Positions 1 to 64,000 of a DNA stretch of 64,000 nt are shown here, piece after piece. This DNA is from Paracoccus albus (lineage in GTDB: Bacteria > Pseudomonadota > Alphaproteobacteria > Rhodobacterales > Rhodobacteraceae). The translations under genes and the position numbers were made by a program. The notes beneath the pieces were generated by a model that ran no database searches, was not told the origin of the DNA, and was given only the letters and a program-made list of their open reading frames with translations. Location: contig NZ_CP115776.1 of assembly GCF_027913035.1 (NCBI RefSeq), positions 124,001 through 188,000 on the forward strand, written 5' to 3'. Within the stretch, counting starts at the first letter, position 1; every line of letters starts with the position of its first letter.

Positions 1-36
1 CCATCCCGCCATCACCTGAAACGGCAGGAGACACCA

Positions 37-390
37 TTGCTGAGGTTGCTGCGTCATATTGCTGGCGGGATCGGTGATATATTCAGCGGCATCCGCGCCG
101 CCTTTGCCAGCAGGCAGGTCCGTTTCCTGATTGCGCTGACCGGCCTGCTGATCGCAGGTGCGTCGGTCTTTTACCACTGGGTCGAGGGTTGGGGCTGGAT
201 TGATGCAATCTACTTTTCGGTCATCACGATCTCTACCGTCGGCTATGGCGACTTCGCCCCCCAAACTGCGATCGGCAAGCTGTTCACCAGTGGCTATGTC
301 CTGTGCGGGTTGGGCCTGTTCGTGACCACAGCAACAGCGATTGGTGACAGCATCGTCAGGCGCGCAGATCACCGAACGGACAAAGAATGA
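37..390 (+). CDS. Two-helix potassium channel protein
   Basis: Inner-membrane K+ channel subunit of 117 residues, a size typical of the simple two-transmembrane KcsA-like class. The selectivity filter TVGYGD lies at residues 67-72, preceded by a pore helix. Hydrophobic helices run at about 29-49 and 83-105. The start is TTG at 37 with AGGAG six bases upstream. There is no RCK/TrkA-N or cyclic-nucleotide domain, so gating is not evident; the short C-terminus is charged. It overlaps the following ClC-type gene by four bases (ATGA), which suggests translational coupling of a cation and an anion pathway. The family assignment is firm; the physiological role is unknown. The window begins only 36 bases upstream, so an upstream operon partner cannot be excluded. 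Confidence 0.9.
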   Translation: MLRLLRHIAGGIGDIFSGIRAAFASRQVRFLIALTGLLIAGASVFYHWVEGWGWIDAIYFSVITISTVGYGDFAPQTAIGKLFTSGYVLCGLGLFVTTATAIGDSIVRRADHRTDKE

Positions 391-1553
391 GAATGGCGTT
401 CCTCGCAGCGATATACGGGCTTGTCGCTGGCATCATTGCCGCGATTGTGCTGTGGCTGATGGGTCTCGTCTCTGGCCTTGTGTGGTCCGGGCCCGACGCA
501 GGGTGGTATATTTTTCTGATGATTACGGCAGGCGGTGCACTGATTGCCGCCCTGCGCCATATTCATGATGGCGAGGATCTGGCAGCGCAGATCACCGAGA
601 TGCGCGACCCAAAGGCAAAAGCCCGAAAAGCGACACTGATCATGGCCGCCATGGCGATTGTCGCGGTTGGTTTTGGCGGTGCTATCGGGCCAGAGGCGGG
701 GATTCTTGCGGTGGTTGAAACCCTGTCGATCCTGATCGGCTATCGTCTTGCGCACAGCAATGCCGAGGCGCGGATGCTGGCGGAATCTGGCGTCGCGGGC
801 GCGTTGGGTGGCCTGTATGGATCCCCGCCTGCCGGTGCGGCGATTGCGCAGGAACACCCCGAGGCACCTCGCTGGCAATTATATCTTGCCGCGCTGACGG
901 GACTGTTCGGCTTCCTGTTTACGACAAATCACTTGCTGCCAGAGGCTTCGCTGCGCATTTCGCTGCCCGAATATGCCCCGATCCAGAATGGCAGCGATAT
1001 CCTGTTTTCCGTCGTGCCCGCGCTGCTTGGCGCGGCGGCGGGTCTGGCTTTCGTCATATTGCTTCCGGCGCTGAAGGCTTTTCTGAACGGGCTGGGCAAT
1101 ACGGTGGTGCAGACAATGGTCGGCACGCTGATCTTTGCGGCGCTTGCAAGCACGTGGCCGATCCTGCGCTTTTCCGGTCATCATGAGCTGGAGGCGATGC
1201 TTGAATGGGGCAGCCAATCCGGCATGGCCGCGTTGCTTGGTTTGTCACTGCTCAAGGCCCTTGCACTGGCGCTGTGTCTGGCTGCGGGCTGGCGGGGTGG
1301 CGCGGCATTTCCGCTGTTGTTTATCGGCGCGGCTGCCGGCGGCGCGGTTCTTTGGGTCATGCCCGATCTGCCGCCGACGCCTGCGCTTGTCGCGGGCATG
1401 GTCGCCGCGCTGAGCGCCGGGATGGGCAAACCCCTCGCCGCTGTTCTGATTGCCTTCCTGATCCTCGGCGGCGCGGCGGTCGGGCCGCTTTGTGTCGGTG
1501 CGGGCATTGGATGGGCAGCTTCTCGGCTTGTTCCGAAAGCAGAGATGCACTGA
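387..1553 (+). CDS. ClC-family chloride channel/transporter
   Basis: Polytopic membrane protein of 388 residues resembling voltage-gated chloride channel (ClC) proteins. The recognisable family landmarks are a GAIGPEAGI stretch (position of the GxEGP motif) and GGAAFPLLFIG (position of the GxFxP motif), both helix-N-terminal anion-binding elements in the family. It is shorter than the usual 420-470 residues, and the first motif (GSGIP) is not obvious, so it may be a divergent branch. No CBS domains are present. The ATG at 387 overlaps the channel stop codon, so the two are probably cotranslated. The gene ends ten bases before the convergent glpK stop. Ion selectivity, and channel versus H+ exchange, cannot be read from the sequence. 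Confidence 0.82.
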   Translation: MRMAFLAAIYGLVAGIIAAIVLWLMGLVSGLVWSGPDAGWYIFLMITAGGALIAALRHIHDGEDLAAQITEMRDPKAKARKATLIMAAMAIVAVGFGGAIGPEAGILAVVETLSILIGYRLAHSNAEARMLAESGVAGALGGLYGSPPAGAAIAQEHPEAPRWQLYLAALTGLFGFLFTTNHLLPEASLRISLPEYAPIQNGSDILFSVVPALLGAAAGLAFVILLPALKAFLNGLGNTVVQTMVGTLIFAALASTWPILRFSGHHELEAMLEWGSQSGMAALLGLSLLKALALALCLAAGWRGGAAFPLLFIGAAAGGAVLWVMPDLPPTPALVAGMVAALSAGMGKPLAAVLIAFLILGGAAVGPLCVGAGIGWAASRLVPKAEMH

Positions 1554-1563
1554 GCGTGGGCGG

Positions 1564-2991
1564 CTATTTCAGCGCCGCCAGCTCATGCGACAGGGATGAC
1601 AGCCGCTCTCGGATAAGGGCAAATTTTGCCATCCGACCATCTGCAAGTCGTCTGTCTGCCTCAACCGGCCGAACAGGTTGGTGTGAAATCGGCGCCGGCC
1701 GGTCTGTTCCTTCTGCATCAAGCGCCATATGGACCAGCCCAAGTGCCGTGCTTTCGGTTTCACGGGCGCGGGAAACGGGCTGCGGCAACAGACCAGCCAG
1801 GAAACTCAGCAAATAGTCATTCTGCGCCATCCCGCCATCGACCGAAAGCGATGTGATGGCCTGCTCTGCCGCTATTGCCTGCACGACCTCTGCCGTGCGC
1901 ATCGCCACCCCTTCCAGAAGCGCCTGCATAAGGTCGTGCGCGCCATGTTCCAGCGACATCCCGAACCATGACCCACGCGCCTTCCGATCCCAATGCGGAC
2001 AGGCCAGTCCGGCGAGCGCGGGCAGAAACACAAGCTGCCGGTCAATGGCTGCGGGTTTTGCGAAGCTGCCGATTTCGTCGTAATCGCGGAAGAGGTTAAG
2101 CGACCTTGCCCAGTCTATTGCCGCAGCTGCGGTATAAACGGCACCATCCAAGGCATAACGAACCCCCTGTCCCGGCAATCGCCACGCTATGGTGGGCAGC
2201 GGTCCCGGCTGTGCGGGCTTCACCAGCCTGTCTGTTACGCATTGCACAAATGCGCCGGTGCCGAAGGTGATCTTTGCCGCGCCCGGCACGCGACAATCAT
2301 GCCCGTAAAGTGCCGCCTGCTGATCGACGATACTGACAACAAGGCGCGCGCCATTCGGCAGAACGCCCAGATCGCCGGCTGTATCGGTGATCTCCGGCAA
2401 ACAGGCGCGGTTCACACCGAACATGCGGCACAATTCTTCGTCCCATTGTCCCGTCTCGATATTCATCAGCGATGTGCGCGATGCGGTCGCGATATCTGTC
2501 TGAAACCTCCCGGTCAGGCGGTCGCGGAAAAACGCATCGGTCGTACCCATGCGCAGCCGCCCCTGCCGGGCCAGTTCGGCAGCCTCAGAGCAGTTGCGCA
2601 AGATCCAGCCCAGCTTGGAGGCCGAGAAATATGGATCAAGCGGCAGTCCCGCGCGCGACATTACCTCTGGCCCAAGCCCGTCGGCCTGCAGATGGGCTGT
2701 TTCAGCTGCCGTCCTGTCATCCTGCCAGACGATGACAGGGCTGACGGGCCTGCCGTCCCTTGCGTCCCATGCCAGACAGCTTTCACCCTGATTGGCCAGC
2801 CCGACCAGATCGGCATCGGTCTTCAGTGCCTCGTCAAGATTTGCCAGCAGTTCATCGGGATCATGTTCGACATGACCCTTGGCGGGCATGATCTGACGAT
2901 GCGCCTTTTGACAAACCGGACGCAGAACCTCACCGTCATGCAGCAAGGCACGGGTCGAGGTGGTGCCTTGGTCGATGGCGAGGATATTCAT
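1564..2991 (-). CDS. glpK: Glycerol kinase, FGGY family
   Basis: Predicted cytoplasmic ATP-dependent glycerol kinase, 475 residues (family about 490-510). The N-terminal phosphate-binding IDQGTTSTRALL, the GHVEHDP segment, IVWQDDRTA and LDPYFSASKLGWIL all match the glycerol-kinase branch of FGGY kinases; a C-terminal GGMAQND motif closes the active site. The ATG overlaps the stop of the upstream GlpB-like gene by four bases, so this is the last gene of a glpA-glpB-glpK-like operon. It should deliver glycerol 3-phosphate to the adjacent dehydrogenase. Substrate preference within FGGY kinases can drift (erythritol, xylulose), so a related polyol remains possible. No glpF permease is in the window; uptake may depend on the divergent TRAP system or on genes elsewhere. 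Confidence 0.88.
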   Translation of the reverse strand: MNILAIDQGTTSTRALLHDGEVLRPVCQKAHRQIMPAKGHVEHDPDELLANLDEALKTDADLVGLANQGESCLAWDARDGRPVSPVIVWQDDRTAAETAHLQADGLGPEVMSRAGLPLDPYFSASKLGWILRNCSEAAELARQGRLRMGTTDAFFRDRLTGRFQTDIATASRTSLMNIETGQWDEELCRMFGVNRACLPEITDTAGDLGVLPNGARLVVSIVDQQAALYGHDCRVPGAAKITFGTGAFVQCVTDRLVKPAQPGPLPTIAWRLPGQGVRYALDGAVYTAAAAIDWARSLNLFRDYDEIGSFAKPAAIDRQLVFLPALAGLACPHWDRKARGSWFGMSLEHGAHDLMQALLEGVAMRTAEVVQAIAAEQAITSLSVDGGMAQNDYLLSFLAGLLPQPVSRARETESTALGLVHMALDAEGTDRPAPISHQPVRPVEADRRLADGRMAKFALIRERLSSLSHELAALK

Positions 2992-4202
2992 GCAGCCTCC
3001 TCTAGCGACAGAACAAAGGCGCCCGTGCCGGGCTGTTCGGGAAGGTCAAGTGTGATGCGCCGCTCTGGCATGGCGTTGACGCGCCGCCTTGATATGATCT
3101 GTCCGTTCTGGCTAAGGCGCAACTCACCTTTGACTGGACGGGTAACACGAAGCAGGATTTGCTGATGCCGCCCGGGTCCGCTGGGCGCGATATGCTGCGG
3201 CAAGGCATAGCGAATGGTGTCGCTGGCTATTGTCAGGGTCTGGTTAAGGGAACGGTCTGGCAATTCGTCGCGCAGGAAAGCGTGGATCGCATGCGCCGCC
3301 CGCTTACCCTCTGCCCATGAGGCACCAGCCGTTTCCACAGGACGCAGAAGATTCCCCGCAGCGAAATAGCCCGGCATGGAAATCCGCCCAAAACTGTCCA
3401 CAACCGGTCCGGTCGAGGCCGTGTCGATCACACCGCCCGATGCGGCCAGCAACGCCGCTTCCGAGCGGAACGCGCCGGTCAGCAAAACACCATCGCATTC
3501 CAGTTCACGGCCTCCCTGCGCTCCGGTCAATGTCACACCGGTCACACGCTCACGACCGTGAATTGCCGCGATATTCGTATTCAGGTGGATGGGCACGCCC
3601 AAAACGCGTGGCAACAAAGCAGCCGGACTGCGGGCAATCACATGCGGCCCCTGCTCTATCATCGCAACGGGCTTGATACCTGCCTGCCTGCACGTCAGCA
3701 GCGCCGAAAAGCTGACGAGCTCGGTGCCGAGAATGACCGGGCGACGAAACGGCACCTGCTTGTTCAGATGCACCAGCCCCTGAAGCGCGCCCGTCGGGAT
3801 GACACCACCTGGCTTCTGGCCCCCGATCATGCGCTGAACACGGCTGGCTTCCCGCGTTCCGGTCGCAATCAGCACCGCGCGCGCGCTGAGTGTGAAGGTG
3901 CCCTCTGGTCCGGTCAGCTGCAATTCCGGACCGTCAGCCAGTGCCGTTACCGTGGTGTTGCACATGATCGTGGCACCGCCCGCCTCCGCCGCCGCTGTCA
4001 GCCGCGCGGCATATGTCTTTCCGCCCATTATGCGATGGAATTCCCGCATGCCGAATGGCGAATGTCCGCAATGTCGGGGAACGCCGCCCGGAACCTGCTC
4101 TCGCTCTATCACGGTGACATGTCCGGCCCCGATCCGTCCAAGCTCTGCCGCTGCGCCCAGCCCTGCCGGGCCGGCGCCGATGATGGCAATGTCAGTCTGC
4201 AT
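2988..4202 (-). CDS. FAD/NAD(P)-dependent oxidoreductase, GlpB-like
   Basis: Flavoprotein of 404 residues with an N-terminal dinucleotide-binding motif IIGAGPAGLGAA and a second nucleotide-binding region around VLIATGTREASR. It belongs to the pyridine nucleotide-disulfide-type oxidoreductases that pair with a BFD-domain dehydrogenase, as GlpB pairs with GlpA or HcnB with HcnC. The start overlaps the end of the GlpA-like gene by 11 bases, and its own stop overlaps glpK. Established knowledge: in anaerobic glycerol-3-phosphate dehydrogenases, GlpA carries the active-site FAD and GlpB is the second flavin subunit. Inference: this protein relays electrons from the GlpA-like subunit. No GlpC-like membrane iron-sulfur subunit is present, so the electron acceptor is unclear. 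Confidence 0.8.
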   Translation of the reverse strand: MQTDIAIIGAGPAGLGAAAELGRIGAGHVTVIEREQVPGGVPRHCGHSPFGMREFHRIMGGKTYAARLTAAAEAGGATIMCNTTVTALADGPELQLTGPEGTFTLSARAVLIATGTREASRVQRMIGGQKPGGVIPTGALQGLVHLNKQVPFRRPVILGTELVSFSALLTCRQAGIKPVAMIEQGPHVIARSPAALLPRVLGVPIHLNTNIAAIHGRERVTGVTLTGAQGGRELECDGVLLTGAFRSEAALLAASGGVIDTASTGPVVDSFGRISMPGYFAAGNLLRPVETAGASWAEGKRAAHAIHAFLRDELPDRSLNQTLTIASDTIRYALPQHIAPSGPGRHQQILLRVTRPVKGELRLSQNGQIISRRRVNAMPERRITLDLPEQPGTGAFVLSLEEAA

Positions 4203-5562
4203 CGGGATCGCCGCGGGTCATTGGCTGCGTAAAGCGCCCCTCGGTCATACGGGACAATTCGGCCGTGCAGCCAAAGCCCTGACAGCGCCCCATCGTCACG
4301 CGCGTCCTGCGTTTCAGTCCGGCCAGAGAGTTTGCCGGGGCGGGCGCTGACATTGCCGCCTCAATCTCCCTTCTTGTGACAAGCTCGCAATGGCAGGCGA
4401 TACCGCCATTTCCGGGCTGCAGGAAATCCCGTTGCGCCTCTTGCGCCAGCATTGGCATATGCGGCCAATGCTGTGCTTCCCCCGCCCGCAGACCCACCAG
4501 ATCCGCGACATGCCTTGCGATGCCGAGTGCTGCCGACAAGCCGGTCGAGCGGATGCCGCCCACTGTCACCAGACCCCGCGACAGATCGGCCCGTATCCGG
4601 TACCCCTTCTCCTCGGTCGCGGGACGCAATCCGGCATAGGCCGCCGTCACCTCATGACCTGCAAGCGCAGGCAGAATGGTTTCACCCGTCTTTTGCAAAT
4701 CTCGCATGGTCTGGCTGTCCAGCGACGCCACCTCGCGGCTATCCTGCTCTTCCGCTGTGGGTCCGACAATCAGGTTACCGAAGACCGTGCGGCAAACGAC
4801 AACGCCCTTGGTGATCTTTGACGGGACCGGCAGCAGAATGTGACGGGCGAGCGCTGCCGCGGGTTTGTCGTAAACCACGAACTGCCCCTTGCGCGGGCGG
4901 ATCTGAAACCAGCTTTCGCCGGTCAGGATACGTTCGACATGATCCCCCCAAAGACCCGCCGCGTTGATGACCAGACCGGCCTCTACCGCGCCCGCTGTCG
5001 TGTCCAGCCGCCAGCGTTCACCCAACCTGTCGGCAGCGGTCAGCGCAGCGCGGCAGCGCAATTCCGCACCGTGCTGCACCGCCTGATACAAATAGGCATG
5101 TGCGGCGGACCACGGATCAATCAGGGCTTCTCGCGGGACGCGGAAACCGGCCCTGACACGGTGGGCCAGCTGCGGCTCTGCCCGCAGCAGCGACGCGCGA
5201 TCCATTGGCTGGATGTCTTCAACGCCATTCTCGCGCGCCTGCGCCATCAGCCCCGGCAGGGCCGCAACCTGTTCATCGTTCCACGCCAGCACAAGCGCGC
5301 CGCAACGATCCAGCGGCAGGTTCATCCGTCGGTGGATTTCCACATATTCGGCATAGCCTGCTTTGATACAGTCAAGTTCCAGCGAATTGGCAGGGGCGTC
5401 GAAGCCAGTGTGCAGAATCGCGCTGTTGCCCTTGGACGCCCCATCCAGAACGTCATGCGCCTTTTCCAGCAGCACGACCCGCGCACCGTCTATGGCGAAG
5501 CGACGGGCAAGTGCGCAGCCGACAATACCGGCACCCACGATGGCCACATCGTAACCAGCCAC
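4192..5562 (-). CDS. GlpA-like FAD-dependent glycerol-3-phosphate dehydrogenase with BFD domain
   Basis: Predicted catalytic flavoprotein of 456 residues that would oxidise glycerol 3-phosphate to dihydroxyacetone phosphate. VAIVGAGIVGCALARR near the N-terminus is the FAD-binding DAO fold. The C-terminal about 80 residues hold a BFD-like [2Fe-2S] cysteine set: GIACHCELVTRREI followed by RCQGFGCT, the CxC...CxxxxC arrangement found in GlpA. The preferred start is the GTG at 5562 (VAGYDVAIVG), with GGAG eight bases upstream; a further in-frame ATG lies 18 codons earlier but has no ribosome site. It is the first gene of the glp-like operon, driven by a promoter with DeoR-type repeats. L-2-hydroxyglutarate oxidase-type substrates are an alternative for this fold. 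Confidence 0.8.
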   Translation of the reverse strand: MAGYDVAIVGAGIVGCALARRFAIDGARVVLLEKAHDVLDGASKGNSAILHTGFDAPANSLELDCIKAGYAEYVEIHRRMNLPLDRCGALVLAWNDEQVAALPGLMAQARENGVEDIQPMDRASLLRAEPQLAHRVRAGFRVPREALIDPWSAAHAYLYQAVQHGAELRCRAALTAADRLGERWRLDTTAGAVEAGLVINAAGLWGDHVERILTGESWFQIRPRKGQFVVYDKPAAALARHILLPVPSKITKGVVVCRTVFGNLIVGPTAEEQDSREVASLDSQTMRDLQKTGETILPALAGHEVTAAYAGLRPATEEKGYRIRADLSRGLVTVGGIRSTGLSAALGIARHVADLVGLRAGEAQHWPHMPMLAQEAQRDFLQPGNGGIACHCELVTRREIEAAMSAPAPANSLAGLKRRTRVTMGRCQGFGCTAELSRMTEGRFTQPMTRGDPDAD

Positions 5563-5596
5563 GACGTACACTCCGCTTGTCACATGCTGCTGCGGA

Positions 5597-5624
5597 ACTA
5601 TACAGATTTTGACCAAACGGGCAA
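5597..5624 (-). promoter_or_regulatory. Sigma-70-type promoter for the glpA-like operon
   Basis: On the minus strand, TTGCCC (5624-5619) and TATAGT (5602-5597) are separated by 16 bases, about 35 bases upstream of the chosen GTG start. The -35 hexamer lies inside the 11-base repeat described in the next entry, so a repressor bound there would block polymerase. Seen by eye; not tested. Confidence 0.55.
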
Positions 5625-5656
5625 ACGAAATTTGCTAATTCGTGGAAACGGGCAAA
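5615..5656. promoter_or_regulatory. Candidate DeoR/GlpR operator: direct repeat AAACGGGCAAA
   Basis: The 11-mer AAACGGGCAAA occurs exactly twice, at 5615-5625 and 5646-5656, 31 bases apart (about three helical turns). Between them TTTGC at 5631-5635 forms an inverted partner of GCAAA at 5621-5625. Repeated half-sites with helical phasing between a DeoR regulator and its divergent operon are what an operator for a tetrameric DeoR protein would look like. Binding by the adjacent regulator is inferred. Confidence 0.55.
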
Positions 5657-5735
5657 AATAATCAATTGACTGTGAAAAATTCGTTGACACGGTCGTAATC
5701 GGCGGCTTGGCTCTGGTCAGAGGGGCAGACAACAG

Positions 5736-6494
5736 ATGAAGCCGCGCGAACGACGTTTGCAGATTGAAATCTTGATCAGAAATGAGGGTTCGGCCAGTGT
5801 CGAGGATCTGGCCGTGCATTTCGCCGTTTCGACCGAAACGATCCGCCGTGATCTGGCACGACTGGCCGAAACGGGCCGCATTCTGAAAGTTCATGGCGGG
5901 GCGCGAACGGCGCGGCTTTTGACTGAACCGAGCATGGAAGTGCGCACCGCGCAGGCTAGTGAGCAAAAGACGAAAATCGGCCGATTGCTCGCCAAGGAGA
6001 TAGAAGCCGGCGCGACGCTTTTTATTGATACCGGCTCCACCACTTTGGCGGCAGCCCCGGCCCTCGCCGAAATCAGTGGCCTGACGATTATTACGAACTC
6101 CTGCCGGCTTGCCGACGCACTGGCGATGGCGGATTCTGATGCGTCGGTTCATTTGTTGGGGGGCAGATACGTTGCGGGCAATGCGCAGACCGTCGGACCG
6201 TCCGTGCTGAACCAGATCGCGGAATATCAGGTCGATCACTGCATCCTGACCGCTGCCGCCTTTTCGGCAGAGATCGGCGCAATGGATGCCAGCCATGATG
6301 AGGCCCAGATCGCGCGCGCGATGATCGCCAATGCACAAAACCTGATCGTGTTGGCTGACAGCAGCAAGCTGGAGCGTCGGGCCGCCTTCACCGTTTGCCC
6401 GACCGCGAGGATTGGCCTTTTGATTACCGATGAATCCATACCCGCGCATATGCGCGCCCAACTCGGCGAATGTTCGGTCAGGCTGTTATGTTAA
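5736..6494 (+). CDS. DeoR/GlpR-family transcriptional regulator
   Basis: DNA-binding repressor of 252 residues, the standard DeoR length. Residues 1-57 form the winged helix; the signature SVEDLAVHFAVSTETIRRDLARL is the helix-turn-helix. The rest is a DeoRC sugar-phosphate sensor domain, with the family residues around IDTGSTT and ITNSCRLA. It lies between the divergent glp-like operon and the TRAP operon, 28 bases before the small permease, so it may regulate both. In GlpR the inducer is glycerol 3-phosphate; by analogy this protein may sense that or the phosphorylated product of the TRAP substrate. The specific inducer is inference. Confidence 0.85.
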   Translation: MKPRERRLQIEILIRNEGSASVEDLAVHFAVSTETIRRDLARLAETGRILKVHGGARTARLLTEPSMEVRTAQASEQKTKIGRLLAKEIEAGATLFIDTGSTTLAAAPALAEISGLTIITNSCRLADALAMADSDASVHLLGGRYVAGNAQTVGPSVLNQIAEYQVDHCILTAAAFSAEIGAMDASHDEAQIARAMIANAQNLIVLADSSKLERRAAFTVCPTARIGLLITDESIPAHMRAQLGECSVRLLC

Positions 6495-6522
6495 TAGTGA
6501 AGCAAACAGGGATGGGGTGCCA

Positions 6523-7035
6523 ATGCCGAATGTGATCCGCGGATATGTCCGCGCGGTGGACAGGATCAGTGATTGGGCCGGCTGGTTGGCCGCATCTCTG
6601 ATCTTCCTGATGATCGCGACGCTTTTACTGGATGCAGTAACGCGCAATGTCATCAACATGCCGGTCCATTGGGCGATAGAACTGACTCAATTCACACTGG
6701 CAGCTTACTATTTCCTTGGCGGGCCGTTCACGCTGAAAAACAACGATCATGTGCGGATGGATCTGCTTTATGCCAGCCTGTCCGAACGTGGCAAGGCGCG
6801 ACTGGATCTGGTGACGATCTGGTGCCTGATCTTCTATCTTTGCGTCATGCTGATGGGCTCTATCAGCAGTCTGAAATACGCGATTGAAACGGATGAGCGG
6901 CGGTTTTCGATGTGGAACCCCTCGGTCATTCCGATCAAGGCGCTGATGGTGGTCTGTCTGGTGCTGATGCTGCTGCAGGCGTTCTCGCTGGTGTTCAAAC
7001 ATATCGCGACGCTGCGCGGGAGGCCGATTGAATGA
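6523..7035 (+). CDS. TRAP transporter small permease (DctQ type)
   Basis: Inner-membrane small subunit of a TRAP (tripartite ATP-independent periplasmic) transporter, 170 residues with four predicted helices. The family hallmark is an amphipathic region followed by FTLAAYYFLGGPFTLKNNDHV. The start is the ATG at 6523 (MPNVIRGY) rather than the longer in-frame ORF that runs back into deoR; AGGGATGGGG upstream serves as a purine-rich ribosome site. The stop overlaps the large permease start (ATGA), so the two are cotranslated. It works with the Q/M complex to import a solute delivered by the binding protein encoded two genes downstream, using a sodium gradient in characterised members. Confidence 0.88.
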   Translation: MPNVIRGYVRAVDRISDWAGWLAASLIFLMIATLLLDAVTRNVINMPVHWAIELTQFTLAAYYFLGGPFTLKNNDHVRMDLLYASLSERGKARLDLVTIWCLIFYLCVMLMGSISSLKYAIETDERRFSMWNPSVIPIKALMVVCLVLMLLQAFSLVFKHIATLRGRPIE

Positions 7036-8369
7036 GTTACGAGACCATCGCCCTTCTGATGTTCGCCTCTATGGTGCTGCTGCTGGTCAGCGGGCAAAGG
7101 GTCTTTGCGGCCATCGGCTTTGTCGCCTCGGGTGCTGCACTGCTGCTTTACGGGCAGGGTGCGATAGAATTGCCGTTCAACCAGGTGTTCAAGCTGTTCA
7201 ACTGGTATGCGATGCTGACCCTGCCGATGTTCATTTACATGGGCTATGTGCTGTCGGAATCGGGGATCGCGGAAGACCTGTACCGGATGCTGCATGTCTG
7301 GTTCGGGCGCGTGCGCGGCGGGCTGGCCATCGGTACGATCTTCCTGATGGTGATTATCTCGGCCATGAACGGGCTGTCAGTCGCGGGCATGGCGATTGGT
7401 GCCACGATTGCCCTGCCGGAAATGCTGCGCCGCGGTTATGACAAGGTGCTGATCTCCGGCGTGGTGCAGGGCGGGTCGTCGCTTGGCATCCTGATCCCGC
7501 CATCGGTCGTCATGGTTCTGTTCGGCATGATCGCCCGTCAGCCGGTGTCGAAACTGTGGTTTGCCGGGCTGGTGCCGGGTCTGATCATGGCGGCGATGTT
7601 CACCATCTATATCTTCGTGCGGGCGCGGATGAACCCATCTCTTGCCCCCGTCGTCGACGAAGAAGAACTGAACATGCCGCTGCGCGAAAAACTGGCCCTT
7701 GCCCGCGCAGGCATCATTCCATTCGCGATCTTCTTCCTGATGACCGGGCTGTTCGTGATGGGTTATACGTCGCTTGTCGAAAGCTCTGCTGTCGGTGCAA
7801 CGGCGGCGACGCTGGCCGCCATGCTGAAGGGGCGATTTACCTGGGCGCTGATCAAGGAAACCTCGCTGAAGACGCTGTCGGTCAGCTGCATGTTCCTGTG
7901 GCTGATCCTTGCGGCACTGGCCTTCGGTGCGGTGTTTGACGGGCTGGGCGCGGTCCGCGCGATTGAGAACCTGTTCCTGAACACTTGGGATCTTGGCCCG
8001 TGGCAGGTCATCATCATGATGCAGCTTTCCTTCATCCTGATGGGGATCTTCCTTGACGATACCGCCATGCTGGTGATCGTCGCGCCGCTTTATGTGCCGC
8101 TTGTCGGGATGCTGGATCTGGGCTTCGACAACCAGTTGATCTGGTTTGGGGTCCTTTACACGATCACCTGCCAGATCGCCTATATAACGCCGCCTTTCGG
8201 GTATAACCTGTTCCTGATGCGCTCACTCGCGCCGGCCGAGATTACGCTGGTGGATATCTACCGCTCGATCTGGCCCTTCGCGCTGATGATGGCGATCACC
8301 ATTGCGCTTGTGATGATCTGGCCCGGCATCGCCCTTTGGCTGCCCGAGCAGATGAACGTCCGAGGCTGA
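7032..8369 (+). CDS. TRAP transporter large permease (DctM type)
   Basis: Large membrane subunit, 445 residues, hydrophobic throughout with about 12 helices and the length normal for DctM. Typical segments include LTLPMFIYMGYVLSESGIAEDLY, the GGSSLGILIPPSVVMVLFG loop and ITPPFGYNLFLM near the C-terminus; LIPPS and TPPFG are the paired motifs conserved in the DctM family. The ATG at 7032 overlaps the small permease stop. Its neighbours (DeoR regulator, binding protein, amide ligase and two dehydrogenases) suggest a nitrogen- or hydroxyl-bearing substrate. The substrate cannot be deduced from the permease itself. Confidence 0.92.
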   Translation: MSYETIALLMFASMVLLLVSGQRVFAAIGFVASGAALLLYGQGAIELPFNQVFKLFNWYAMLTLPMFIYMGYVLSESGIAEDLYRMLHVWFGRVRGGLAIGTIFLMVIISAMNGLSVAGMAIGATIALPEMLRRGYDKVLISGVVQGGSSLGILIPPSVVMVLFGMIARQPVSKLWFAGLVPGLIMAAMFTIYIFVRARMNPSLAPVVDEEELNMPLREKLALARAGIIPFAIFFLMTGLFVMGYTSLVESSAVGATAATLAAMLKGRFTWALIKETSLKTLSVSCMFLWLILAALAFGAVFDGLGAVRAIENLFLNTWDLGPWQVIIMMQLSFILMGIFLDDTAMLVIVAPLYVPLVGMLDLGFDNQLIWFGVLYTITCQIAYITPPFGYNLFLMRSLAPAEITLVDIYRSIWPFALMMAITIALVMIWPGIALWLPEQMNVRG

Positions 8370-8417
8370 CCCATTCCAAACCCCGCCAAGAGGGTTCCAC
8401 CCAACAGAGAGGATAAC

Positions 8418-9494
8418 ATGACAAACAAGCTGATAACCCCGTCCGAGAGGATCCTGTCCAGCCGCCGCAAGTTCCTGCAGACCGCAGGGATCGGGGCTGC
8501 GGCGTCCACACTGGCCGCACCTGCGGTTCTGGCACAAAGCACACCGATCAAATGGCGTTTGCAGACCTATTCCGGCGCACCGCTGGGTGCCCATGTCATC
8601 AAGCCGCAGATCGACGCCTTCAACGCGGCGGCGAATGGCGAGATGGAGATCGAGCTTTACTATGCCGACCAGCTTGTGCCCACGGCGGACCTGTTCCGGG
8701 CGCTGCAAAACGGCACCATCGACGCAGTGCAGTCGGATGAGGCGACGATGGCCTCGCCCGTGGATATTTCTGTCTTTGGCGGCTATTTCCCCTTTGCCAC
8801 GCGCTACAGCCTCGATGTGCCGTCGCTGTTCAACTATTACGGGCTGAACGAGATCTGGCAGGAAGCCTATGACGAGGTCGATAACGTCACCTGGCTGTCC
8901 TCGGGCGCGTGGGATCCGCTGCATATCTTTACCGTGGATAAGCCGATCCGCAGCCTTGCCGACATGCAGGGCCTGCGCGTCTTTGGCGTGCCGACTGCGG
9001 GTCGGTTCCTGTCGCGTTATGGGCTGATCCCGGTGACAATTCCCTGGGACAATGTCGAAGTCGCTATGCAAACGGGTGAGTTGGACGGCGTGGCCTGGTG
9101 CGGCTTTACCGAAGCCTATGAGGTCGGTTGGGCCGATGTCTGCAACTATGCGCTGACAAACTCTGTCACCGGCGCATGGTTTGGCAGCTATTTCGCCAAT
9201 ACCGCAAGCTGGGAAAAGGTACCGCCTCATCTGCAGCAGTTGTTCCGTTCCACCATCGACCAGTCCCATTACTATCGCGCCGTCTGGTATTGGGGCGGCG
9301 AGGCGCAGTTGCGTGTCGAGGGCGAGAAGATGGAACTGACCAGCCTGCCAGATGAAGAATGGGATCAGGTCGTCACCGATGCTCAGGGCTTCTGGGATGA
9401 GGTTGCGGACTCCAGCGAACGCGCCGGCCGCGTCGTGCAGGCGTTCAAGGATTACGCCGCCAATATGGAAGCCGCGGGCTATCCCTACCGCTAA
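8418..9494 (+). CDS. TRAP transporter substrate-binding protein (DctP type), Tat-exported
   Basis: Periplasmic binding protein of 358 residues. The N-terminus carries a twin-arginine signal, SSRRKFLQTAG, followed by a hydrophobic stretch ending at an AVLA-Q cleavage site near residue 41. The mature DctP fold shows family features such as GLRVFGVPTAGRFLSRYG and the substrate-anchoring region TGELDGVAW. The gene has AGAGAGGA upstream. Order Q-M-P is seen here, unlike the P-Q-M order of the second TRAP operon in the window, so the two systems are not recent duplicates. A stable hairpin follows the stop. Ligand unknown; the enzyme neighbours point to an amine or amino alcohol. Confidence 0.9.
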   Translation: MTNKLITPSERILSSRRKFLQTAGIGAAASTLAAPAVLAQSTPIKWRLQTYSGAPLGAHVIKPQIDAFNAAANGEMEIELYYADQLVPTADLFRALQNGTIDAVQSDEATMASPVDISVFGGYFPFATRYSLDVPSLFNYYGLNEIWQEAYDEVDNVTWLSSGAWDPLHIFTVDKPIRSLADMQGLRVFGVPTAGRFLSRYGLIPVTIPWDNVEVAMQTGELDGVAWCGFTEAYEVGWADVCNYALTNSVTGAWFGSYFANTASWEKVPPHLQQLFRSTIDQSHYYRAVWYWGGEAQLRVEGEKMELTSLPDEEWDQVVTDAQGFWDEVADSSERAGRVVQAFKDYAANMEAAGYPYR

Positions 9495-9501
9495 GATCAT
9501 C

Positions 9502-9526
9502 GCCGGGCGCATTTGCTGCGCCCGGC
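9502..9526 (+). terminator. GC-rich hairpin after the TRAP binding-protein gene
   Basis: GCCGGGCGCA (9502-9511) pairs perfectly with TGCGCCCGGC (9517-9526) across a five-base loop, starting eight bases after the dctP stop. There is no T-run, so it is more likely a leaky terminator or an RNA 3'-end stabiliser that raises binding-protein mRNA over the enzyme genes than a full rho-independent terminator. Confidence 0.6.
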
Positions 9527-9544
9527 CCCTGACCGGAGGACATC

Positions 9545-10906
9545 ATGCCCGCAAACCTGACTCTGGACGATCTGAAAACCGCATGGGATGCGGGAGAGAT
9601 CGACACCGTGGCCGTCGCCCTGATCGACATGCAGGGCCGCATGATGGGAAAGCGTTTCCATGTGCAGCATTTTCTGGATGCGCATGACGAAACCCATTGC
9701 TGCAACTATCTGCTGGCCACGGATTACGAGATGTTCACCGTGCCCGGCTATAAATCCAGCAGTTGGGAAAAGGGCTATGGCGATTATGTCATGCGCCCGG
9801 ACCTGTCGACCCTGCGCCGCCTGCCATGGGCGCCCGGCACCGCGCTTGTCATGGCCGATCTGCTGGATCATCACACGCACGAGCCCGTCCCCCACGCGCC
9901 CCGCAATGTGCTGGCGCGTCAGGTCGCCCGCGCCCGCAAGATGGGGTTCGAACCCATGATGGCGACCGAGCTTGAGTTCTTCATGTTCGAAGAAAGCTTC
10001 AAGGACCTGTTCGATGCGGGCTATCGCGAATTGACGCCCTCGGCCCGGTTCAATGTCGACTACGCGTTGACCGAAACCTCGGGCGATGAAGTCGTCATGC
10101 GGGCGCTGCGCAACGATCTTTATGCGGCGGGGGTGCCCGTCGAATGTTCCAAGGGCGAGGCAGAGAGGGGTCAGCACGAAATCAACGCGCGTTATTCCGA
10201 TGCTTTGGACGCGGCGGATATGCATATCCTGATCAAGGCCGCGACCAAGGATATTGCGCGTCAGGCCGGGCGATCTGCCACTTTCATGGCGAAATACCAC
10301 CATGACAAGGTCGGCAGTTCTTCGCATGTGCATCAGTCGCTGGCGAAGGACGGCGTCAATGTCTTTGTCGACGACAGCGACGATCTGGGCATGTCGGATC
10401 TGATGAAATCCTATGTCGCCGGCCAGCTTGCCCATGCCTCGGCGCTGACGCTTTTCCTTGCCCCCAACATCAACAGCTACAAACGCTTCGTCGCAGGCAC
10501 CTTCGCCCCCACCCGTGCAGTGTGGAGCGTCGATAACCGCACCGCAGGTTTCCGGCTTTGCGGCGAAAATACCAAGGCCGTGCGCATCGAATGCCGGATC
10601 GGCGGGGCGGATCTGAACCCCTATATGGCCTGCGCGGCCTTGCTGGCCGCAGGGCTTGACGGAATCGAAAAGGGGATGACGCTCGGCCCGGCTTTCGCGG
10701 GCGATCTGTATCAGTCGCAGGACGCGCCCGAGGTGCCGCGCACGCTGGGCGATGCGGCCAAGGCGGCAGTTGCGTCGGACATGCTGAAATCCGCATTCGG
10801 TGAGGATGTGATTGACCACTATCACCGCGCCGCACTTTGGGAGATAGAGGAGCAGAATCGCGTCGTCTCGGACTGGGAAGTGATGCGCGGGTTTGAGCGG
10901 GCTTGA
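9545..10906 (+). CDS. Glutamine synthetase-family ligase (gamma-glutamyl-amine synthetase type)
   Basis: Cytoplasmic ATP-dependent ligase of 453 residues in the glutamine synthetase superfamily. Visible elements are KYHHDKVGSSSHVHQSL (metal and glutamate binding), NSYKRFVAGTFAPTRAVWS (ATP-binding loop) and RIECRIGGADLNPYMA. The form resembles the GS-like ligases (PuuA, IpuC, GlnA4 types) that join glutamate to amines rather than the housekeeping GlnA: there is no C-terminal adenylylation-tyrosine region that I can recognise. GGAGG sits seven bases before the ATG. Together with the following aldehyde and alcohol dehydrogenases it fits a gamma-glutamylation route for an amino alcohol, in which the ligase masks the amine first. 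The exact amine is not determinable. Confidence 0.8.
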   Translation: MPANLTLDDLKTAWDAGEIDTVAVALIDMQGRMMGKRFHVQHFLDAHDETHCCNYLLATDYEMFTVPGYKSSSWEKGYGDYVMRPDLSTLRRLPWAPGTALVMADLLDHHTHEPVPHAPRNVLARQVARARKMGFEPMMATELEFFMFEESFKDLFDAGYRELTPSARFNVDYALTETSGDEVVMRALRNDLYAAGVPVECSKGEAERGQHEINARYSDALDAADMHILIKAATKDIARQAGRSATFMAKYHHDKVGSSSHVHQSLAKDGVNVFVDDSDDLGMSDLMKSYVAGQLAHASALTLFLAPNINSYKRFVAGTFAPTRAVWSVDNRTAGFRLCGENTKAVRIECRIGGADLNPYMACAALLAAGLDGIEKGMTLGPAFAGDLYQSQDAPEVPRTLGDAAKAAVASDMLKSAFGEDVIDHYHRAALWEIEEQNRVVSDWEVMRGFERA

Positions 10907-10918
10907 AGGAAGGTTAAC

Positions 10919-12307
10919 ATGTCAGGACAGATCCAACTGATCTCGCCGGTCGATGGCGAGGTTTATGCCACCCGCGACGTGCTGTCGCCGGATGCGGCCC
11001 GCGATGCCGTAACCCGCGCGAAGGCCGCGCAGCCGGACTGGGCCGCGCGACCGCTGGCTGAGCGTGTGAACCTGGTCATGGCGGGCATCGAAGCGCTGAC
11101 CGCGATGAATGACGAGATCGTGCCGGAACTCGCCCGGATGATGGGCCGCCCGGTGCGCTATGGCGGCGAAATGGGCGGTGTCCGGGAACGCGCGGACTAT
11201 CTGGCTGGCAAGGCGGCAGAGGTGCTGGCCCCCGATGTCGTCGAAGACAGCGGCGATTTCCGCCGCGAATTGCGCCGCGTCCCGGTGGGCGTCGTGTTTG
11301 TCATCGCGCCCTGGAACTATCCTTTCCTGACCGCGATCAACACGATTGTGCCGGCGCTGATGGCGGGGAATGCGGTCGTGCTGAAACATGCCAGCCAGAC
11401 CCTTCTGGCCGGCGAAAGGCTGGCGCAGGCCATGCACGGCGCGGGCGTGCCTGCGGATGTGTTCCAGAATGTCGTCCTCGATCATGCCACGACCGAGGCA
11501 CTGATCGCCGAACGCCATTTCGGCTTCGTGAATTTCACCGGATCGGTCGGCGGTGGTCGTGCCATCGAAAAGGCGGCGGCGGGCGGCTTCACCGGCACAG
11601 GTCTGGAACTGGGCGGCAAGGACCCCGGCTATGTCGCGGCGGATGCTGATCTGGATGCGGCGGTGAACGGGCTGATGGACGGGGCGATGTTCAATTCCGG
11701 GCAATGCTGCTGCGGGATCGAGCGGATCTATGTCCATGAAAGCCTGTATGATGCCTTTGTCGAAAAGGCTGCGGACTGGGCGCGGGCGCTGAAGCTGGGC
11801 GATCCGACCGACCCCGAAACCACGATGGGCCCGATGGCGAATATCCGTTTTGCAAAGCTCGTCCGCGATCAGGTGGCAGAGGCGGTCGCGGATGGTGCCC
11901 GCCCGCTGATCGACGCGGGCGACTTCCCGGCGGATGATGGCGGCGCCTATCTTGCCCCGCAGGTGCTTGTCGATGTGAACCATAGCATGCGAGTCATGCG
12001 CGAGGAAAGCTTCGGCCCCGTGGTCGGCATCATGAAAGTCGCCAGCGATGATGAGGCCGTGGCACAGATGAATGACAGCGATTACGGGCTGACGGCGTCT
12101 ATCTGGACATCCGATCCCGACCGCGCCGCGTCAATCGGGGACAAGCTGGAAACCGGCACCGTCTACATGAACCGCTGCGACTATCTGGACCCCGCGCTTT
12201 GCTGGACGGGCGTCAAGGACACCGGGCGCGGGGCCAGCCTGTCGGCACTTGGTTTTCACGCAGTCACCCGCCCGAAATCATTCCATCTGAAAAAGGTCAC
12301 CGCATGA
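10919..12307 (+). CDS. NAD(P)-dependent aldehyde dehydrogenase
   Basis: ALDH-superfamily enzyme of 462 residues. The cofactor-site APWNYPF, the catalytic general base in GLELGGKDPGYV and the nucleophile cysteine in NSGQCCCGIERI are in place, the cysteine being flanked by two more. It starts 12 bases after the ligase gene with AAGGAAGG upstream, and its stop overlaps the iron-type alcohol dehydrogenase start, so the three are one transcriptional unit. In the proposed route it would oxidise the aldehyde made by the next enzyme (for example a gamma-glutamyl-amino aldehyde) to the acid. Succinate-semialdehyde-type substrates are an alternative. Confidence 0.87.
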   Translation: MSGQIQLISPVDGEVYATRDVLSPDAARDAVTRAKAAQPDWAARPLAERVNLVMAGIEALTAMNDEIVPELARMMGRPVRYGGEMGGVRERADYLAGKAAEVLAPDVVEDSGDFRRELRRVPVGVVFVIAPWNYPFLTAINTIVPALMAGNAVVLKHASQTLLAGERLAQAMHGAGVPADVFQNVVLDHATTEALIAERHFGFVNFTGSVGGGRAIEKAAAGGFTGTGLELGGKDPGYVAADADLDAAVNGLMDGAMFNSGQCCCGIERIYVHESLYDAFVEKAADWARALKLGDPTDPETTMGPMANIRFAKLVRDQVAEAVADGARPLIDAGDFPADDGGAYLAPQVLVDVNHSMRVMREESFGPVVGIMKVASDDEAVAQMNDSDYGLTASIWTSDPDRAASIGDKLETGTVYMNRCDYLDPALCWTGVKDTGRGASLSALGFHAVTRPKSFHLKKVTA

Positions 12308-13461
12308 GCCTGTCCGCCAACTGGTCCTATCCGACCGCCGTGAAATTTGGTGCCGGCCGCATTGCCGAACTGCCCGAGCATTGCCGGGCCGCAGGGATCG
12401 CCAAACCGCTTATGGTGACCGACCGAGCCCTTGCGACCCTGCCGATCACCGCGCAGGTGCTGGAGGTGCTGGAGGCGGCGGGGTTAGGCCGCGCGGTTTT
12501 CTCGGATGTCGATCCGAACCCGAATGAAGGCAATATGGAAGCCGGTCTGACAGTCTATCGCGATGGCGGGCATGACGGGGTGATCTGCTTTGGCGGCGGC
12601 TCGGCACTGGATCTTGGCAAGATGATCGCGCTGATGATCGATCAGCCCGTCAGCGTCTGGGATCTGGAAGATATCGGCGACTGGTGGACACGGGCGAAAC
12701 CCGACAGCATCGCACCAATTATCGCCGTACCGACCACGGCAGGGACAGGATCCGAGGTCGGGCGGGCGGGCGTGCTGACGAACAGCGCCACCCACAAAAA
12801 AAAGATAATCTTCCACCCGAAACTTCTGCCCACGGTTACGATCTGCGACCCCGAACTGACCGTCGGAATGCCACGCGCGATTACCGCAGGCACCGGCATG
12901 GACGCGTTTGCCCATTGTCTGGAGGCCTATTGCAGCCCCCACTACCACCCGATGTCGCAGGGCATCGCACTGGAAGGCTTGCGGCTGGTGAATGAAAACC
13001 TGCCCCGCGCCTATGCCGAGCCGACCGATCTGGAAGCCCGCGCCAATATGATGAGCGCGGCTGCAATGGGTGCCGTCGCCTTCCAGAAAGGTCTGGGCGC
13101 GATCCACAGCCTCAGCCATCCCGTCGGCGCGGTTTACGGCACGCATCACGGCACGACAAATGCGGTGGTCATGCCGATGGTGCTGAACTTCAACCGCCCC
13201 GCGATTGAAGACCGGCTGTCCCGCGCCGCCGATTATCTGGGTATCAAGGGCGGCTTTGACGGGTTCTATCAGCGCGTTCTCGATTTGCGCGCTGAACTGG
13301 ACATTCCGCCGAATCTGGCAGCGTTGGGCGTGGAAGAGGCGCGGCTTGATGAGTTGACGGAAATGGCACTGGAGGATCCGTCCTGTGGCGGCAATCCGAT
13401 AGAGATGACACGACAGAACACCCGCGCGCTGTACGATGCCGCAATGAAGGATGCCGTTTGA
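12304..13461 (+). CDS. Iron-containing alcohol dehydrogenase
   Basis: Group III metal-dependent alcohol dehydrogenase, 385 residues. The start is the ATG at 12304, overlapping the ALDH stop (ATGA); the longer frame upstream lies inside the ALDH gene. NAD-binding glycines occur in CFGGGSALDLGKM, and metal ligands are expected at D/H residues in GTGMDAFAHCLEAY, HSLSHPVGAVYG and THHGTTNAVVMP. It is the last gene of the operon and is followed by about 290 non-coding bases. It would oxidise the primary alcohol of the TRAP-delivered or glutamylated substrate. Direction and specificity are inferred. Confidence 0.88.
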   Translation: MSLSANWSYPTAVKFGAGRIAELPEHCRAAGIAKPLMVTDRALATLPITAQVLEVLEAAGLGRAVFSDVDPNPNEGNMEAGLTVYRDGGHDGVICFGGGSALDLGKMIALMIDQPVSVWDLEDIGDWWTRAKPDSIAPIIAVPTTAGTGSEVGRAGVLTNSATHKKKIIFHPKLLPTVTICDPELTVGMPRAITAGTGMDAFAHCLEAYCSPHYHPMSQGIALEGLRLVNENLPRAYAEPTDLEARANMMSAAAMGAVAFQKGLGAIHSLSHPVGAVYGTHHGTTNAVVMPMVLNFNRPAIEDRLSRAADYLGIKGGFDGFYQRVLDLRAELDIPPNLAALGVEEARLDELTEMALEDPSCGGNPIEMTRQNTRALYDAAMKDAV

Positions 13462-13720
13462 ATGGACGATCGCCACTGTGATCTGGCGGGGATATAGCAA
13501 GATCGTAGCGGATCGGTAAACCAGAGCGCATCTTAGGCATCGCAGCTTATTTATCTAAACGTATGTAAGGGCTGAAATATGCGCGGAAACGACGAATTTG
13601 CTTTCTTCGCAATGTTTGCAAATTCCAATGCGAACAAAGTGTGTGCTCGATCCTGTGCGAACGGCTCAGGCGGGTCGCATGCGTTGACAGCATATCCTTA
13701 TCCGCAATTGAAACCGCAGC

Positions 13721-13741
13721 CTGTCATGTGAGACATGACAG
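13721..13741. repeat. Perfect inverted repeat CTGTCATGT-gag-ACATGACAG
   Basis: Nine-base arms at 13721-13729 and 13733-13741 flank a three-base loop, seven bases beyond the stop of the XRE regulator gene. No T-run follows on either strand. It could be the 3' structure of the minus-strand transcript or an operator; most of the remaining 13462-13720 interval shows nothing recognisable. Confidence 0.6.
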
Positions 13742-13748
13742 CGTAAGA

Positions 13749-14636
13749 TCAATTCTCCTGTACAAGCCGCGACAGGCGTCTGGCGCCCGCCGCTTCTTTC
13801 AGCGCATGACTCCAAAGGCTGTCGACCACTTCTTCATGAAGGCGGACCGGCTCTTCCGAGGCTGTCAATTGCGCGACGCCAAGCCGGATATTGGCGAAAC
13901 TGCCCAATCTGAAGGGGCTTTGGACCAGCACCTTGCTGCGACCGTGCCGGATCAACTGGAAGCTGCCGCCGGGCATGGAATCCTCGATCACGCCGATACG
14001 GATCCCCGGCCTTGGGTTTTCAATCATCGCGATAATATGCTCGACCTCTGCCCGTGATATCCGCTGGCGTTCCTGCCTGACCCGCGGCGAAAGATCCGGT
14101 TTGCCGACGAAGCCGCTGCGCAGGAACTGTTCGATTTCTGCCGCAGACACGATGCTTGTCACGCGCATTTCCCGGCGCTGCCAGACGGCCTTGCGTCGAG
14201 CCAGAATATTCATGATCGCGCTGATTTCCTGAATGCTGCGGGCGCGTTGCGGTGCCTCTGGCGGGATGCTTTCTTTCAGGACGCGCGGCAGGAAGCGGTC
14301 GAACTCATCCGTTGTCAGAAGGTATGACACCGGGCCGAACAGGACAGTGATATCGTCGCTTTGTTCCTCCAGTTGCTGAAGGCGCGAAAAGAATGTGATG
14401 GCAGATGCGGTGTGCTCTGACCCCGCACCCAGCAGCGTGGTTATCGAAACGCCCAGAAAAGTCGCGATACGCGCCAGCTTGTCGACGCGGATCGGCGCGC
14501 CGGCTTCGTAACGATACAGAGCCGCGCGAGAAACGCCGATCTTGCGCGCGACCTGTTCCGGCGACTGTCCCGAACCCAGACGATAGGCGCGCAACCTTTC
14601 GCCGAGCGCCGAAAGCCTTTCCTGATCGCTGATCAC
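13749..14636 (-). CDS. XRE-family helix-turn-helix regulator
   Basis: DNA-binding regulator of 295 residues. An XRE helix-turn-helix spans roughly residues 10-65 (SPEQVARKIGVSRAALYRYE contains the recognition helix). The C-terminal 220 residues do not match a sensor domain I recognise. I chose the GTG at 14636 (VISDQERL) because AAAGGA lies seven bases upstream; longer in-frame starts exist at 14687 and beyond but without a ribosome site. It is divergent from the TRAP-pyrimidine operon across 142 bases, the normal place for its dedicated regulator. A TCTC...GAGA inverted motif at 14702-14715 is a possible operator. The effector is probably the imported compound or a pyrimidine, by context only. 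Confidence 0.8.
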   Translation of the reverse strand: MISDQERLSALGERLRAYRLGSGQSPEQVARKIGVSRAALYRYEAGAPIRVDKLARIATFLGVSITTLLGAGSEHTASAITFFSRLQQLEEQSDDITVLFGPVSYLLTTDEFDRFLPRVLKESIPPEAPQRARSIQEISAIMNILARRKAVWQRREMRVTSIVSAAEIEQFLRSGFVGKPDLSPRVRQERQRISRAEVEHIIAMIENPRPGIRIGVIEDSMPGGSFQLIRHGRSKVLVQSPFRLGSFANIRLGVAQLTASEEPVRLHEEVVDSLWSHALKEAAGARRLSRLVQEN

Positions 14637-14778
14637 TGGTCCATCCTTTCGCGACTGCCTAAGCTTGCCGCAAAACATAGCTAGCATGATCCGGCGATTT
14701 GTCTCAATTACGAGATTCACGTTGACTTGATGCGCAGCCTGCGCGGAACCTTGAACAGCACAACAGGAGATCACACCC

Positions 14779-15795
14779 ATGCCCATGGCAATCCAACGCC
14801 GCACCGCCATCGCGCTGCTGACCACGGCGCTGACCGCCACCGCCCTGCCCGCGATGTCGCAGGAATATGTCGCGAAGATCGGCCATCTGGAATCGCCAGA
14901 GCAGAGCCGACACGTCATGCTGGAAAAGGTGGCGGAACTGGTCAATGAACGCACCAATGGCGAAGTCGAATTCCAGATCTTTCCGCAATCCCAGCTTGGC
15001 GATCAGCGCACGATGACTGAAGGCGTGCAGCTTGGATCGTTGGAAGCGACCGTCGCCCCCGCTGCGTTCCTTGGCGGCTTCAACCCGGCAATCTCGATCC
15101 TCGACATTCCATACCTGCTACCAAATGATCCGGCTGAGGCTGCGGCGCTGCGCGAAGGCCCGTTCGGGCAGGCTTTGCTGGACAGCTTTTCCTCTCGCGG
15201 TGTGGTTGCCATTGCCGAATGGCCGAACGGGCGCAAGCAGATGACCTCAAACAAGCCGATCACCTCGCTGGAGGATTTTGCCGGCCAGAAATTCCGCGTC
15301 ATGGACAGCCGAATCCTGATTTCGCAGTTTGACGCACTTGGTGCATCCGCAATCGCCCTGCCCTTTGGCGAGCTGTACACCGCGCTTCAAACCGGCGTTG
15401 TGGACGGCGAAGAAAACCCGATGGATACCATCCAGCGGATGAAGTTCGACGAGGTTCAGAAAGAGCTGGTCATCACAGACCACGGCGCGATGGAAGATTT
15501 CGTCCTGTTCAGTCCGATGTTCTGGGAAAGCCTGCCAGAGGAACACCGCCAGACCATCACCGACACCTTCCTGGAGGTCGTGCCGGAACTGGTCGAACAT
15601 AAGGCCGCAGCAGTCGATGCCGCGCTTGAGGATATCCGCAGCCGTGGCAATGTGAACATCCGCGAAGCGTCCGAGGAAGAGCGTGCCGCCCTGCGTGATG
15701 CAACTTATGATGCAACTGTCGCCGCCTATCTGGATATGGCCGGGGATGAAGGCCAGACCCTGATCGACCTTTACGAGGCTGAAACCGCGGAATGA
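14779..15795 (+). CDS. TRAP transporter substrate-binding protein (DctP type)
   Basis: Periplasmic solute receptor of 338 residues with a Sec-type signal (QRRTAIALLTTALTATALPA, cleavage near AMSQ-E). Family features include EQSRHVMLEKVAELVNERT, KFRVMDSRI with the ligand-salt-bridge arginine, and TGVVDGEENP. It opens a P-Q-M TRAP operon that continues without a break into pyrK, pyrD, a carbamoylase and pyrE, so the ligand is probably an acidic pyrimidine-pathway compound such as orotate, dihydroorotate or an N-carbamoyl amino acid. TRAP receptors normally bind carboxylates through the conserved arginine, which fits all three. AGGAGA lies upstream of the ATG at 14779. Confidence 0.9.
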   Translation: MPMAIQRRTAIALLTTALTATALPAMSQEYVAKIGHLESPEQSRHVMLEKVAELVNERTNGEVEFQIFPQSQLGDQRTMTEGVQLGSLEATVAPAAFLGGFNPAISILDIPYLLPNDPAEAAALREGPFGQALLDSFSSRGVVAIAEWPNGRKQMTSNKPITSLEDFAGQKFRVMDSRILISQFDALGASAIALPFGELYTALQTGVVDGEENPMDTIQRMKFDEVQKELVITDHGAMEDFVLFSPMFWESLPEEHRQTITDTFLEVVPELVEHKAAAVDAALEDIRSRGNVNIREASEEERAALRDATYDATVAAYLDMAGDEGQTLIDLYEAETAE

Positions 15796-15803
15796 TCCGC
15801 CCT

Positions 15804-15830
15804 GCCCCCGCGGCCATGTGCCGCCGGGGC
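15804..15830 (+). terminator. GC-rich hairpin after the second TRAP binding-protein gene
   Basis: GCCCCCGCGGC (15804-15814) pairs with GCCGCCGGGGC (15820-15830) with one internal mismatch around a five-base loop. It starts nine bases after the dctP stop and has no T-run. Like the hairpin at 9502-9526 it sits just after a binding-protein gene and may stabilise that mRNA segment relative to downstream genes. Confidence 0.55.
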
Positions 15831-15853
15831 ATTCCCAACTTCAGGACACCTTC

Positions 15854-16342
15854 ATGACCTATCTTCGCCGGATCGAAAGATTCGTGATCGTCGCGCTTTT
15901 CCTTGGCATGGTTGCGCTGTTCTTTGCCAATGTCGTGATACGAGAGGTCTTCCCCGCCTATGCCAGCCAGATGGCTTGGTCGGAAGAGGCCGTGCGCCGC
16001 GCAAATACGGTGATGGTGTTCCTGTCGCTTGGCCTTACCCTGGAAGCCGGTCGCCATATCGCGGTCGATACCTTCCGCGACCGGCTGCCCTCTGCATTGC
16101 GGATGCCGCTTCTGAAGCTGATCGACATCACCGGGCTGGTCTTTTCGCTTTATATGTCCTGGCTGGCATGGGGCCTGTCGATGTTCGTGCTGGGAACCGG
16201 GCAGCGCAGCCCGACGCTCGGCGTGGAAATCGGCTGGCTGTATCTGGCGCCGATGGTTGGCTTCCTGCTGTTGGCGATGCGCTATGCGCTGTCGCTGACC
16301 GGCAGGCTGGATCGCTTCACCAGGACGGATGAGGTCGCCTGA
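15854..16342 (+). CDS. TRAP transporter small permease (DctQ type)
   Basis: Small membrane subunit of 162 residues with four predicted helices. MTYLRRIERFVIVALFLGMVA begins helix 1, and WSEEAVRRANTVMVFLSLGL is the family-typical amphipathic middle segment. The ATG at 15854 is preferred over an upstream in-frame start because AGGA lies eight bases before it and the longer version would run into the hairpin. The stop overlaps the ATG of the large permease by one base. It functions with the next gene product as the membrane part of the proposed pyrimidine-intermediate importer. Confidence 0.87.
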   Translation: MTYLRRIERFVIVALFLGMVALFFANVVIREVFPAYASQMAWSEEAVRRANTVMVFLSLGLTLEAGRHIAVDTFRDRLPSALRMPLLKLIDITGLVFSLYMSWLAWGLSMFVLGTGQRSPTLGVEIGWLYLAPMVGFLLLAMRYALSLTGRLDRFTRTDEVA

Positions 16343-17625
16343 TGCTGATCGCAATCGTCGCCGTCGCCGTTTTCCTGCTGATCGCCGGGTTCGAGATGTT
16401 TCTCGTCCTCGGGGTTCCGTCGCTGCTGGTAAAAGAGGCGTTCTTCAGCAAGCTGCCCGACCCTGCTGTCGTGCAAAAAATTTTCGGCGGGATCGACCAC
16501 ACAACCCTGCTGGCCATTCCGTTCTTCATCCTCGCGGCCAACCTTATGGCCTCCGGCCGGATCGCGAAGGATCTGACCGGGCTGATGCACGCGCTGCTGG
16601 GCCATACGCGCGGCGGCATGGGTCATGTGACGGTCGGCGGCTCCATGGCGTTCGGCGCGGTTTCGGGTTCTGCACCCGCGACCGTCGCGGCCCTCGGCGG
16701 GTTGGTTTATCCCGAAATGCGCCGCTCTGGCTTTTCGGACCGGTTCAGCGTCGGCCTGCTGGCATCAAGCGCGGAAACGGCGCTGCTGATCCCGCCATCC
16801 ATCACATTTATCGTCTATGGCTGGATGACCGGCACCTCTATCGCGCAGCTTTTCGCGGGCGGTCTGGCCGTCGGAATACTGCTGGGTCTTGCTTTCGCCG
16901 TCATGGTCGAGATTGAGGCACGGCGCACCGGCGTCCGACCCGGCAGCCGCACGACCGCCGCCCAACGACTGGCCGCGCTGAAAGCCGCAATCTGGGCCAT
17001 CGGTATGCCGGTCATTATCCTTGGCGGGATCTATAGCGGCCTGACCACCCCGACAGAGGCCGCCGTGGTCAGCGTTGTCTACGCGATTTTTGTCGAGATG
17101 ATCGTCTATCGCCATATCGGCCTGCGCCAGCTTTTCAAGATTACCGAGGAAGGTGCCATCGGCACCACGGTCATCTTCATCCTGCTGGCGATGGGCGGGC
17201 TGATTTCCTATTTCGTCACGCTGGCGCAAGTGCCGGGCACGATCACCGATTGGCTGACCGCGATCGAGGCGGGGCCTGTCACTTTCCTGATTATCGTGAA
17301 CATCCTGTTTCTGATTGCGGGCATGTTCATCGACCCGAACTCTGCCATGCTGATCCTGATCCCCCCGCTTTTCCCGGTGGCCCAGGCGCTTGGCATAGAC
17401 CCGGTGCATTTCGGCATGATCGTCACGCTGAATATCAGCCTTGGCATGATAACCCCGCCTTTCGGGCTGGATATCTTCGTCACGGCCAGCACCCTGAAAC
17501 TGCCGGTTCTGTCGGTCATGCGCGGCGTTCTGCCCTTTATCGCGGTCAACCTGATCGTGCTGCTGATCGTGACCTATGTGCCCTCGATCTCTCTTTTCAT
17601 TCCGCACCTGATTTTCGGAGGCTGA
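16342..17625 (+). CDS. TRAP transporter large permease (DctM type)
   Basis: Large permease, 427 residues, about 12 hydrophobic helices. SGSAPATVAALGGLVYPEM and LLIPPSITFIVYG correspond to the first DctM repeat, and ISLGMITPPFGLDIFV to the second. It overlaps the small permease at 16342 and is followed one base later by pyrK, a very tight coupling of importer and enzyme. Substrate inferred from neighbours only. Confidence 0.92.
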   Translation: MLIAIVAVAVFLLIAGFEMFLVLGVPSLLVKEAFFSKLPDPAVVQKIFGGIDHTTLLAIPFFILAANLMASGRIAKDLTGLMHALLGHTRGGMGHVTVGGSMAFGAVSGSAPATVAALGGLVYPEMRRSGFSDRFSVGLLASSAETALLIPPSITFIVYGWMTGTSIAQLFAGGLAVGILLGLAFAVMVEIEARRTGVRPGSRTTAAQRLAALKAAIWAIGMPVIILGGIYSGLTTPTEAAVVSVVYAIFVEMIVYRHIGLRQLFKITEEGAIGTTVIFILLAMGGLISYFVTLAQVPGTITDWLTAIEAGPVTFLIIVNILFLIAGMFIDPNSAMLILIPPLFPVAQALGIDPVHFGMIVTLNISLGMITPPFGLDIFVTASTLKLPVLSVMRGVLPFIAVNLIVLLIVTYVPSISLFIPHLIFGG

Positions 17626-17626
17626 T

Positions 17627-18442
17627 ATGAGCGTGCATGACTTTCCGATCCGTCAGGCTGCCTTGCCGGTCCTGTCGAACAACAAGGTCAACGAAGAATA
17701 TCGCCAGCTGATCCTGCGCGCCCCATCCGAATTGATGGCGCGCTGCCGCCCCGGCCAGTTCTTTCACCTGCTCTGCCCGACCACGAGCGAATCCGCGCCG
17801 TTCCTTCGCCGCCCGATGAGCATTTATGCCGCCCTGGCAGACCGCGAGGAACTGCATTTCCTGTACAAGGTCACTGGCCTTGGCACAGGCACGCTTGCGC
17901 GGCTGCAAACCGGCGATGTGATGGATGTCCTTGGCCCGCTTGGCAACGGCTTCACGCTGGCCGATGACTGGCGCAACCTTTTGCTGGTCGCGCGTGGCGT
18001 CGGGCTGGCCACGCTGGCGCCGCTGGCCCATGCTGCGAAGGACAGCGGTCGTCGGCTGACAGCGATTTGCAGCGCCCGGCATGCGGATGTGCTGATGTCG
18101 GTCCAGATGTTCGAGGGGCTGGGCGCCGATGTCATCACCGTCACGGATCAGGATGGCACATCGACGCCGGATGCGCTGCGGCCCGTTATCGACAACCTGG
18201 TCGCGCAGGGCCGCGTTGACGCGATGTTCACCTGCGGGTCCAACCGTTTGCTCAAGCTCTGCCAGCAGGTATCGGCGGATCATGGCATCCCCGGAGAGGT
18301 GGCGCTTGAACAGCAGATGGCCTGCGGCATCGGCATGTGTCAGTGCTGCGTCCGCTCCTTTCGCAAACCCGGCGGTATCGTACAGCTTCGCGTCTGCGCC
18401 GAAGGTCCGGTCTTCGACATGGCAGAGGCGATGGGGGCGTGA
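17627..18442 (+). CDS. pyrK: Dihydroorotate dehydrogenase electron-transfer subunit, PyrK-like
   Basis: FAD- and [2Fe-2S]-containing reductase subunit of 271 residues that exchanges electrons between NAD(H) and a class 1B dihydroorotate dehydrogenase. An N-terminal ferredoxin-reductase-like FAD domain includes FLRRPMSIYA, followed by an NAD domain. Near the C-terminus Cys233, Cys238, Cys241 and Cys257 make the C-x4-C-x2-C-x15-C cluster motif of PyrK, with the typical MACGIGMC opening. GGAGG precedes the ATG. It is directly followed by pyrD, overlapping by one base. Class 1B PyrDK is known mainly from Gram-positive bacteria and some anaerobes; alphaproteobacterial housekeeping PyrD is normally the quinone-linked class 2, so this pair is probably an accessory system. 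Confidence 0.85.
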   Translation: MSVHDFPIRQAALPVLSNNKVNEEYRQLILRAPSELMARCRPGQFFHLLCPTTSESAPFLRRPMSIYAALADREELHFLYKVTGLGTGTLARLQTGDVMDVLGPLGNGFTLADDWRNLLLVARGVGLATLAPLAHAAKDSGRRLTAICSARHADVLMSVQMFEGLGADVITVTDQDGTSTPDALRPVIDNLVAQGRVDAMFTCGSNRLLKLCQQVSADHGIPGEVALEQQMACGIGMCQCCVRSFRKPGGIVQLRVCAEGPVFDMAEAMGA

Positions 18443-19386
18443 TGGCCGATCTGACGACAAAGCTGGGATCGCTGACGCTGCAGAGCCCGATCATGCCAGC
18501 CTCTGGCACATTCACCGATGAGCTGGCGCAGGTCTTTGATCTGGGTCTGATTGGCGCGCATGTGACCAAGACCATCACGGCAGAGACCCGAGGCGGAAAT
18601 CCCACGCCCCGCGTTTGCGAGGTTGCGGGGGGAATGCTGAACTCTATCGGTATCCCATCGAAGGGCGTCGATTATTTCGTCGATCATGTCATCCCGATCT
18701 ACCGGCAGTGGGATGCGCCACTTGTGGTCAGTATTTCGGCGGGAACGGCGGATGATTTCGCGCGGCTATGTGCGCGCGTCAGCCAGCCCGGCGTCGCGGC
18801 AATCGAAGTGAACATTTCCTGCCCGAATATCGAGGAAGACGGCAAAGCCTTTGCCATGCGTCCCGAAACCACGATCCGCGCGATGGAGGCCCTGCGTGCC
18901 GCATCCGATCTGCCGCTTTGGGCGAAGCTTTCGCCCAATACCGGCCAGACGGTCGAGGTCGCGCAGGCGGCAGAGGCTGCGGGCGCGGATGCGCTTGTCG
19001 TCGCAAATACCCTGCTGGCGATGGCGATTGACGTGGACAGCCGCAAGCCACGCCTTGGCAACCTGATGGGCGGGCTGTCGGGCCCGTCGCTGAAGCCGAT
19101 CACCCTGCGCATGGCCTATCAGGCGGCGCGTTCGGTCAGCATTCCGGTCATCGGATGCGGCGGCATTTCGACATTGCAGGACGTGCTGGAATATCTGATC
19201 GCAGGTGCCGCAGCGGTGCAGGTCGGCACGGCCAGCTTCCGGGAACCCGCCATCATGCCACGCCTCATTGAAGAACTGGCCGCATGGATGGACGCGCAAG
19301 GTATCGCTTCGCTGCCGGAACTGATCGGCTCTGTCCGCGATGATGAGGCATCCGACGCCATGATCTATGCCGAGGCCGCGCCATGA
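18442..19386 (+). CDS. pyrD: Dihydroorotate dehydrogenase, class 1B type
   Basis: FMN-dependent (beta/alpha)8 barrel enzyme of 314 residues interconverting dihydroorotate and orotate. EVNISCPNIEEDG holds the catalytic cysteine of class 1 enzymes (class 2 has serine), WAKLSPN the FMN-contacting lysine, and GCGGISTLQD plus VGTASF the phosphate site. The ATG at 18442 is used, since the longer frame begins inside pyrK. Partnered by the PyrK-like subunit just upstream, the enzyme should be NAD-linked and thus able to run toward orotate reduction as well as synthesis. A dihydropyrimidine dehydrogenase-like role is a less likely alternative because the length and N-terminus match PyrD. Confidence 0.87.
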   Translation: MADLTTKLGSLTLQSPIMPASGTFTDELAQVFDLGLIGAHVTKTITAETRGGNPTPRVCEVAGGMLNSIGIPSKGVDYFVDHVIPIYRQWDAPLVVSISAGTADDFARLCARVSQPGVAAIEVNISCPNIEEDGKAFAMRPETTIRAMEALRAASDLPLWAKLSPNTGQTVEVAQAAEAAGADALVVANTLLAMAIDVDSRKPRLGNLMGGLSGPSLKPITLRMAYQAARSVSIPVIGCGGISTLQDVLEYLIAGAAAVQVGTASFREPAIMPRLIEELAAWMDAQGIASLPELIGSVRDDEASDAMIYAEAAP

Positions 19387-20660
19387 CCGCCGCAGGCTTC
19401 GCAATCAGCGACGAGGATGCCGATTGGGCCGCGCACATATTCAAGGCCGTGGCAGCGATGTCACCCGACAGCGCCGGTGTCAGCCGCCCTGCCCTGTCTG
19501 CGACGGAAACCAAGGTGCTCGATTTTCTGGACACACAGGCGGCAGAGGCGGGATTGGAAACCTGGCGGGATGCGGGGCAGAATTCGGTCTATGCGATGCC
19601 CGGTCAGCGGGATGCGCCACGATATGTTCTGACCGGCAGTCACGTCGATTCCGTGCCGCAGGGCGGGAATTACGATGGCCTGGCGGGCGTTGTCGCCTCG
19701 ATGATGTGCCTGCGTGCCGCCCTTCGTCAGGGGTTGTCCTTTCCGCTGCCGGTTCATGCCATTGCCATGCGGGCAGAGGAAAGCGCATGGTTCGGGCCGT
19801 GCTACATCGCCTCGAAGGTTCTGACCGGATCGCTGGCAGAGGATGAGGCGACGGCCAGACATAAAGGCGATGGCCGCAGCCTGCTGGATCATCTGGCGGA
19901 TGTCGGCGTAGCGGCAGAGCCGCTGCGGGCAAAAACCCCGCTGGCCGACCTTTCGCGCATCGCCAGCTATCTGGAACTTCATATCGAACAGGGCCCGCTT
20001 CTGGCCGAACGAAACCTGCCCGCCGCGGCTGTGTCCGGCATACGCGGCAACCTGCGTTTCCGCGACATCGTCGTCAGTGGAGAGGCCGGCCATTCCGGTG
20101 CGGTCCCGCGGGCCTATCGCCGCGATCCGGTGATGGCGATGGCCGATCTGCTGAATAGGCTGGATGAAAGCTGGTCGACCATCGTGCAGACCGGCGGCGA
20201 TCTGGTTGTGACAGCAGGGATGCTGGGCACCGACCCGGCAAGTCATGCCCTGTCACGCATCCCCGACAAGGTCAGCTTCAGCCTTGATATCCGCAGTCAG
20301 GATCTGCAGACGCTGACGGGAATGCGCGATCTGCTGGAAACGGAAATGGACGATATTGCCCGCCGCCGGAAAGTAAGTTTTGCCACCGGCCCCGCAATCA
20401 CAACGGCCCCGGCCCTGATGGCGCCAGAGATTATTGCCGGTCTGAAGGACGCGATGAGCGCGCTTGGCATGGACCCGATGGCCATGCCCTCTGGCGGCGG
20501 ACATGACGCGGCGGTATTTGCCAATGCGGGCGTCCCGTCCGGCATGGTGTTCGTGCGCAACCGCAACGGCTCGCACAATCCGGACGAGGCGATGGAGATT
20601 GACGATCTGGTGGCAGGTGCGCGGATCATGTTGCAATATCTGACGACACCGCGGCAGTAA
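19383..20660 (+). CDS. M20-family N-carbamoyl-amino-acid hydrolase / allantoate amidohydrolase-like
   Basis: Cytoplasmic dimetal amidohydrolase of 425 residues in the Zn-dependent carbamoylase family (HyuC/AmaB, beta-ureidopropionase, AllC). Metal-site residues are visible in GSHVDSVPQGGNYDG (His, bridging Asp), MRAEESAWFG (Glu-Glu), ELHIEQGPLL (His) and GGGHDAAVF near the C-terminus (His). It would hydrolyse an N-carbamoyl group to the free amino acid, CO2 and ammonia. The start overlaps the pyrD stop (ATGA). In an operon of PyrDK and PyrE, N-carbamoyl-aspartate or a ureido acid from pyrimidine breakdown is the natural candidate substrate, but no dihydroorotase is present in the window to open the ring. 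Confidence 0.83.
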   Translation: MTAAGFAISDEDADWAAHIFKAVAAMSPDSAGVSRPALSATETKVLDFLDTQAAEAGLETWRDAGQNSVYAMPGQRDAPRYVLTGSHVDSVPQGGNYDGLAGVVASMMCLRAALRQGLSFPLPVHAIAMRAEESAWFGPCYIASKVLTGSLAEDEATARHKGDGRSLLDHLADVGVAAEPLRAKTPLADLSRIASYLELHIEQGPLLAERNLPAAAVSGIRGNLRFRDIVVSGEAGHSGAVPRAYRRDPVMAMADLLNRLDESWSTIVQTGGDLVVTAGMLGTDPASHALSRIPDKVSFSLDIRSQDLQTLTGMRDLLETEMDDIARRRKVSFATGPAITTAPALMAPEIIAGLKDAMSALGMDPMAMPSGGGHDAAVFANAGVPSGMVFVRNRNGSHNPDEAMEIDDLVAGARIMLQYLTTPRQ

Positions 20661-20669
20661 GGAACCGGC

Positions 20670-21365
20670 ATGGCCAAGCATTTTCCCGATCAGAAGCTGA
20701 TGGCGAACATGACCGCCAAGATGCTGCTGGAGCTTGGCGCGGTGCGCTTTGCCGATCAGCGACCGTTTACCTTTACATCGGGCCTTGCCAGCCCGGTCTA
20801 TGTCGATTGCAAACGGGTGATCTCCTATCCATCGCTGCGCGGGACGCTGCTGGATTTTCTGCTGGCCACCATCGACCGCGACATCGGGCGCAACAGTTTC
20901 GACGTGGTCGCGGGCGGCGAAAGCGCGGGTATTCCTTTTGCGGCCTGGATTGCCGCGAAACTGTCGCTGCCAATGGTTTTCGTGCGCAAATCGCCGCGCG
21001 GCCTTGGACCGCAGGCCAGTATCGAAGGCGATCTGGAGCCGGGTGCGCGGGTGCTGCTGGTCGAGGATCTGACAACCGACGGCGCCAGCAAGCTGCAATT
21101 CTGCAAGGCCCTTCGCCGGGCGGGTGCGCAGGTCGATCACGCGGTGGTTCTGTTCTTCTATAACATCTACAAAGACACGCTCGCCCATCTGGACGACAAC
21201 GGTCTGCGCCTGCATTGGCTGGCCGATTGGTGGGCCGTGTTGGAAGCCGCGCAGGAAATGGATGCCTTTGCGCGGGACGATCTGGAAAATCTGGAAAACT
21301 TCCTTCATGCACCGCTTGAGTGGTCGGGCGAGCATGGCGGCGCGACGCGCATCGGAACAGCCTGA
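20670..21365 (+). CDS. pyrE: Orotate phosphoribosyltransferase
   Basis: Cytoplasmic enzyme of 231 residues forming OMP from orotate and PRPP. The type I PRT signature is present: VLLVEDLTTDGASKLQF contains the acidic PRPP-binding loop, and RKSPRGLGPQASIEG corresponds to the flexible catalytic loop. PFTFTSGLASPVYVDCKRVI near the N-terminus is the orotate-binding region of PyrE. It starts nine bases after the carbamoylase gene. Linkage to a TRAP importer implies that imported orotate can be salvaged directly to UMP. Whether this is the only pyrE of the genome cannot be seen. Confidence 0.92.
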   Translation: MAKHFPDQKLMANMTAKMLLELGAVRFADQRPFTFTSGLASPVYVDCKRVISYPSLRGTLLDFLLATIDRDIGRNSFDVVAGGESAGIPFAAWIAAKLSLPMVFVRKSPRGLGPQASIEGDLEPGARVLLVEDLTTDGASKLQFCKALRRAGAQVDHAVVLFFYNIYKDTLAHLDDNGLRLHWLADWWAVLEAAQEMDAFARDDLENLENFLHAPLEWSGEHGGATRIGTA

Positions 21366-21377
21366 AAGGAGACTTGA

Positions 21378-21689
21378 ATGTTCAGCGAGAAAATCGAGCT
21401 GATAGAGAAAAACGGCAAGAGCATCCACGCCTATCACGAGGTCGTTGGCGTCCTGCGCAAAGCGGCGGCGCAGCAACCCGATGATGCCGCCGGTCACCTT
21501 CTGCTGGCACTCGCAGCAGAACAGTTTCTTGAGCTTAACGAGCGTATGCCCCTGCGCGCGCAGCAGGTGACGGAATCATACGACCGGATCAAGGGCTTTG
21601 CACAGAAGCTGGACAAAGGCCGAGACGCCGGCGCGGCTGAATATCTTGCCGCGATAGAAGGCGTTGCCCAATCGCTCGCCGTTGAATAG
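21378..21689 (+). CDS. Small hypothetical protein in the pyrimidine operon
   Basis: A 103-residue, mostly helical protein that I do not recognise. It has a strong ribosome site (AAAGGAGA, five bases before the ATG) only 12 bases after pyrE, so it is the last gene of the TRAP-pyr operon. There is no signal peptide, membrane helix or cysteine motif; the sequence is rich in Ala, Glu and Lys and contains HLLLALAAEQFLELNERMPL, compatible with a small helical bundle. Function unknown. Confidence 0.7.
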   Translation: MFSEKIELIEKNGKSIHAYHEVVGVLRKAAAQQPDDAAGHLLLALAAEQFLELNERMPLRAQQVTESYDRIKGFAQKLDKGRDAGAAEYLAAIEGVAQSLAVE

Positions 21690-21738
21690 CGCCGGGTCCC
21701 CGCGCAAGGCATTGCGTCCGACGGCTGTGCCCGAAGGA

Positions 21739-23424
21739 TCACCTCTGCCGGTTTGTCGCGGTATCGGGCGCGGCGCCGTGCACTGAGTCGATTCCGTCGA
21801 TGACGGTTCGGGCTTCATGCGCCGTAATCGACCATGTGCGGTGCATCTCAACCCAGCGGCGGCCCGCCTCGCCAAGGCGTTCGCGCAATGCCGCATTCTC
21901 AATCAATTGCTGAAGCCTGTCCGCCAGCGACACGATATCGCCTTTTTCAAAGAGCAGCCCGGTTTCACCATGCTGGACCATCTCTGACAATGCGCGAACC
22001 GAAGAGGCCACGACCGCCTTTTTCATGGCCATCGCCTCCAGCGGTTTCATCGGAGACACCATTTCTGTCACCGGCTGCGGCTTGCGCGGGAAGGCCGCGA
22101 TATCGATCAGGGAATAGTATCCAGAGACCATCTCATGGGGCACGCGACCCGGCATAATCAGCCAATCGGAAAGTCCCGCTTTGGCCGCCAAAGCCTCTAT
22201 CGCCTCTGTGATCGGGCCTTTTTCCTGCGAGGACACATTTTCATTGCCGACAAGCAAAAGGCGGAACCCAACGCCCCGCGATTTCAGCGCGGCACATGCG
22301 GCAGTCAGGTCGTCCAGCCCTTCATACTGAACGAAAGAGCCGACATAGCCGATGACCGGTACATTGACCGGGATAGCAAGCTGTTGGGCGAGATCGGTGT
22401 CCCTGCCGCGAGGCGCAAACTGGTCGGGGTCGCAGGAATTTGGCAGAAGGCTGATCTTCGCGGATGGCACGCCCCTTCTTTCCAGCTCTTCGCGCATTCC
22501 CTCTGTCAGCGTGAAAACATGATCGGCAGCACTGGCGCACATTGCTTCCAGCTTGGCTTGGGTTTTGAATGACGCGGTTGACCGAAACGCCGGTTCGCGC
22601 GATGCGCGGGTAACTTCCCAAAAGCCGCGCACTTCGTAGACGAAAGGGATACCAAGACGCCTTGCGGCAATCTGGGCGGGGTGAGCCGTCAAGTGATTGG
22701 ACGCGGCGATGACAATTTCGGGGCGCAAATCGCGAAGCTGCACCTCGATTGCCTGCGCGGCCTGCTTCACATAGCGCCCGCCCCCGACCTCACGGCGCGA
22801 AGGGGAAATGACACGCCGATATTCGACCCAGCCGATCTCCTCGATCAGAGGAACGTCCAAGGGGTCAATATCGACCGTCTCGACAGGAAAACCGGGTCGG
22901 GTCACACAACGCACATCAAATCCGGCGGCGCGAAGACCCAAGGCCAGACCGTGCGCTCGGGTCGCATAGCCGCCCGACGAAAACGGCAATGAGTTGTGGA
23001 GGATATAGCAGATCCGTTTTGGAACTGGCGTCAACTGGGGTGGGTTCCTTGCCGTGATCGCCGCCTGCAACCATTGCAGGTCGAGTGGCGGCGCCCGCAA
23101 AGCATTTCGTTGCTGGTCCAGCCAACGCCGCTGCGTTTCGTTAAGACCTTGCAGCGTATCAATCGCTAGGAGGATCTGATCTGCTTCGTCAAAGTCGTGC
23201 AGTTCAATCGCCGCGCTCAGCCGCATCTGCTGAAACGCAAAACCGCCTTCGTCGCGGCAGAGCCAGTCGATCAGCTGACGGCGTGAATTCGGCCGCCCCA
23301 GCCGTTGCAGGATTTTTCCTGACTGATCCAGCTGTCGCGCAAGGGGACTTGGTTCCTTATCCTGCGCGCTCACTGGTGTCGGCGTAAATGCAGGGTCGTT
23401 CTGGCTCAAGGTTTTTTTGTCCAA
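21739..23424 (-). CDS. GT4-type glycosyltransferase
   Basis: Glycosyltransferase of 561 residues. The N-terminal about 130 residues are helical and of unknown role. A GT-B fold follows: ILHNSLPFSSGGYATRAHGLA opens the acceptor domain, and EMVSPMKPLEAMAMKKAVVAS carries the E-x7-E nucleotide-sugar motif of family 4 near residue 475. The likely start is TTG at 23424, inside the 3' end of wecC; the overlap contains a seven-A run described separately. It is the last gene of the polysaccharide operon and probably adds a sugar to a surface polysaccharide that includes ManNAcA supplied by WecB/WecC. Linkage and acceptor unknown. Confidence 0.82.
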   Translation of the reverse strand: MDKKTLSQNDPAFTPTPVSAQDKEPSPLARQLDQSGKILQRLGRPNSRRQLIDWLCRDEGGFAFQQMRLSAAIELHDFDEADQILLAIDTLQGLNETQRRWLDQQRNALRAPPLDLQWLQAAITARNPPQLTPVPKRICYILHNSLPFSSGGYATRAHGLALGLRAAGFDVRCVTRPGFPVETVDIDPLDVPLIEEIGWVEYRRVISPSRREVGGGRYVKQAAQAIEVQLRDLRPEIVIAASNHLTAHPAQIAARRLGIPFVYEVRGFWEVTRASREPAFRSTASFKTQAKLEAMCASAADHVFTLTEGMREELERRGVPSAKISLLPNSCDPDQFAPRGRDTDLAQQLAIPVNVPVIGYVGSFVQYEGLDDLTAACAALKSRGVGFRLLLVGNENVSSQEKGPITEAIEALAAKAGLSDWLIMPGRVPHEMVSGYYSLIDIAAFPRKPQPVTEMVSPMKPLEAMAMKKAVVASSVRALSEMVQHGETGLLFEKGDIVSLADRLQQLIENAALRERLGEAGRRWVEMHRTWSITAHEARTVIDGIDSVHGAAPDTATNRQR

Positions 23425-24668
23425 ATGCCGCGCGTGTCAATCAGGTCAGCGCCCGCCGCGCCAGGTGGCGGGCTGTTTCGGAATTCTGTGTGATCGACCA
23501 GCATGACGCAGATATCAGCCTCTATCCCGACCCTCATCGCAACAAGCCCGGCCTTTCCATCAAGGCGGTCCGGCAGCCTGTCGATATGGGGTTCAACGAC
23601 GGTGATCTGGCCGGGGAACTCCTCTGTCAGGCGTTCGACAATCTCTATTGCCGGGCTTTCACGCAGGTCATCAATATCAGGTTTAAACGACAGGCCGAAG
23701 CAACAGATACTTGCGCCCGCGCCCTTCCGCGCGGCGGCGGCACGCACCCGCTCGACCACCCATGAGGGCTTTTCGTCATTGATGCACCGAGCCGTGCGGA
23801 TAATTTTCGCCAGATCCGGCGTCTGTGCGATGATGAACCACGGATCAACAGCAATACAGTGACCACCGACGCCGGGTCCGGGTTGAAGTATGTTCACGCG
23901 AGGATGCCGGTTTGTCAGGCGGATCAACTCCCAGACATCAATGCCAAGCCTCTCACAAATCAGCGACAGCTCATTCGCGAAGGCAATATTGACGTCGCGA
24001 AAGCTGTTTTCCGTCAGTTTCGCCATCTCGGCTGTTCTGGCGTCGGTTTCCACGCAATCGCCTTCGACGACCATGCGATATAAATCACGGGCAAGCGTGG
24101 CGCAGGCCGGGGTCATCCCGCCGATCACGCGGTCATTGCTGACCAGTTCTTTCAGCGCATGACCAGGCAGGATACGCTCGGGACAATGGGCGATGCGGAT
24201 GTCGCTGTCCTCGCCATGAGTTTGCGGGAAGCTGAGATCGGGGCGTTCTTCGGCCAGCCATCCCGCCATCAACTCTGTCGCGCCGACCGGACTGGTCGAT
24301 TCCAGCACGACCAGATCACCGCGCTTCAGAACCGGTGCGATTTTGCGCGCTGCGGCCTCGACATAGGACAGATCGGGTATTTTCTGTTCATCACCATTCA
24401 GAAACGGAGTCGGCACGGCAATCAGGAAAGCATCGGCATGCTCCGGCTCGACTGTGGCACGCAAACGTTCCGACCGGACAGCGCGGCGAAGCGCCTCATC
24501 CAGTCCCGGCTCGACAATAGGACATTCGCCGGCATTCACGCGATCGACGGTAGCCTGATTAATGTCAAGCCCGACCACATTGATATTGCGAACCGCAAAC
24601 ACAACCGCGGTCGGCAGCCCGATATAGCCAAGGCCGACCATGCAGATTTTGTTGAATTGGGCCTTCAT
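23406..24668 (-). CDS. wecC: UDP-N-acetyl-D-mannosamine dehydrogenase
   Basis: Cytoplasmic NAD-dependent enzyme of 420 residues that oxidises UDP-ManNAc twice to UDP-ManNAcA. The N-terminal Rossmann motif [24 protein letters not shown], and the catalytic cysteine in [13 protein letters not shown] place it in the UDP-glucose/GDP-mannose dehydrogenase family, WecC branch. The start overlaps the wecB stop by four bases. Together WecB and WecC make the ManNAcA precursor used in enterobacterial common antigen-like or capsular polymers. The 3' end overlaps the next glycosyltransferase by 19 bases. Confidence 0.9.
23412..23418 (-). other. Slippery A-AAA-AAA heptamer in the wecC/glycosyltransferase overlap
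   Basis: On the minus strand wecC ends ACA AAA AAA CCT TGA. The seven As are in the X-XXY-YYZ phase needed for -1 slippage, and a -1 shift enters exactly the frame of the downstream glycosyltransferase (AAA AAA ACC TTG). This would give a WecC-glycosyltransferase fusion or simply couple termination and reinitiation. Function is conjectural. Confidence 0.35.
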
Positions 24669-25795
24669 GCTGTTCCCCCGAATTTGGCAAGTGCGTCAAG
24701 AATCCGCTGCGTCGCTTTGCCGTCACCATAAGGATTGTGGGCAAAGCTCATCTGCTGATAGGCGGTTTCATCGGTCAGCAGGCGCGAGGCCCAATCGAAA
24801 ATGCGTTTCGTATCCGTGCCGACAAGCTGCACCGTTCCAGCCTCAAGCGCCTCAGGACGTTCCGTGGTATCACGCATGACCAAAACCGGTTTCCCCAGCG
24901 ACGGTGCCTCTTCCTGAATCCCGCCCGAATCGGTGATGATGATCGTCGCGCGGTTCATCAGCCACACGAAGGGCAGATAGTCCTGTGGCTCAATCAGGTG
25001 AATATTGTCATGTTTACCCAGAAGCCGCGTCACGGGTTCGCGGACATTCGGATTCATGTGCATCGGATAGACGATATCGACCTCTGGAAACCGTTCGGCA
25101 AGCTGGGCAATCGCGGTGCAAATCCGCTCGAAACCGCCGCCAAAGCTTTCACGGCGATGGCCGGTCACCAGAACCATCCGGCGATCCTCAGTCAGGAAAT
25201 CAAACCGCGCCGCGATCTCCTCCGCCATTCCCGTTTCGTTTTTGAAACGCCCGACCACATCCATCAGCGCATCAATGACGGTATTGCCGGTCACGATGAT
25301 CCGTTCCTCTGGCCCGCCCTCGCGCAGCAGGGCTTGGCGCGACGTATCCGTCGGCGCGAAATGCAATGTTGCCAGCGAGCCTGTCAGCCTTCGGTTCCCC
25401 TCCTCGGGCCAGGGCGAATAGATATTGCCGGTCCGCAAACCTGCCTCGACATGACCGACCGGGATGCGGGCATAGTAAGACGCGACGGTCGCTGAAAACG
25501 TCGTCGCCGTATCGCCGTGAACCAGCACGATGTCCGGGCGCTCCTTTTCCAGCACCGGCTTCAGACCGCTTAGGATGGTCGAGGTCACATCGTAGAGATC
25601 CTGCCCGCTTTTCATGATGTTCAGGTCGTGATCCGGCTTCAGCCCGAACAGCGTCGTGACCTGATCCAGCATCTCGCGATGCTGGCCCGTTACGCAGACA
25701 ACCCCTGTGAAGCGGGCATCCGCATCAATCGCCTTTGCAAGAGGGGCCATCTTGATTGCTTCGGGCCGGGTCCCGAATACGGTCATGACTTTCAT
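24665..25795 (-). CDS. wecB: UDP-N-acetylglucosamine 2-epimerase (non-hydrolysing)
   Basis: Cytoplasmic epimerase of 376 residues converting UDP-GlcNAc to UDP-ManNAc. [12 protein letters not shown] at the N-terminus, [29 protein letters not shown] and [22 protein letters not shown] are characteristic of the family. Full family length. The ATG overlaps the end of the upstream glycosyltransferase gene by four bases, and the stop overlaps wecC, so the genes are translationally coupled. Confidence 0.94.
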
Positions 25796-27351
25796 ATTTC
25801 GGCACCATTGATTGCGGCGGAAGAAGGCATTGTCTCTGACGCTAATGTCTGAAGGTTGATTGCGTCTGCACTGGCGATGTGGATCAGCGCGTTGAGCGTG
25901 GCGTCCTCATCGGTCATGTCGACGCAAAGCGAGCCGGGCGGAAGCTTCGTCCGCGAAAGGGCGCTGCCCGTTTCCGCAAAGGCCAGAACTGGACGCCCCG
26001 CCGAGCGGTAATCGGCGAGCTTCGAGGGCAGGTAGGGGTTGGTTCGAAATGCAGCATCAGTGGCTGTATCGTTGATGAACAGCCAATCCATGGCTCGCAT
26101 ATATGACAGCGCATCAAGGTAATCGAGCGCGGCAGAGGCGATCACAAACCTGTCGATACCAAGATCAGCGCATTGCCGCCGAAATTCACGGGGAACGTTG
26201 CCAAAAACCAGTAACCGCAGCTTTGCCTTCAGATGGTCAGGCAGCCGGGCGAAGGCGTTCAGCAAAGGTGTCAGATCCCGTCGCGGGTTCAGGTTTCCGA
26301 AATAGCCGATCCAGATATCACCACGCGAGGCTTTCGGACAGGGCATCTGTGAAAGGATGGTCGGACCGGGGACCGGATGTTCCTCGATTTCTGAAATGCT
26401 GCTTATCCGTGCGCGGACATTTTCAGGAAGGTCTGGCTGCGAACCCATCAGATCGCGCTGTTCTTCATTGTTGAAAACAATGCGGTCAGCAAGACAGAAG
26501 GGAAGATACTCCGCCCAGAACATCAGCGATTGTCCATCCGGAACGTCGAAACCACGCGCACGAATGGCGGCGGCAATCCGGCTGTTTTCCAGCCACGCGT
26601 CATCAACAAGGGCGTTGCTGTCGTCGCCTGTCAGGCTTTGGCGGCAAGGATCAGAGAACTCCGCCGTCCAACTATCGCCAAACCCCGCGACAAATGCAGC
26701 GGCGGCGGCGAAATGCGACTGAGCCCACATCGACCTGGAATAGATTTCGTCATAGCGTTGCGCCCCAAATTCGTCAGATTGCAGCGCCTGAACAGTGGCG
26801 TCGGCGAAATCAGTGAATGCGGCCGCTCTGGCCGGATAGTTTTCCGCCTCAAGGACAATATGTTGTCCGATCCGCGCCGAAATCGCCCCATAGAGCCCAC
26901 CGTCCAGCGGTGCCACGCCGCTCATATCGTTGGAAATCACATCGACGCTGTCGCCGCTTTTCTCAACGCGCCGCGCCATGACATTTCCCGATGCATTCGC
27001 AAAGGGGGGAAAAGCGAAGGCGATGACAAGGCGTGCGGATGGGCCTGACAGTTCCGGCAACTCTGCACCGGCTTTGCTCAGCATTTTTCTGATCTTGTCA
27101 TGCCATGCAGTGCATATCCCCAAACCGGTCCAGCGAAAGCGGGGTATCTGCCGGTATATCCGCTCGGCCTCCGAAATGTTCCCAAGGCTCGCTTCCAGCT
27201 CGACCGCCTCGCGCAAGCGCTCAAGCGAGGGCCGTATGTCTTGCGCGCGCGATAGCAGTGCGCGCCGCGTCTGAGCCGGAAGACAATCGGCCAGTTGCCG
27301 CTGCGCACGACACAAGCCATTTGCCAGAAATTCAATCTCTAGTTGTTTCAT
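25792..27351 (-). CDS. Putative GT-B glycosyltransferase of the polysaccharide operon
   Basis: Protein of 519 residues, largely lacking the textbook motifs but with a GT-B-like C-terminal half: [23 protein letters not shown] followed by [10 protein letters not shown] and [22 protein letters not shown], the latter matching the nucleotide-sugar site of GT4-like enzymes. The N-terminal about 100 residues are helical, as in the other glycosyltransferase of this operon. It lies seven bases after the coiled-coil gene and overlaps wecB. It probably builds the same surface glycan. Sugar specificity unknown. Confidence 0.7.
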
Positions 27352-27358
27352 TGGCGCA

Positions 27359-27802
27359 TTATGAAGCCGGTGGCGACTTGCGAAGTGTCGACTTCAGCCT
27401 TCTGAGCGGCCCGGTTATCTTCCAGGAGATGGTGTTGAACACGTCGTCTATCAAACGGAGCAGCCGGTCGCGATCGGCTTGTAGATCTGCAATCGTACGG
27501 TCTCGAATATCAAGCTGCCGCGAAAGCTCCCCGATTGTCAGCTCCGCATCGCTGGCATTCAACGCTGCATCGTCATTCCTTCGAAGTTCCGATTCCAGAT
27601 ATCTAATTTTATTATTTAAATCTGAGACGATTGCCTCCAGCCTGGCAACCTCATCCCCCAATACGGCGATATCGGTCATCCGCTCGACCATCGCATCTCC
27701 AGCCTCGCTGTTTGGAGCGGACTCATTATACTTCCGGGCCACCTGAGAGGCCTGATCGCTCTTATTAAGAGCCAATTCGTTTGAAGAGTATCGCCGTACC
27801 AT
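27359..27802 (-). CDS. Coiled-coil protein of the polysaccharide operon
   Basis: Protein of 147 residues with long heptad-rich stretches from about 40 to 115 (LGDEVARLEAIVSDLNNKIR; LSRQLDIRDRTIADLQADRD). It ends with NTISWKITGPLRRLKS, a short motif I associate with polysaccharide glycosyltransferases and their companion coiled-coil proteins. The ATG at 27802 has AGGA eight bases upstream and is just downstream of a ten-base palindrome ACTGATCAGT (27815-27824). It is the first gene of the minus-strand glycan operon. It may act as an oligomerisation or scaffold partner for the transferases; this is inference. Confidence 0.65.
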   Translation of the reverse strand: MVRRYSSNELALNKSDQASQVARKYNESAPNSEAGDAMVERMTDIAVLGDEVARLEAIVSDLNNKIRYLESELRRNDDAALNASDAELTIGELSRQLDIRDRTIADLQADRDRLLRLIDDVFNTISWKITGPLRRLKSTLRKSPPAS

Positions 27803-28436
27803 TCGATGTTCCTGACTGATCAGTAACTCTCTCTATGGTTGTATATCCTTAGGTAAAATTTGTGAAGGAGAAATTCGTCCTTAGGTTGTGCTTTGGTGCG
27901 CGTGCTCACCTGGCTGCAAGGAGGTTCTCGTCTGTAAGCCGCGGATCGTCCCGTTTAAAACGCTGAATTTAACCTGGCTGTCTGATGCCAAGCTTTGGCC
28001 GTACGTTCCTGCAGGACGAGTGGTCGATGGTACAGGTTCGTCACGTTATGGCCGCGACCTCGCGCTGCGTCAGTGTGGCAATACAGCAATTGAAACCCTG
28101 CCGGCAGGAGCGGAGCTGGAATTCGGGTATCTCTCCAAAGACGGTCACGAGGTAGCGAAAGCGGCAGACAGTCGATGATCTGAGGACTTGGCACAAGAAG
28201 CCCTGCTCGTCAGTTGTTACCGGAGATAGAGGAGGCAATGATCGTCGCCTTCGACACCGGCAAATGCGGCCGGACGATTTGTTTAAGGCCCGCAGCCATC
28301 GATCCCAAGCCTGACGCGTTCAGGGCCGCATCGATTCCTGCAACCTCATGGCGTTTTCCGGCATCCTGATGTGAAGGACGGCGAGAAAATACGGCGGATG
28401 CTGTTCAACTGCCATCGCTAGGCAGGCAATTGACGC
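27803..28436. other. 634-base interval without a recognisable gene
   Basis: This stretch separates the polysaccharide operon from the SARP-like regulator. It contains only short open frames on both strands (for example 27888-28178 plus and 28041-28238 minus) that match no family I know and lack ribosome sites. The texture (several interrupted frames with coding-like composition) suggests decayed genes or a mobile-element relic, but no transposase motif or terminal repeats could be identified. The palindrome ACTGATCAGT at 27815-27824 probably belongs to the promoter of the coiled-coil gene. Confidence 0.4.
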
Positions 28437-30023
28437 TCAGTCTCGATCCAGATCCAGCAGGCCGTTTCTAGCTGCGTCAAGATAACCGATATCGCGCAGT
28501 GTGTCCGCGGGGTAGCGGCGGTCGAAAAGAAACCGCTCGATCGTGAAGTCGGGCTCAATCAATGCCAGCTTTCCGGCAGAGGCCATTGCGGCCTTTATAT
28601 CGCCGTTGCAAGCCTGCAGCGCCAGCAACTGGCGCAATGGGGCACGGTAATTGACGTTGCCCTGTGCCGCCCGTTCGGCTGCTTCCATAGCTTCTTGAGG
28701 GCGACGCATGGAAAGGCAAAGAATGGCATGTTGCAGGCTGCACATCGCCTCAAATTTTGAATAGGCGGAGATCTGGCTGGCGTGGCGTGACATTTCCCAC
28801 GCTGTCTTCGCGTCGCCCTGCGTGGCACGGGCCTTTGACATGGCCAGAAGAGCAAAAAGATTATGCGGATCCTCCCGCAGAACCCGGACCGCCCTTTGCG
28901 CCGCCCCGCCGATATCACCCAGAAGCCCGCCCCGCACGCTGGCCGACAGGGCAAGCACCATCGGCTCATCGGGGGACAGGCCTTCGGCCCGGTTCAGCAG
29001 GTCGGTCATTTCAGCGCGCAGATCGTTCGTGTCAGGTTGCACCTCCTCCAGTGCCATAGACATCAGCACCCATGCGCCAAAAGCCAGGAAAAGCCCGGAT
29101 TGCAGCTGACTATATGCCGATCCAAGCCCGTCGAAAGCGCGGCTCATGGCAGTGGCATCGAAGCTGAGCGTATCGCGCAGCGCTGATTGGACATAACGGC
29201 TGCGCTGAGCGATGGTCGAATCTGGCCGGGAATGTTGCGGCAGGCGCTCCAGTGCCGCATCGGCCACACCCCAGCAGAAACGACCAAGCGCTTGCTCATC
29301 CGCCAAAAATCCGTGAAGGTCGCTGACGAAACAATGGTCGCTATGGACCAGATCGTCAGTGGCTGGGTCGATAACCTGCGCGAGGATCATCGCGCTTTTG
29401 TCCCCCTGATCGACCGAGGTGCGGATGATAAGGTCCGGGTTTTCCTGACGGAGCGTCCGCCTGGCACAGGCGATGAAGCCGCTGACCGTCTTGCCGATCT
29501 GATCGTCCACCATCTGCGCCAGCGGGTTGACGCCCTGCGCCGTTCTCCATGGCATTCCGCATTGGATAAGCACCACGTGGCCTGGATCGCTGTCTGTCTT
29601 GACGCGGTCGGCATAGCTGACGCGCTTATGGATAAGCCAGTCGTTGAATTCCGGGTCAAGGATATCCAGCCCTTCCAGAAACTCTCCCTCTGCCGAGTGG
29701 TCGGCAAGGTCGGTTTGCACGGCCGAGGCATCAAGCCAGACATGTTTGCGGTCGCTGCCCAGAACATGGGCAGCGGGGCCAAAGCAGCGCCGGATTTCCA
29801 GCAGGGCGGATCGCAGACTGCCCTGCGCCTGCCGCGGGGCGCGATCGCTCCACAATTTGTCCTCTAGCCAGCGGCGCCCGCGCCGCATCGACGGGGTTTC
29901 TGCCAGCAGTGCCAGAAGACCGATTGACTTTCGGCCAAGCGGCGTAATGTCCGCACCATTCGAATCGGTCACGAGAAATGATCCCCGCAATCGGATTTTA
30001 AGGCGGCCATTAGAATTTGGCAT
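28437..30023 (-). CDS. SARP-like transcriptional regulator with helical repeat C-terminus
   Basis: Protein of 528 residues. The first about 100 residues look like the OmpR-type winged helix of SARP/AfsR-like activators: LRGSFLVTDSNGADITPLGRKSIGLLALLA, then RRWLEDKLWSDRAPRQAQGSLRSALLEIRR, the classic segment before the recognition helix. A middle region (about 150-290) has a VADAALERL-type pattern reminiscent of adenylate-cyclase-associated regulators, and the C-terminal 230 residues carry helical TPR-like repeats. There is no NB-ARC ATPase. It is divergent, across 136 bases, from the haloperoxidase-fold gene and likely controls that cluster. SARP proteins typically activate nearby operons; the signal here is unknown. 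Confidence 0.75.
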   Translation of the reverse strand: MPNSNGRLKIRLRGSFLVTDSNGADITPLGRKSIGLLALLAETPSMRRGRRWLEDKLWSDRAPRQAQGSLRSALLEIRRCFGPAAHVLGSDRKHVWLDASAVQTDLADHSAEGEFLEGLDILDPEFNDWLIHKRVSYADRVKTDSDPGHVVLIQCGMPWRTAQGVNPLAQMVDDQIGKTVSGFIACARRTLRQENPDLIIRTSVDQGDKSAMILAQVIDPATDDLVHSDHCFVSDLHGFLADEQALGRFCWGVADAALERLPQHSRPDSTIAQRSRYVQSALRDTLSFDATAMSRAFDGLGSAYSQLQSGLFLAFGAWVLMSMALEEVQPDTNDLRAEMTDLLNRAEGLSPDEPMVLALSASVRGGLLGDIGGAAQRAVRVLREDPHNLFALLAMSKARATQGDAKTAWEMSRHASQISAYSKFEAMCSLQHAILCLSMRRPQEAMEAAERAAQGNVNYRAPLRQLLALQACNGDIKAAMASAGKLALIEPDFTIERFLFDRRYPADTLRDIGYLDAARNGLLDLDRD

Positions 30024-30159
30024 GAATCGACAAATCCCGCGAACGTAGGAAGCGTCCGAGCGTTAAACCAGCGTCAAAAAGCCGGACCTTCCGGATTGAT
30101 AATTGACCCATCTTATCTGTGTTGCAAAAATCCATCAACTAATTGCATCGGAGATTGTG

Positions 30160-31368
30160 ATGGCCGGATTAGGCATGTTGGGTCCCAGCAACGGAAAAAA
30201 CGGGAAAAATGGCAAGAACGGAAAAAACGGAAAAAATGGCAAGGATGGAGATGACGGTGTGTTTCACGCCGGTGGTCCTTCCGATACCGTTCTGAGTTAT
30301 GCGCTTCTAAGCTCGCATCAAGGCATTACGCCGGTTTGGGACACTGCGGGTCTACGCCCAGCTTCGGCGGCCGGCAACGAAGTGGGACCGGAAGATTCAT
30401 CCGATTTCAGGAACTTCGTCCATCTGGAGCCGCTTTATCGCGAACATCTTGTCGACTATCGCCTGCTATCGCTGTTTAAAACGCTTTCGCTTGAACCGGG
30501 CGAGGATATTTCTCTTTTTACGCGCCGAAAGCGCACGGGTCCAAGGCGAATGCGCAAGCCGGACCCTTTGTTTCGTTTGCCGCTATTCAACATGGATCGC
30601 GCCACACTTGAAAAGCAGGTAGCAATGATCAAGACGGCATCATTGCTGCGAGAAGAGCGATTAGAGGAAATCGTCGTTCAGCAGACCGATATCATATCGT
30701 TTTTCGGAATGATCAATTATCTGGATGCTGATTCGACGCCATATACTGTGATGCTGCTCTACGCGCTTTTGCGTTTGGGGACCACATTGGAAACGCCCAT
30801 GAAGCTTTTTGCCAATGCGCCACGGCCCATCGCCGTTTCGGCCTTTGTGCAGCCGATGATCCAGACTCCGACCCATGCCAGCTATCCTAGCGGCCATGCG
30901 GTCGAGGCTTATATGATTGCGACTGTGCTCTATGCGCTCAGCGGTGCGCAGCCAATCGGGATCATGCAAAGCGGGCCATCGAAGTCGTTCGATGTGAGCA
31001 CCGCGTTCAGCGATCCGGGTGCACCGTTGATGCGGCTTGCGGCGCGGATCGCGGAGAATCGCACTGTCGCGGGCGTGCATTATCCTATTGATAACTTCGC
31101 TGGCGCGGGGCTTGGGCTGGCGATTGGTGAATATCTTGTCAATGCGCTCGCAGGTGGCAAAAAGACGGGCTCCTATCGTATCACGCCGCCGGATCTGGCC
31201 GATACATTTTTCGAGTTTGAAACGGTTACAATAGGGGATGCAACCAATCCCGGCGCAATTGAAAAGACTGGTAAGCTGAATGTCGATCCAGATCGTACCG
31301 ATCCCCTGCTGCGTCAGATCTGGCGCAGAGCGCGGCGCGAGATGATCACGGTTGCACCTGCCTCCTGA
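30160..31368 (+). CDS. PAP2 / vanadium-dependent haloperoxidase-fold protein with collagen-like N-terminus
   Basis: Protein of 402 residues with all three PAP2-superfamily motifs: K215-x6-R222-P, PSGH at 243-246, and R301-x5-H307-x3-D311. These residues bind phosphate in acid phosphatases and vanadate in haloperoxidases. The length and the wide spacing resemble bacterial vanadium haloperoxidase-like proteins more than small PAP2 lipid phosphatases. Residues 12-33 are a G-x-y tract (GKN five times, then GKD, GDD). There is no signal peptide or clear membrane helix. Start at 30160 is supported by GGAG six bases upstream; an in-frame GTG lies one codon earlier. Its stop codon abuts the stop of the convergent subtilase gene. 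Chemistry (phosphatase or halogenation) cannot be told from sequence. Confidence 0.78.
   Translation: MAGLGMLGPSNGKNGKNGKNGKNGKNGKDGDDGVFHAGGPSDTVLSYALLSSHQGITPVWDTAGLRPASAAGNEVGPEDSSDFRNFVHLEPLYREHLVDYRLLSLFKTLSLEPGEDISLFTRRKRTGPRRMRKPDPLFRLPLFNMDRATLEKQVAMIKTASLLREERLEEIVVQQTDIISFFGMINYLDADSTPYTVMLLYALLRLGTTLETPMKLFANAPRPIAVSAFVQPMIQTPTHASYPSGHAVEAYMIATVLYALSGAQPIGIMQSGPSKSFDVSTAFSDPGAPLMRLAARIAENRTVAGVHYPIDNFAGAGLGLAIGEYLVNALAGGKKTGSYRITPPDLADTFFEFETVTIGDATNPGAIEKTGKLNVDPDRTDPLLRQIWRRARREMITVAPAS
30193..30255 (+). repeat. Nine-base coding tandem repeat encoding G-x-y triplets
   Basis: Seven consecutive nine-base units of the form GGN-AAR-AAY (the last two diverged to GGC-AAG-GAT and GGA-GAT-GAC) encode GKN x5, GKD and GDD in the N-terminus of the haloperoxidase-fold protein. 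Codon variation between units (GGA/GGG/GGC, AAC/AAT) shows the repeat is maintained at protein level and is not a very fresh slippage product. Confidence 0.9.
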
Positions 31369-33384
31369 TCACAGCGATTCAGTAAGCCGTCGCGATAGGA
31401 TTGCCGCGGCTGCACTGGTCCCCGACAGGCGAGTGCGGCTGCCGCTATAGGTTCCTGAGGCGTCAAGACCAGCGAGCGCGATGGTATCGACCTGCGCGGT
31501 TGCTGACGGGTCGTCGATTGCCGCCCATTCCGCACCTTCGCCAGAGTAGTCAGCCCTGATCTCAGCACCGTAAAAGCGCAGGTCCGCGCCTGCGGTATGA
31601 ATGCGCCGCGAAGCCGGATCACTACCCAGTTGTGCCGTGGTATAGCTGCTGTTTGTGCCATGATTGGTCAGCGGGGCTGTGACATCGCGGATCAATACAT
31701 CATCCTGGATATGCGCAACAATGGTGCCGTCGAAGTAGGACTGTCGACCGCCGGTAACAAAGCCCGGTGCGCTGTCGCCACGCTGGATCTGCAAAACCAG
31801 ATCCAGCGGCTGATCGCTGGGGTTTTGGAACTGCAGTTTCCATGCCCCGGAAGGCGCAGAGGCCAGCGGCGCGCGCGGATCGTGCGGCGTTGCATATGGA
31901 AGATGCCCCGTGGGCGCGATTGCCAACATCAGATAGCCGGGCTGCACGGGGCGATCAGGTGGCGTGCGAACAGGAACATGATAAAGCCTGCATGGTGTCG
32001 TATCATCGCCGCCGGTCAGTGGTGGCAGAGCCTCATTGGGGGGTGCCGTTCCGTCAAGCCCCGCAGCAGCGTTGGGGGCATTGAGGGTAATGCGCAGGCC
32101 ATCGGGTGGCGCGGCCAGCCGGCTGAGCCCGTCCTGCGTCTTCACCGCGCGAATTTCCATGAAAGTCGGGAATGGGTTGTCAGGTGGCGCGATCCAATGC
32201 GGGGCAGCCACCGTATCGCCGGGCGGAACGCAAAGCCTCGCCACCTGCCGCCGATTTCGGCTGTTGCCAAAGGCATAGACGACATGGACCGTCTGACCAT
32301 ATTGCTCTGCCAGAAGGATCTCGCGGCGAATTTGCTCTTCCAGAAACTTGCTGCCATCCTTCGGGCCGGCAAGCGTTCCATAGCTGATATTCACCACCAG
32401 CGGGCTGCGAAGAGACAGCCTGCGGGCGCGGGCGCAAAGCCAGCGGAATCCTTGCACGATATAGCTTTCGCTTGTCGTGCCAGAGGTATCCATCGCCGCT
32501 TCGGGGGGCAACTGCACCGCAAGCAGTGGATCGCCGGAGCGATCCCCCCCAAAAGCCAGATCGGCGACCGAGCTGCCATGCCCGTCAATCGGCGGCGGTT
32601 CCCTGAAAGCAGCCACGGTGTGCAAGTCGGTGTTGATCTCGTGATAGATGCTGCGTTCGCTTTTGCGCGTATCTGTAATCAGGTCGTCGATGTCGCGGCC
32701 AGTCAACACGCGGCCGACATGGATGTGCACGCCCGGACCGAAAGTGTTTTCATGCAGTCTTTCGCGCGATTGCAGCCATATCGCGCTGAACCGTGTCTGA
32801 TCGGCGGTTTCACGAAAACGGCGGTTAAGAAAACCGATATCGTTGTCGATCAGCGCACCTATAGCCTGATCGGAGGCAAGGCGAATATTCTGTCCTTCGG
32901 GTGGTGGGTCGTCGATTGTCGTGACAAGTGCCGGCGCGCCAATATCAATGACATCGGCAAAGGCCAGTGTCTGCTCATGCTCTGCCCATGTCTCGGCCAC
33001 TGGACGATAGAAGAAAAATTCAAGCACAGGCTCGACCGGACCGCCTGAAGACATGGCCACGGCATAGTGGATAAGGGCAGTCATGACCTCTTCGGGGTCG
33101 AATTTGTGTGTATCGCCGTCAAGAAACTCCAACCCGCGCAGCTTTTGTAGCCGATATGCAATGCCCCCCTCTTGCTTGCGATGAAGGGCGCGCGGCTCAC
33201 CTTTTGGGGTAATCAAGTTCTCTCGTTGCAGAAAATCGAAAGCTTCTTCCTGAGTGAGCGGATCACGGATGCGGCCAAATACCGGCTCCATCATTAAACC
33301 TTCGGCATCTCCGGGTCGCAGCAGGGTTTTTTCCAACTCGCGCGCCCAGTGCAGGTAGCCGTCCCAGAAAAAAAATTCCGGCAT
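31369..33384 (-). CDS. Divergent S8 (subtilisin-like) serine peptidase without signal peptide
   Basis: Protein of 671 residues. The subtilase triad is recognisable: Asp180 in IGALIDNDIGF, His269 in DGHGSSVADLAFG and Ser657 in LSGTSAAAAI close to the C-terminus, with the oxyanion Asn374 in YAFGNS and VVNISYG ahead of it. The N-terminal about 175 residues form an unrecognised domain, and about 250 residues are inserted between Asn and Ser. No export signal is seen, so it should be intracellular. Start at 33384 (MPEFFFWDG) has GGGAG six bases upstream. It converges on the haloperoxidase-fold gene with no spacer. Ser and His are firm; the target is unknown. Confidence 0.8.
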   Translation of the reverse strand: MPEFFFWDGYLHWARELEKTLLRPGDAEGLMMEPVFGRIRDPLTQEEAFDFLQRENLITPKGEPRALHRKQEGGIAYRLQKLRGLEFLDGDTHKFDPEEVMTALIHYAVAMSSGGPVEPVLEFFFYRPVAETWAEHEQTLAFADVIDIGAPALVTTIDDPPPEGQNIRLASDQAIGALIDNDIGFLNRRFRETADQTRFSAIWLQSRERLHENTFGPGVHIHVGRVLTGRDIDDLITDTRKSERSIYHEINTDLHTVAAFREPPPIDGHGSSVADLAFGGDRSGDPLLAVQLPPEAAMDTSGTTSESYIVQGFRWLCARARRLSLRSPLVVNISYGTLAGPKDGSKFLEEQIRREILLAEQYGQTVHVVYAFGNSRNRRQVARLCVPPGDTVAAPHWIAPPDNPFPTFMEIRAVKTQDGLSRLAAPPDGLRITLNAPNAAAGLDGTAPPNEALPPLTGGDDTTPCRLYHVPVRTPPDRPVQPGYLMLAIAPTGHLPYATPHDPRAPLASAPSGAWKLQFQNPSDQPLDLVLQIQRGDSAPGFVTGGRQSYFDGTIVAHIQDDVLIRDVTAPLTNHGTNSSYTTAQLGSDPASRRIHTAGADLRFYGAEIRADYSGEGAEWAAIDDPSATAQVDTIALAGLDASGTYSGSRTRLSGTSAAAAILSRRLTESL

Positions 33385-33591
33385 TGCCATCTCCCGTGAT
33401 CCGCCCGCAACCATTCAGCCAATACGACTTGCTTCGGTCAAGCCCGTCAACCTGCGAAAGGCGCGTATAAGGGCGCTTTTGACGCTTTATTAACGGAATG
33501 TACTGGTCGGATTAACGCTGCTGTGACGCGATCCATTGAGAATGGGCGCACAGCATTTAACGATTATCCGTCTCAAACTGGAGCGATAAGC

Positions 33592-34149
33592 ATGCCAATT
33601 AAGTCAAAGTCCGGTTCCGCAGGTCTTGCTTCTTTGAACGAAGATGACCTGAATGTCCTGTTTGAGTTATTCAGGGACAGGCTAATCGCCGAAGGGCTGG
33701 TCAATGCAGCTGGCACTGACGCCGTACCTTCCGGCCAGCCGGTCTCATCCAAAGCCCCTGCGGTGCAATGCTGTCCAATTTGTGGCAGCGCGGACGCCGC
33801 GCCGGATTCGGATGACGACGCGCCGCCCGTCTGGTTCGTCGCAGAGGGGGGCTACAGCTCCCGGATCAAAACGATGCGTATATGGATCGAATTGCAAGAG
33901 GCGCTGATCGACTGGAAAGATCGCCACTGCGAAACGATGCCAGAAACGCGGCTTGATGAAATGGCGGCTTCAGCCGTTTGCGCGCGGATGGATGTGCTTG
34001 CGGCGGTGAATCTGTCTTTCTGGTTCCGGTGCCGTGGCGTCTATCTGCACTATAACGACATCGCTTCAGATGAAACGTTGCAGGATGTGGTCACGACGTT
34101 ACAGGTGATTCTGGAAGATCTTGGCCATATAATCGCCGAGGAACTCTGA
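33592..34149 (+). CDS. Hypothetical protein with a CPICG motif
   Basis: Protein of 185 residues that I do not recognise. After a low-complexity linker it has CCPICGSADA (about residues 61-70), half of a zinc-ribbon pattern, with no clear second CxxC; a GYSSRIKTMRIWIELQEALIDWKDR helix and a mostly helical C-terminus follow. GGAG lies eight bases before the ATG at 33592. It is divergent from the subtilase across about 207 bases. Its placement suggests it belongs with the SARP/haloperoxidase-fold/subtilase cluster, perhaps as substrate, adaptor or inhibitor of the peptidase. That is only context. Confidence 0.6.
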   Translation: MPIKSKSGSAGLASLNEDDLNVLFELFRDRLIAEGLVNAAGTDAVPSGQPVSSKAPAVQCCPICGSADAAPDSDDDAPPVWFVAEGGYSSRIKTMRIWIELQEALIDWKDRHCETMPETRLDEMAASAVCARMDVLAAVNLSFWFRCRGVYLHYNDIASDETLQDVVTTLQVILEDLGHIIAEEL

Positions 34150-34235
34150 TCGGGTTCAGACGATGGCGGAAGCTCACCAGGCAAGTTTTTTACGACGCTT
34201 CTGCGTGTCCCTGACAGCGTGTTTGATGTCCATGA

Positions 34236-35954
34236 TCATGCCTGGCCTGAACGCCAGGGCAGCGTACCATCCGGCAGGTTCTTACCCATCCTGTCGGTAA
34301 GAACCACCAGAAACCCAACCATCAAAAGCGACATGACCGACAGCGCGGCAGCACCGGTAGAGTTGCCTTCATACTGCATTGAAAATATCTGAACGCCGAT
34401 CGTTTCCTGCCCCGCCGACCAGAGCAGCGCGGACAGCGTCAGCTCATTGATCGCGGTCATGAAGATCAGCATGCCCCCCGCGACTGCCGATGGCATCACG
34501 GCAGGGGCGGCCACAAAGACGATCCGCCGCCATATGCTGACACCGGAAATCCGCGCCGCCTCATCCAGCGAGGGGTCGGAGGCTGCGATTGTCGCCTCGA
34601 CAGGGCGTAGTGCCATTGGCAGAAAGCGGCCCAGATAGGCGACCAGCAGAATGGCCGCGGTCCCATAGATCGAGACGCCGATCAGCGGAAGTGGGCGCAG
34701 ATAGACAAGGATCATCGCAAGCGCCAGCACCGTGCCGGGAACGACAAAAGCGGCATCGGCAAGCCAGCTGAGCAGCTTTGCGGGGCGGTTGCGGGCGGTG
34801 ATCGCAAGCCAGCCCATCAGGATGCTGACCATGGCCGAGATCACAGCAGCAAGGCCCGCCAGCGTAAAGGAATTCACAAAAGCACGGCGAACGGCGGGAT
34901 TGGCAAGCGCTTCGGAAAAATTCGTCATGCTGGCCGTATCCAGACCAAGCTTCACACCAAGCGCGGGGACGAGCGCCGTGGACAGAAGGGCAAGGATCGG
35001 AAGGATCGACAGCCAGATCAGGGCAAGCCAGAGGAATGCGAGGACGGGCCATTTGGCGCGGCCAACCTCGAACCCACGGAAACCCTTGCCTGCGGGTAGC
35101 GGTACCGTCAGCGTTCGCTGCAGCAGATGCCGCAGCAGCAATGCCGCAGCGGCCAGCATGACCAGAACCAGTGCCATTGCCGCAACCCTTCCGATGACCT
35201 CGGGGCCGAACCCGTTCAGCCGCTGATAGATCACCGTTGTCAGCACGGGAAAGCGACCGGGAATGCCCAGAAGGGCGGGCACGCCAAAATTGCCGATTGC
35301 GGCGGCAAAGGCCAGCACCGCGCCGGCAATGGCCGCGGGCAGTGCGAGCGGAAGGATGATCCGTCCAGTGATGCGCAATGGGCTGGAACCAGAGATCCGC
35401 CCGGCCTCGATCAGATCGGCGGGCACGGATGACAGGCTCGCACGGACCGCGATAAAGACAAGCGGCATATGTTCCAGCCCCATCAGCCAGGCGATGCCCC
35501 AGCCGGAATACAGCGGATTGGACCTGCCCGGTTCGGGTGCCAGCCCAAGGGCCGACAGCACCGGCGATCCGCTGCCCATCAGCTCGATCCAGGCAAGCGC
35601 CATGATCTGCGAAGGGATCAGCAGCGGCGACAGCGCCAGAAAGCTGATCAGCGCCCGGCCCGGCAGGCGAAGAAGGCCGGTCGCCAGTGCAAAACCTGTC
35701 CCAAGCAGGGTAGAAACCGCCACCGACCCGGCAGAGGCGAAGATCGTGTTCCAGAATGCGCGTTGAAAGGACCGCCCGGAAAGCGTGTCGCGCATAAGCC
35801 CCAGTGCCTGCCCGTCCTCTCCCGGTGCGAAAGACAGGGCAAACAGCCGGATCAGCGGCCATGCGCCGGTCACCAGCACATAGACAGCCAGAAGGGCGAC
35901 GATCAGATGAACGCCGCCCTTCGTCAGGGTGGGTCTGCCCGTATCAGCCGCCAA
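34236..35954 (-). CDS. ABC transporter permease, fused AfuB/FbpB type
   Basis: Inner-membrane permease of 572 residues with two fused permease halves and about 12 helices. Each half has an EAA-type loop that docks the ATPase: EAGRISGSSPLRITGRIILP and DEAARISGVSIWRRIVFVAA. This fused layout is typical of the ferric/hexose-phosphate/2-aminoethylphosphonate transporter group. It starts 11 bases inside the end of the binding-protein gene and is the last gene of the minus-strand operon. Downstream, 34150-34235 holds no clear terminator. Confidence 0.88.
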   Translation of the reverse strand: MAADTGRPTLTKGGVHLIVALLAVYVLVTGAWPLIRLFALSFAPGEDGQALGLMRDTLSGRSFQRAFWNTIFASAGSVAVSTLLGTGFALATGLLRLPGRALISFLALSPLLIPSQIMALAWIELMGSGSPVLSALGLAPEPGRSNPLYSGWGIAWLMGLEHMPLVFIAVRASLSSVPADLIEAGRISGSSPLRITGRIILPLALPAAIAGAVLAFAAAIGNFGVPALLGIPGRFPVLTTVIYQRLNGFGPEVIGRVAAMALVLVMLAAAALLLRHLLQRTLTVPLPAGKGFRGFEVGRAKWPVLAFLWLALIWLSILPILALLSTALVPALGVKLGLDTASMTNFSEALANPAVRRAFVNSFTLAGLAAVISAMVSILMGWLAITARNRPAKLLSWLADAAFVVPGTVLALAMILVYLRPLPLIGVSIYGTAAILLVAYLGRFLPMALRPVEATIAASDPSLDEAARISGVSIWRRIVFVAAPAVMPSAVAGGMLIFMTAINELTLSALLWSAGQETIGVQIFSMQYEGNSTGAAALSVMSLLMVGFLVVLTDRMGKNLPDGTLPWRSGQA

Positions 35955-36924
35955 AGAGATCAGCGAACTGCTCTTTATTCGCCTGATCGTCTGCCATCAG
36001 CTGATCGGCGTCGAGCGGCAGGATGGTCAGGCTGTCAAGCGCGGGATAGCCCTCGGGTGCGGCGACGCCTTCGATGATCGGGAAATATCCCTGCTCGACC
36101 GATTGTTCCTGCGCGGTCTGCGAAAGCTGCCAGTCAACGAATGCCTTCGCGGCTTCTTCATTATCCGTGCCGTTGACGATGGCGACAGGCTGGGTGATCG
36201 CGCTGACGCCCTGTTCCGGCCACACGAAATCGACCGGAGAGCCGTCGGCTTTCGCGTTCATGGCCATATATTCGATAATGATGCCATAGGCTTTTTCGCC
36301 CCGTGCAACCGCCTCGATCACGGTGCCGTTGCCCTGACCGGCGACCGCGCCATTATCGGCCAACTCTTCATAAAACTCCCAACCGAATTCCGGCTGCTGG
36401 ACCACGGTGCCGACATGGATCACGGCAGCACCGGAATAAAGCGGGCTGGGCATGATCAGTGAAGCTGCAACCTCTGGTGTCCGAAGATCGTCCCAGGATG
36501 TCGGCGCGGTGTCCACCATATCGGTGTTATAGACGATGCCGGTGGTGATCAGCTTGGTGCCGAAAAAGGTCATATCCGGGTCGATGACATCGGCGGGGAT
36601 ACCTTCGACCGGCGCATCGGCATAGGCCAGCAGCCGGTCATCGTTCTTCAGCTGCGTCATGGCAACCGCATCCGCGATCAGCAGCACGTCGGCGGGGGTA
36701 GAGCCTGCGGCGAATTCGGCCTGAAGCTTCGACATCAATTCGGTGGTGCCGGTGCGAAAGACCTCTACCTCTACATCCGGGTAGTCCTGATTGAAGGCTT
36801 CGACAACGGTGGCCATCTGTTCCTGCGGCTGCGAGGTATAGACGGTGATCGCGCCGCTCGGTTCGGCAAATGCCGGGCCAGCCATCGCCGCTGCAGTAAC
36901 GATCAGTGGAGTTGCAAAACGCAT
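35944..36924 (-). CDS. ABC transporter substrate-binding protein, AfuA/FbpA family
   Basis: Periplasmic binding protein of 326 residues with a Sec signal (FATPLIVTAAAMAGPAFA). AITVYTSQPQEQMATVVEAF at the mature N-terminus is typical of the extracellular solute-binding family 1 group that includes FbpA and AfuA. The paired tyrosines used by FbpA for Fe3+ are not seen: the corresponding stretch reads KAYGIIIEYM. This argues against iron and for an anionic organic ligand such as a sugar phosphate (as shown for AfuA) or a phosphonate. AGAGG lies nine bases before the ATG. The operon also carries a phosphatase-like and a hydrolase-like gene, consistent with an organophosphate. Confidence 0.85.
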   Translation of the reverse strand: MRFATPLIVTAAAMAGPAFAEPSGAITVYTSQPQEQMATVVEAFNQDYPDVEVEVFRTGTTELMSKLQAEFAAGSTPADVLLIADAVAMTQLKNDDRLLAYADAPVEGIPADVIDPDMTFFGTKLITTGIVYNTDMVDTAPTSWDDLRTPEVAASLIMPSPLYSGAAVIHVGTVVQQPEFGWEFYEELADNGAVAGQGNGTVIEAVARGEKAYGIIIEYMAMNAKADGSPVDFVWPEQGVSAITQPVAIVNGTDNEEAAKAFVDWQLSQTAQEQSVEQGYFPIIEGVAAPEGYPALDSLTILPLDADQLMADDQANKEQFADLFGG

Positions 36925-36956
36925 AGTCGGAATCCTCTTGTCATTTCATCGCGTAC

Positions 36957-37511
36957 CTATCGCTCTGGTTTGAAACATTCGTGACAGTTCCATTGCGTGC
37001 CCTGCATGGCTGGTTCCCACAGCCGTATTGCAGCATTCGCCATACGGATATGTGGGCCATCTGCAAGAAGCCGGTGGATGGCACGATCCGTCCCGGAATG
37101 GGCGACGATCAAAGTCGGCAGGTCAAGGTCAATTGCGGAAAAAGCCGCTTCGGTGCGCTCGTTAAATGCCTGAAGCGCCTCGCCTTTCGGTGGCGTTTCC
37201 TCGCGGCGCAGAATGCTGCGGGGCTGACCCTCCCACACGCCCCAGTTCCGTTCGGCAAGGCCTTCGCTGATCTGGATGCGCAGGCCAAGCGCCTTGGCCA
37301 CCGGCTGTGCAGTCTGCTGCGCCCGCTTCAGGGGCGAGACGACGATCTGTTGTACTCCCGTATGCTTCAGAAAGGCGGCCGCCTGTCTAGCCTGCGCAAT
37401 GCCCGATTCGTTCAGCGGCAGGTCGGTGCTGCCGCAAATGATATCCTGCGCGTTAGCCGCAGTCTGGCCATGTCGCAAAAACAGGAAAGCACCCGACCGC
37501 AGCGTCACCAT
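36957..37511 (-). CDS. Histidine phosphatase family protein
   Basis: Cytoplasmic phosphatase of 184 residues of the phosphoglycerate mutase-like superfamily. The catalytic motif FLRHGQTAAN lies at about residues 12-21, with further active-site residues in SPLKRAQQTA, SEGLAERNWGVWEG and the second histidine in IVAHSGTDRAI. The start overlaps the end of the MBL gene by seven bases, so both belong to the ABC operon. It may dephosphorylate the imported substrate or a product; cobalamin-pathway CobC is an alternative but no cobalamin genes are nearby. Confidence 0.83.
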   Translation of the reverse strand: MVTLRSGAFLFLRHGQTAANAQDIICGSTDLPLNESGIAQARQAAAFLKHTGVQQIVVSPLKRAQQTAQPVAKALGLRIQISEGLAERNWGVWEGQPRSILRREETPPKGEALQAFNERTEAAFSAIDLDLPTLIVAHSGTDRAIHRLLADGPHIRMANAAIRLWEPAMQGTQWNCHECFKPER

Positions 37512-38581
37512 GAGATATCGCCCTGTGCGGCCCAGCTAACGGCGGGGAAGGCAGCGCTCAGACTTTGTCTGTGGGCAGCGGTAGCGAAGGCCGGAATCAC
37601 GATCTTGGCTGCTGTCTGGGACAGCAGCGTTTCCAGCGTTGCCCGATCCGGGTGAACATTCCAACGCACCTGTGTTGCGCGCCCCTCTCGCACCCAATCA
37701 TACGCTGGCGAGCCCTGCGACAGATGCCCGGTGAAGATGATCGGAACGCCTGCAGAAAGTGCGCGGGGCCCCAGTTTTTCCGACAGCCCGCTGCCGCAAT
37801 TCGCGCCGGCGGCGACCATGATCCCCTGCATCGGGCTGTCAGGTTCTAACCGCCCGGCATTGTTAAGAAGCCGGTCGAGGTCGCTAACACCCGTTGATCC
37901 CAGCCAATCACCGTGGGACAGCATCACTTTTCCCACCTGCCGTATCTGATCGCAAATGCTGACCCGCCGCCCGCTGTCCAAAAGGGCCAAGGCGATTTCC
38001 AACCCGCGACCGGCAGGCGGCGCCGGTAGAAGGCACGGCCCGTCGACCGCCAATTGCATCAGCGCGGCGATTTGCGTCGTCAGATGATCTGGCTCGACTC
38101 CATAAGAACAGTCGAGGATTGCCGTGTGTGCGCGAGGAAGCGCAGCGGATGGAAACAGCCCGGTCCCCTCGGCATAATCACCGCTATATACCAGCCCGCC
38201 CGGCCCACCGACCCGCATCCAGACTGCACCCGGCGCGTGTCCGGCAAGCCCGGTTTCCACCGAAACGCCTGCGATATCGCCGCGTATGGGCAGGTCTTGC
38301 GCATCACGAAGCGCCGGAGTTTCGGCAAGGGCACGGGTCGGTGCAGTCGCATAAACCGGTGGCGATCCGATGCGGTCAAGCAGGTCCAGAGAGCCGACAT
38401 GATCCGCATGACCGTGAGAGATAAGCACCGCATCCACCCTGCCGATGCCGGACAGATCGGGCCTGCGTCCTGCATCGGGGCCTTTTCCCATGTCCAGCAA
38501 AAGCCGCGCCCGGCCTGTATCCACCATGAAACAGGCCGGACCTTTTGCATCGAACCCGCCAAGCGCCTGAACCCGCATCAT
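37505..38581 (-). CDS. Metallo-beta-lactamase-fold hydrolase
   Basis: Protein of 358 residues. ISHGHADHVGSLDLL is the HxHxDH dinuclear metal motif of the MBL fold, and further metal ligands are expected around GLAGHAPGAVW and LDCSYG. The C-terminal half (VPIIFTGHLSQGSPAYDW) recalls beta-CASP-type MBL proteins. It overlaps the ATPase gene upstream (ATGA) and the phosphatase gene downstream, forming the middle of the ABC operon. A phosphoesterase role on an imported organophosphate is a reasonable guess; a nuclease role, as in RNase J-like MBLs, cannot be excluded. Confidence 0.78.
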   Translation of the reverse strand: MMRVQALGGFDAKGPACFMVDTGRARLLLDMGKGPDAGRRPDLSGIGRVDAVLISHGHADHVGSLDLLDRIGSPPVYATAPTRALAETPALRDAQDLPIRGDIAGVSVETGLAGHAPGAVWMRVGGPGGLVYSGDYAEGTGLFPSAALPRAHTAILDCSYGVEPDHLTTQIAALMQLAVDGPCLLPAPPAGRGLEIALALLDSGRRVSICDQIRQVGKVMLSHGDWLGSTGVSDLDRLLNNAGRLEPDSPMQGIMVAAGANCGSGLSEKLGPRALSAGVPIIFTGHLSQGSPAYDWVREGRATQVRWNVHPDRATLETLLSQTAAKIVIPAFATAAHRQSLSAAFPAVSWAAQGDISW

Positions 38582-39678
38582 GCCGGAACGCGGGTCCTTT
38601 GCGGTGAAGCCGCCCCCAAGGCCACGCCTGGTGAGCCGTCACGCGGCAGAACCCAGCCACCGCGCAGCGCGACCTTTAACGGCTCGCCCTGCTTTGCGGG
38701 TCGGTCAAGTCGCAGGGTCAGCGGCTCTGCCTCGGGCAGGTCATCGAACAGGATATCCGTCATGTGATAGCCATCTTCGAACCGCGACGAGGAAACGGTC
38801 GCCTCGATTCCGTCCCGCGAAGGAATCAGGTCGCGCGAATGCAGGCAAAGCCAGGCTGCGCCATTCTGGACGATGCCGGGGATTGCGACCTCATGGCGAC
38901 CGATCTGGATACGGCAAAGACCATCTGCGCCGCGATCTCTCACCGTCACCGGCAATGTGCGGCCATGACCGACAAAGCGGGCGACCATCGGCGTCGCCGG
39001 CTGATCGAACAGCTGTTGCGGTGGCGCAAGCTGTTCCAGCCGCCCCTGATCCATGACGCCCACCAGATCGGCGACTGCCATCGCCTCATTCTGGTCATGC
39101 GTCACAAAGACCATCGTGCATCCGGTGGCTGCGTGAATGCGGCGGAACTCGGCCAGCATCGACTGACGCAGATGCGCATCGAGATTTGCCAGAGGTTCGT
39201 CCAGAAGAAGGATGCGCGGCCTTGCCGCCAGACTGCGGGCAAGGGCCACCCGCTGCCTTTGTCCACCCGACAGCTCATGCGGTTTGCGCCCGGCGAACCC
39301 GGCCATGCCGACCATCCGCAAGGCCTCTGTCACGCGCTGTTCACGATCGGCACGAGACAGACGGTTGAGGCCAAAACCTATATTCCCCGCGACGGTCATA
39401 TGCGGCCAGAGCGCGTAGGACTGGAACACCATGCCCAGTTCGCGCCCTTCAGGTTCAACAAAGCGCGAAGGCGAAGCGACCGTCTGGCCTGCAAGGGCTA
39501 TGGTGCCGTCATCGGGACGTTCCAGCCCCGCGATCAGGCGCAAAAGCGTTGTCTTGCCGCAGCCGGAAGGTCCCAGCAGGGCGACAAACCGCCCGGAGTC
39601 CAGCTTGGTTGAAATATCGTCAACGGCGGTCGTATTCCCGAAGCGCCGCGAGACGTTCTTAAATGTGATCTCGGTCAT
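38578..39678 (-). CDS. ABC transporter ATP-binding protein, AfuC/FbpC type
   Basis: Cytoplasmic ATPase of 366 residues. Walker A GPSGCGKTTLL, signature LSGGQRQRVALARSLA, Walker B ILLLDEPLANLD and switch VFVTHDQ are all intact, and a C-terminal TOBE-like domain follows from about residue 245. The ATG at 39678 (MTEITFKNVSRRFG) is preferred over an in-frame start 19 codons earlier; the ribosome site is weak. It is the first gene of a five-gene operon: ATPase, MBL hydrolase, histidine phosphatase, binding protein, permease. The 246 bases upstream to 39924 show no further gene. Confidence 0.9.
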   Translation of the reverse strand: MTEITFKNVSRRFGNTTAVDDISTKLDSGRFVALLGPSGCGKTTLLRLIAGLERPDDGTIALAGQTVASPSRFVEPEGRELGMVFQSYALWPHMTVAGNIGFGLNRLSRADREQRVTEALRMVGMAGFAGRKPHELSGGQRQRVALARSLAARPRILLLDEPLANLDAHLRQSMLAEFRRIHAATGCTMVFVTHDQNEAMAVADLVGVMDQGRLEQLAPPQQLFDQPATPMVARFVGHGRTLPVTVRDRGADGLCRIQIGRHEVAIPGIVQNGAAWLCLHSRDLIPSRDGIEATVSSSRFEDGYHMTDILFDDLPEAEPLTLRLDRPAKQGEPLKVALRGGWVLPRDGSPGVALGAASPQRTRVPA

Positions 39679-39924
39679 GCGTGCTCGATAGACAGAATTT
39701 ACGACGGCTTCGTGAAGGTTGATCCACCTCACCACCGTCTGGGCGTGTCATCGGAATACCCGGCAATTTAATGACTCATGAATAAGTGTAACCTCGACCC
39801 GCGCGAAGGCGATTGGGTTTGTCCACTCCAGGGTGTGAAACAAGGTTCGTAAGTCAAGCGCGTCATGCCGTAAGGAAGCCAAGATTCTTCGAGAGATACC
39901 AGCAAGCAGCCAGACCCGTTATAA

Positions 39925-40272
39925 TCACACAATCGGCTGACCGGGCACAGCACAGATGTCAGAGCGGGTCAGGAAGCGTTTCTCGCGACCGTTGTCCAAG
40001 CTGAACATACCGCCCCTACCAGGCACGACGTCGATGATAAGGTCGGTGTGCTTCCATGTCTCATACTGCGAGGCCGAGATATAGAACGGCGCGCCGCCGA
40101 TCTCTCCCAGCTTCACGTCACGCTCACTGACCTTGAAGTCGTCCTGCGGATAGCACATCGGTGACGAGCCGTCACAGCAGCCGCCTGACTGGTGGAAAAG
40201 GACGGGGCCATGATCGGCGGTGATCTCCGCGATCAGTTCAAGAGCGGAATCGGTGGCGGTCACGGTGCTCAT
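39925..40272 (-). CDS. DUF779 domain protein
   Basis: Protein of 115 residues matching the DUF779 family: LIAEITADHGPVLFHQSGGCCDGSSPMCYP with its GGCCDGS cysteine pair is characteristic. Members are encoded beside NAD-dependent acetaldehyde/aldehyde dehydrogenases, and one is found three genes upstream here. The ATG overlaps the topoisomerase stop (ATGA). The role of DUF779 is not established; metal or cofactor handling for the dehydrogenase has the right flavour given the cysteines, but that is inference. Confidence 0.88.
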   Translation of the reverse strand: MSTVTATDSALELIAEITADHGPVLFHQSGGCCDGSSPMCYPQDDFKVSERDVKLGEIGGAPFYISASQYETWKHTDLIIDVVPGRGGMFSLDNGREKRFLTRSDICAVPGQPIV

Positions 40273-41333
40273 GTTTTCAACCTTTCCTCAAGGAATTTCA
40301 GAACCTGTTTTTCCTCGTGCCGAAGTCCGGGCTTCTTCAGCTTCTTTTCGATCTTATCACGCAATTCAAGTTTCAGCTCATCCGCCATATAGGCATCGAT
40401 AATCTGCGGATGAACGTAGCACTTGCGACAGATTGCGGGCGTATTGCCCAGATGGGCGGCCACCGATTCAATCGCATCGCGGACATTGGCCTTGGCGGCG
40501 GATTCACTATCCGCCTTTTCATATTCAGCCAGAGCAATCGCAGCCAGAACGGTTCCGGTCCAGGTGCGAAAGTCCTTGGCGGTCACTTCGCTGCCCGAAA
40601 TATCTCGCAGATAGTCGTTCACCTCGGTTGAAGATACCTGTTGCCGGTCGCCGTCTTCGTCCTCGTATTGAAAAAGGTGCTGACCCGGGAGATCCTGCAC
40701 CGATTGCACGATCTTTGCCACGCGGCGGTCAGTGATTCCCAGATCCCAATCCTTCCCGCCTTTGCCCTTGAATTTGAATCTGATCTTGCTGCCGTCTATA
40801 TCGACATGCCGGTCGCGCAACGTGGTCAAACCATGAGATTTGTTGCTTCGTGCATAGTCGGTATTACCCACGCGTATCATGGTGTTTTCCAGAAGCCAGA
40901 CAACAGTTGCCAGCACCTTTTCCGCTGGCAGGCCGCGACGCCCCAGATCCTTGTGAACCTGTTGACGGATCTTCGGCAGCGCTGTGGCGAATTGCAGCAT
41001 GTGGTCATATTTCGCGCCATCACGGACCTCTCGGAAATCGGGGTGATAGCGATATTGCTTTCTCCCCCTCGCGTCACGGCCAGTAGCCTGCAAATGCCCG
41101 CGCGGATCGGGACAGATCCACACATCCTGCCAAGCTGGCGGAATGGCGAGCGCATTGAGACGCGCGCGCCGCCTTTTGTCGGTGATCGTCTGACCATTGC
41201 TGCCGCGATAGCTGAAACCCTTGCCGGATCGGGCACGGCTGATGCCAGGTGAATCATCGCTGACATAGATCAACCCCACACTTTCGGCTGCGTCTTCGGG
41301 GTCAACAATTGCAGGTCTTGTGTCCTTCGGCAT
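40269..41333 (-). CDS. DNA topoisomerase IB (poxvirus-like)
   Basis: Type IB topoisomerase of 354 residues that relaxes supercoils through a 3'-phosphotyrosine intermediate. The N-terminal domain is recognisable in GKGFSYRGSNGQTITDKRRRARL, and the catalytic domain contains the pentad region: GLTTLRDRHVDI, RFKFKGKGGK, FRTWTGTVLAA and NTPAICRKCYVHPQII with the expected nucleophile Tyr. The ATG at 41333 has GGAG seven bases upstream; the longer frame has none. It overlaps DUF779 and lies about 100 bases after the ADH gene, so it seems to be carried in the alcohol-oxidation operon. Bacterial TopIB enzymes are accessory and often mobile or stress-linked. Confidence 0.9.
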   Translation of the reverse strand: MPKDTRPAIVDPEDAAESVGLIYVSDDSPGISRARSGKGFSYRGSNGQTITDKRRRARLNALAIPPAWQDVWICPDPRGHLQATGRDARGRKQYRYHPDFREVRDGAKYDHMLQFATALPKIRQQVHKDLGRRGLPAEKVLATVVWLLENTMIRVGNTDYARSNKSHGLTTLRDRHVDIDGSKIRFKFKGKGGKDWDLGITDRRVAKIVQSVQDLPGQHLFQYEDEDGDRQQVSSTEVNDYLRDISGSEVTAKDFRTWTGTVLAAIALAEYEKADSESAAKANVRDAIESVAAHLGNTPAICRKCYVHPQIIDAYMADELKLELRDKIEKKLKKPGLRHEEKQVLKFLEERLKT

Positions 41334-41437
41334 GTTCGCGCTCCGTCCCGGACCGGATATGAGACTGAACGTGGAAGGCAGCAAATAAGTTGCCAATGAG
41401 ACGTCTGCGGCGGGTTGCGCCGCCGCAGACAGGTTCG

Positions 41438-42466
41438 TCATGCCGACATATCCAGCACGATACGTCCGTCGATCTTGCCCTTTTCCATCCTGCCAAATAT
41501 GTCGTTGATATTGTCCAGAGGCTCTGCCGCAGTGTGGGCGTGAACCTGACCCGAACCCGCGAAATCCAGCGATTCCTGAAGATCCAGCCGGGTGCCGACG
41601 ATAGAGCCGCGAATGGTCAGCCCGTTCAGGACCGTGTCGAAGATTGGCAGCGGGAAGTCACCCGGCGGCAAGCCGTTCAGCGCAATCGTCCCGCCCCGCC
41701 GCGCCATGCCGAGCGCCTGCGCAAATGCCGGGCGAGAAACGGCGGTGACCAGGACGCCATGCATCCCGCCAACCTCTTTCTTCAGATAGTCGCCGGGGTC
41801 GTTTTCCATTGCGTTGACGGTCAACTCGGCCCCCAGTTCCGTGGCCAGTTTCAGCTTTGACGGGTCAATATCGACCGCCGCCACGCGCAGACCCATGGCC
41901 TTTGCATATTGCACCGCCATGTGACCGAGCCCGCCGATCCCCGAAATAGCCACCCAATCGCCGGGTTTCGTATCGGTCATCTTCAGCCCCTTATAGACCG
42001 TGACGCCCGCGCAAAGGATCGGCGCGATCTCGACAAAACCGACATTCTCGGGAAGGTGGCCAACGAAATTCGGGTCGGCAATCGCGTAATCCGCAAAACC
42101 GCCATTCACCGAATAGCCGGTATTCTGCTGGCTTTCGCACAGGGTTTCCCAGCCGCCCAGACAATGCGGGCAATGTCCGCAGGCGGTATAGAGCCACGGC
42201 ACGCCGACGCGGTCGCCCTCCTTGACGTTCTTGACGCCCTGACCGACGCCCGAGACATAGCCCACGCCCTCATGGCCCGGAATGAAGGGCGGGTTGGGTT
42301 TCACGGGCCAGTCGCCATGGGCGGCGTGCAGGTCGGTATGGCAGACCCCGCAAGCCTCAATCCTGACCTGAATCTCGCCGGGGCCGGGTTCCGGCACGGG
42401 GGCATCCTCGATCTCCAAAGGCTTTCCGAACTCGCGAACAACTGCGGCTTTCATTTTCTGGGCCAT
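41438..42466 (-). CDS. adhP: Zinc-dependent alcohol dehydrogenase (AdhP type)
   Basis: NAD-dependent medium-chain alcohol dehydrogenase of 342 residues. Catalytic zinc ligands are in [16 protein letters not shown] and PGHEGVGYV, and the structural zinc cysteines in [38 protein letters not shown] is the cofactor site. The ATG at 42466 is set by GGAGGAAATT immediately upstream. It lies 94 bases after the aldehyde dehydrogenase stop. It should oxidise ethanol or another short primary alcohol to the aldehyde that the upstream gene product converts to the acid. Confidence 0.93.
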
Positions 42467-42560
42467 AATTTCCTCCGGTTTTAAGCATGACTTTCCCGCC
42501 CGCCGGGGGCGGTTGAATGGGTGGGGGCCATGACAGCCCCCGCCTGCGATGTTCAGTGGA

Positions 42561-44087
42561 TCAGAAGAAGCCCAGCTTCTGCGGGGCATAGCTGACCAGC
42601 ATATTCTTGGTCTGCTGATAGTGGTCGAGCATCATCTTGTGGTTTTCGCGACCGATACCCGACTGCTTGTAGCCGCCAAAGGCCGCGTGCGCCGGATAGG
42701 CGTGATAGCAGTTGGTCCACACGCGGCCCGCCTTGATCGCGCGGCCCATGCGGTAGCAGGTATTGGCATCGCGGCTCCATAATCCGGCACCAAGACCGTA
42801 GAGCGTGTCATTCGCGATCTCCAACGCCTCTTCCTTGTCCTTGAAGGTGGTCACGGACACGACTGGACCGAATATCTCCTCCTGGAAGACGCGCATCTTG
42901 TTGTTGCCCTTGAAGACGGTCGGCTTGATGTAATAGCCGTCCTTAAGATCGCCCCCCAGATCGGCGGCCTCGCCCCCGGTCAGGACCTCGGCGCCTTCTT
43001 TGCGGCCGATATCCATATAGGACAGGATCTTCTCTTTCTGCTCGCTGGAGGCCTGCGCGCCGATCATCGTGTCGCTTTCGCGCGGGTCGCCCTGCTTGAT
43101 CGCCTCGACCCGTTTGATCGCCTTCTCCATGAATTCATCGAAGATGGATTCATGCACCAGAGCACGCGACGGGCAGGTGCAGACCTCACCCTGATTGAGC
43201 GCGAACATGGTGAAGCCTTCAAGCGCCTTGTCGAAGAAATCGTCATCCTCACGCGCGACGTCATCGAAGAAGATGTTGGGTGATTTGCCGCCCAGTTCCA
43301 GCGTCACCGGGATCAGGTTTTCGGCTGCATATTGCATGATAAGACGACCTGTCGTCGTCTCGCCGGTGAAGGCGATCTTGGCGATGCGGGGGTTGCTGGC
43401 AAGCGGCTTGCCGGCCTCCAGCCCGAAACCGTTGACGATGTTCAGCACGCCCGGCGGCAGGATATCGGCCACCAGATCCATGAAGACCATGATGCTGGCC
43501 GGCGTCTGTTCGGCGGGCTTCATCACCACACAGTTACCAGCAGCAAGCGCAGGTGCCAGCTTCCACGCCGCCATCAGCAGCGGGAAGTTCCACGGGATGA
43601 TCTGGCCCACAACGCCAAGCGGTTCGTGGAAGTGATAGGCGACCGTGTCATGGTCGATTTCGGAAATAGAGCCTTCCTGCGCCCGCAGAACCCCAGCAAA
43701 ATACCGGAAATGATCGATTGCCAGCGGCACATCGGCGGCCATCGTCTCTCGGATCGGCTTGCCGTTGTCCCATGTCTCGGCGGTGGCGAGCAGTTCCAGA
43801 TTCGCTTCCATCCGGTCGGCGACCTTCAGCAGCGTATTGGCACGCTCGGTCGAGGAGGCATTGCCCCATTTGTCCTTCGCGGCATGGGCGGCATCCAGTG
43901 CAAGCTCAATATCTTCCGCACTGGACCGGGCGATCTCGCCCACATCCGCCCCGGTGATCGGGGTCACATTGTTGAAATAGCGGCCCTGCGTCGGTGCAAC
44001 CCATTTCCCGCCAATGAAATTGTCGTAGCGGCTGGCAAAAGGCATCGCGCTGACACCCTGAAATTCGCGTGGCTGATCGTTCGGCAT
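42561..44087 (-). CDS. Aldehyde dehydrogenase, acetaldehyde type
   Basis: NAD-dependent ALDH of 508 residues. [12 protein letters not shown] and the NAD site, the base in [14 protein letters not shown] and the cysteine nucleophile in [16 protein letters not shown] are intact. It resembles the bacterial acetaldehyde dehydrogenases (AdhA, ExaC types) that occur with DUF779 and AcoR-like regulators. GGAGGAGGAAAAA precedes the ATG at 44087. It is the first gene of the four-gene operon and is separated from the regulator by 129 bases holding the palindrome at 44190. The product carboxylate (acetate or similar) would feed central metabolism. Confidence 0.92.
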
Positions 44088-44189
44088 TTTTTCCTCCTCC
44101 AATTCCCGGCAGCATGTCCCCGGGGATGGAGGAAGGATCGGCCTCGGATCAGATTCGCACAATCTGGCAGGCGGACACCGCATCCGCAC

Positions 44190-44209
44190 CTGTCTCAGCA
44201 GTGAGACAG
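44190..44209. promoter_or_regulatory. Palindrome CTGTCTCA-GCAG-TGAGACAG
   Basis: Perfect eight-base arms (44190-44197 and 44202-44209) lie between the regulator stop and the aldehyde dehydrogenase start, about 103 bases upstream of the latter. This is the only strong dyad in the interval and a good candidate enhancer/operator site for the adjacent Fis-type helix-turn-helix regulator. It can also form an RNA hairpin at the 3' end of the regulator transcript; there is no T-run. Confidence 0.55.
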
Positions 44210-44216
44210 TCGTGCG

Positions 44217-45167
44217 CTATTTCTGCTCCAGCCCCAGCTTTGCCATGCGTCGATACAGCGTCGCCCGCCCGATCCCAAGCGCCCGCGCCGCAGCCGTGAC
44301 GTTGCCATCACTTCGCGCAAGGGCACGGGCAATGGCGGCACGCTCTCCCTTGTCAAAACCGCGCATATCGTCGTCGCGCACCAGCAGATCGGTGGCCGGG
44401 TGCGGCTTGATATCACCCTCGCGCGGCAGGCCGAACGCCTTGCGCGCGGCGCGAGTCGCACCAATGGTCAGATCATCCTTGTCCACCGCGATGAGCGAGG
44501 CCGAACCGCCCCGTTCCGCATCAGCCACCACGATCCGCGCACCGGGAAAGGCCGCACGGAACAACGATGCTTCGATCGCACTGGCAGTCTGGGCGACCTG
44601 CGCCTCGATCAGGCGGGCCAGACTGTCTGTCGCGGCACCTTTCACCGCGCTGACATCAAGCGCCGCTACCAGCCGACCATCCGGCCCCCAGATCGGCGCA
44701 TCCATGCAGGACAGGCCGGTATTGCGGGTGTGAAAATGTTCGTCCCTGTTGATCGTCAGCGCCCTGCCCTCTGCCAGACAGGTGCCGATGCCGTTAGTGC
44801 CCTGCGCGGCCTCGGACCAGTCAAAGCCTTCCGAGAGGCCCCATTCGCGGAACTGCGCCGCCTCTCCATCGCGGACGCGCTGCGCCAGTATCATCCCCTC
44901 ACAGTCGGTCAGCAGCACATTGCAGCCCGACAGACCAACCAGCGAATAAAGCCGGTCGAGCTGCGGATTCGCGAGGTCAACCAGAAGATCTGCCGCCGCC
45001 CGCCGCTCTTGCAGTTCTGCATCCGAAATCCGGCCGGGAAGCCGCGTCGTCGCCGGGTCGAGCCCATATTTCAGCATCGACCGCCGCCAAGAGGTCACAA
45101 GCGCCGAGCCGGCATTGCCGGATTGCGACTGCTCTACCACGAAATCGGCATGCGACTTCCGCACCAT
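44217..45167 (-). CDS. AcoR-like regulator: GAF plus Fis-type HTH, no AAA+ domain
   Basis: Transcriptional regulator of 316 residues. The N-terminal two-thirds match the AcoR sensory region: SWRRSMLKYGLDP, then a GAF domain with LLTDCEGMILAQRV and AAQGTNGIGTCLAEGRALTI. The C-terminus is the Fis-type HTH, VTAAARALGIGRATLYRRMAKLG. The about 240-residue sigma-54 AAA+ module (GAFTGA etc.) that AcoR proteins carry between these is absent; the linker is about 60 residues. So it cannot activate sigma-54 polymerase in the usual way and may work as a repressor or a conventional activator. The ATG at 45167 has GGGAGG seven bases upstream. It lies head-to-tail upstream of the ALDH operon. Confidence 0.82.
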   Translation of the reverse strand: MVRKSHADFVVEQSQSGNAGSALVTSWRRSMLKYGLDPATTRLPGRISDAELQERRAAADLLVDLANPQLDRLYSLVGLSGCNVLLTDCEGMILAQRVRDGEAAQFREWGLSEGFDWSEAAQGTNGIGTCLAEGRALTINRDEHFHTRNTGLSCMDAPIWGPDGRLVAALDVSAVKGAATDSLARLIEAQVAQTASAIEASLFRAAFPGARIVVADAERGGSASLIAVDKDDLTIGATRAARKAFGLPREGDIKPHPATDLLVRDDDMRGFDKGERAAIARALARSDGNVTAAARALGIGRATLYRRMAKLGLEQK

Positions 45168-45486
45168 GATTCTGCCTCCCCGCCCGAGGATAGCAAGATT
45201 CGCAACCGACATAGGAAAAATTATGATCTGACATGCCCTGCGGCCAGCAACTGCCTATCCGTTTCGACCTACAAGGGAACCGTGGCAAAGCAATCCGTGA
45301 TAGCCCGAACTGATCCGCCGCCGCACCCGCGTCTTGGGCGTCTTCCCGGACGGTATATCCTTCCTCAAAGGCGTAAATGACCAGCGGACGCCCGTCGCAG
45401 CTGGATGAAAGTTCGGGGGCGGGTCAATGACGTCAGCTATTGCGCAATACAAATGCCAAAGTACTTCGAACCGAAGGACGAGTGAT
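45168..45486. other. 319-base interval without a recognisable gene
   Basis: The interval between the AcoR-like regulator and the small immunity-like gene holds no gene I can support. A minus-strand frame at 45255-45512 is open for 85 codons but has no family match and no good start. Position beside a toxin/immunity pair and a transposase relic suggests remnants of inserted DNA; no terminal inverted repeat was found. Confidence 0.4.
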
Positions 45487-45756
45487 TCAGGATATGTTAT
45501 CCTGCAGTCCAAAATTGTCTGGGAATTCTGCTAAGTAGTTTTTCCTAGCTTCATTTGAAGCACTGTCTGCTAACTTGCGGATGATCGAAATAAACTCCAT
45601 CAAATCTCGGCCCTGCAATTCTTGTAGCTCCACACCCACGCCCTCCATCAGAGAGACCGCAAAATCACTATTAACCTGTTCGTCATCGGCAGACTCAAGT
45701 TGGAACAACAAGTCTGTAAGACACATACATAGCCTTTCAGAAAGAGACGTTGTCAT
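45487..45756 (-). CDS. Candidate immunity protein for the adjacent nuclease toxin
   Basis: Protein of 89 residues, acidic and helical (LESADDEQVNSDFAVSLMEGV; LQELQGRDLMEF). The ATG at 45756 overlaps the toxin-domain stop by four bases, with AAGGTGG seven bases upstream. A small acidic protein coupled to a C-terminal nuclease toxin domain is the standard CdiI-like arrangement. I recognise no named immunity family. The sequence is visibly less GC-rich than the operons on either side, fitting horizontal acquisition. Confidence 0.6.
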   Translation of the reverse strand: MTTSLSERLCMCLTDLLFQLESADDEQVNSDFAVSLMEGVGVELQELQGRDLMEFISIIRKLADSASNEARKNYLAEFPDNFGLQDNIS

Positions 45757-46067
45757 TCTGGCACCACCTTCACGGTTATGTTTGTTACATTTAATTCTTC
45801 GAACATTCTCGTAGCCCGGTTTGCCTGTGCTTGGGTCGGTACCTCCCAACGGGCAGTCAAACCATTTTGCTCCAAGACCTCGGACTGTCTAACGACCTGA
45901 TTTTTAGCTTTTGATGTCGTCACGACCGAAAGCTTGCGGTCTATCAACACATCTCCATCCACTCCATCGAAACGTACGGTCGATGTTATCCCGTCTGGGT
46001 TTGTTTTAGTAAGGGAAGGGGCTTGTCCTTTTTGAGTTTCAATGTTCGGCCAACAAACTCGACTCAT
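45753..46067 (-). CDS. Orphan CDI/polymorphic-toxin nuclease domain (REase-fold type)
   Basis: Protein of 104 residues that looks like the detached C-terminal toxin domain of a CdiA/filamentous-haemagglutinin-type polymorphic toxin. RFDGVDGDVLIDRKLSVVTT contains a D-x(n)-D-x-K pattern (Asp39 or nearby, Asp43, Lys45) as in PD-(D/E)xK nucleases, and the tail QANRATRMFEELNVTNITVK matches my memory of restriction-endonuclease-fold toxins. No secretion signal, VENN-type pretoxin motif or delivery domain precedes it, and no ribosome site is seen before the ATG, so it may be a displaced orphan module or a remnant. It is coupled to the immunity-like gene by a four-base overlap. Confidence 0.62.
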   Translation of the reverse strand: MSRVCWPNIETQKGQAPSLTKTNPDGITSTVRFDGVDGDVLIDRKLSVVTTSKAKNQVVRQSEVLEQNGLTARWEVPTQAQANRATRMFEELNVTNITVKVVPE

Positions 46068-46169
46068 AAATTAATACATGACTTGACCAAGGCCGCTGAT
46101 CATTAGTCTTATTGGTTTGGCATGATTCAGGCTCCACATGGGGACCCGATCAAGAAGCAATCTTTCTAG

Positions 46170-46248
46170 CGGAAAGATGGACAAATGGCATGTCTGAAGC
46201 CTTTCTTTCCAAAGAAATAAGGCAAGCCCCGCGTCGATGATCTGTCGG
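46170..46248 (+). pseudogene. IS5-family (IS427 group) transposase relic
   Basis: Reading the plus strand from 46170 gives KDGQMACLKPFFPKK-stop-GKPRVDDLSVAG. This matches the N-terminal part of IS427-group transposases (QMARLxPFFPKxxGKPRVDDRRVLSG pattern) with an in-frame stop and further stops downstream. Only about 26 codons survive; no terminal repeats were found. It lies about 100 bases from the orphan toxin gene and is a sign that this patch was mobile. Confidence 0.7.
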
Positions 46249-46317
46249 TAGCCGGTTCGGATTAACCCAACTCGTCTGACCGTGAACCGGGCGCCGATGA
46301 TACGCCCGGCGGGTGGG

Positions 46318-47832
46318 TTACCCCAGATCCCTTGGCATGATGCTTTCAGGGATATTCTGGAAGCTGACCGGGCGCAGGAATCTGCGGATGGACAGGGTGC
46401 CGACGGAAGTTGCGCCGAAATTGGTGGAGGCCGGGTATGGGCCGCCATGGACCATGCTGTCGGCGACCTCGACGCCGGTGGGGAAGCCGTTGGCCAGCAC
46501 GCGGCCGGCCTTGCGTTCCAGCACCGGAAGCAATTGACGCGCGGCCTCGGCGTCGGCCTCATCCATCTGGAGCGTCGCGGTCAGCTGACCCTCGAACCCC
46601 TTGGCGAGCGCGACCATTTCATCCACGCCGCCGACCCGGATCACAAGACCCAAGGGGCCAAAAACCTCTTCGCCCAAAGCGTGATCCTGAAGATAGGTCT
46701 GCGCGTCGGTTTCATAAAGGTTCGGGCTGGCCTCGCGCCCCGTGCTGTCGGTGGTGACGATGGGTTTCACGCTGTTGCGCCCGTCGAAACGCGCCTTGCC
46801 GTCGCGATAGGCCTTCGCGATACCGCCGGTCAGCATGATCTGCGGGCCGACCTCGTTCAACGCGTCAGCAGCGGCCTGCACGAAGGCGTCGCCCGCCGGC
46901 CCCTGCTCTACCACGGCGATGCCGGGATTGGTGCAGAACTGGCCCGCGCCCATGCTCAGCGATCCGGCCCAGCCCTTGCCGATTGCGGCCCCGCGGGCCT
47001 GCGCGGCCTCGGGCAGGACGAACATCGGGTTCACAGACCCAAGCTCTCCGAAGAACGGGATCGGCTCTGGCCGCTGCGCGCACAGATCGAACAGCGCCCT
47101 GCCCCCGCCCAAGGATCCCGTGAAGCCCACCGCCTTGATAAGCGGATGCTGGACCAGGGCCTGCCCGACCTGACGGTCGCCGCCCTGAATCAGGCTGAAC
47201 ACGCCCTTGGGCATGCCGGTCGCCTCAATGGCGGCATGGATCGCTTCGGCCACGATCTCGCCGGTGCCGGGATGGGCGGAATGGCCCTTCACCACGACCG
47301 GGCAGCCCGCGGCGAGCGCCGCCGCCGTATCCCCGCCGGCCACCGAAAAGGCCAGCGGAAAGTTCGAGGCCCCGAAGACCGCGACCGGCCCGATCGGCCG
47401 CTGGATCATGCGCAGATCGGGGCGCGGCAGGGGCTGGCGCTCGGGCAGTGCCTCGTCATGGCGGCGGTCCAGATAATCGCCCTTGCGGATGTGATCGGCG
47501 AACAGGCGCAGCTGGCCCGTCGTCCGCCCCCGCTCGCCCTGAAGGCGCGCCTCGGGCAGGCCGGTTTCCTGCGTGCCGATTTCGGTGATCCGATCGGCGC
47601 GGGCCTCCATCTCATCGGCGATCGCGTCGAGGAACTTCGCCCGGTCCTCGCGCGACGTATAACCGTAGGTCCAGAACGCATCCTCTGCAGCCTCACAGGC
47701 GCGATCCACCAGATCGACCGTGCCGACCGAAAACTGATGCGAAGGACCATGCGCCGGCTCCGACGCAAACTGCCGGTCACCGCCAACCCAGTCGCCAGCG
47801 ATAAGATGTTTGCCGTGGGGGGTGAAATGCAT
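46318..47832 (-). CDS. Alpha-ketoglutaric semialdehyde dehydrogenase (2,5-dioxovalerate dehydrogenase)
   Basis: NADP-type ALDH of 504 residues, of the KGSADH class. GASNFPLAFSVAGGDTAAALAAGCPVVVKGH is the cofactor region typical of this class (ASNFP in place of PWNFP), GELGSVNPMFVLP supplies the general base and GAGQFCTNPGIAV the nucleophile cysteine. It would oxidise 2-oxoglutarate semialdehyde to 2-oxoglutarate, the last step of hydroxyproline, glucarate or arabinose oxidation. It is divergent from an Ldh-family reductase across 107 bases containing a GntR-like palindrome, which points to hydroxyproline. Confidence 0.88.
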   Translation of the reverse strand: MHFTPHGKHLIAGDWVGGDRQFASEPAHGPSHQFSVGTVDLVDRACEAAEDAFWTYGYTSREDRAKFLDAIADEMEARADRITEIGTQETGLPEARLQGERGRTTGQLRLFADHIRKGDYLDRRHDEALPERQPLPRPDLRMIQRPIGPVAVFGASNFPLAFSVAGGDTAAALAAGCPVVVKGHSAHPGTGEIVAEAIHAAIEATGMPKGVFSLIQGGDRQVGQALVQHPLIKAVGFTGSLGGGRALFDLCAQRPEPIPFFGELGSVNPMFVLPEAAQARGAAIGKGWAGSLSMGAGQFCTNPGIAVVEQGPAGDAFVQAAADALNEVGPQIMLTGGIAKAYRDGKARFDGRNSVKPIVTTDSTGREASPNLYETDAQTYLQDHALGEEVFGPLGLVIRVGGVDEMVALAKGFEGQLTATLQMDEADAEAARQLLPVLERKAGRVLANGFPTGVEVADSMVHGGPYPASTNFGATSVGTLSIRRFLRPVSFQNIPESIMPRDLG

Positions 47833-47881
47833 GAGGGGGACCTCCTGACCTTTGTGATGCCTGACATCGTTATTGCCGATC

Positions 47882-47902
47882 TTGCATACATGACGTATAC
47901 AA
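47882..47902. promoter_or_regulatory. GntR/FadR-like palindromic operator
   Basis: TTGCATAC-atgac-GTATACAA is a near-perfect 21-base dyad centred in the divergent intergenic region between the ketoglutarate-semialdehyde dehydrogenase and Ldh-family genes. A single mismatch breaks symmetry. The ATAC...GTAT arms are typical of GntR-family (FadR subfamily) operators that control amino-acid and sugar-acid catabolism. The regulator is not encoded in the window. Confidence 0.55.
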
Positions 47903-47939
47903 TTGACGCAACCTGACTCACCACTCGCATGAGGCCGTC

Positions 47940-48974
47940 ATGAGCAATGCCAGAACCTTCACCGCAGAACAGCTTCGTCAGAGCATCGAAGAAATCTTCG
48001 TGAATGCCGGGCTGACCAAAGAACAGGCCGGGCCGGCTGCCGGTGTGATCCTTGCCGGAGAGCGGGACAACTGCAAATCGCATGGCGTCTATCGGATCGA
48101 GGGTTGCCTGCGCACATTGGCCGCAGGAAAGGTGAAACCCGACGCTGTGCCGGCCCTGACGGATGACGGCGCGGGGATCGTTCGTGTCGATGCTGATGGC
48201 GGCTTTTCACCCGCGGCCTTCGCCCTTGGCGCCCCGGTTCTGGCCGAGCGGGCAGAGAAGCTGGGCATCGCGGCACTTGTCATCAACAACTGCACCCATT
48301 TCTCGGCCCTCTGGCCAGAGATCGAAGCGCTGACCGAGCGCGGCCTCGCAGCAATGGCCATGTGCCCCAGCTATTCCTCCGTGGCGCCTTCGGGCGGCAA
48401 TGCGCCCCTTCTGGGCACCAACCCGTTTGCCTTCGGCTGGCCACGGCCCGACGCGCCGCCTTATGTGTTCGATTTCGCCACCTCTGTCGTCGCGCGGGGT
48501 GAGATTGAGCTGCATCGTCAAGCCGGCAAGCCGCTGCCGGAAGGCTGGGCCGTCGATCGTGACGGCAACCCCACAACCGATCCGGCAGCCGCCCTTGAAG
48601 GCGCGATGCTGCCATTCGGTGCGCATAAAGGATCGGCCATCTCGACCATGATCGAATTGCTGGCCGGCGCGATGATTGGCGATCTGACAAGCGACGAGGC
48701 ATTGGACTATCTGGGAACGACCGCAATTCTGCCCCATCATGGAGAGCTGGTCATCGCATTCTCGCCCCGCCGCTTCGCCGCCGGACGGCCCGGCGATCCG
48801 TTCCGCCGGGCAGAGGCATTTCTGGACGCCATCGCCGGTCAGGGTGCAAGACTGCCGTCTCAACGGCGCTTCGCCGCACGCAGAAAAACGGCGCAGGACG
48901 GCATCACGCTCACAGGTGATGAAGTTGCGATGATGCAACGGCTGCGGGATAATCCCGGCGAGATCAAAGCCTAA
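47940..48974 (+). CDS. Ldh-family oxidoreductase, likely delta1-pyrroline-2-carboxylate reductase
   Basis: NAD(P)-dependent malate/lactate dehydrogenase-like (Ldh_2 family) enzyme of 344 residues. RDNCKSHGVYRIEGCL near the N-terminus carries the conserved SHG active-site region, and LLGTNPFAFGWPRP, FDFATSVVARGEIE and GAHKGSAISTMIELLAG are standard Ldh_2 segments. Family members reduce delta1-pyrroline-2-carboxylate (LhpI/DpkA) or other 2-oxo/imino acids. The divergent ketoglutarate-semialdehyde dehydrogenase gene and shared operator support a hydroxyproline or proline-derivative role. Substrate assignment is inference. Confidence 0.83.
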   Translation: MSNARTFTAEQLRQSIEEIFVNAGLTKEQAGPAAGVILAGERDNCKSHGVYRIEGCLRTLAAGKVKPDAVPALTDDGAGIVRVDADGGFSPAAFALGAPVLAERAEKLGIAALVINNCTHFSALWPEIEALTERGLAAMAMCPSYSSVAPSGGNAPLLGTNPFAFGWPRPDAPPYVFDFATSVVARGEIELHRQAGKPLPEGWAVDRDGNPTTDPAAALEGAMLPFGAHKGSAISTMIELLAGAMIGDLTSDEALDYLGTTAILPHHGELVIAFSPRRFAAGRPGDPFRRAEAFLDAIAGQGARLPSQRRFAARRKTAQDGITLTGDEVAMMQRLRDNPGEIKA

Positions 48975-49008
48975 CGCGACGGGAACGTGTCGCTTCCGAT
49001 TGCAGCCG

Positions 49009-49027
49009 CCATATGCCTGACATATGG
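49009..49027. repeat. Inverted repeat CCATATG-cctga-CATATGG upstream of the RND pump
   Basis: Seven-base perfect arms with a five-base spacer, 83 bases before the adaptor gene start. The location fits an operator for a TetR- or MarR-type repressor of the efflux pump, but no such regulator is encoded in the window. Confidence 0.5.
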
Positions 49028-49109
49028 TGCACGGGCACGTGATCAGGCCAAATGTGCGATTTCACTGGCCGGTCGTCATTCATTTGTCCTCGAAAATGGT
49101 TATTCAACG

Positions 49110-50384
49110 ATGAGAACTATTCGGGTTTTCTTGCAGGCTTCCGTCATGGGGCTTGCCATCTTCGCGGCACCTGCGAATGCGCAGGCACCGGGTGGTGAGG
49201 CACCGCCGCCAGCGGTCACCTTTGTCACGCTGCAAGCTGAGGATGTCACGCTGACCTCGTCCCTGCCCGGCCGTGTCATCGCCTCTGCCGAGGCGGAGCT
49301 GCGGCCACAGGTCAACGGCCTTATTCTCGAACGCACCTTCGAAGAGGGCAGCACGGTTTCCGAGGGAGATCCGCTGTTCAGAATCGACGCCCGCAGCTAT
49401 GAGGCTGCGGTGGCACAGGCAGAGGCGGCTCTGGCGCAGGCTCAGGCGCAGTCGGATGAAGCCGCCCGAGAGGCAGAGCGGATCGGCGCACTGCGCAGCC
49501 GCAGCGTGGCCAGCCAGCAGACCGAAGACAGCGCCATTGCCGCACGCGATGCCGCACGTGCGGCGGTGCAGGCCGCGCAGGCTGCGGTTGATGCGGCGAA
49601 TATCGATCTTGACCGGACCACCATCCGTGCCCCGCTGGATGGGGTAATCGGGCTCACACAGGCATCGCAGGGCGCGCTTGTGACCGCCAGTCAGGCGACC
49701 CCGCTGGCGGTGATCCGTCAGATTGACCCCATTCAGGTTGATGTGACGCAATCGGCGGCAGAGATCATTCGCTGGCAACGTCAGGGTGCCCGCGCGGTCC
49801 TGCCGAAAGATGCCGATGCCTCTGTCACGCTGCATCTGGCTGATGGGACGGATTACGATCAACAGGGCTCTCTCATGGGGGCCGAACCGCATGTCGATGA
49901 AACGACCGGCGTCGTCACCCTGCGGATCGAAGTCGCAAATCCCGACAGCCTGCTGCTGCCGGGCATGTATGTTCAGGCAGAGATCCCGCAGGCCACGCTG
50001 GAAGGCGTCATTCTTGCGCCGCAGGAAGGTGTGACCCGCGACCGCCGGGGGCGTCCGGTGGCCTATGTCGTGAATGCCGATAATGTCGTGGAAGAGCGGC
50101 AGCTTGATATCGTGCAGGATCGCGGAAACACATGGGTTGTCCGCGAGGGGCTGGCCGATGGAGAGCGCCTGATCGTCGAAGGCTTCCAGCGTATCGGACC
50201 CGGTGCGACCGTCACGCCAGAGGAACGTCAGGAACAGCCCGCTGAAGGCGAAGCAGCTGCGGGGGCCGCACAGGGCGAGGCAGCCGAAGCAGCGCCCGCC
50301 ACAGAAGAAGCCACAGCGGCTGACACCGCGCCCGCCGAAGAAAGCCAGCCAGAGGCGGAAGAAGCCGCCCCCGCCGCTGAATAA
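49110..50384 (+). CDS. RND efflux periplasmic adaptor (AcrA/MexA type)
   Basis: Membrane-fusion protein of 424 residues, exported by a signal peptide (IRVFLQASVMGLAIFAAPANA). A biotinyl-lipoyl half (VNGLILERTFEEGSTVSEGDPLFRID), an alpha-hairpin of A/Q/E-rich repeats at about 95-150 and beta-barrel plus membrane-proximal segments follow. The last about 55 residues are an unusual acidic, Ala/Pro/Glu-rich tail with no known domain. The ATG at 49110 is chosen because the signal peptide begins there; the ribosome site is weak. It connects the RND pump encoded next to an outer-membrane channel that is not in the window. Confidence 0.9.
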   Translation: MRTIRVFLQASVMGLAIFAAPANAQAPGGEAPPPAVTFVTLQAEDVTLTSSLPGRVIASAEAELRPQVNGLILERTFEEGSTVSEGDPLFRIDARSYEAAVAQAEAALAQAQAQSDEAAREAERIGALRSRSVASQQTEDSAIAARDAARAAVQAAQAAVDAANIDLDRTTIRAPLDGVIGLTQASQGALVTASQATPLAVIRQIDPIQVDVTQSAAEIIRWQRQGARAVLPKDADASVTLHLADGTDYDQQGSLMGAEPHVDETTGVVTLRIEVANPDSLLLPGMYVQAEIPQATLEGVILAPQEGVTRDRRGRPVAYVVNADNVVEERQLDIVQDRGNTWVVREGLADGERLIVEGFQRIGPGATVTPEERQEQPAEGEAAAGAAQGEAAEAAPATEEATAADTAPAEESQPEAEEAAPAAE

Positions 50385-50416
50385 ACCGCAACGCCCGGAT
50401 TATCGAAGGCAGAGCC

Positions 50417-53400
50417 ATGGCCCGTTTTTTCATTGATCGCCCGGTTTTCGCATGGGTCATTTCTATCATCATCATGGGGATCGGCGTTTTGTCGATCGTC
50501 TCTCTGCCGATCGCGCAATATCCGCAGATCGCACCGCCTTCGGTGACGATCCGCGCGACCTATCCCGGCGCCTCGGCCGAAACGGTGTCGAATACCGTCA
50601 CCCAGATCATCGAACAGCAGATGACGGGACTGGATGGACTCAGATACATGTCCTCCAGCTCGACCTCGGCAGGGTCGTCCACCACCACGCTGACATTCGA
50701 AACCGGCACCGATGAAGATATCGCCCAGGTTCAGGTCCAGAACAAGCTGAGCCAGGCGACATCCCTGCTGCCGCAACCCGTGCAAAGGCAGGGCATCGCC
50801 GTCGAAAAGGCCGCATCAGGCTTTCTGATGGTGATCGGGCTTGTCGGCAATGACAGTTACGATCAGGCCGATTTGTCAGATTATCTTGTCACCAACCTCG
50901 TCGACGACCTCAGTCGGGTGGAAGGGATCGGCAGCGTGCAGGTTTTCGGTGCGCAATACGCGATGCGCATCTGGCTCGAGCCGTCAAAGCTTGCCGCCTT
51001 TGAGATGACACCTTCGGATGTGGTCAACGCGGTTTCAGCCCAGAACACCCAGATTTCAGCCGGTGAGTTCGGCGGGCGTCCGACCATGCAGGGCCAGCAG
51101 CTGAACGCGACCGTAACTGCGCAATCGCTGCTGTCCACGCCAGAGGAATTCCGCCAGATCGTGCTGCGGGCAGAGGAAAACGGCGGGCTGGTCCTGTTGC
51201 AGGATGTTGCCCGGATCGAAATCGGCGCGGAATCCTATGTCGCCGATGCGACCTATAACGGGCGTCCCTCGTCAGGCATGGCGCTAAGCCTGGCGCCGGG
51301 GGCGAACGCGCTTGATACGGCGGAACGCGTCAAGGAGAGGATGGAGGAATTTGCCGAATTCTTCCCCGAAGGCGTCGAATATGTGATCCCCTTCGATACC
51401 TCTCCCTTCGTCGAGATCTCGATTGAAGAGGTCGTCAAGACGCTGATCGAGGCCATCGTTCTGGTCTTTGTCGTGATGTATATCTTCCTGCAAAACTGGC
51501 GGGCGACGCTGATCCCGACATTGGCCGTACCCATCGTTCTGCTGGGGACCTTCGGGATCATGGCGGTGTTCGGCTTTACCATCAACACGCTGACCATGCT
51601 GGCCATGGTGCTGGCCATCGGTCTTCTGGTTGATGACGCCATTGTCGTGGTCGAGAACGTCGAGCGCATCATGGAGGAAGAGGGGCTGAACCCGCGCGAG
51701 GCAACGCGGAAATCCATGGGCCAGATCACCGGCGCACTGATCGGCATCGCCCTTGTTTTGTCGGCTGTCTTCGTGCCGATGGCGTTCTTTGGCGGTTCCA
51801 CCGGGGTGATCTATCAGCAATTCGCGATCACGATTGTGTCGGCAATGGCGCTGTCCGTGGTCGTCGCATTGACGCTGACACCTGCCCTTTGTGCTTCCAT
51901 GCTGAAGCCGACGCATGGCAAGCGTGGCGGGCTGTTCGGCCTGTTCAATCGCGGCTTCGACGGCACGACGCGCGGATATACCGGCGCCGTCGGCTGGATC
52001 GTGCGCCGCCCGCTGCGCGTATTGCTGATCTACGCAGCCCTTGGTGCGGCAATGGTGTTTCTGTTCATCAAGACGCCACAGGGCTTTCTGCCGGACGAAG
52101 ATCAGGGGATCATGTTCGTTCTGATCCAGGGCCCGACCGGGGCGACTGCAGAACGCACGCAGGCTGTTGTGGACGAGGTCGAACGGTATTTTCTGGAACA
52201 GGAAGCGGCCTCGGTTGATTCCATGTTCGGGGTCGTCGGCTTCAGCTTTGCCGGGATGGGCCAGAATGTCGGCATGGCCTTCGTGCGCCTGAAGGATTGG
52301 GAGGAACGGCCCGATCCCTCACAATCCGTTCAGGCCGTCGCCGGGCGGGCTTTCGGTGCGCTCAGCCAGATCAGGGATGCCATGGTGTTCCCGATCGTGC
52401 CGCCTTCTGTCATCGAACTCGGCAACGTCTCGGGCTTCGATTTCTATTTGCAGGCGCGCGGCGGACAAAGCCACGAACAGCTGCTGGAGGCCCGCAATAT
52501 GATGCTGGGCATGGCCGCGCAAAGCCCGCTGATCACACAGACCCGGCCTTCCGGGCTGGAGGATGCGTCGCAGTACCGCCTGAACATCGACTGGCAGAAG
52601 GCCGGGGCGATGGGCATCAGCGCGACCGATGTGGCGGGACTGCTGCAGGTTGCGTGGACGGGCACCTATGTGAACGACTTCGTCGACCGGGGCCGGATCA
52701 AGAAGGTCTATGTTCAGGGCGAGGCGAACAGCCGTTCGGTCCCGACCGACCTTGAGAAATGGCGGGTTCGGAACGCATCCGGCGGGCTGGTACCATTTGC
52801 GAATTTCGCGGAAGGCGAATGGACCTTCGGACCGCAGGGCCTGACGCGCTATAACGGTGTGCCGGCGATGCAGTTGCAGGGCAGCCCCATGCCCGGCGTC
52901 AGCACCGGCGACGCGATGGCCGAGATCGAGAACCTGGCAAGCCAGCTTCCTGCCGGTTTCAACGTGTCGTGGACGGGCCTGTCACTGGAAGAACGCGAAT
53001 CCGGCGACCAGACCGCGCTGCTTTATGCGCTGTCGCTGGCGGCGGTGTTCCTGTGTCTGGCAGCACTTTATGAAAGCTGGTCGATCCCGCTTGCGGTTAT
53101 TCTGGTCATGCCCATCGGTGTGCTTGGTGCATTGCTTGGCGCATATGTGGGCGGCTTCGACAATGGTGTTTTCTTCCAGGTCGGCCTGCTGACGGTGATC
53201 GGTCTGACCGGCAAGAACGCGATCCTGATCGTGGAATTTGCCAGAGAGCAATCGGTGGCCGGCGCACCCCTGTACCGCGCCGTGGTCGAGGCCGCGCGCC
53301 AGCGTTTCCGCCCGATCATCATGACCTCAATCGCCTTTTCGCTTGGCGTGACACCTTTGGTTCTGTCGACAGGCGCGGGTGCTGCGGGCCGGAACGCGAT

Positions 53401-53554
53401 CGGTGCGACGGTTCTGGGCGGAACATTGATGGCAACCGTTCTGGGCATCCTGTTCGCGCCGCTGTTCTATGTCCTGATGCGCAGGCTGTTAGGCCGCGGC
53501 GACAGGATGGAAGACGATGACGCGGTGACGCAGCCGACCCCCTCACGGGTCTGA
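50417..53554 (+). CDS. RND multidrug efflux transporter, HAE1 (AcrB/MexB) type
   Basis: Inner-membrane proton-driven pump of 1045 residues, full HAE1 length. MARFFIDRPVFAWVISIIIM begins helix 1; two large periplasmic loops follow helices 1 and 7. Helix 4 has GLLVDDAIVVVENVERIM with the paired Asp of proton relay, and helix 10 carries the matching KNAILIVEFA lysine. PLSVVVALTLTPALCASMLKP-type segments complete the core. It lies 32 bases after the adaptor gene in one operon. Drug spectrum cannot be read from the sequence. Confidence 0.95.
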   Translation: MARFFIDRPVFAWVISIIIMGIGVLSIVSLPIAQYPQIAPPSVTIRATYPGASAETVSNTVTQIIEQQMTGLDGLRYMSSSSTSAGSSTTTLTFETGTDEDIAQVQVQNKLSQATSLLPQPVQRQGIAVEKAASGFLMVIGLVGNDSYDQADLSDYLVTNLVDDLSRVEGIGSVQVFGAQYAMRIWLEPSKLAAFEMTPSDVVNAVSAQNTQISAGEFGGRPTMQGQQLNATVTAQSLLSTPEEFRQIVLRAEENGGLVLLQDVARIEIGAESYVADATYNGRPSSGMALSLAPGANALDTAERVKERMEEFAEFFPEGVEYVIPFDTSPFVEISIEEVVKTLIEAIVLVFVVMYIFLQNWRATLIPTLAVPIVLLGTFGIMAVFGFTINTLTMLAMVLAIGLLVDDAIVVVENVERIMEEEGLNPREATRKSMGQITGALIGIALVLSAVFVPMAFFGGSTGVIYQQFAITIVSAMALSVVVALTLTPALCASMLKPTHGKRGGLFGLFNRGFDGTTRGYTGAVGWIVRRPLRVLLIYAALGAAMVFLFIKTPQGFLPDEDQGIMFVLIQGPTGATAERTQAVVDEVERYFLEQEAASVDSMFGVVGFSFAGMGQNVGMAFVRLKDWEERPDPSQSVQAVAGRAFGALSQIRDAMVFPIVPPSVIELGNVSGFDFYLQARGGQSHEQLLEARNMMLGMAAQSPLITQTRPSGLEDASQYRLNIDWQKAGAMGISATDVAGLLQVAWTGTYVNDFVDRGRIKKVYVQGEANSRSVPTDLEKWRVRNASGGLVPFANFAEGEWTFGPQGLTRYNGVPAMQLQGSPMPGVSTGDAMAEIENLASQLPAGFNVSWTGLSLEERESGDQTALLYALSLAAVFLCLAALYESWSIPLAVILVMPIGVLGALLGAYVGGFDNGVFFQVGLLTVIGLTGKNAILIVEFAREQSVAGAPLYRAVVEAARQRFRPIIMTSIAFSLGVTPLVLSTGAGAAGRNAIGATVLGGTLMATVLGILFAPLFYVLMRRLLGRGDRMEDDDAVTQPTPSRV

Positions 53555-53561
53555 GCCGGTT

Positions 53562-54071
53562 GTGCCGTTGCCGCCACGCATCGTTGTCATGGGCGTATCC
53601 GGATGCGGAAAATCCACCTTGGCCGAGGCGCTGTCAAAACGCCTCGGCTTTTCCATGATAGAAGGGGATGCGCTGCACCCGGCCGAAAATATAGCAGCGA
53701 TGCAGTCGGGCAGACCCCTGACCGACGAAATGCGCGGGCCCTGGCTGGCAGCAATTGCCGCCGCGATGGAAAAGGCGCTGCAAACCGGCCCCGGAGCCGT
53801 TGCAAGCTGTTCAGCCCTGAAGCGCAGCTATCGCGATATACTCTCTCAACACGGCCCGGTGGCCTTCGTGCATCTTGATTTGCCGCTGGCCGCCGCCCGG
53901 CACAGGATGGCAGATCGCCCCGGCCACTTCATGAACGCTGCACTTGCCGAGAGTCAGGCTGCGACGTTGGAACCGCTGGCCCCTGGAGAAACCGGGATCG
54001 CGCTTGATGCGATGCTGGGCCCGGAACTACTGACGGATGCTGCGGCGGGATGGTTGCAACAGCACGATTAG
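53562..54071 (+). CDS. gntK: Gluconokinase
   Basis: Cytoplasmic kinase of 169 residues phosphorylating D-gluconate. The P-loop is VMGVSGCGKSTLAEALSKRLG, followed by EGDALHPAENIAAMQSGRPLTDEMRGPWL, which is diagnostic for gluconokinases, and CSALKRSYRDIL. The start is taken as GTG at 53562, eight bases after the RND stop, with no clear ribosome site. Phosphogluconate would feed Entner-Doudoroff or pentose phosphate metabolism, consistent with dgoK/dgoA a few kilobases downstream. Confidence 0.92.
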   Translation: MPLPPRIVVMGVSGCGKSTLAEALSKRLGFSMIEGDALHPAENIAAMQSGRPLTDEMRGPWLAAIAAAMEKALQTGPGAVASCSALKRSYRDILSQHGPVAFVHLDLPLAAARHRMADRPGHFMNAALAESQAATLEPLAPGETGIALDAMLGPELLTDAAAGWLQQHD

Positions 54072-54150
54072 GCGCTTGCGCGGGAATCCTACCGCTTGCG
54101 GTGCTTTTTCAAATTGTTAGTCTCGCCCGAAGGTTAAGCGGCACGGGACG

Positions 54151-54822
54151 ATGCAACGCAAAGGTTTTGTTACGAGTTCAAGGGCCGTCGCCGCAGATAT
54201 GACAGCGTGGGCGATCACCACCTTCGCGCATCTGCTGACCGCTGTGCAGCCGCAATGGCAGGGCTTCGACCCGGCAGAGCGTCATCAGCGCATCTATTTC
54301 GCCAACCATGTCAGCCACGGCGATTTCGTCCTGATCTGGGCGGTTCTGCCAAAATCGCACCGGCGCAGGACGCGGCCCGTTGCCGGGGCCGATTACTGGC
54401 GCAGGGGCGGGTTGCGTGAATTCATCGGCAGCGACGTCTTCAACAGCCTTCTGATCGAACGCAATCGTGACGGCGTCGAGGACGATCCGATCGCACAGAT
54501 GGCAGCGGCGCTTGACGAGGGTTCGTCATTGATCATCTTCCCCGAAGGCACGCGCAATCTGACAGATACAGAGCTGCTTGCCTTCCGTTCCGGCATCTAC
54601 CGGCTTGCCCGGTCGCGGCCCGGCATTGATGTCGTTCCGGTCTGGATCGACAATCTGAACCGTGTGCTGCCCAAGGGGTCATTTATCCCGGTCCCGCTGA
54701 TGTGCAAAGTGATCTTCGGCGCACCCATGCATGTGGGTAAAGATGAAACGAAGGACGCTTTCCTGGCCCGGGCGCGCACAGCGCTGCTATCGCTCAAACC
54801 CCGGCAGGAGGACGCGCCATGA
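54151..54822 (+). CDS. 1-acyl-glycerol-3-phosphate acyltransferase-like protein (PlsC family)
   Basis: Membrane-associated acyltransferase of 223 residues. The catalytic NHVSHGD (H-x4-D) is at about residues 51-57 and the substrate-binding FPEGTRN at about 130-136. It is coupled to the cdsA-like gene by a four-base overlap and to a CDP-alcohol phosphotransferase behind that, so it is probably part of a dedicated lipid module rather than the housekeeping PlsC. Confidence 0.87.
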   Translation: MQRKGFVTSSRAVAADMTAWAITTFAHLLTAVQPQWQGFDPAERHQRIYFANHVSHGDFVLIWAVLPKSHRRRTRPVAGADYWRRGGLREFIGSDVFNSLLIERNRDGVEDDPIAQMAAALDEGSSLIIFPEGTRNLTDTELLAFRSGIYRLARSRPGIDVVPVWIDNLNRVLPKGSFIPVPLMCKVIFGAPMHVGKDETKDAFLARARTALLSLKPRQEDAP

Positions 54823-55766
54823 ACGACGTTCGTGCGGACCTTCTGGCGACCATTGCCGGGATCGGGGGCGTTCTGCTGGTCGCCTCGATCATCGGTGCGA
54901 TACTTCAGCGGCGATATTCCCCGGATGGAGAGAATGCCGCGGTCGAGAACCTGAACGACCGGATCCGCGCGTGGTGGGTGATGGCAATCACGATCTCTGT
55001 CGCGCTGCTTGGCGGCCGGACGGGTGTCGTGCTGCTGTTCTTCATATGCTCTTTCGCGGCATTGCGGGAATTCATGACCCTGACCAATGCCAGCCGCGCC
55101 GATCACAACACGCTGGCAGCCGCGTTCTTCATCGTGCTGCCGGTGCAGTTCTACCTGATCTGGATCGAATGGTACGGGCTGTATTCCATCTTTATTCCGG
55201 TCTGGGTGTTCCTGCTGCTGCCCGTTGTTTCCGCGCTGTCCGGGGAAACGCGGAACTTCCTGATCCGCGTGGCCGAAATGCAATGGGCCCTGATGATCTG
55301 CGTCTTCTGCGTCTCGCACGTTCCGGCCTTGATGAGCCTGAACATCCCCGGTCACGAAGGCCGCGGCGTTCTGCTGATTGCCTGGCTGGTCGTGACCGTG
55401 CAACTTTCCGATGTGCTGCAATATGTCTGGGGCAAGCTCGTCGGCAGGCACAAGATCGCACCACGTCTGTCGCCCTCGAAAACGGTTGAGGGATTTCTGG
55501 GCGGCTGTCTGTCGGCAACCGCTATCGGCATGGCGCTGAAATTCATGACGCCGTTCACCCTTTGGCAGGCCGGGCTGATGGGGCTGTGCGTCATCATGAT
55601 GGGTTTTCTGGGCGGGCTGGTGATGTCGGCCATCAAGCGCGACCGGGGCGTGAAGGATTGGGGCCATACCATCGCCGGGCATGGCGGTTTCATCGACCGG
55701 CTGGACTCTGTGCTGTTTGCCGCGCCGATCTATTTCCACCTTCTCCGCTATTACTGGTCAGTTTGA
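54819..55766 (+). CDS. Phosphatidate cytidylyltransferase (CdsA family)
   Basis: Polytopic inner-membrane enzyme of 315 residues with about eight helices that would make CDP-diacylglycerol. The family signature is AIKRDRGVKDWGHTIAGHGG followed by FIDRLDS, and the central SKTVEGFLGG segment is also typical. It overlaps the acyltransferase start-stop and the next gene (TGATG). Together these genes can take lysophosphatidate to a CDP-activated lipid and then transfer it to an alcohol. Confidence 0.9.
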   Translation: MNDVRADLLATIAGIGGVLLVASIIGAILQRRYSPDGENAAVENLNDRIRAWWVMAITISVALLGGRTGVVLLFFICSFAALREFMTLTNASRADHNTLAAAFFIVLPVQFYLIWIEWYGLYSIFIPVWVFLLLPVVSALSGETRNFLIRVAEMQWALMICVFCVSHVPALMSLNIPGHEGRGVLLIAWLVVTVQLSDVLQYVWGKLVGRHKIAPRLSPSKTVEGFLGGCLSATAIGMALKFMTPFTLWQAGLMGLCVIMMGFLGGLVMSAIKRDRGVKDWGHTIAGHGGFIDRLDSVLFAAPIYFHLLRYYWSV

Positions 55767-56404
55767 TGAGCGAACCCGAAAACCGCCGTCCCCTTGCCAG
55801 CCGTCAGACCGGATGGGCCAACCGCATTGCCACATGGCTGGCCTCGACGCGGATCACACCGAACCAGATCTCGCAGGCCGGCATGGTCACGGCCCTGCTG
55901 GCCGGCGCCTGCTTTTGGGCCAGCGGGTCGACGGGCGGGTTTGGCCGCGAGCTTCTGCTGCTGGCTGCGGCCGGATTCTGCCAATTGCGCCTGCTGTGCA
56001 ACCTGTTCGACGGCATGGTCGCGGTCGAGGCAGGTCGGGGCAGCCCCGATGGCGGCTTCTGGAACGAGTTTCCCGATCGTGTATCCGACATGCTGATACT
56101 GGTCGGGCTTGGCCTGGGGGCAGCGGCGCCGACCCTTGGCTGGGCGTCCGCGGCAATGGCACTGCTGACCGCCTATATCCGTGAACTGGGCTTGAATCTG
56201 GGACAAGGCGCCGATTTTTCCGGTCCGATGGCCAAGCAGCACCGGATGGCTGTTGTGACCGCTGCGGCTCTGCTTGCCATGTTTGAACCGTTGTGGGGCG
56301 GTCACAGCCAAGTGCTGCGCATCGCATTGTGGATTGTCACCATCGGTGCTGCACTTACCGCGTTGCGGCGCTGCTGGCGGCTTTTGGTAAAGCTGCGCGG
56401 ATAG
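55766..56404 (+). CDS. CDP-alcohol phosphatidyltransferase family protein
   Basis: Membrane protein of 212 residues with six or so helices. The CDP-OH-P motif is recognisable but degenerate: NLFDGMVAVEAGRGSPDGGFWNEFPDRVSD has the DG and the D-x3-D pair, whereas the first Asp (N here) and the AR dipeptide (AV here) differ from the canonical D-x2-DG-x2-AR. The ATG at 55766 overlaps the cdsA-like stop. It resembles proteins grouped with a CdsA paralogue such as E. coli YnbA/YnbB. It should transfer a phosphatidyl group to an unknown alcohol, or be altered in mechanism. Confidence 0.78.
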   Translation: MSEPENRRPLASRQTGWANRIATWLASTRITPNQISQAGMVTALLAGACFWASGSTGGFGRELLLLAAAGFCQLRLLCNLFDGMVAVEAGRGSPDGGFWNEFPDRVSDMLILVGLGLGAAAPTLGWASAAMALLTAYIRELGLNLGQGADFSGPMAKQHRMAVVTAAALLAMFEPLWGGHSQVLRIALWIVTIGAALTALRRCWRLLVKLRG

Positions 56405-56523
56405 CAAAGCCGGATAGGGCGCGGTATCACTTGCCGGGCCTTTTAATCTTGCAACTCTTTCAGCTCATTTGATTATGTGCCAGAAGAATTGCGTCAACAA
56501 AAAAATGGCGGGGCGCGTGACAC

Positions 56524-57420
56524 ATGGGCAATATCGACTGGATCGCGGCTGATTGGGGCACATCCAATCTTCGCATCTGGGCCATGAGCGGGGATGCCGT
56601 CATCGAAGCGCGCGGCTCGGATCGTGGCATGTCCGCCATGTCTGGCCCCGACGATTTCGCGGCCGAGCTGGAGCGTCTGACCGAAGGTTGGCCTGCCGTT
56701 CCGGTGGTGGCCTGCGGCATGGTCGGCGCACGTCAGGGCTGGACCGAAGTTCCCTATAGCGCCGTCCCCTGCACTGCCACTCCCGCGCTGACACCCGTCG
56801 CCGGTGATCCGGGCGGCAGGCCCGTTCTGATCGCCGCCGGTGTCATGCAGGCTGATCCGCCCGACGTCATGCGCGGCGAAGAAACTCAGATTGCGGGCAT
56901 CCTTGCAGCGAAGCCGGATTTTGATGGCGTGATCTGCCTGCCCGGTACCCATACGAAATGGGCGCGGATCTCAGCAGGTGAGATCTGCCATTTCCAGACC
57001 GTCATGACGGGCGAGATATTCAGCCTGCTCAGCCGCCAGTCGGTGCTTCGCCACAGTCTGAACGGCGCTGCAGGACAGGCTGGCTCTGCCGCGTTTGCCG
57101 ATGCCGTTTCAACCGCGCTCAGCCAGCCGCATCAGGCCTGGGCGCGCCTGTTCCGGTTGCGTGCCGCCGGTCTGATCGGCCCCGGCGACCCGGCAGAGGT
57201 TCACGCCCGCCTGTCCGGCACCCTGATCGGGCTGGATCTGGGTGCCGCCCGCCCCTATTGGCTGGGCGAGCAGGTGCTTATCATCGGCGCCCCATATCTG
57301 GCAGAACTTTATTCCACGGCATTGCAGCAACAGGGCGCAGCCCCGGTTGTGGGCGATGCCGATACCACCACGCGCGCCGGGTTGCTTGCCGCATGGCGCC
57401 AATATCAGGACCCGTCATGA
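56524..57420 (+). CDS. dgoK: 2-dehydro-3-deoxygalactonokinase
   Basis: Cytoplasmic kinase of 298 residues that phosphorylates 2-dehydro-3-deoxy-D-galactonate. IAADWGTSNLRIWAM at the N-terminus is the phosphate-1 motif of this family, VVACGMVGARQGWTEVPY and CLPGTHTKWARI are family-specific. The stop overlaps the aldolase gene start (ATGA), giving a dgoKA unit. The 119 bases before it hold no gene. Confidence 0.92.
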   Translation: MGNIDWIAADWGTSNLRIWAMSGDAVIEARGSDRGMSAMSGPDDFAAELERLTEGWPAVPVVACGMVGARQGWTEVPYSAVPCTATPALTPVAGDPGGRPVLIAAGVMQADPPDVMRGEETQIAGILAAKPDFDGVICLPGTHTKWARISAGEICHFQTVMTGEIFSLLSRQSVLRHSLNGAAGQAGSAAFADAVSTALSQPHQAWARLFRLRAAGLIGPGDPAEVHARLSGTLIGLDLGAARPYWLGEQVLIIGAPYLAELYSTALQQQGAAPVVGDADTTTRAGLLAAWRQYQDPS

Positions 57421-58025
57421 CACGTCCCATCATCGCCATTCTCCGCGGTATCACACCGCCAGAAGCCGTCGCCGTCGCCAAAGCGCTGATCGGGGCTGGC
57501 GTGACAACGATCGAGGTTCCGCTGAATTCTCCGGATGCCTTTGACAGCATCGCACGCCTGGTCGCGGAATGCGGCAACGATGCGAAGATCGGGGCCGGAA
57601 CGGTCCTGACACCCGCAGAAGTTGAACAGGTCGCGGCAAATGGCGGCAGGCTGGTCGTCTCGCCCAATTGCGACCCGACGGTGATCCGGGCGACCCGCGC
57701 AGCCAGGATGGAAAGTTTCCCCGGTATCATGACCCCGACCGAAGCCTTCGCCGCGCTAGATGCAGGGGCGACCGGCTTGAAGCTGTTCCCCGGAGAGCTT
57801 GTCGGCCCGGTCGGACTAAAGGCGATACGCGCCGTCCTGCCTGAAGATGCCGCCTGCTATGCGGTCGGCGGCGTTAACAGCGATACGCTGGGCGAATGGC
57901 TTAAGGCAGGTGTCTCTGGCATTGGTGTCGGCTCTGGACTGTATCGTCCGGGTGATGCGCCGGAAACCGTGGCCGAACGTGCAGAGGGACTCGTCCGGCT
58001 GTGGGATGAGCACAAGGCGGACTAA
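57417..58025 (+). CDS. dgoA: 2-dehydro-3-deoxy-6-phosphogalactonate aldolase
   Basis: Class I aldolase of 202 residues with the KDPG/KDPGal aldolase fold. ILRGITPPEAVAVAKAL opens the barrel, TTIEVPLNSPDA carries the catalytic glutamate, and GATGLKLFPGELVG the Schiff-base lysine. It cleaves the DgoK product to pyruvate and glyceraldehyde 3-phosphate. The ATG at 57417 is set by overlap with dgoK. Four bases separate its stop from the convergent transporter gene. Confidence 0.93.
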   Translation: MTRPIIAILRGITPPEAVAVAKALIGAGVTTIEVPLNSPDAFDSIARLVAECGNDAKIGAGTVLTPAEVEQVAANGGRLVVSPNCDPTVIRATRAARMESFPGIMTPTEAFAALDAGATGLKLFPGELVGPVGLKAIRAVLPEDAACYAVGGVNSDTLGEWLKAGVSGIGVGSGLYRPGDAPETVAERAEGLVRLWDEHKAD

Positions 58026-58029
58026 ACCT

Positions 58030-58962
58030 TTAGCCCTGCGGGGTCATGGCCTTGCGTTGGCGGTTACGTTCCAGACCCAGTTGACGTTCACGCCAGATAA
58101 TCAGGATGCCGGCAAGGATCACAATCGACGCACCAGCCAGCATGACCGGGGTCGCGGCCTCGTTAAACAGGAACCAGCCGATGGCGACCGACAGGATCAT
58201 CGACACATAGTCGAAGGGTGCGATCAGCGAAGCCTCGCCGAAACGATAGGCGGAGGTCAGCAGGATCTGCCCCATCCCACCCAGAAGCCCGGTCGCAATC
58301 AACAGCGCCAAAGTCGTCGCGTCAGGCATGACCCAGCCAAACGGAACGGTCAACAACCCAAGCACCGATGAGGTTGCCGAGAACCAGAACACGATTGCGG
58401 CCGTCTTTTCCTCTTGCACCATCTTGCGCACGAAAACCTGCGCCAACGCGGCACAGGCCGCGCCGCCCAAGGCGACGACTGCGCCAAGCGTGCGGCGAAA
58501 ATCGGGCTCTGCCCCAGCCAGCCCGATCTGGGGTGACAGCACGATCAGCACGCCTGACAGGCCAAGGGCCACCATCGACAGACGGAAAAGACGGACGTTC
58601 TCGCCCAGAAACATCGCCGCAAAAACAACCACCAGCAGCGGCGCGGCATAGCCAATGGCAATCGCCTCGGGGAAGGGCAGCAGCGCAAGCGCCCAGAAAT
58701 TCAGCGCCATTGCGCAGGTACCGGCGATACCGCGATAAAAATGCTCCATCGGGCGGTTCGTGCGCAGCCCGGTGCGCAACTCTCCTCGCCATGTCAGCCA
58801 GACAAGAATGACCGGAATCGCGAAGAAAGAGCGGAAAAAGACCTGCTGTCCCGGCGGCACCCCAAGCCCACCGTCAGAGGTCGATTTGACGATGGCCGCC
58901 ATGACGGTAAAGACAAGCACGCTGAAGCATTTCAGCAGGATGCCGCGAATGGGGCTGTCCAT
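58030..58962 (-). CDS. DMT-superfamily transporter (EamA type)
   Basis: Inner-membrane protein of 310 residues with ten predicted helices in two EamA repeats (GIAGTCAMALNFWALALLPFPEAIAIGY is the first repeat's conserved helix pair; the second repeat starts near LAQVFVRKMV). Such proteins export or import metabolites such as amino acids or S-adenosylmethionine-like compounds. No operon partner: it converges with dgoA and its upstream neighbour is a broken gene. Substrate unknown. Confidence 0.87.
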   Translation of the reverse strand: MDSPIRGILLKCFSVLVFTVMAAIVKSTSDGGLGVPPGQQVFFRSFFAIPVILVWLTWRGELRTGLRTNRPMEHFYRGIAGTCAMALNFWALALLPFPEAIAIGYAAPLLVVVFAAMFLGENVRLFRLSMVALGLSGVLIVLSPQIGLAGAEPDFRRTLGAVVALGGAACAALAQVFVRKMVQEEKTAAIVFWFSATSSVLGLLTVPFGWVMPDATTLALLIATGLLGGMGQILLTSAYRFGEASLIAPFDYVSMILSVAIGWFLFNEAATPVMLAGASIVILAGILIIWRERQLGLERNRQRKAMTPQG

Positions 58963-59124
58963 GATCGGGTATCTTCCGAAATTCGTTTCGGGTATAGCCG
59001 CTGCCTATTCCTCTGACGTTCGCGGGTCAATGGCGTGGGTCAACAACGCCGAAGATCGAAACCTTGACCACCATCGCACCAGAAGCAGGATTCACATTTT
59101 GTTCGATGCTGCCATTCTGCGGAT

Positions 59125-59495
59125 ATGAACGACAGCGACCTTTGGTTCCTGCCCGGGCCAGCCGATGATGAAGTGCCTGAGCCAGCGGTTCACTCCGGCC
59201 TGAGGAGTGCTGATGCGTGGCAGCATGTGCGATCCTCACTCGCGGTCAGTCTGGCCGGTGCCGCGCAGGCGCATTGCACGCTGAGCTGGTCAATGATCCC
59301 GGCATTATCCGCCGCCTCGCCATGATGGAGGTCGAGGCGATGTTGTGGGCAGAGGGCACGCCGCTTTCCAGCGAGGATATCGGCCGCGAAAGTGCAGGTT
59401 CTAGAACCCCCGCCGAGGTGTTACGGGCCAATGTCATCGGCCACCCCTACAGAACGGATAAGCAGCCAAGCAAACCGAAATCACATCTGGATTAG
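59125..59495 (+). pseudogene. Frameshifted small gene
   Basis: Two overlapping frames look like halves of one gene: 59125 onward (MNDSDLWFLPGPADDEVPEP...) loses coding character around 59280, where the frame at 59283-59495 (ELVNDPGIIRRLAMMEVEAM...) takes over. A single one- or two-base indel would join them. I recognise no family. It lies beside a transposase relic and is probably inactive. Confidence 0.45.
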
Positions 59496-59570
59496 GTCAA
59501 AATACCCGTAAACAGGATTCCCAGGTGGCTGAGGTTGTGATTCTCCTAATGGTACTGGCAGGACGTGAAC

Positions 59571-59737
59571 ATGGCACATTTTAATCTGACGGATTTGGAG
59601 TGGTCGGTGATCCAGCCGCTGCTTCTAATGACGGCTCGCCCTCGATCGGGGTGCGTCAGCACGCAGCCTACGGTCAAAAAAACGAACGATCCCGTTGGAT
59701 GGGTCGCTCGCGTAGTGGCCTGACGACCAAGATACAG
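59571..59737 (+). pseudogene. IS5-family (IS427 group) transposase relic with internal deletion
   Basis: From ATG 59571 the frame MAHFNLTDLEWSVIQPLL matches the N-terminus of IS427-group OrfA. A second frame ends MGRSRSGLTTKIQ (59699-59737), the start of the OrfB catalytic part. Most of the region between is deleted and the frames are out of phase, so the element is dead. The rest of the 59496-59867 interval holds only the short dyad described next. Confidence 0.75.
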
Positions 59738-59803
59738 CGTGACATTCCCGGCCTTGGTGAAAAGGTAACGACTCAGGCAGCACCAGGGAAGCTACATCGT
59801 TTA

Positions 59804-59829
59804 ACCCAGAGGCAAAAATGTCTCTGGGT
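59804..59829. repeat. Inverted repeat ACCCAGAG-n10-CTCTGGGT
   Basis: Eight-base perfect arms at 59804-59811 and 59822-59829 lie about 40 bases beyond the vapC-like gene's 3' end. There is no T-run, so terminator function is doubtful; it may be a remnant of mobile DNA. Confidence 0.45.
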
Positions 59830-59867
59830 CGGAAATAGCGGCCCCACCGACTGACGCGCCGCCCTTG

Positions 59868-60272
59868 TTACGCAAAGGGGTTTTCGATCCGGCAACCCGT
59901 CGGCTCAAAGTCCGAGACATTGCGCGTAACGACAACCGCATCGTGATGCAGTGCTGTTGCAGCAATCAGCAGATCGGCACCCGCATGCCCCAACCGCGCC
60001 GACAACTGTCCCCAGATCCGCGCGGATTGCGCATCGAATGGCAGCAGGCGATCACCGAACAACTGCACCGTCCGACCCAGCCAGTTGCGCAGATCGCGCG
60101 CAAAAGCCGGGTCCTGCTGTTCCTGTCGCGCGATGCCGCGCTCAATCTCGCCGAGGGTTACGACAGACAGATACAGCACATTGTCATCCTGCCGCTTCAA
60201 CCACGCCGCGACCTCTGGCGCGCGTTCTGGCCTGCGCAGCGCCGATATAACATTCGTGTCAAGGATCAGCAT
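59868..60272 (-). CDS. vapC: VapC-family PIN-domain toxin
   Basis: Type II toxin, PIN-domain RNase of 134 residues. The first acidic residue is in LILDTNVISALRRPER, further acidic residues in VVTLGEIERGI and in GADLLIAATALHHDAVVVTRN (ADLLIAATA is typical FitB/VapC). It begins at the base where the antitoxin gene ends, as is usual. VapC members cleave tRNA or rRNA when not held by the antitoxin. It sits next to an IS relic. Confidence 0.93.
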   Translation of the reverse strand: MLILDTNVISALRRPERAPEVAAWLKRQDDNVLYLSVVTLGEIERGIARQEQQDPAFARDLRNWLGRTVQLFGDRLLPFDAQSARIWGQLSARLGHAGADLLIAATALHHDAVVVTRNVSDFEPTGCRIENPFA

Positions 60273-60520
60273 CAGAAAGCTACGTCGCGCGGCCGGGCCT
60301 CTGCCCGTTCCGCCTCTACCTCGCCGCGTGGCTGGGTCAGAAGATGCTTGGCGAAACTGCCACGATTCGACTGCGCCTCTGCCAATATCCGCGCATATTC
60401 GGATGCCGAAAGCACGACCACAGCCGGCTTACCCCGGCGCGTGACTTCTTGCGGCTCACCCGCAAGCGCCGCATCCACCACAGCGGAAAACTTGTTCTTC
60501 GCGTCCTGCAGACTCCACAT
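60272..60520 (-). CDS. Phd/YefM-type antitoxin
   Basis: Antitoxin of 82 residues. MWSLQDAKNKFSAVVDAALAGEPQEVTRRGKPAVVVLS is the Phd/YefM DNA-binding fold (FSxxVDxAxxGxPQxVTRRGxPAVVV), and the C-terminal part is disordered, acidic and basic, ready to wrap the toxin. It is read first and overlaps the toxin by one base. It should autoregulate through the dyad around 60532-60549. Confidence 0.93.
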   Translation of the reverse strand: MWSLQDAKNKFSAVVDAALAGEPQEVTRRGKPAVVVLSASEYARILAEAQSNRGSFAKHLLTQPRGEVEAERAEARPRDVAF

Positions 60521-60531
60521 GCCCTTACCTG

Positions 60532-60578
60532 TCTAGCTATTTGGCTAGATAGATAACAGTTCCATCGATGATTTTCAA
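60532..60578 (-). promoter_or_regulatory. Promoter and operator of the toxin-antitoxin pair
   Basis: On the minus strand TTGAAA (60578-60573) and TATCTA (60555-60550) are separated by 17 bases, a good sigma-70 promoter. Immediately downstream TCTAGC-n6-GCTAGA (60549-60532) is a dyad that a Phd-type antitoxin could occupy to repress. The antitoxin ATG follows about 12 bases later. Confidence 0.6.
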
Positions 60579-60619
60579 CCATGCGGAGCACACCAGATGT
60601 GGCCGCCCGTCGCACCCAC

Positions 60620-62926
60620 CTAAATCATGATGTGCTGAAGGTTGGTGCCTTCGGGCAAGGCTTCGCAGTCCTTGTCCCAGAACGAGTCCGGCAGTGACCA
60701 AGTGTGGTTTGAGGTCCGTCGTTGAACGCAGAAACAAAACGGGTCTGCCGCATAGATCGAATAGCCTTTTGACGCCAGTTGCAGCAGCTGGAAGGTATCT
60801 TCTCCAGTCGAGCGCTCCTGAAACGGCGCATTAAGAAACATCGTGCGGCGGCCCAGAAAGGTAGCGCCATAGACGAATTCAGACCTGCGATGGCACTGCA
60901 TCGGATGCTTCAAATAATAGCGTCCCGTTGCGACATCATGCCAAAATGTGCCGCGTTTTCCGATAAGATCATAGCCGCCCCAACGTGTCGGCAACAGCAT
61001 ATCTGCAATATAGTTAGGGCCGTAAAAGTCATCGTCGTCCATCTTGGCAACAAATTCACCTGAAGCCGCCTGGATCAGCGAGTTCATTTTGTACCCAAGA
61101 GAGACCTTTTCACGGAAATGGATATGCTTGAAGCGAAGATTTTTGCCGGTCTTGCGAATAGCCCGCGCCAATTCCTCGAGCGAGGCTGCAACGTCCTGCT
61201 CTGAATACAAGTATCCAAATCCTATGACCAACTCCAGATGAGGATGCGTCTGCGATATCGCATTTTCGACTATACGCACGTAATCTGCTGGCTGCTTCGT
61301 CGGCGTGATCATCGAAACAAACGGCGCAAAGGCGTCTTCGTCCATGTCAGGATAGACCGTCTGCAGAATTTGCCCCACCCTGTCGCGATAGGTTTCACCC
61401 TTCATCACATGCCGATAGCCTAGGTGCGAGCGCCTCATCCAGTAATACTTGTCTTCGATCAGACGACCCGTCTCTCGGATCGCATCCTCTTCGGTTTCCA
61501 CGACGGAGACGGCGTCCCCAAACTGCTCTGTAATAGCTCTTGAAGGCGAGCTCACGACGGGCGTGCCACAGGCCAGCAGCTCATAAACACGACGAGACAT
61601 CATAGTGGGCGAGTCGGTGATTGTGTTTACATTCAGAAATGCGCGGAAATTGCGATACTCCTTCACTATCTCCGAATACGGCAGTGACTGGCGGCAAAAA
61701 CGACGGTACTTCAGCGGAAAACGATACCGCTCCTCGGCCTGTTCGGAATGCCGGTCGAAAATGGAACCGTTATGGCGCGATATGGCCGGCAACATATAGT
61801 CCATTTGCCTGATCCTATCTTCGTGGCTCTCGCCATAATACCCACCGGCAAAGGCAACCGTGTCGCGCTTCTCGAATGTCGGCGCGTTCCCGGGGTTGCA
61901 GGTTTCTGAAGGGGCGGCAAATTTCAGCACATGAACAGATTTGCCCGGTAGAGCCGCTTTGTATTTTTCAACGCTATTGGAATCAGAGGTAAAAATGATA
62001 TCTGCCTGCCCTGCAATCGGCAGAAACTTATCGAAATGCATTGGATCTTCCTTGTTATAGAAGACGATGTGCTTGCCGGTGATCCGCGCACTTTGAATGG
62101 CCGACAGAAGAGCAAGACGGTTGGGATGATGCGGCGTCGCGGCCGTCATACCATGCTGCCAGGCACCTCCATTGCCACGCCAGAAGCTTTCCAGAAAAAG
62201 CATGTCGCTGTCGGACTTGCTGATTTGGTTAATGTAGTCTGTTCGTGAAAGCGGCTTTGCATCGACGCTTCCGGTGATGCAGGCTTCTGTGAATTCATCC
62301 ATAATATAAAGAAAAGGCTTGCTGTAGGCTTTCGACGGCGCAACAAGCTGAGTTCGTGACCGACGAAGCGCTTGCATGATTTTGCCACGCCCAACAATCA
62401 GCTTGTCGCGCAATTGTGTCAGGTCGGCTGGCAAAAGCTGAAAGGCAGCTGACAGGATCAGATCATCGTCGGATTTGAGGAACCGCATCACCTTGATCCG
62501 AAGATAGGTCGCGCCGTCCGGCACCACAAACCTTCGCAGGACAACACCATCTTTCGACGGTTCGATGTAGAAGTAGTGATCGATTTCCGGCTTTGACGAG
62601 CGTGACAAACCGCCAATATCCAGTGTGCGCCCAGCCACATCCAAAGCCATCACAGAGCACAAGAAACTTTTTTTGTCCATAATGTGGGACATCGGGCTGA
62701 TCATCAACTTCAGCTCGACATGCCCCCGGATCGCCGGGACCAACGCTTCGATCGGCTCGTCATCTATCCTCTGATGCTGGCTTGCTGTGGAAAAGCCAGG
62801 AAAAACATGGGGCGTGGCGAGAAGGTTATCGCAAATCCTGACCAGCCGGGCCGCGTCGAGCTCATACCCGGACGTCGCCGAGAAGACATCGTCTGCATAT
62901 TTAAGCGCGCGCTCGACATCATTCAT
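60620..62926 (-). CDS. Two-domain glycosyltransferase (GT1-like plus GT2-like)
   Basis: Large protein of 768 residues. After an N-terminal domain of about 200 residues of unknown function, a spore-protein/CgeB-like GT-B segment (IIFTSDSNSVEKYKAALP; VYELLACGTPVVSSPSRAI) is followed by a GT2-type domain with SMITPTKQPADYVRIVENAI and the metal-binding VAKMDDDDFYGPNYI. Such fusions work on capsular or glycoprotein polysaccharides. The start at 62926 (MNDVERALKYADD) is preferred to longer frames because an AGGAG/GGA stretch lies upstream. It is alone; linkage unknown. A few bases after its stop the vapBC-like promoter begins. Confidence 0.78.
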   Translation of the reverse strand: MNDVERALKYADDVFSATSGYELDAARLVRICDNLLATPHVFPGFSTASQHQRIDDEPIEALVPAIRGHVELKLMISPMSHIMDKKSFLCSVMALDVAGRTLDIGGLSRSSKPEIDHYFYIEPSKDGVVLRRFVVPDGATYLRIKVMRFLKSDDDLILSAAFQLLPADLTQLRDKLIVGRGKIMQALRRSRTQLVAPSKAYSKPFLYIMDEFTEACITGSVDAKPLSRTDYINQISKSDSDMLFLESFWRGNGGAWQHGMTAATPHHPNRLALLSAIQSARITGKHIVFYNKEDPMHFDKFLPIAGQADIIFTSDSNSVEKYKAALPGKSVHVLKFAAPSETCNPGNAPTFEKRDTVAFAGGYYGESHEDRIRQMDYMLPAISRHNGSIFDRHSEQAEERYRFPLKYRRFCRQSLPYSEIVKEYRNFRAFLNVNTITDSPTMMSRRVYELLACGTPVVSSPSRAITEQFGDAVSVVETEEDAIRETGRLIEDKYYWMRRSHLGYRHVMKGETYRDRVGQILQTVYPDMDEDAFAPFVSMITPTKQPADYVRIVENAISQTHPHLELVIGFGYLYSEQDVAASLEELARAIRKTGKNLRFKHIHFREKVSLGYKMNSLIQAASGEFVAKMDDDDFYGPNYIADMLLPTRWGGYDLIGKRGTFWHDVATGRYYLKHPMQCHRRSEFVYGATFLGRRTMFLNAPFQERSTGEDTFQLLQLASKGYSIYAADPFCFCVQRRTSNHTWSLPDSFWDKDCEALPEGTNLQHIMI

Positions 62927-63314
62927 ATCGTAGTTTCCACTCCTGTGCATATGAGAATGGGTCCGCCCGCTCACTCGTCCAGACCGCAAATAAAGTTGTG
63001 ACGAAAACACTCTAAAATAGTTTTCTATCACGCGTCTACATCTTATGCGTGTTTTTATAGGAGAAGCCGCTGTTTGTGCCGCTGTTCAGCGCGGTGTCTC
63101 TCCGGACATCTGTGCACTACGGATTGTTATGAAATTCGCTGTGGCTAAGCGCGCCGCATAGCGCTGTGACACTGTAGTCCGAAATACATTTCGTAAGCTC
63201 GGCCGCGGCGAGCTTTATTAAAATCCATAACTTTACTATTTTTGTCGGATATGATAGCGACCGGGCCGAAGCTAGCGAAGCCGCCAGCACAAAAATCAAG
63301 ACATCGGAGATGAT
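62927..63314. promoter_or_regulatory. Divergent promoter region before the TonB-dependent receptor
   Basis: The 388 bases between the glycosyltransferase and the receptor contain no gene. A GAAAAC...GTTTTC inverted pair (63003-63008 and 63020-63025) brackets an AT-rich core. Iron-regulated receptors normally have a Fur- or Irr-type site upstream, and this dyad is the only candidate I can see; the match is not close enough to name it. Confidence 0.3.
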
Positions 63315-64000
63315 ATGCGACACAGGTTTTGTGTGCGCTGCGCCCTGCTGGGCAGCGTTGTGTTTGTGACCCCTTTGGCCGCCTTGGCCCAGAGCGGCGC
63401 GGAGGTGATTGTGCTGGACGAGATCACGCTTAAAAGTAAACGTGACGTCGAAACCCAGACTGCCAACCCGGTCACGAATATCGACCAGCAGGAAATAGAC
63501 GACCGGCAGGCCGGTACGATCGCCGAACTGGTCGATACGGTGCCGGGCGTCACGCTTGTCAACGGCGCGACACCAAGCGGATCGGGCATCAATATCCGCG
63601 GCTTCGGCGCGAATGGCACCTATGGCACAGACCAAATGGTCATGATCCAGGTGGATGGCGCGACACAGGGATCAGAAGAACTCTACCGGTTGGGCACGCA
63701 GCTTTACACCGATCCCTCTCTCTACAAGACCGTCTCGGTCTCACGCGGGACGGTCGGGTCTTTCGAATATGGCTCAGGTGTGGTTGGCGGGATTGTGAGG
63801 CTGGAAACCAAGGATGCCTCGGATTTCACGGGCGGGGTGTCGGGATATAAGCTGCGACAGACGCTGGAGGCCGCTTCGAACGGTGACGGCCTGACCTCAT
63901 CGACCATTCTGGCATGGCAGCCGAATGATGATCTTGAGATTCTGGGCCAGTATGTCTTTCGCAAGATGGACGAGCAAACCGACGGTGCCGGCGAAGATGT
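63315..64000 (+). CDS. TonB-dependent outer-membrane receptor (partial)
   Basis: N-terminal 228 codons of an outer-membrane receptor that continues past the window edge. A signal peptide (RCALLGSVVFVTPLAALAQ) is followed by a plug domain: TNPVTN-type TonB-box region near SAEVIVLDEITLKSKRD, then IAELVDTVPGVTLVNG, INIRGFGANG and VMIQVDGATQG. Then the plug end and the first strands of the barrel. The style (DGATQGS, SVSRGTVGSFEYGSGVVGG) resembles haem/haemoglobin receptors. The ATG at 63315 has GGAG five bases upstream. Ligand not proven. Confidence 0.85.
   Translation, partial: MRHRFCVRCALLGSVVFVTPLAALAQSGAEVIVLDEITLKSKRDVETQTANPVTNIDQQEIDDRQAGTIAELVDTVPGVTLVNGATPSGSGINIRGFGANGTYGTDQMVMIQVDGATQGSEELYRLGTQLYTDPSLYKTVSVSRGTVGSFEYGSGVVGGIVRLETKDASDFTGGVSGYKLRQTLEAASNGDGLTSSTILAWQPNDDLEILGQYVFRKMDEQTDGAGED

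Follow-up and report, generated by a model that had tools for sequence, protein, structure and literature searches.

A conserved regulator, PAP2-fold enzyme and subtilase module in Paracoccus albus suggests a sequence-coded control circuit built on a repeated enzyme tail

Introduction

RRNPPA receptors, including Rap, PlcR and AimR, are TPR proteins, and AfsR also contains TPR. In eukaryotes, the TPR superhelix of O-GlcNAc transferase binds the repeats of HCF-1, each approximately 26 residues long, and this binding is tied to HCF-1 proteolysis. Yeast alpha-factor precursors are secreted and carry spaced tandem copies that are processed by the subtilase kexin. Each RRNPPA receptor is specific for its own pheromone and the propeptides can hold several copies (PMC11343458). 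SARP operators consist of heptamers separated by 4-nt spacers (PMC5930380).

Here we analyse a locus of Paracoccus albus encoding a SARP-type regulator with TPRs, a PAP2-fold enzyme and a subtilase. Our results suggest that this cluster is a previously undescribed, sequence-coded control circuit. No description of the module was found in the literature accessible to us, a scope that leaves out most subscription journals and preprints.

Results

The window is the 64,000-nucleotide stretch at positions 124,001 to 188,000 of contig NZ_CP115776.1. When its open reading frames were re-checked, all four ORFs lay where an earlier note on this DNA had placed them, and its statement that the PAP2 and subtilase genes meet with zero spacer (31368/31369) was also correct. 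The SARP-type regulator with its C-terminal TPR array (528 aa; ORF plus family profile) occupies 28437..30023 on the minus strand. The PAP2 frame is open over 30103-31368 on the plus strand, and translation likely begins at ATG 30160, giving a PAP2/vanadium-haloperoxidase-fold enzyme of 402 aa (30160..31368; Pfam PF01569). The subtilase (S8), recognised by Pfam and by its invariant catalytic residues, extends over 31369..33414 on the minus strand (681 aa as read); ATG 33384 is its likely start, being favoured because Met 11 is invariant in a 34-row alignment. The fourth frame, encoding a CPICG protein, is open from GTG 33523 to 34149 on the plus strand, and as this GTG falls within a SARP box, ATG 33592 is the likelier start of a 185-aa protein (33592..34149) whose gene faces the S8 promoter. 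Signal peptides were not evident by eye. The neighbours scanned encode an ABC permease, a binding protein, a histidine phosphatase and a further protein at 25792-27351. Absent from the earlier note were the sixfold NGK tract, the SARP boxes and the rarity of the CPICG protein, for which just one other relative was found.

Among 341 genomes of the order, a subtilase gene was found within 3 kb of 111 of the 115 strong PAP2 matches, and in the PAP2 locus set 147 of 154 PAP2 genes had a regulator no more than 1.5 kb away. Of 85 strong SARP matches, 77 lay at most 5 kb from a listed PAP2 gene; SARP relatives without a tailed PAP2 also exist (L318-L323), which counts against a strict pairing of regulator and tail. 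The SARP-TPR regulator, PAP2-fold enzyme and subtilase form a conserved three-gene module, and as the genes co-occur across genomes, their grouping exceeds chance. This co-occurrence, well beyond the present strain, is the opposite of what the earlier note had named as a refutation, and it supports the proposal of a real module with a dedicated regulator. The proposed cluster of four genes holds for these three but not for the CPICG gene, whose product has, besides itself, a single relative in the protein database and was absent from the stretches of 70 S8 loci (E <= 0.01). It appears to be an orphan, lineage-specific gene located beside candidate SARP boxes of the S8 promoter.

The window enzyme matches the PAP2 family with a Pfam E of 1.9e-10, and its putative active-site residues are K215, R222, PSGH at 243-246, R301 and H307. 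The motif Lys and Arg are present in 153 of 154 PAP2 proteins, and the Pro, H246, R301 and H307 in all 154, while the Ser and Gly of the PSGH motif are kept in 150 and 133, respectively. The PAP2 profile matches acid phosphatase 7f17 and bromoperoxidase 1qi9. The subtilase scores barely over the Pfam S8 cut-off (23.2 versus 21.8 bits); D190, H279, N384 and S667 are invariant in the 34-row alignment, and across 137 S8 proteins the catalytic His and Ser are kept in every case, the Asn in 136 and the Asp in 135. These residues were also seen by eye in the S8 proteins of L164, L165 and L167-L169. The window regulator alone gave no Pfam match over the cut-off, and no wHTH, BTAD or NB-ARC region was recognised in it. 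The profile of its family (A4) matches TPR structures (O-GlcNAc transferase and consensus TPRs), and positions 6-82 weakly match the DNA-binding domain of AfsR (8hvr, E 0.0024). BTAD scores 36.2 bits in relative L178, and cyclase-type regulators weakly match NCBIfam TIGR04510 (26.9-31.7 bits versus a cut-off of 400).

Upstream of the PAP2 gene, SARP box 1 (30060..30079, plus strand) carries the heptamers GCGTTAA and GCGTCAA 11 bp apart, followed downstream by a sigma-70-like promoter, TTGACC-17-AAAAAT (30103..30131, plus strand), predicted by a consensus scan only, which yielded 4 matches versus 2.1 expected over 29900-33650. SARP box 2 (CCGTTAA/GCGTCAA; 33477..33496, minus strand) is directed at the S8 gene, and a further box (GCGTCAC/GCGTTAA; 33512..33529, minus strand) is present in the S8-CPICG intergenic region. 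Boxes 1 and 2 are the two matches of the box pattern in the genome. CGTNA pairs at a lag of 11 occur upstream of 67 of 150 PAP2 genes and 42 of 69 convergent S8 genes, versus at most 5 and 3 upstream regions, respectively, at lags 7-10 and 12-15. This points to putative SARP-type operators, with heptamers at 11-bp intervals, upstream of both the enzyme and the protease genes.

Near its start, the window enzyme carries a tail tract, (NGK)6 (residues 11-28; 30190..30243, plus strand), and NGKNGKNGK is encoded at only one place in the genome. A perfectly repeated short-peptide tail is present in 150 of 154 unique PAP2 loci, this one included, with 83 different units of 2-5 residues, widely varying composition and 4-19 copies. 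Paraburkholderia phymatum STM815, which also has the regulator, carries a (GGA)n tail. In two wider samples, all 20 PAP2 proteins having a regulator or S8 gene were tailed (L185 and L215 among them repeat earlier loci). Because most of the loci first chosen as S8-less controls (L159-L178) proved to have S8, the controls comprised 33 ordinary PAP2 loci without a partner gene in about 3.4 kb and 80 viral PAP2 loci, some of them near-duplicates. The tail was found in none of the 33 and none of the 80, and the viral loci likewise had no S8.

The codons of adjacent units are identical in 970 of 3600 comparisons (0.269) versus 0.372 after shuffling, with none of 500 shuffles as low, and agreement is slightly raised at lags of 2 and 3 units (0.419 and 0.408 versus 0.372). 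The peptide is kept constant while neighbouring codons diverge beyond chance. Between relatives, entire tracts, together with isolated in-phase copies past a break, switch one residue jointly, as when NSQ-AAE-NSQ in one relative corresponds to NHQ-STE-NHQ in the other. As expected from such isolated copies, unit 3-mers are enriched in their own PAP2 protein outside the tract (88 versus 29.6 shuffled; 0 of 500), but there is no enrichment in their own S8 (72 versus 71.9) or SARP (24 versus 33.6) protein.

Mutual information without correction for descent was uninformative, and later covariation tests replaced it. In the first covariation version, S8 column 549 gave r 0.328 versus 0.466 for the best SARP column. 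Subsequently, the covariation of unit residue 1 was strongest with SARP column 440 (r 0.426), then with column 335 (r 0.385), the next of 1281 columns reaching 0.198. Unit residue 3 and column 382 bear opposite charges in 25 cases, the same charge in none, and are uncharged in 9 (n=34), while unit residue 2 and column 406 gave 6 opposite and 0 same charges (n=7). Asp at 406 accompanied a basic second unit residue in 11 of 11 held-out loci versus 1 of 45 others, although these represent few events as 10 of the 11 share one divergent S8 class. Relatives with GGAD and GGAN units (69% PAP2 identity) carry Arg and Ala, respectively, at column 382. The window departs from the charge rule, since its NGK unit is combined with a neutral Gly at this column. 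Columns 335, 382, 406, 414 and 440 correspond to residues 322, 369, 393, 401 and 427 of the window regulator, in a TPR region at approximately 28554..29066 (minus strand). With TPR positions assigned by sequence and the register fixed after the top columns were known, ligand-type positions covary above other SARP columns (p 2e-6).

When entire clades were left out, the percentile of the true unit was 0.769 if predicted from SARP, 0.622 from PAP2, 0.59 from S8 and 0.579 from random SARP columns. Tree-independent pairs gave 6 same and 0 opposite for unit N/S versus T/S at 335 (p 0.031), 5.4 to 0 for G (median p 0.0625), and 2.0:0.7 for unit N versus non-Trp at 440; the charge tests (2.6:0, 2.2:0 and 1:0) are too few for significance alone. 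The covariation of unit residue 3 with PAP2 columns 68 and 147 is about equal in strength to that with SARP 382 and 414. A first hypothesis, in which the linked subtilase would have the distinctive unit residue as its P1 residue, was rejected, with a best S8 r of 0.198 (residue 1) and near-random prediction.

Discussion

We consider it probable that the module works as a self-contained circuit, the regulator recognising its own target enzyme by a multivalent barcode which that enzyme carries. The tail, the conservation of its repeat, its covariation with the TPR groove and the candidate boxes are evident from sequence, while we infer the direction of control and the role of the protease. These observations suggest that: the SARP-TPR protein may activate the PAP2-fold enzyme and subtilase genes from the 11-bp-spaced heptamer boxes; its concave TPR face may read, residue by residue, the peptide repeated near the enzyme's start; the tail may be a multivalent ligand through which the enzyme signals to its own regulator or retains it; and distinct barcodes per lineage, and per copy within a genome, may keep circuits apart. 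Physical binding of the tail by the TPR groove is very probable. A more tentative idea is that the bound tail titrates the activator and so provides negative feedback, and it is equally speculative that cleavage of the tail or the enzyme by the subtilase resets the circuit.

Alternatively, the subtilase might cut the tail into free oligopeptides that bind the TPR regulator in the same cell or in another, on the pattern of RRNPPA quorum sensing or yeast alpha-factor. The intact catalytic residues of the linked protease, the sequence-specific covariation of the TPR receptor and the lineage-specific, tandem identical copies fit this model, as does the report that an RRNPPA propeptide can contain 1-4 copies (PMC11343458). 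However, S8 columns predict the unit hardly above random SARP columns, units vary in length (2-5 residues) and widely in composition, in the loci examined the peptide forms part of the enzyme, and inspection by eye showed no export signal; we regard release as unlikely. Somewhat less likely still, the digested tail would be a Gram-negative RRNPPA counterpart, with the enzyme bearing 4-19 signal copies and a readable TPR code (unit residue 1, columns 335/440; residue 2, 406; residue 3, 382/414) that could serve the design of orthogonal circuits.

The earlier note had also suggested a stress, defence or post-translational modification module; for the last no evidence was found. That the regulator-enzyme-protease set is the effector arm of an anti-phage or stress defence fits its patchy spread, with pairs in 94 of 341 genomes and two or three pairs in 16 genomes. 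However, PADLOC returned 0 matches for the four proteins, neither tail nor S8 was seen among the viral loci, and gyrB-side neighbours are common to about 14-15 of 70 loci, which indicates that the module often has a stable place in the chromosome. Defence is therefore improbable.

A structural role, in which the repeat folds into a helix with three residues per turn or a collagen-like bundle that self-assembles the enzyme and packing demands perfection, agrees with a period of 3 in 129 of 150 tracts, many of them GXX, and with weak or local Pfam collagen matches (E 0.036 in the window, 2.9e-6 in L175). But units without glycine exist (NSQ, NHQ, AAQ, TAM, LQS), as do periods of 2, 4 and 5, and the strongest covariation sits in the regulator, making this quite improbable. 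That the tract is a functionless microsatellite arising by slippage, with covariation from shared descent, can hardly be credited, for although copy number varies, codons agree slightly more at lags of 2-3 units as from larger duplications and independent pairs are few, adjacent units avoid identical codons, isolated copies co-switch, ordinary and viral PAP2 loci lack the tail, and the unit can be predicted with whole clades left out, most successfully from the regulator.

If the barcode circuit is real, it would constitute a new protein-protein code, in which a nearly free peptide sequence is repeated almost perfectly and matched to one regulator's groove. The more than 80 natural units would be a ready set for learning how TPRs read extended peptides and could be used as orthogonal regulatory parts. 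Proteobacterial vanadium-haloperoxidase-like enzymes and subtilases would then fall under a regulator with testable candidate operators.

Compared with known systems, the module resembles RRNPPA signalling in combining a TPR domain with a short peptide, here a putative ligand, encoded beside the receptor's own gene. However, this putative ligand is an enzyme tail of contiguous units, lying inside the PAP2 gene (150 of 154 loci) rather than in an adjacent small secreted propeptide; the regulator has a SARP-type N terminus instead of an XRE-type HTH or Rap helical bundle; and the module occurs in alpha- and betaproteobacteria, with no evident export signal. With the SARPs AfsR and PimR it shares weak wHTH similarity to AfsR and heptamer boxes of the same spacing, but no antibiotic cluster adjoins, the boxes lie within the module, and NB-ARC is not recognised by Pfam. 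The enzyme retains the active-site residues of vanadium haloperoxidases and acid phosphatases and matches both in profile, yet differs in its repeat tail and partner genes. O-GlcNAc transferase and HCF-1 offer a TPR match and partner repeats, although that system is eukaryotic, with longer repeats and an unrelated enzyme. Like kexin and alpha-factor, the module unites a subtilase with tandem identical peptides, but here the peptide is fused to an enzyme that is cytosolic by appearance.

A repeated tail on the enzyme of a three-gene module

In the window, a SARP-like regulator with TPR repeats (28437-30023, minus strand) is followed by a PAP2/vanadium-haloperoxidase-fold enzyme (open reading frame 30103-31368, plus strand, likely start ATG 30160) and a subtilase, S8 (31369-33414, minus strand), the enzyme and subtilase genes ending on neighbouring bases. 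A fourth, neighbouring gene encodes the CPICG protein (33523 or 33592 to 34149, plus strand), its true start probably being the ATG at 33592. Among the flanking genes scanned, one side carries an ABC permease, its binding protein and a histidine phosphatase, and the other a 519-aa protein. A tRNA scan found none, and no family reached its gathering score in the Rfam search. The stretch between the regulator and the next gene (27803-28436) has only short or overlapping frames and is perhaps a decayed mobile element.

The enzyme begins with MAGLGMLGPS(NGK)6DGDDG. Such a tail, a perfect tandem repeat of 2-5 residues, was present at 150 of 154 unique PAP2 loci, the window counted. The units were triplets in 129 cases, tetrapeptides in 12, dipeptides in 8 and a pentapeptide in 1, with 4 to 19 copies and 83 different units when rotations were merged. 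Usually a short start peptide precedes the tail, which in some divergent members is internal instead, about 60-150 residues in as read. Two loci counted as tail-less (L126, L132) have three copies, just below the threshold; of the others, L046 has PSAH instead of PSGH and a split SARP, and L163 has neither the active-site Lys nor an intact S8. Imperfect tracts are known at L016, L036, L069 and L317, the last (Paracoccus zhejiangensis pPZ01) having an SGH tail with single SGQ and SGL units and a type VI secretion gene nearby. In two wider samples, the tail was found in 20 of 20 PAP2 proteins with a regulator or subtilase (two repeat earlier loci) and in 0 of 33 without a partner match in about 3.4 kb; none of 80 viral PAP2 loci, a set with some near-duplicates, had it either. 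In the 15 genomes from which two or more copies were fetched, no two copies had a unit in common, which chance also predicts because the units are so many.

Linkage of regulator, enzyme and subtilase

A scan with the S8 alignment, one genome per species, gave 70 loci. Excluding the window, the family PAP2 was detected in 65 of the 70 fetched stretches and the SARP in 64. Three of the five loci lacking PAP2 (L038, L060, L072) have stretches that stop at the gene itself or no more than 1.7 kb away; those of L071 and L073 do not stop near the S8 gene. The 341 genomes scanned in the order contained 115 PAP2 places at E <= 1e-36, with a subtilase within 3 kb in 111 and a more divergent one at the remaining four (L159-L162). 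At least one PAP2-subtilase pair was present in 94 of these genomes, 16 of which had two or three.

At the 154 unique PAP2 loci, every one picked via an S8 or PAP2 match, the family regulator was present in 153 (within 1.5 kb of PAP2 in 147), and two profiles detected a subtilase in 146. Among the eight missed by the profiles, a Pfam subtilase adjoins the regulator at L165, L167 and L169, aligned neighbours have the subtilase triad at L164 and L168, and L163 is decayed. Another of the eight, L178 (G147:C1:3128585-3137025), has an HGGT-tailed PAP2 with a BTAD/TPR regulator; no subtilase was recognised there, the neighbour giving only a weak C39-peptidase-like match. Gene order was REG< PAP2> S8< at 68 loci, REG> PAP2> S8> at 37, REG< PAP2> S8> at 32 and otherwise at 8; as the order varies, the linkage outlives rearrangement.

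Strong members were rare when 289 genomes were sampled from the class and 299 from the phylum; two of these members (G640, G840) lie outside the class. Plasmid records, 12 in number, add named hosts; tail, subtilase and regulator were present in each of the three that were opened, those of Paraburkholderia phymatum STM815, Roseibium aggregatum and Paracoccus zhejiangensis.

The regulator itself is more loosely tied to the module, a listed PAP2 lying within 5 kb of 77 of 85 SARP matches at E <= 1e-80. Of the eight others, G012 does have a PAP2, with an NK tail, and in six (L318-L323) a tailed PAP2 was absent from the fetched stretch. The SARP relative at L322 adjoins a 751-aa protein (L322:6527-8779) with a weak PAP2-profile match (E 2e-8), haloperoxidase-like by eye, and that at L323 adjoins a tail-less PAP2 (L323:6562-7551). 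These two loci suggest that regulator and enzyme may have been paired before the tail arose.

Several further neighbours were seen. Between L011 and L057, 26 of the 70 loci (L036:8237-9751 is an example) have a degenerate-PAP2-like protein of about 500 aa divergent from S8; its C-terminal half matches a PAP2-family profile (probability 87%, E 3.8e-6). At L016, L017, L019 and L020, the CPICG place is occupied by a conserved small protein, read as 144-174 aa; two of the four were scanned, with no Pfam match. In about 14-15 of the 70 loci, gyrB-type, DUF1194 and one further family are shared neighbours on the S8 side, so that part of the family sits at a chromosomal site that is stable. L043 (JAFKDC010000019.1) is titled Enemella evansiae, by its name presumably an actinobacterium, and carries a typical alphaproteobacterial version; the assembly is perhaps mislabelled or contaminated.

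The tail is kept as protein sequence

Adjacent units used the identical codon in 970 of 3600 comparisons (0.269) vs 0.372 in within-tract codon shuffles, none of 500 shuffles being as low. Outside the tract in the three proteins of the 65-tract set, pairs of one residue three positions apart shared their codon in 0.39-0.43 of cases. Between units two and three apart, agreement was slightly above shuffled (0.419 and 0.408), which is what larger duplications would give. Judged by codon usage and unit comparisons, the tail is maintained at the protein level.

PAP2 pairs had the same unit in 6 of 6 cases at 90-100% identity, 0.84 of 19 at 80-90%, 0.28 of 98 at 60-70% and about 0 below 40%. The closest pairs with unlike units mostly differ by one residue changed in every copy (SGL/GGL/GGF, GTH/GVH, SR/SK, NAR/NAQ, GGAD/GGAN, NAL/DAL); the GGAN tract retains one GGAD copy, and a GVE/GAQ pair differs in two residues. 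Lone copies past a three-residue break switch too, with phase kept: (NSQ)n-AAE-NSQ, (NHQ)n-STE-NHQ, (SHQ)n-SHE-SHQ, and (NAL)7-GSN-NAL vs (DAL)7-SGN-DAL. Slippage alone cannot produce such changes.

The unit covaries with the regulator's TPR region

For 107 triplet loci, identity at each unit position was compared with identity at each of 1281 columns in the alignments of the three proteins (regulator, subtilase, enzyme), with overall similarity regressed out. For unit residue 1, SARP columns 440 (r 0.426) and 335 (0.385), both in the TPR region, stand alone, the next column reaching 0.198 and the standard deviation over all columns being 0.056. At 335, Gly goes with Ile/Val/Leu in 45 of 50 loci, Asn with Thr/Ser in 26 of 27, and Ala with Ala in 6 of 8, the remaining two (AGI, AGV) having Leu. 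For residue 2, SARP 406 is the top column (0.239; Arg with Asp 4/4, Lys with Asp 2/3). In loci outside the column search, a basic residue 2 went with Asp at 406 in 11 of 11 vs 1 of 45 others, ten of the eleven sharing one divergent S8 class.

For residue 3, PAP2 68 (0.279) and SARP 382 (0.270) lead, followed by SARP 414 (0.205) and PAP2 147 (0.202). The two PAP2 core columns could contact the tail or mirror clades. At SARP 382, Glu in the unit goes with Arg (11) or Lys (1) in 13 loci, Asp with Arg in 2 of 2, Lys with Asp in 4 of 6, and Arg with Glu or Asp in 7 of 13. Of these 34 loci with a charged residue 3, the charge at 382 was opposite in 25, the same in 0 and absent in 9, a pattern matched by 0 of 5000 shuffles; opposite minus same is 25 here, vs 21 for the next SARP column, 12 for the best S8 column and 18 for the best PAP2 column. 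Two relatives that also lay outside the column search, with 69% identity in PAP2, agree: column 382 is Arg in the one with GGAD and Ala in the one with GGAN. The window breaks the charge rule, with an NGK unit and Gly at 382.

Shared descent was controlled for on an S8 plus PAP2 tree (IQ-TREE, quick), which required at least 57 unit changes, a count slightly too high because rotations were not merged. Independent pairs were few. At 335 they ran 6 to 0 for N/S with T/S (p 0.031), on average 5.4 to 0 for G with I/L/V/M (median p 0.0625) and 2.0 to 0 for A with A; at 440, 4.7 to 0 for G with Trp and 2.0 to 0.7 for N with non-Trp; and in the charge tests 2.6, 2.2 and 1, each to 0. In a leave-clade-out test, with columns re-chosen from loci less than 45% identical to the test locus, the mean percentile of the true unit was 0.769 for SARP, 0.59 for S8 and 0.622 for PAP2, with random SARP columns at 0.579 (range 0.531-0.635; every second locus).

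The regulator profile aligns with designed TPRs and O-GlcNAc transferase. In the register given by sequence alignment, 406 and 440 are position 5 of adjacent repeats, 34 apart, 414 is position 13, 382 is position 15, and 335 lies in the less regular first repeat. TPR positions 2, 5, 9, 12 and 13 are the usual ligand-facing ones. The 25 SARP columns of this type covary with the whole unit more than other SARP columns do (mean r 0.063 vs -0.003, p 2e-6) and more than S8 columns do (p 2e-5), in a test that is not fully blind because the register was set with the top columns already known. Two pockets for residue 1 imply a TPR array that reaches beyond a single unit; this would account for the need for matching copies.

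Candidate SARP boxes

CGTNA-N6-CGTNA pairs with 11-bp spacing precede 67 of 150 PAP2 genes, against 0 to 5 for other spacings from 7 to 15. Among the 69 convergent S8 genes they precede 42, against 0 to 3 for other spacings, and at 32 of these 69 loci both genes are preceded by them. SARP operators are described as heptamers set four bases apart, a minimum of two monomers being required (PMC5930380). With up to one mismatch, the 20-bp pattern SCGTTAANNNNGCGTCAAAA, derived from the window's two boxes, has no further occurrence in the 3.76-Mb genome; the genome-wide search covered this pattern, and further SARP targets are possible. An additional candidate box overlaps the proposed CPICG GTG start.

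Proposed mechanism and comparison with known systems

We propose that the regulator would activate the enzyme and protease genes, and that the enzyme's tail would then fill the regulator's TPR groove, either with several regulators on one tail or with one regulator taking up several units. Titration, in which the product holds its own activator, seems likelier than co-activation. The protease, whose triad is intact by alignment (at some loci by eye), might terminate the state by cutting the tail or the enzyme. Since its active-site residues are kept, the enzyme is probably active, as a phosphatase or a vanadate-dependent peroxidase. Some regulators (L316, L165, L173) have an adenylate/guanylate-cyclase domain, so the TPR reader may be coupled to different outputs; in Roseibium aggregatum, a Crp/Fnr gene adjoins the cyclase-domain regulator.

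A search of the open full-text literature aimed at the module found no description of it. In the proposed working, it resembles an RRNPPA receptor-ligand pair but is not classed as one: its regulator does not have the XRE/Rap N terminus, and the peptide is carried on an enzyme here, whereas in RRNPPA systems it comes from a small secreted propeptide.
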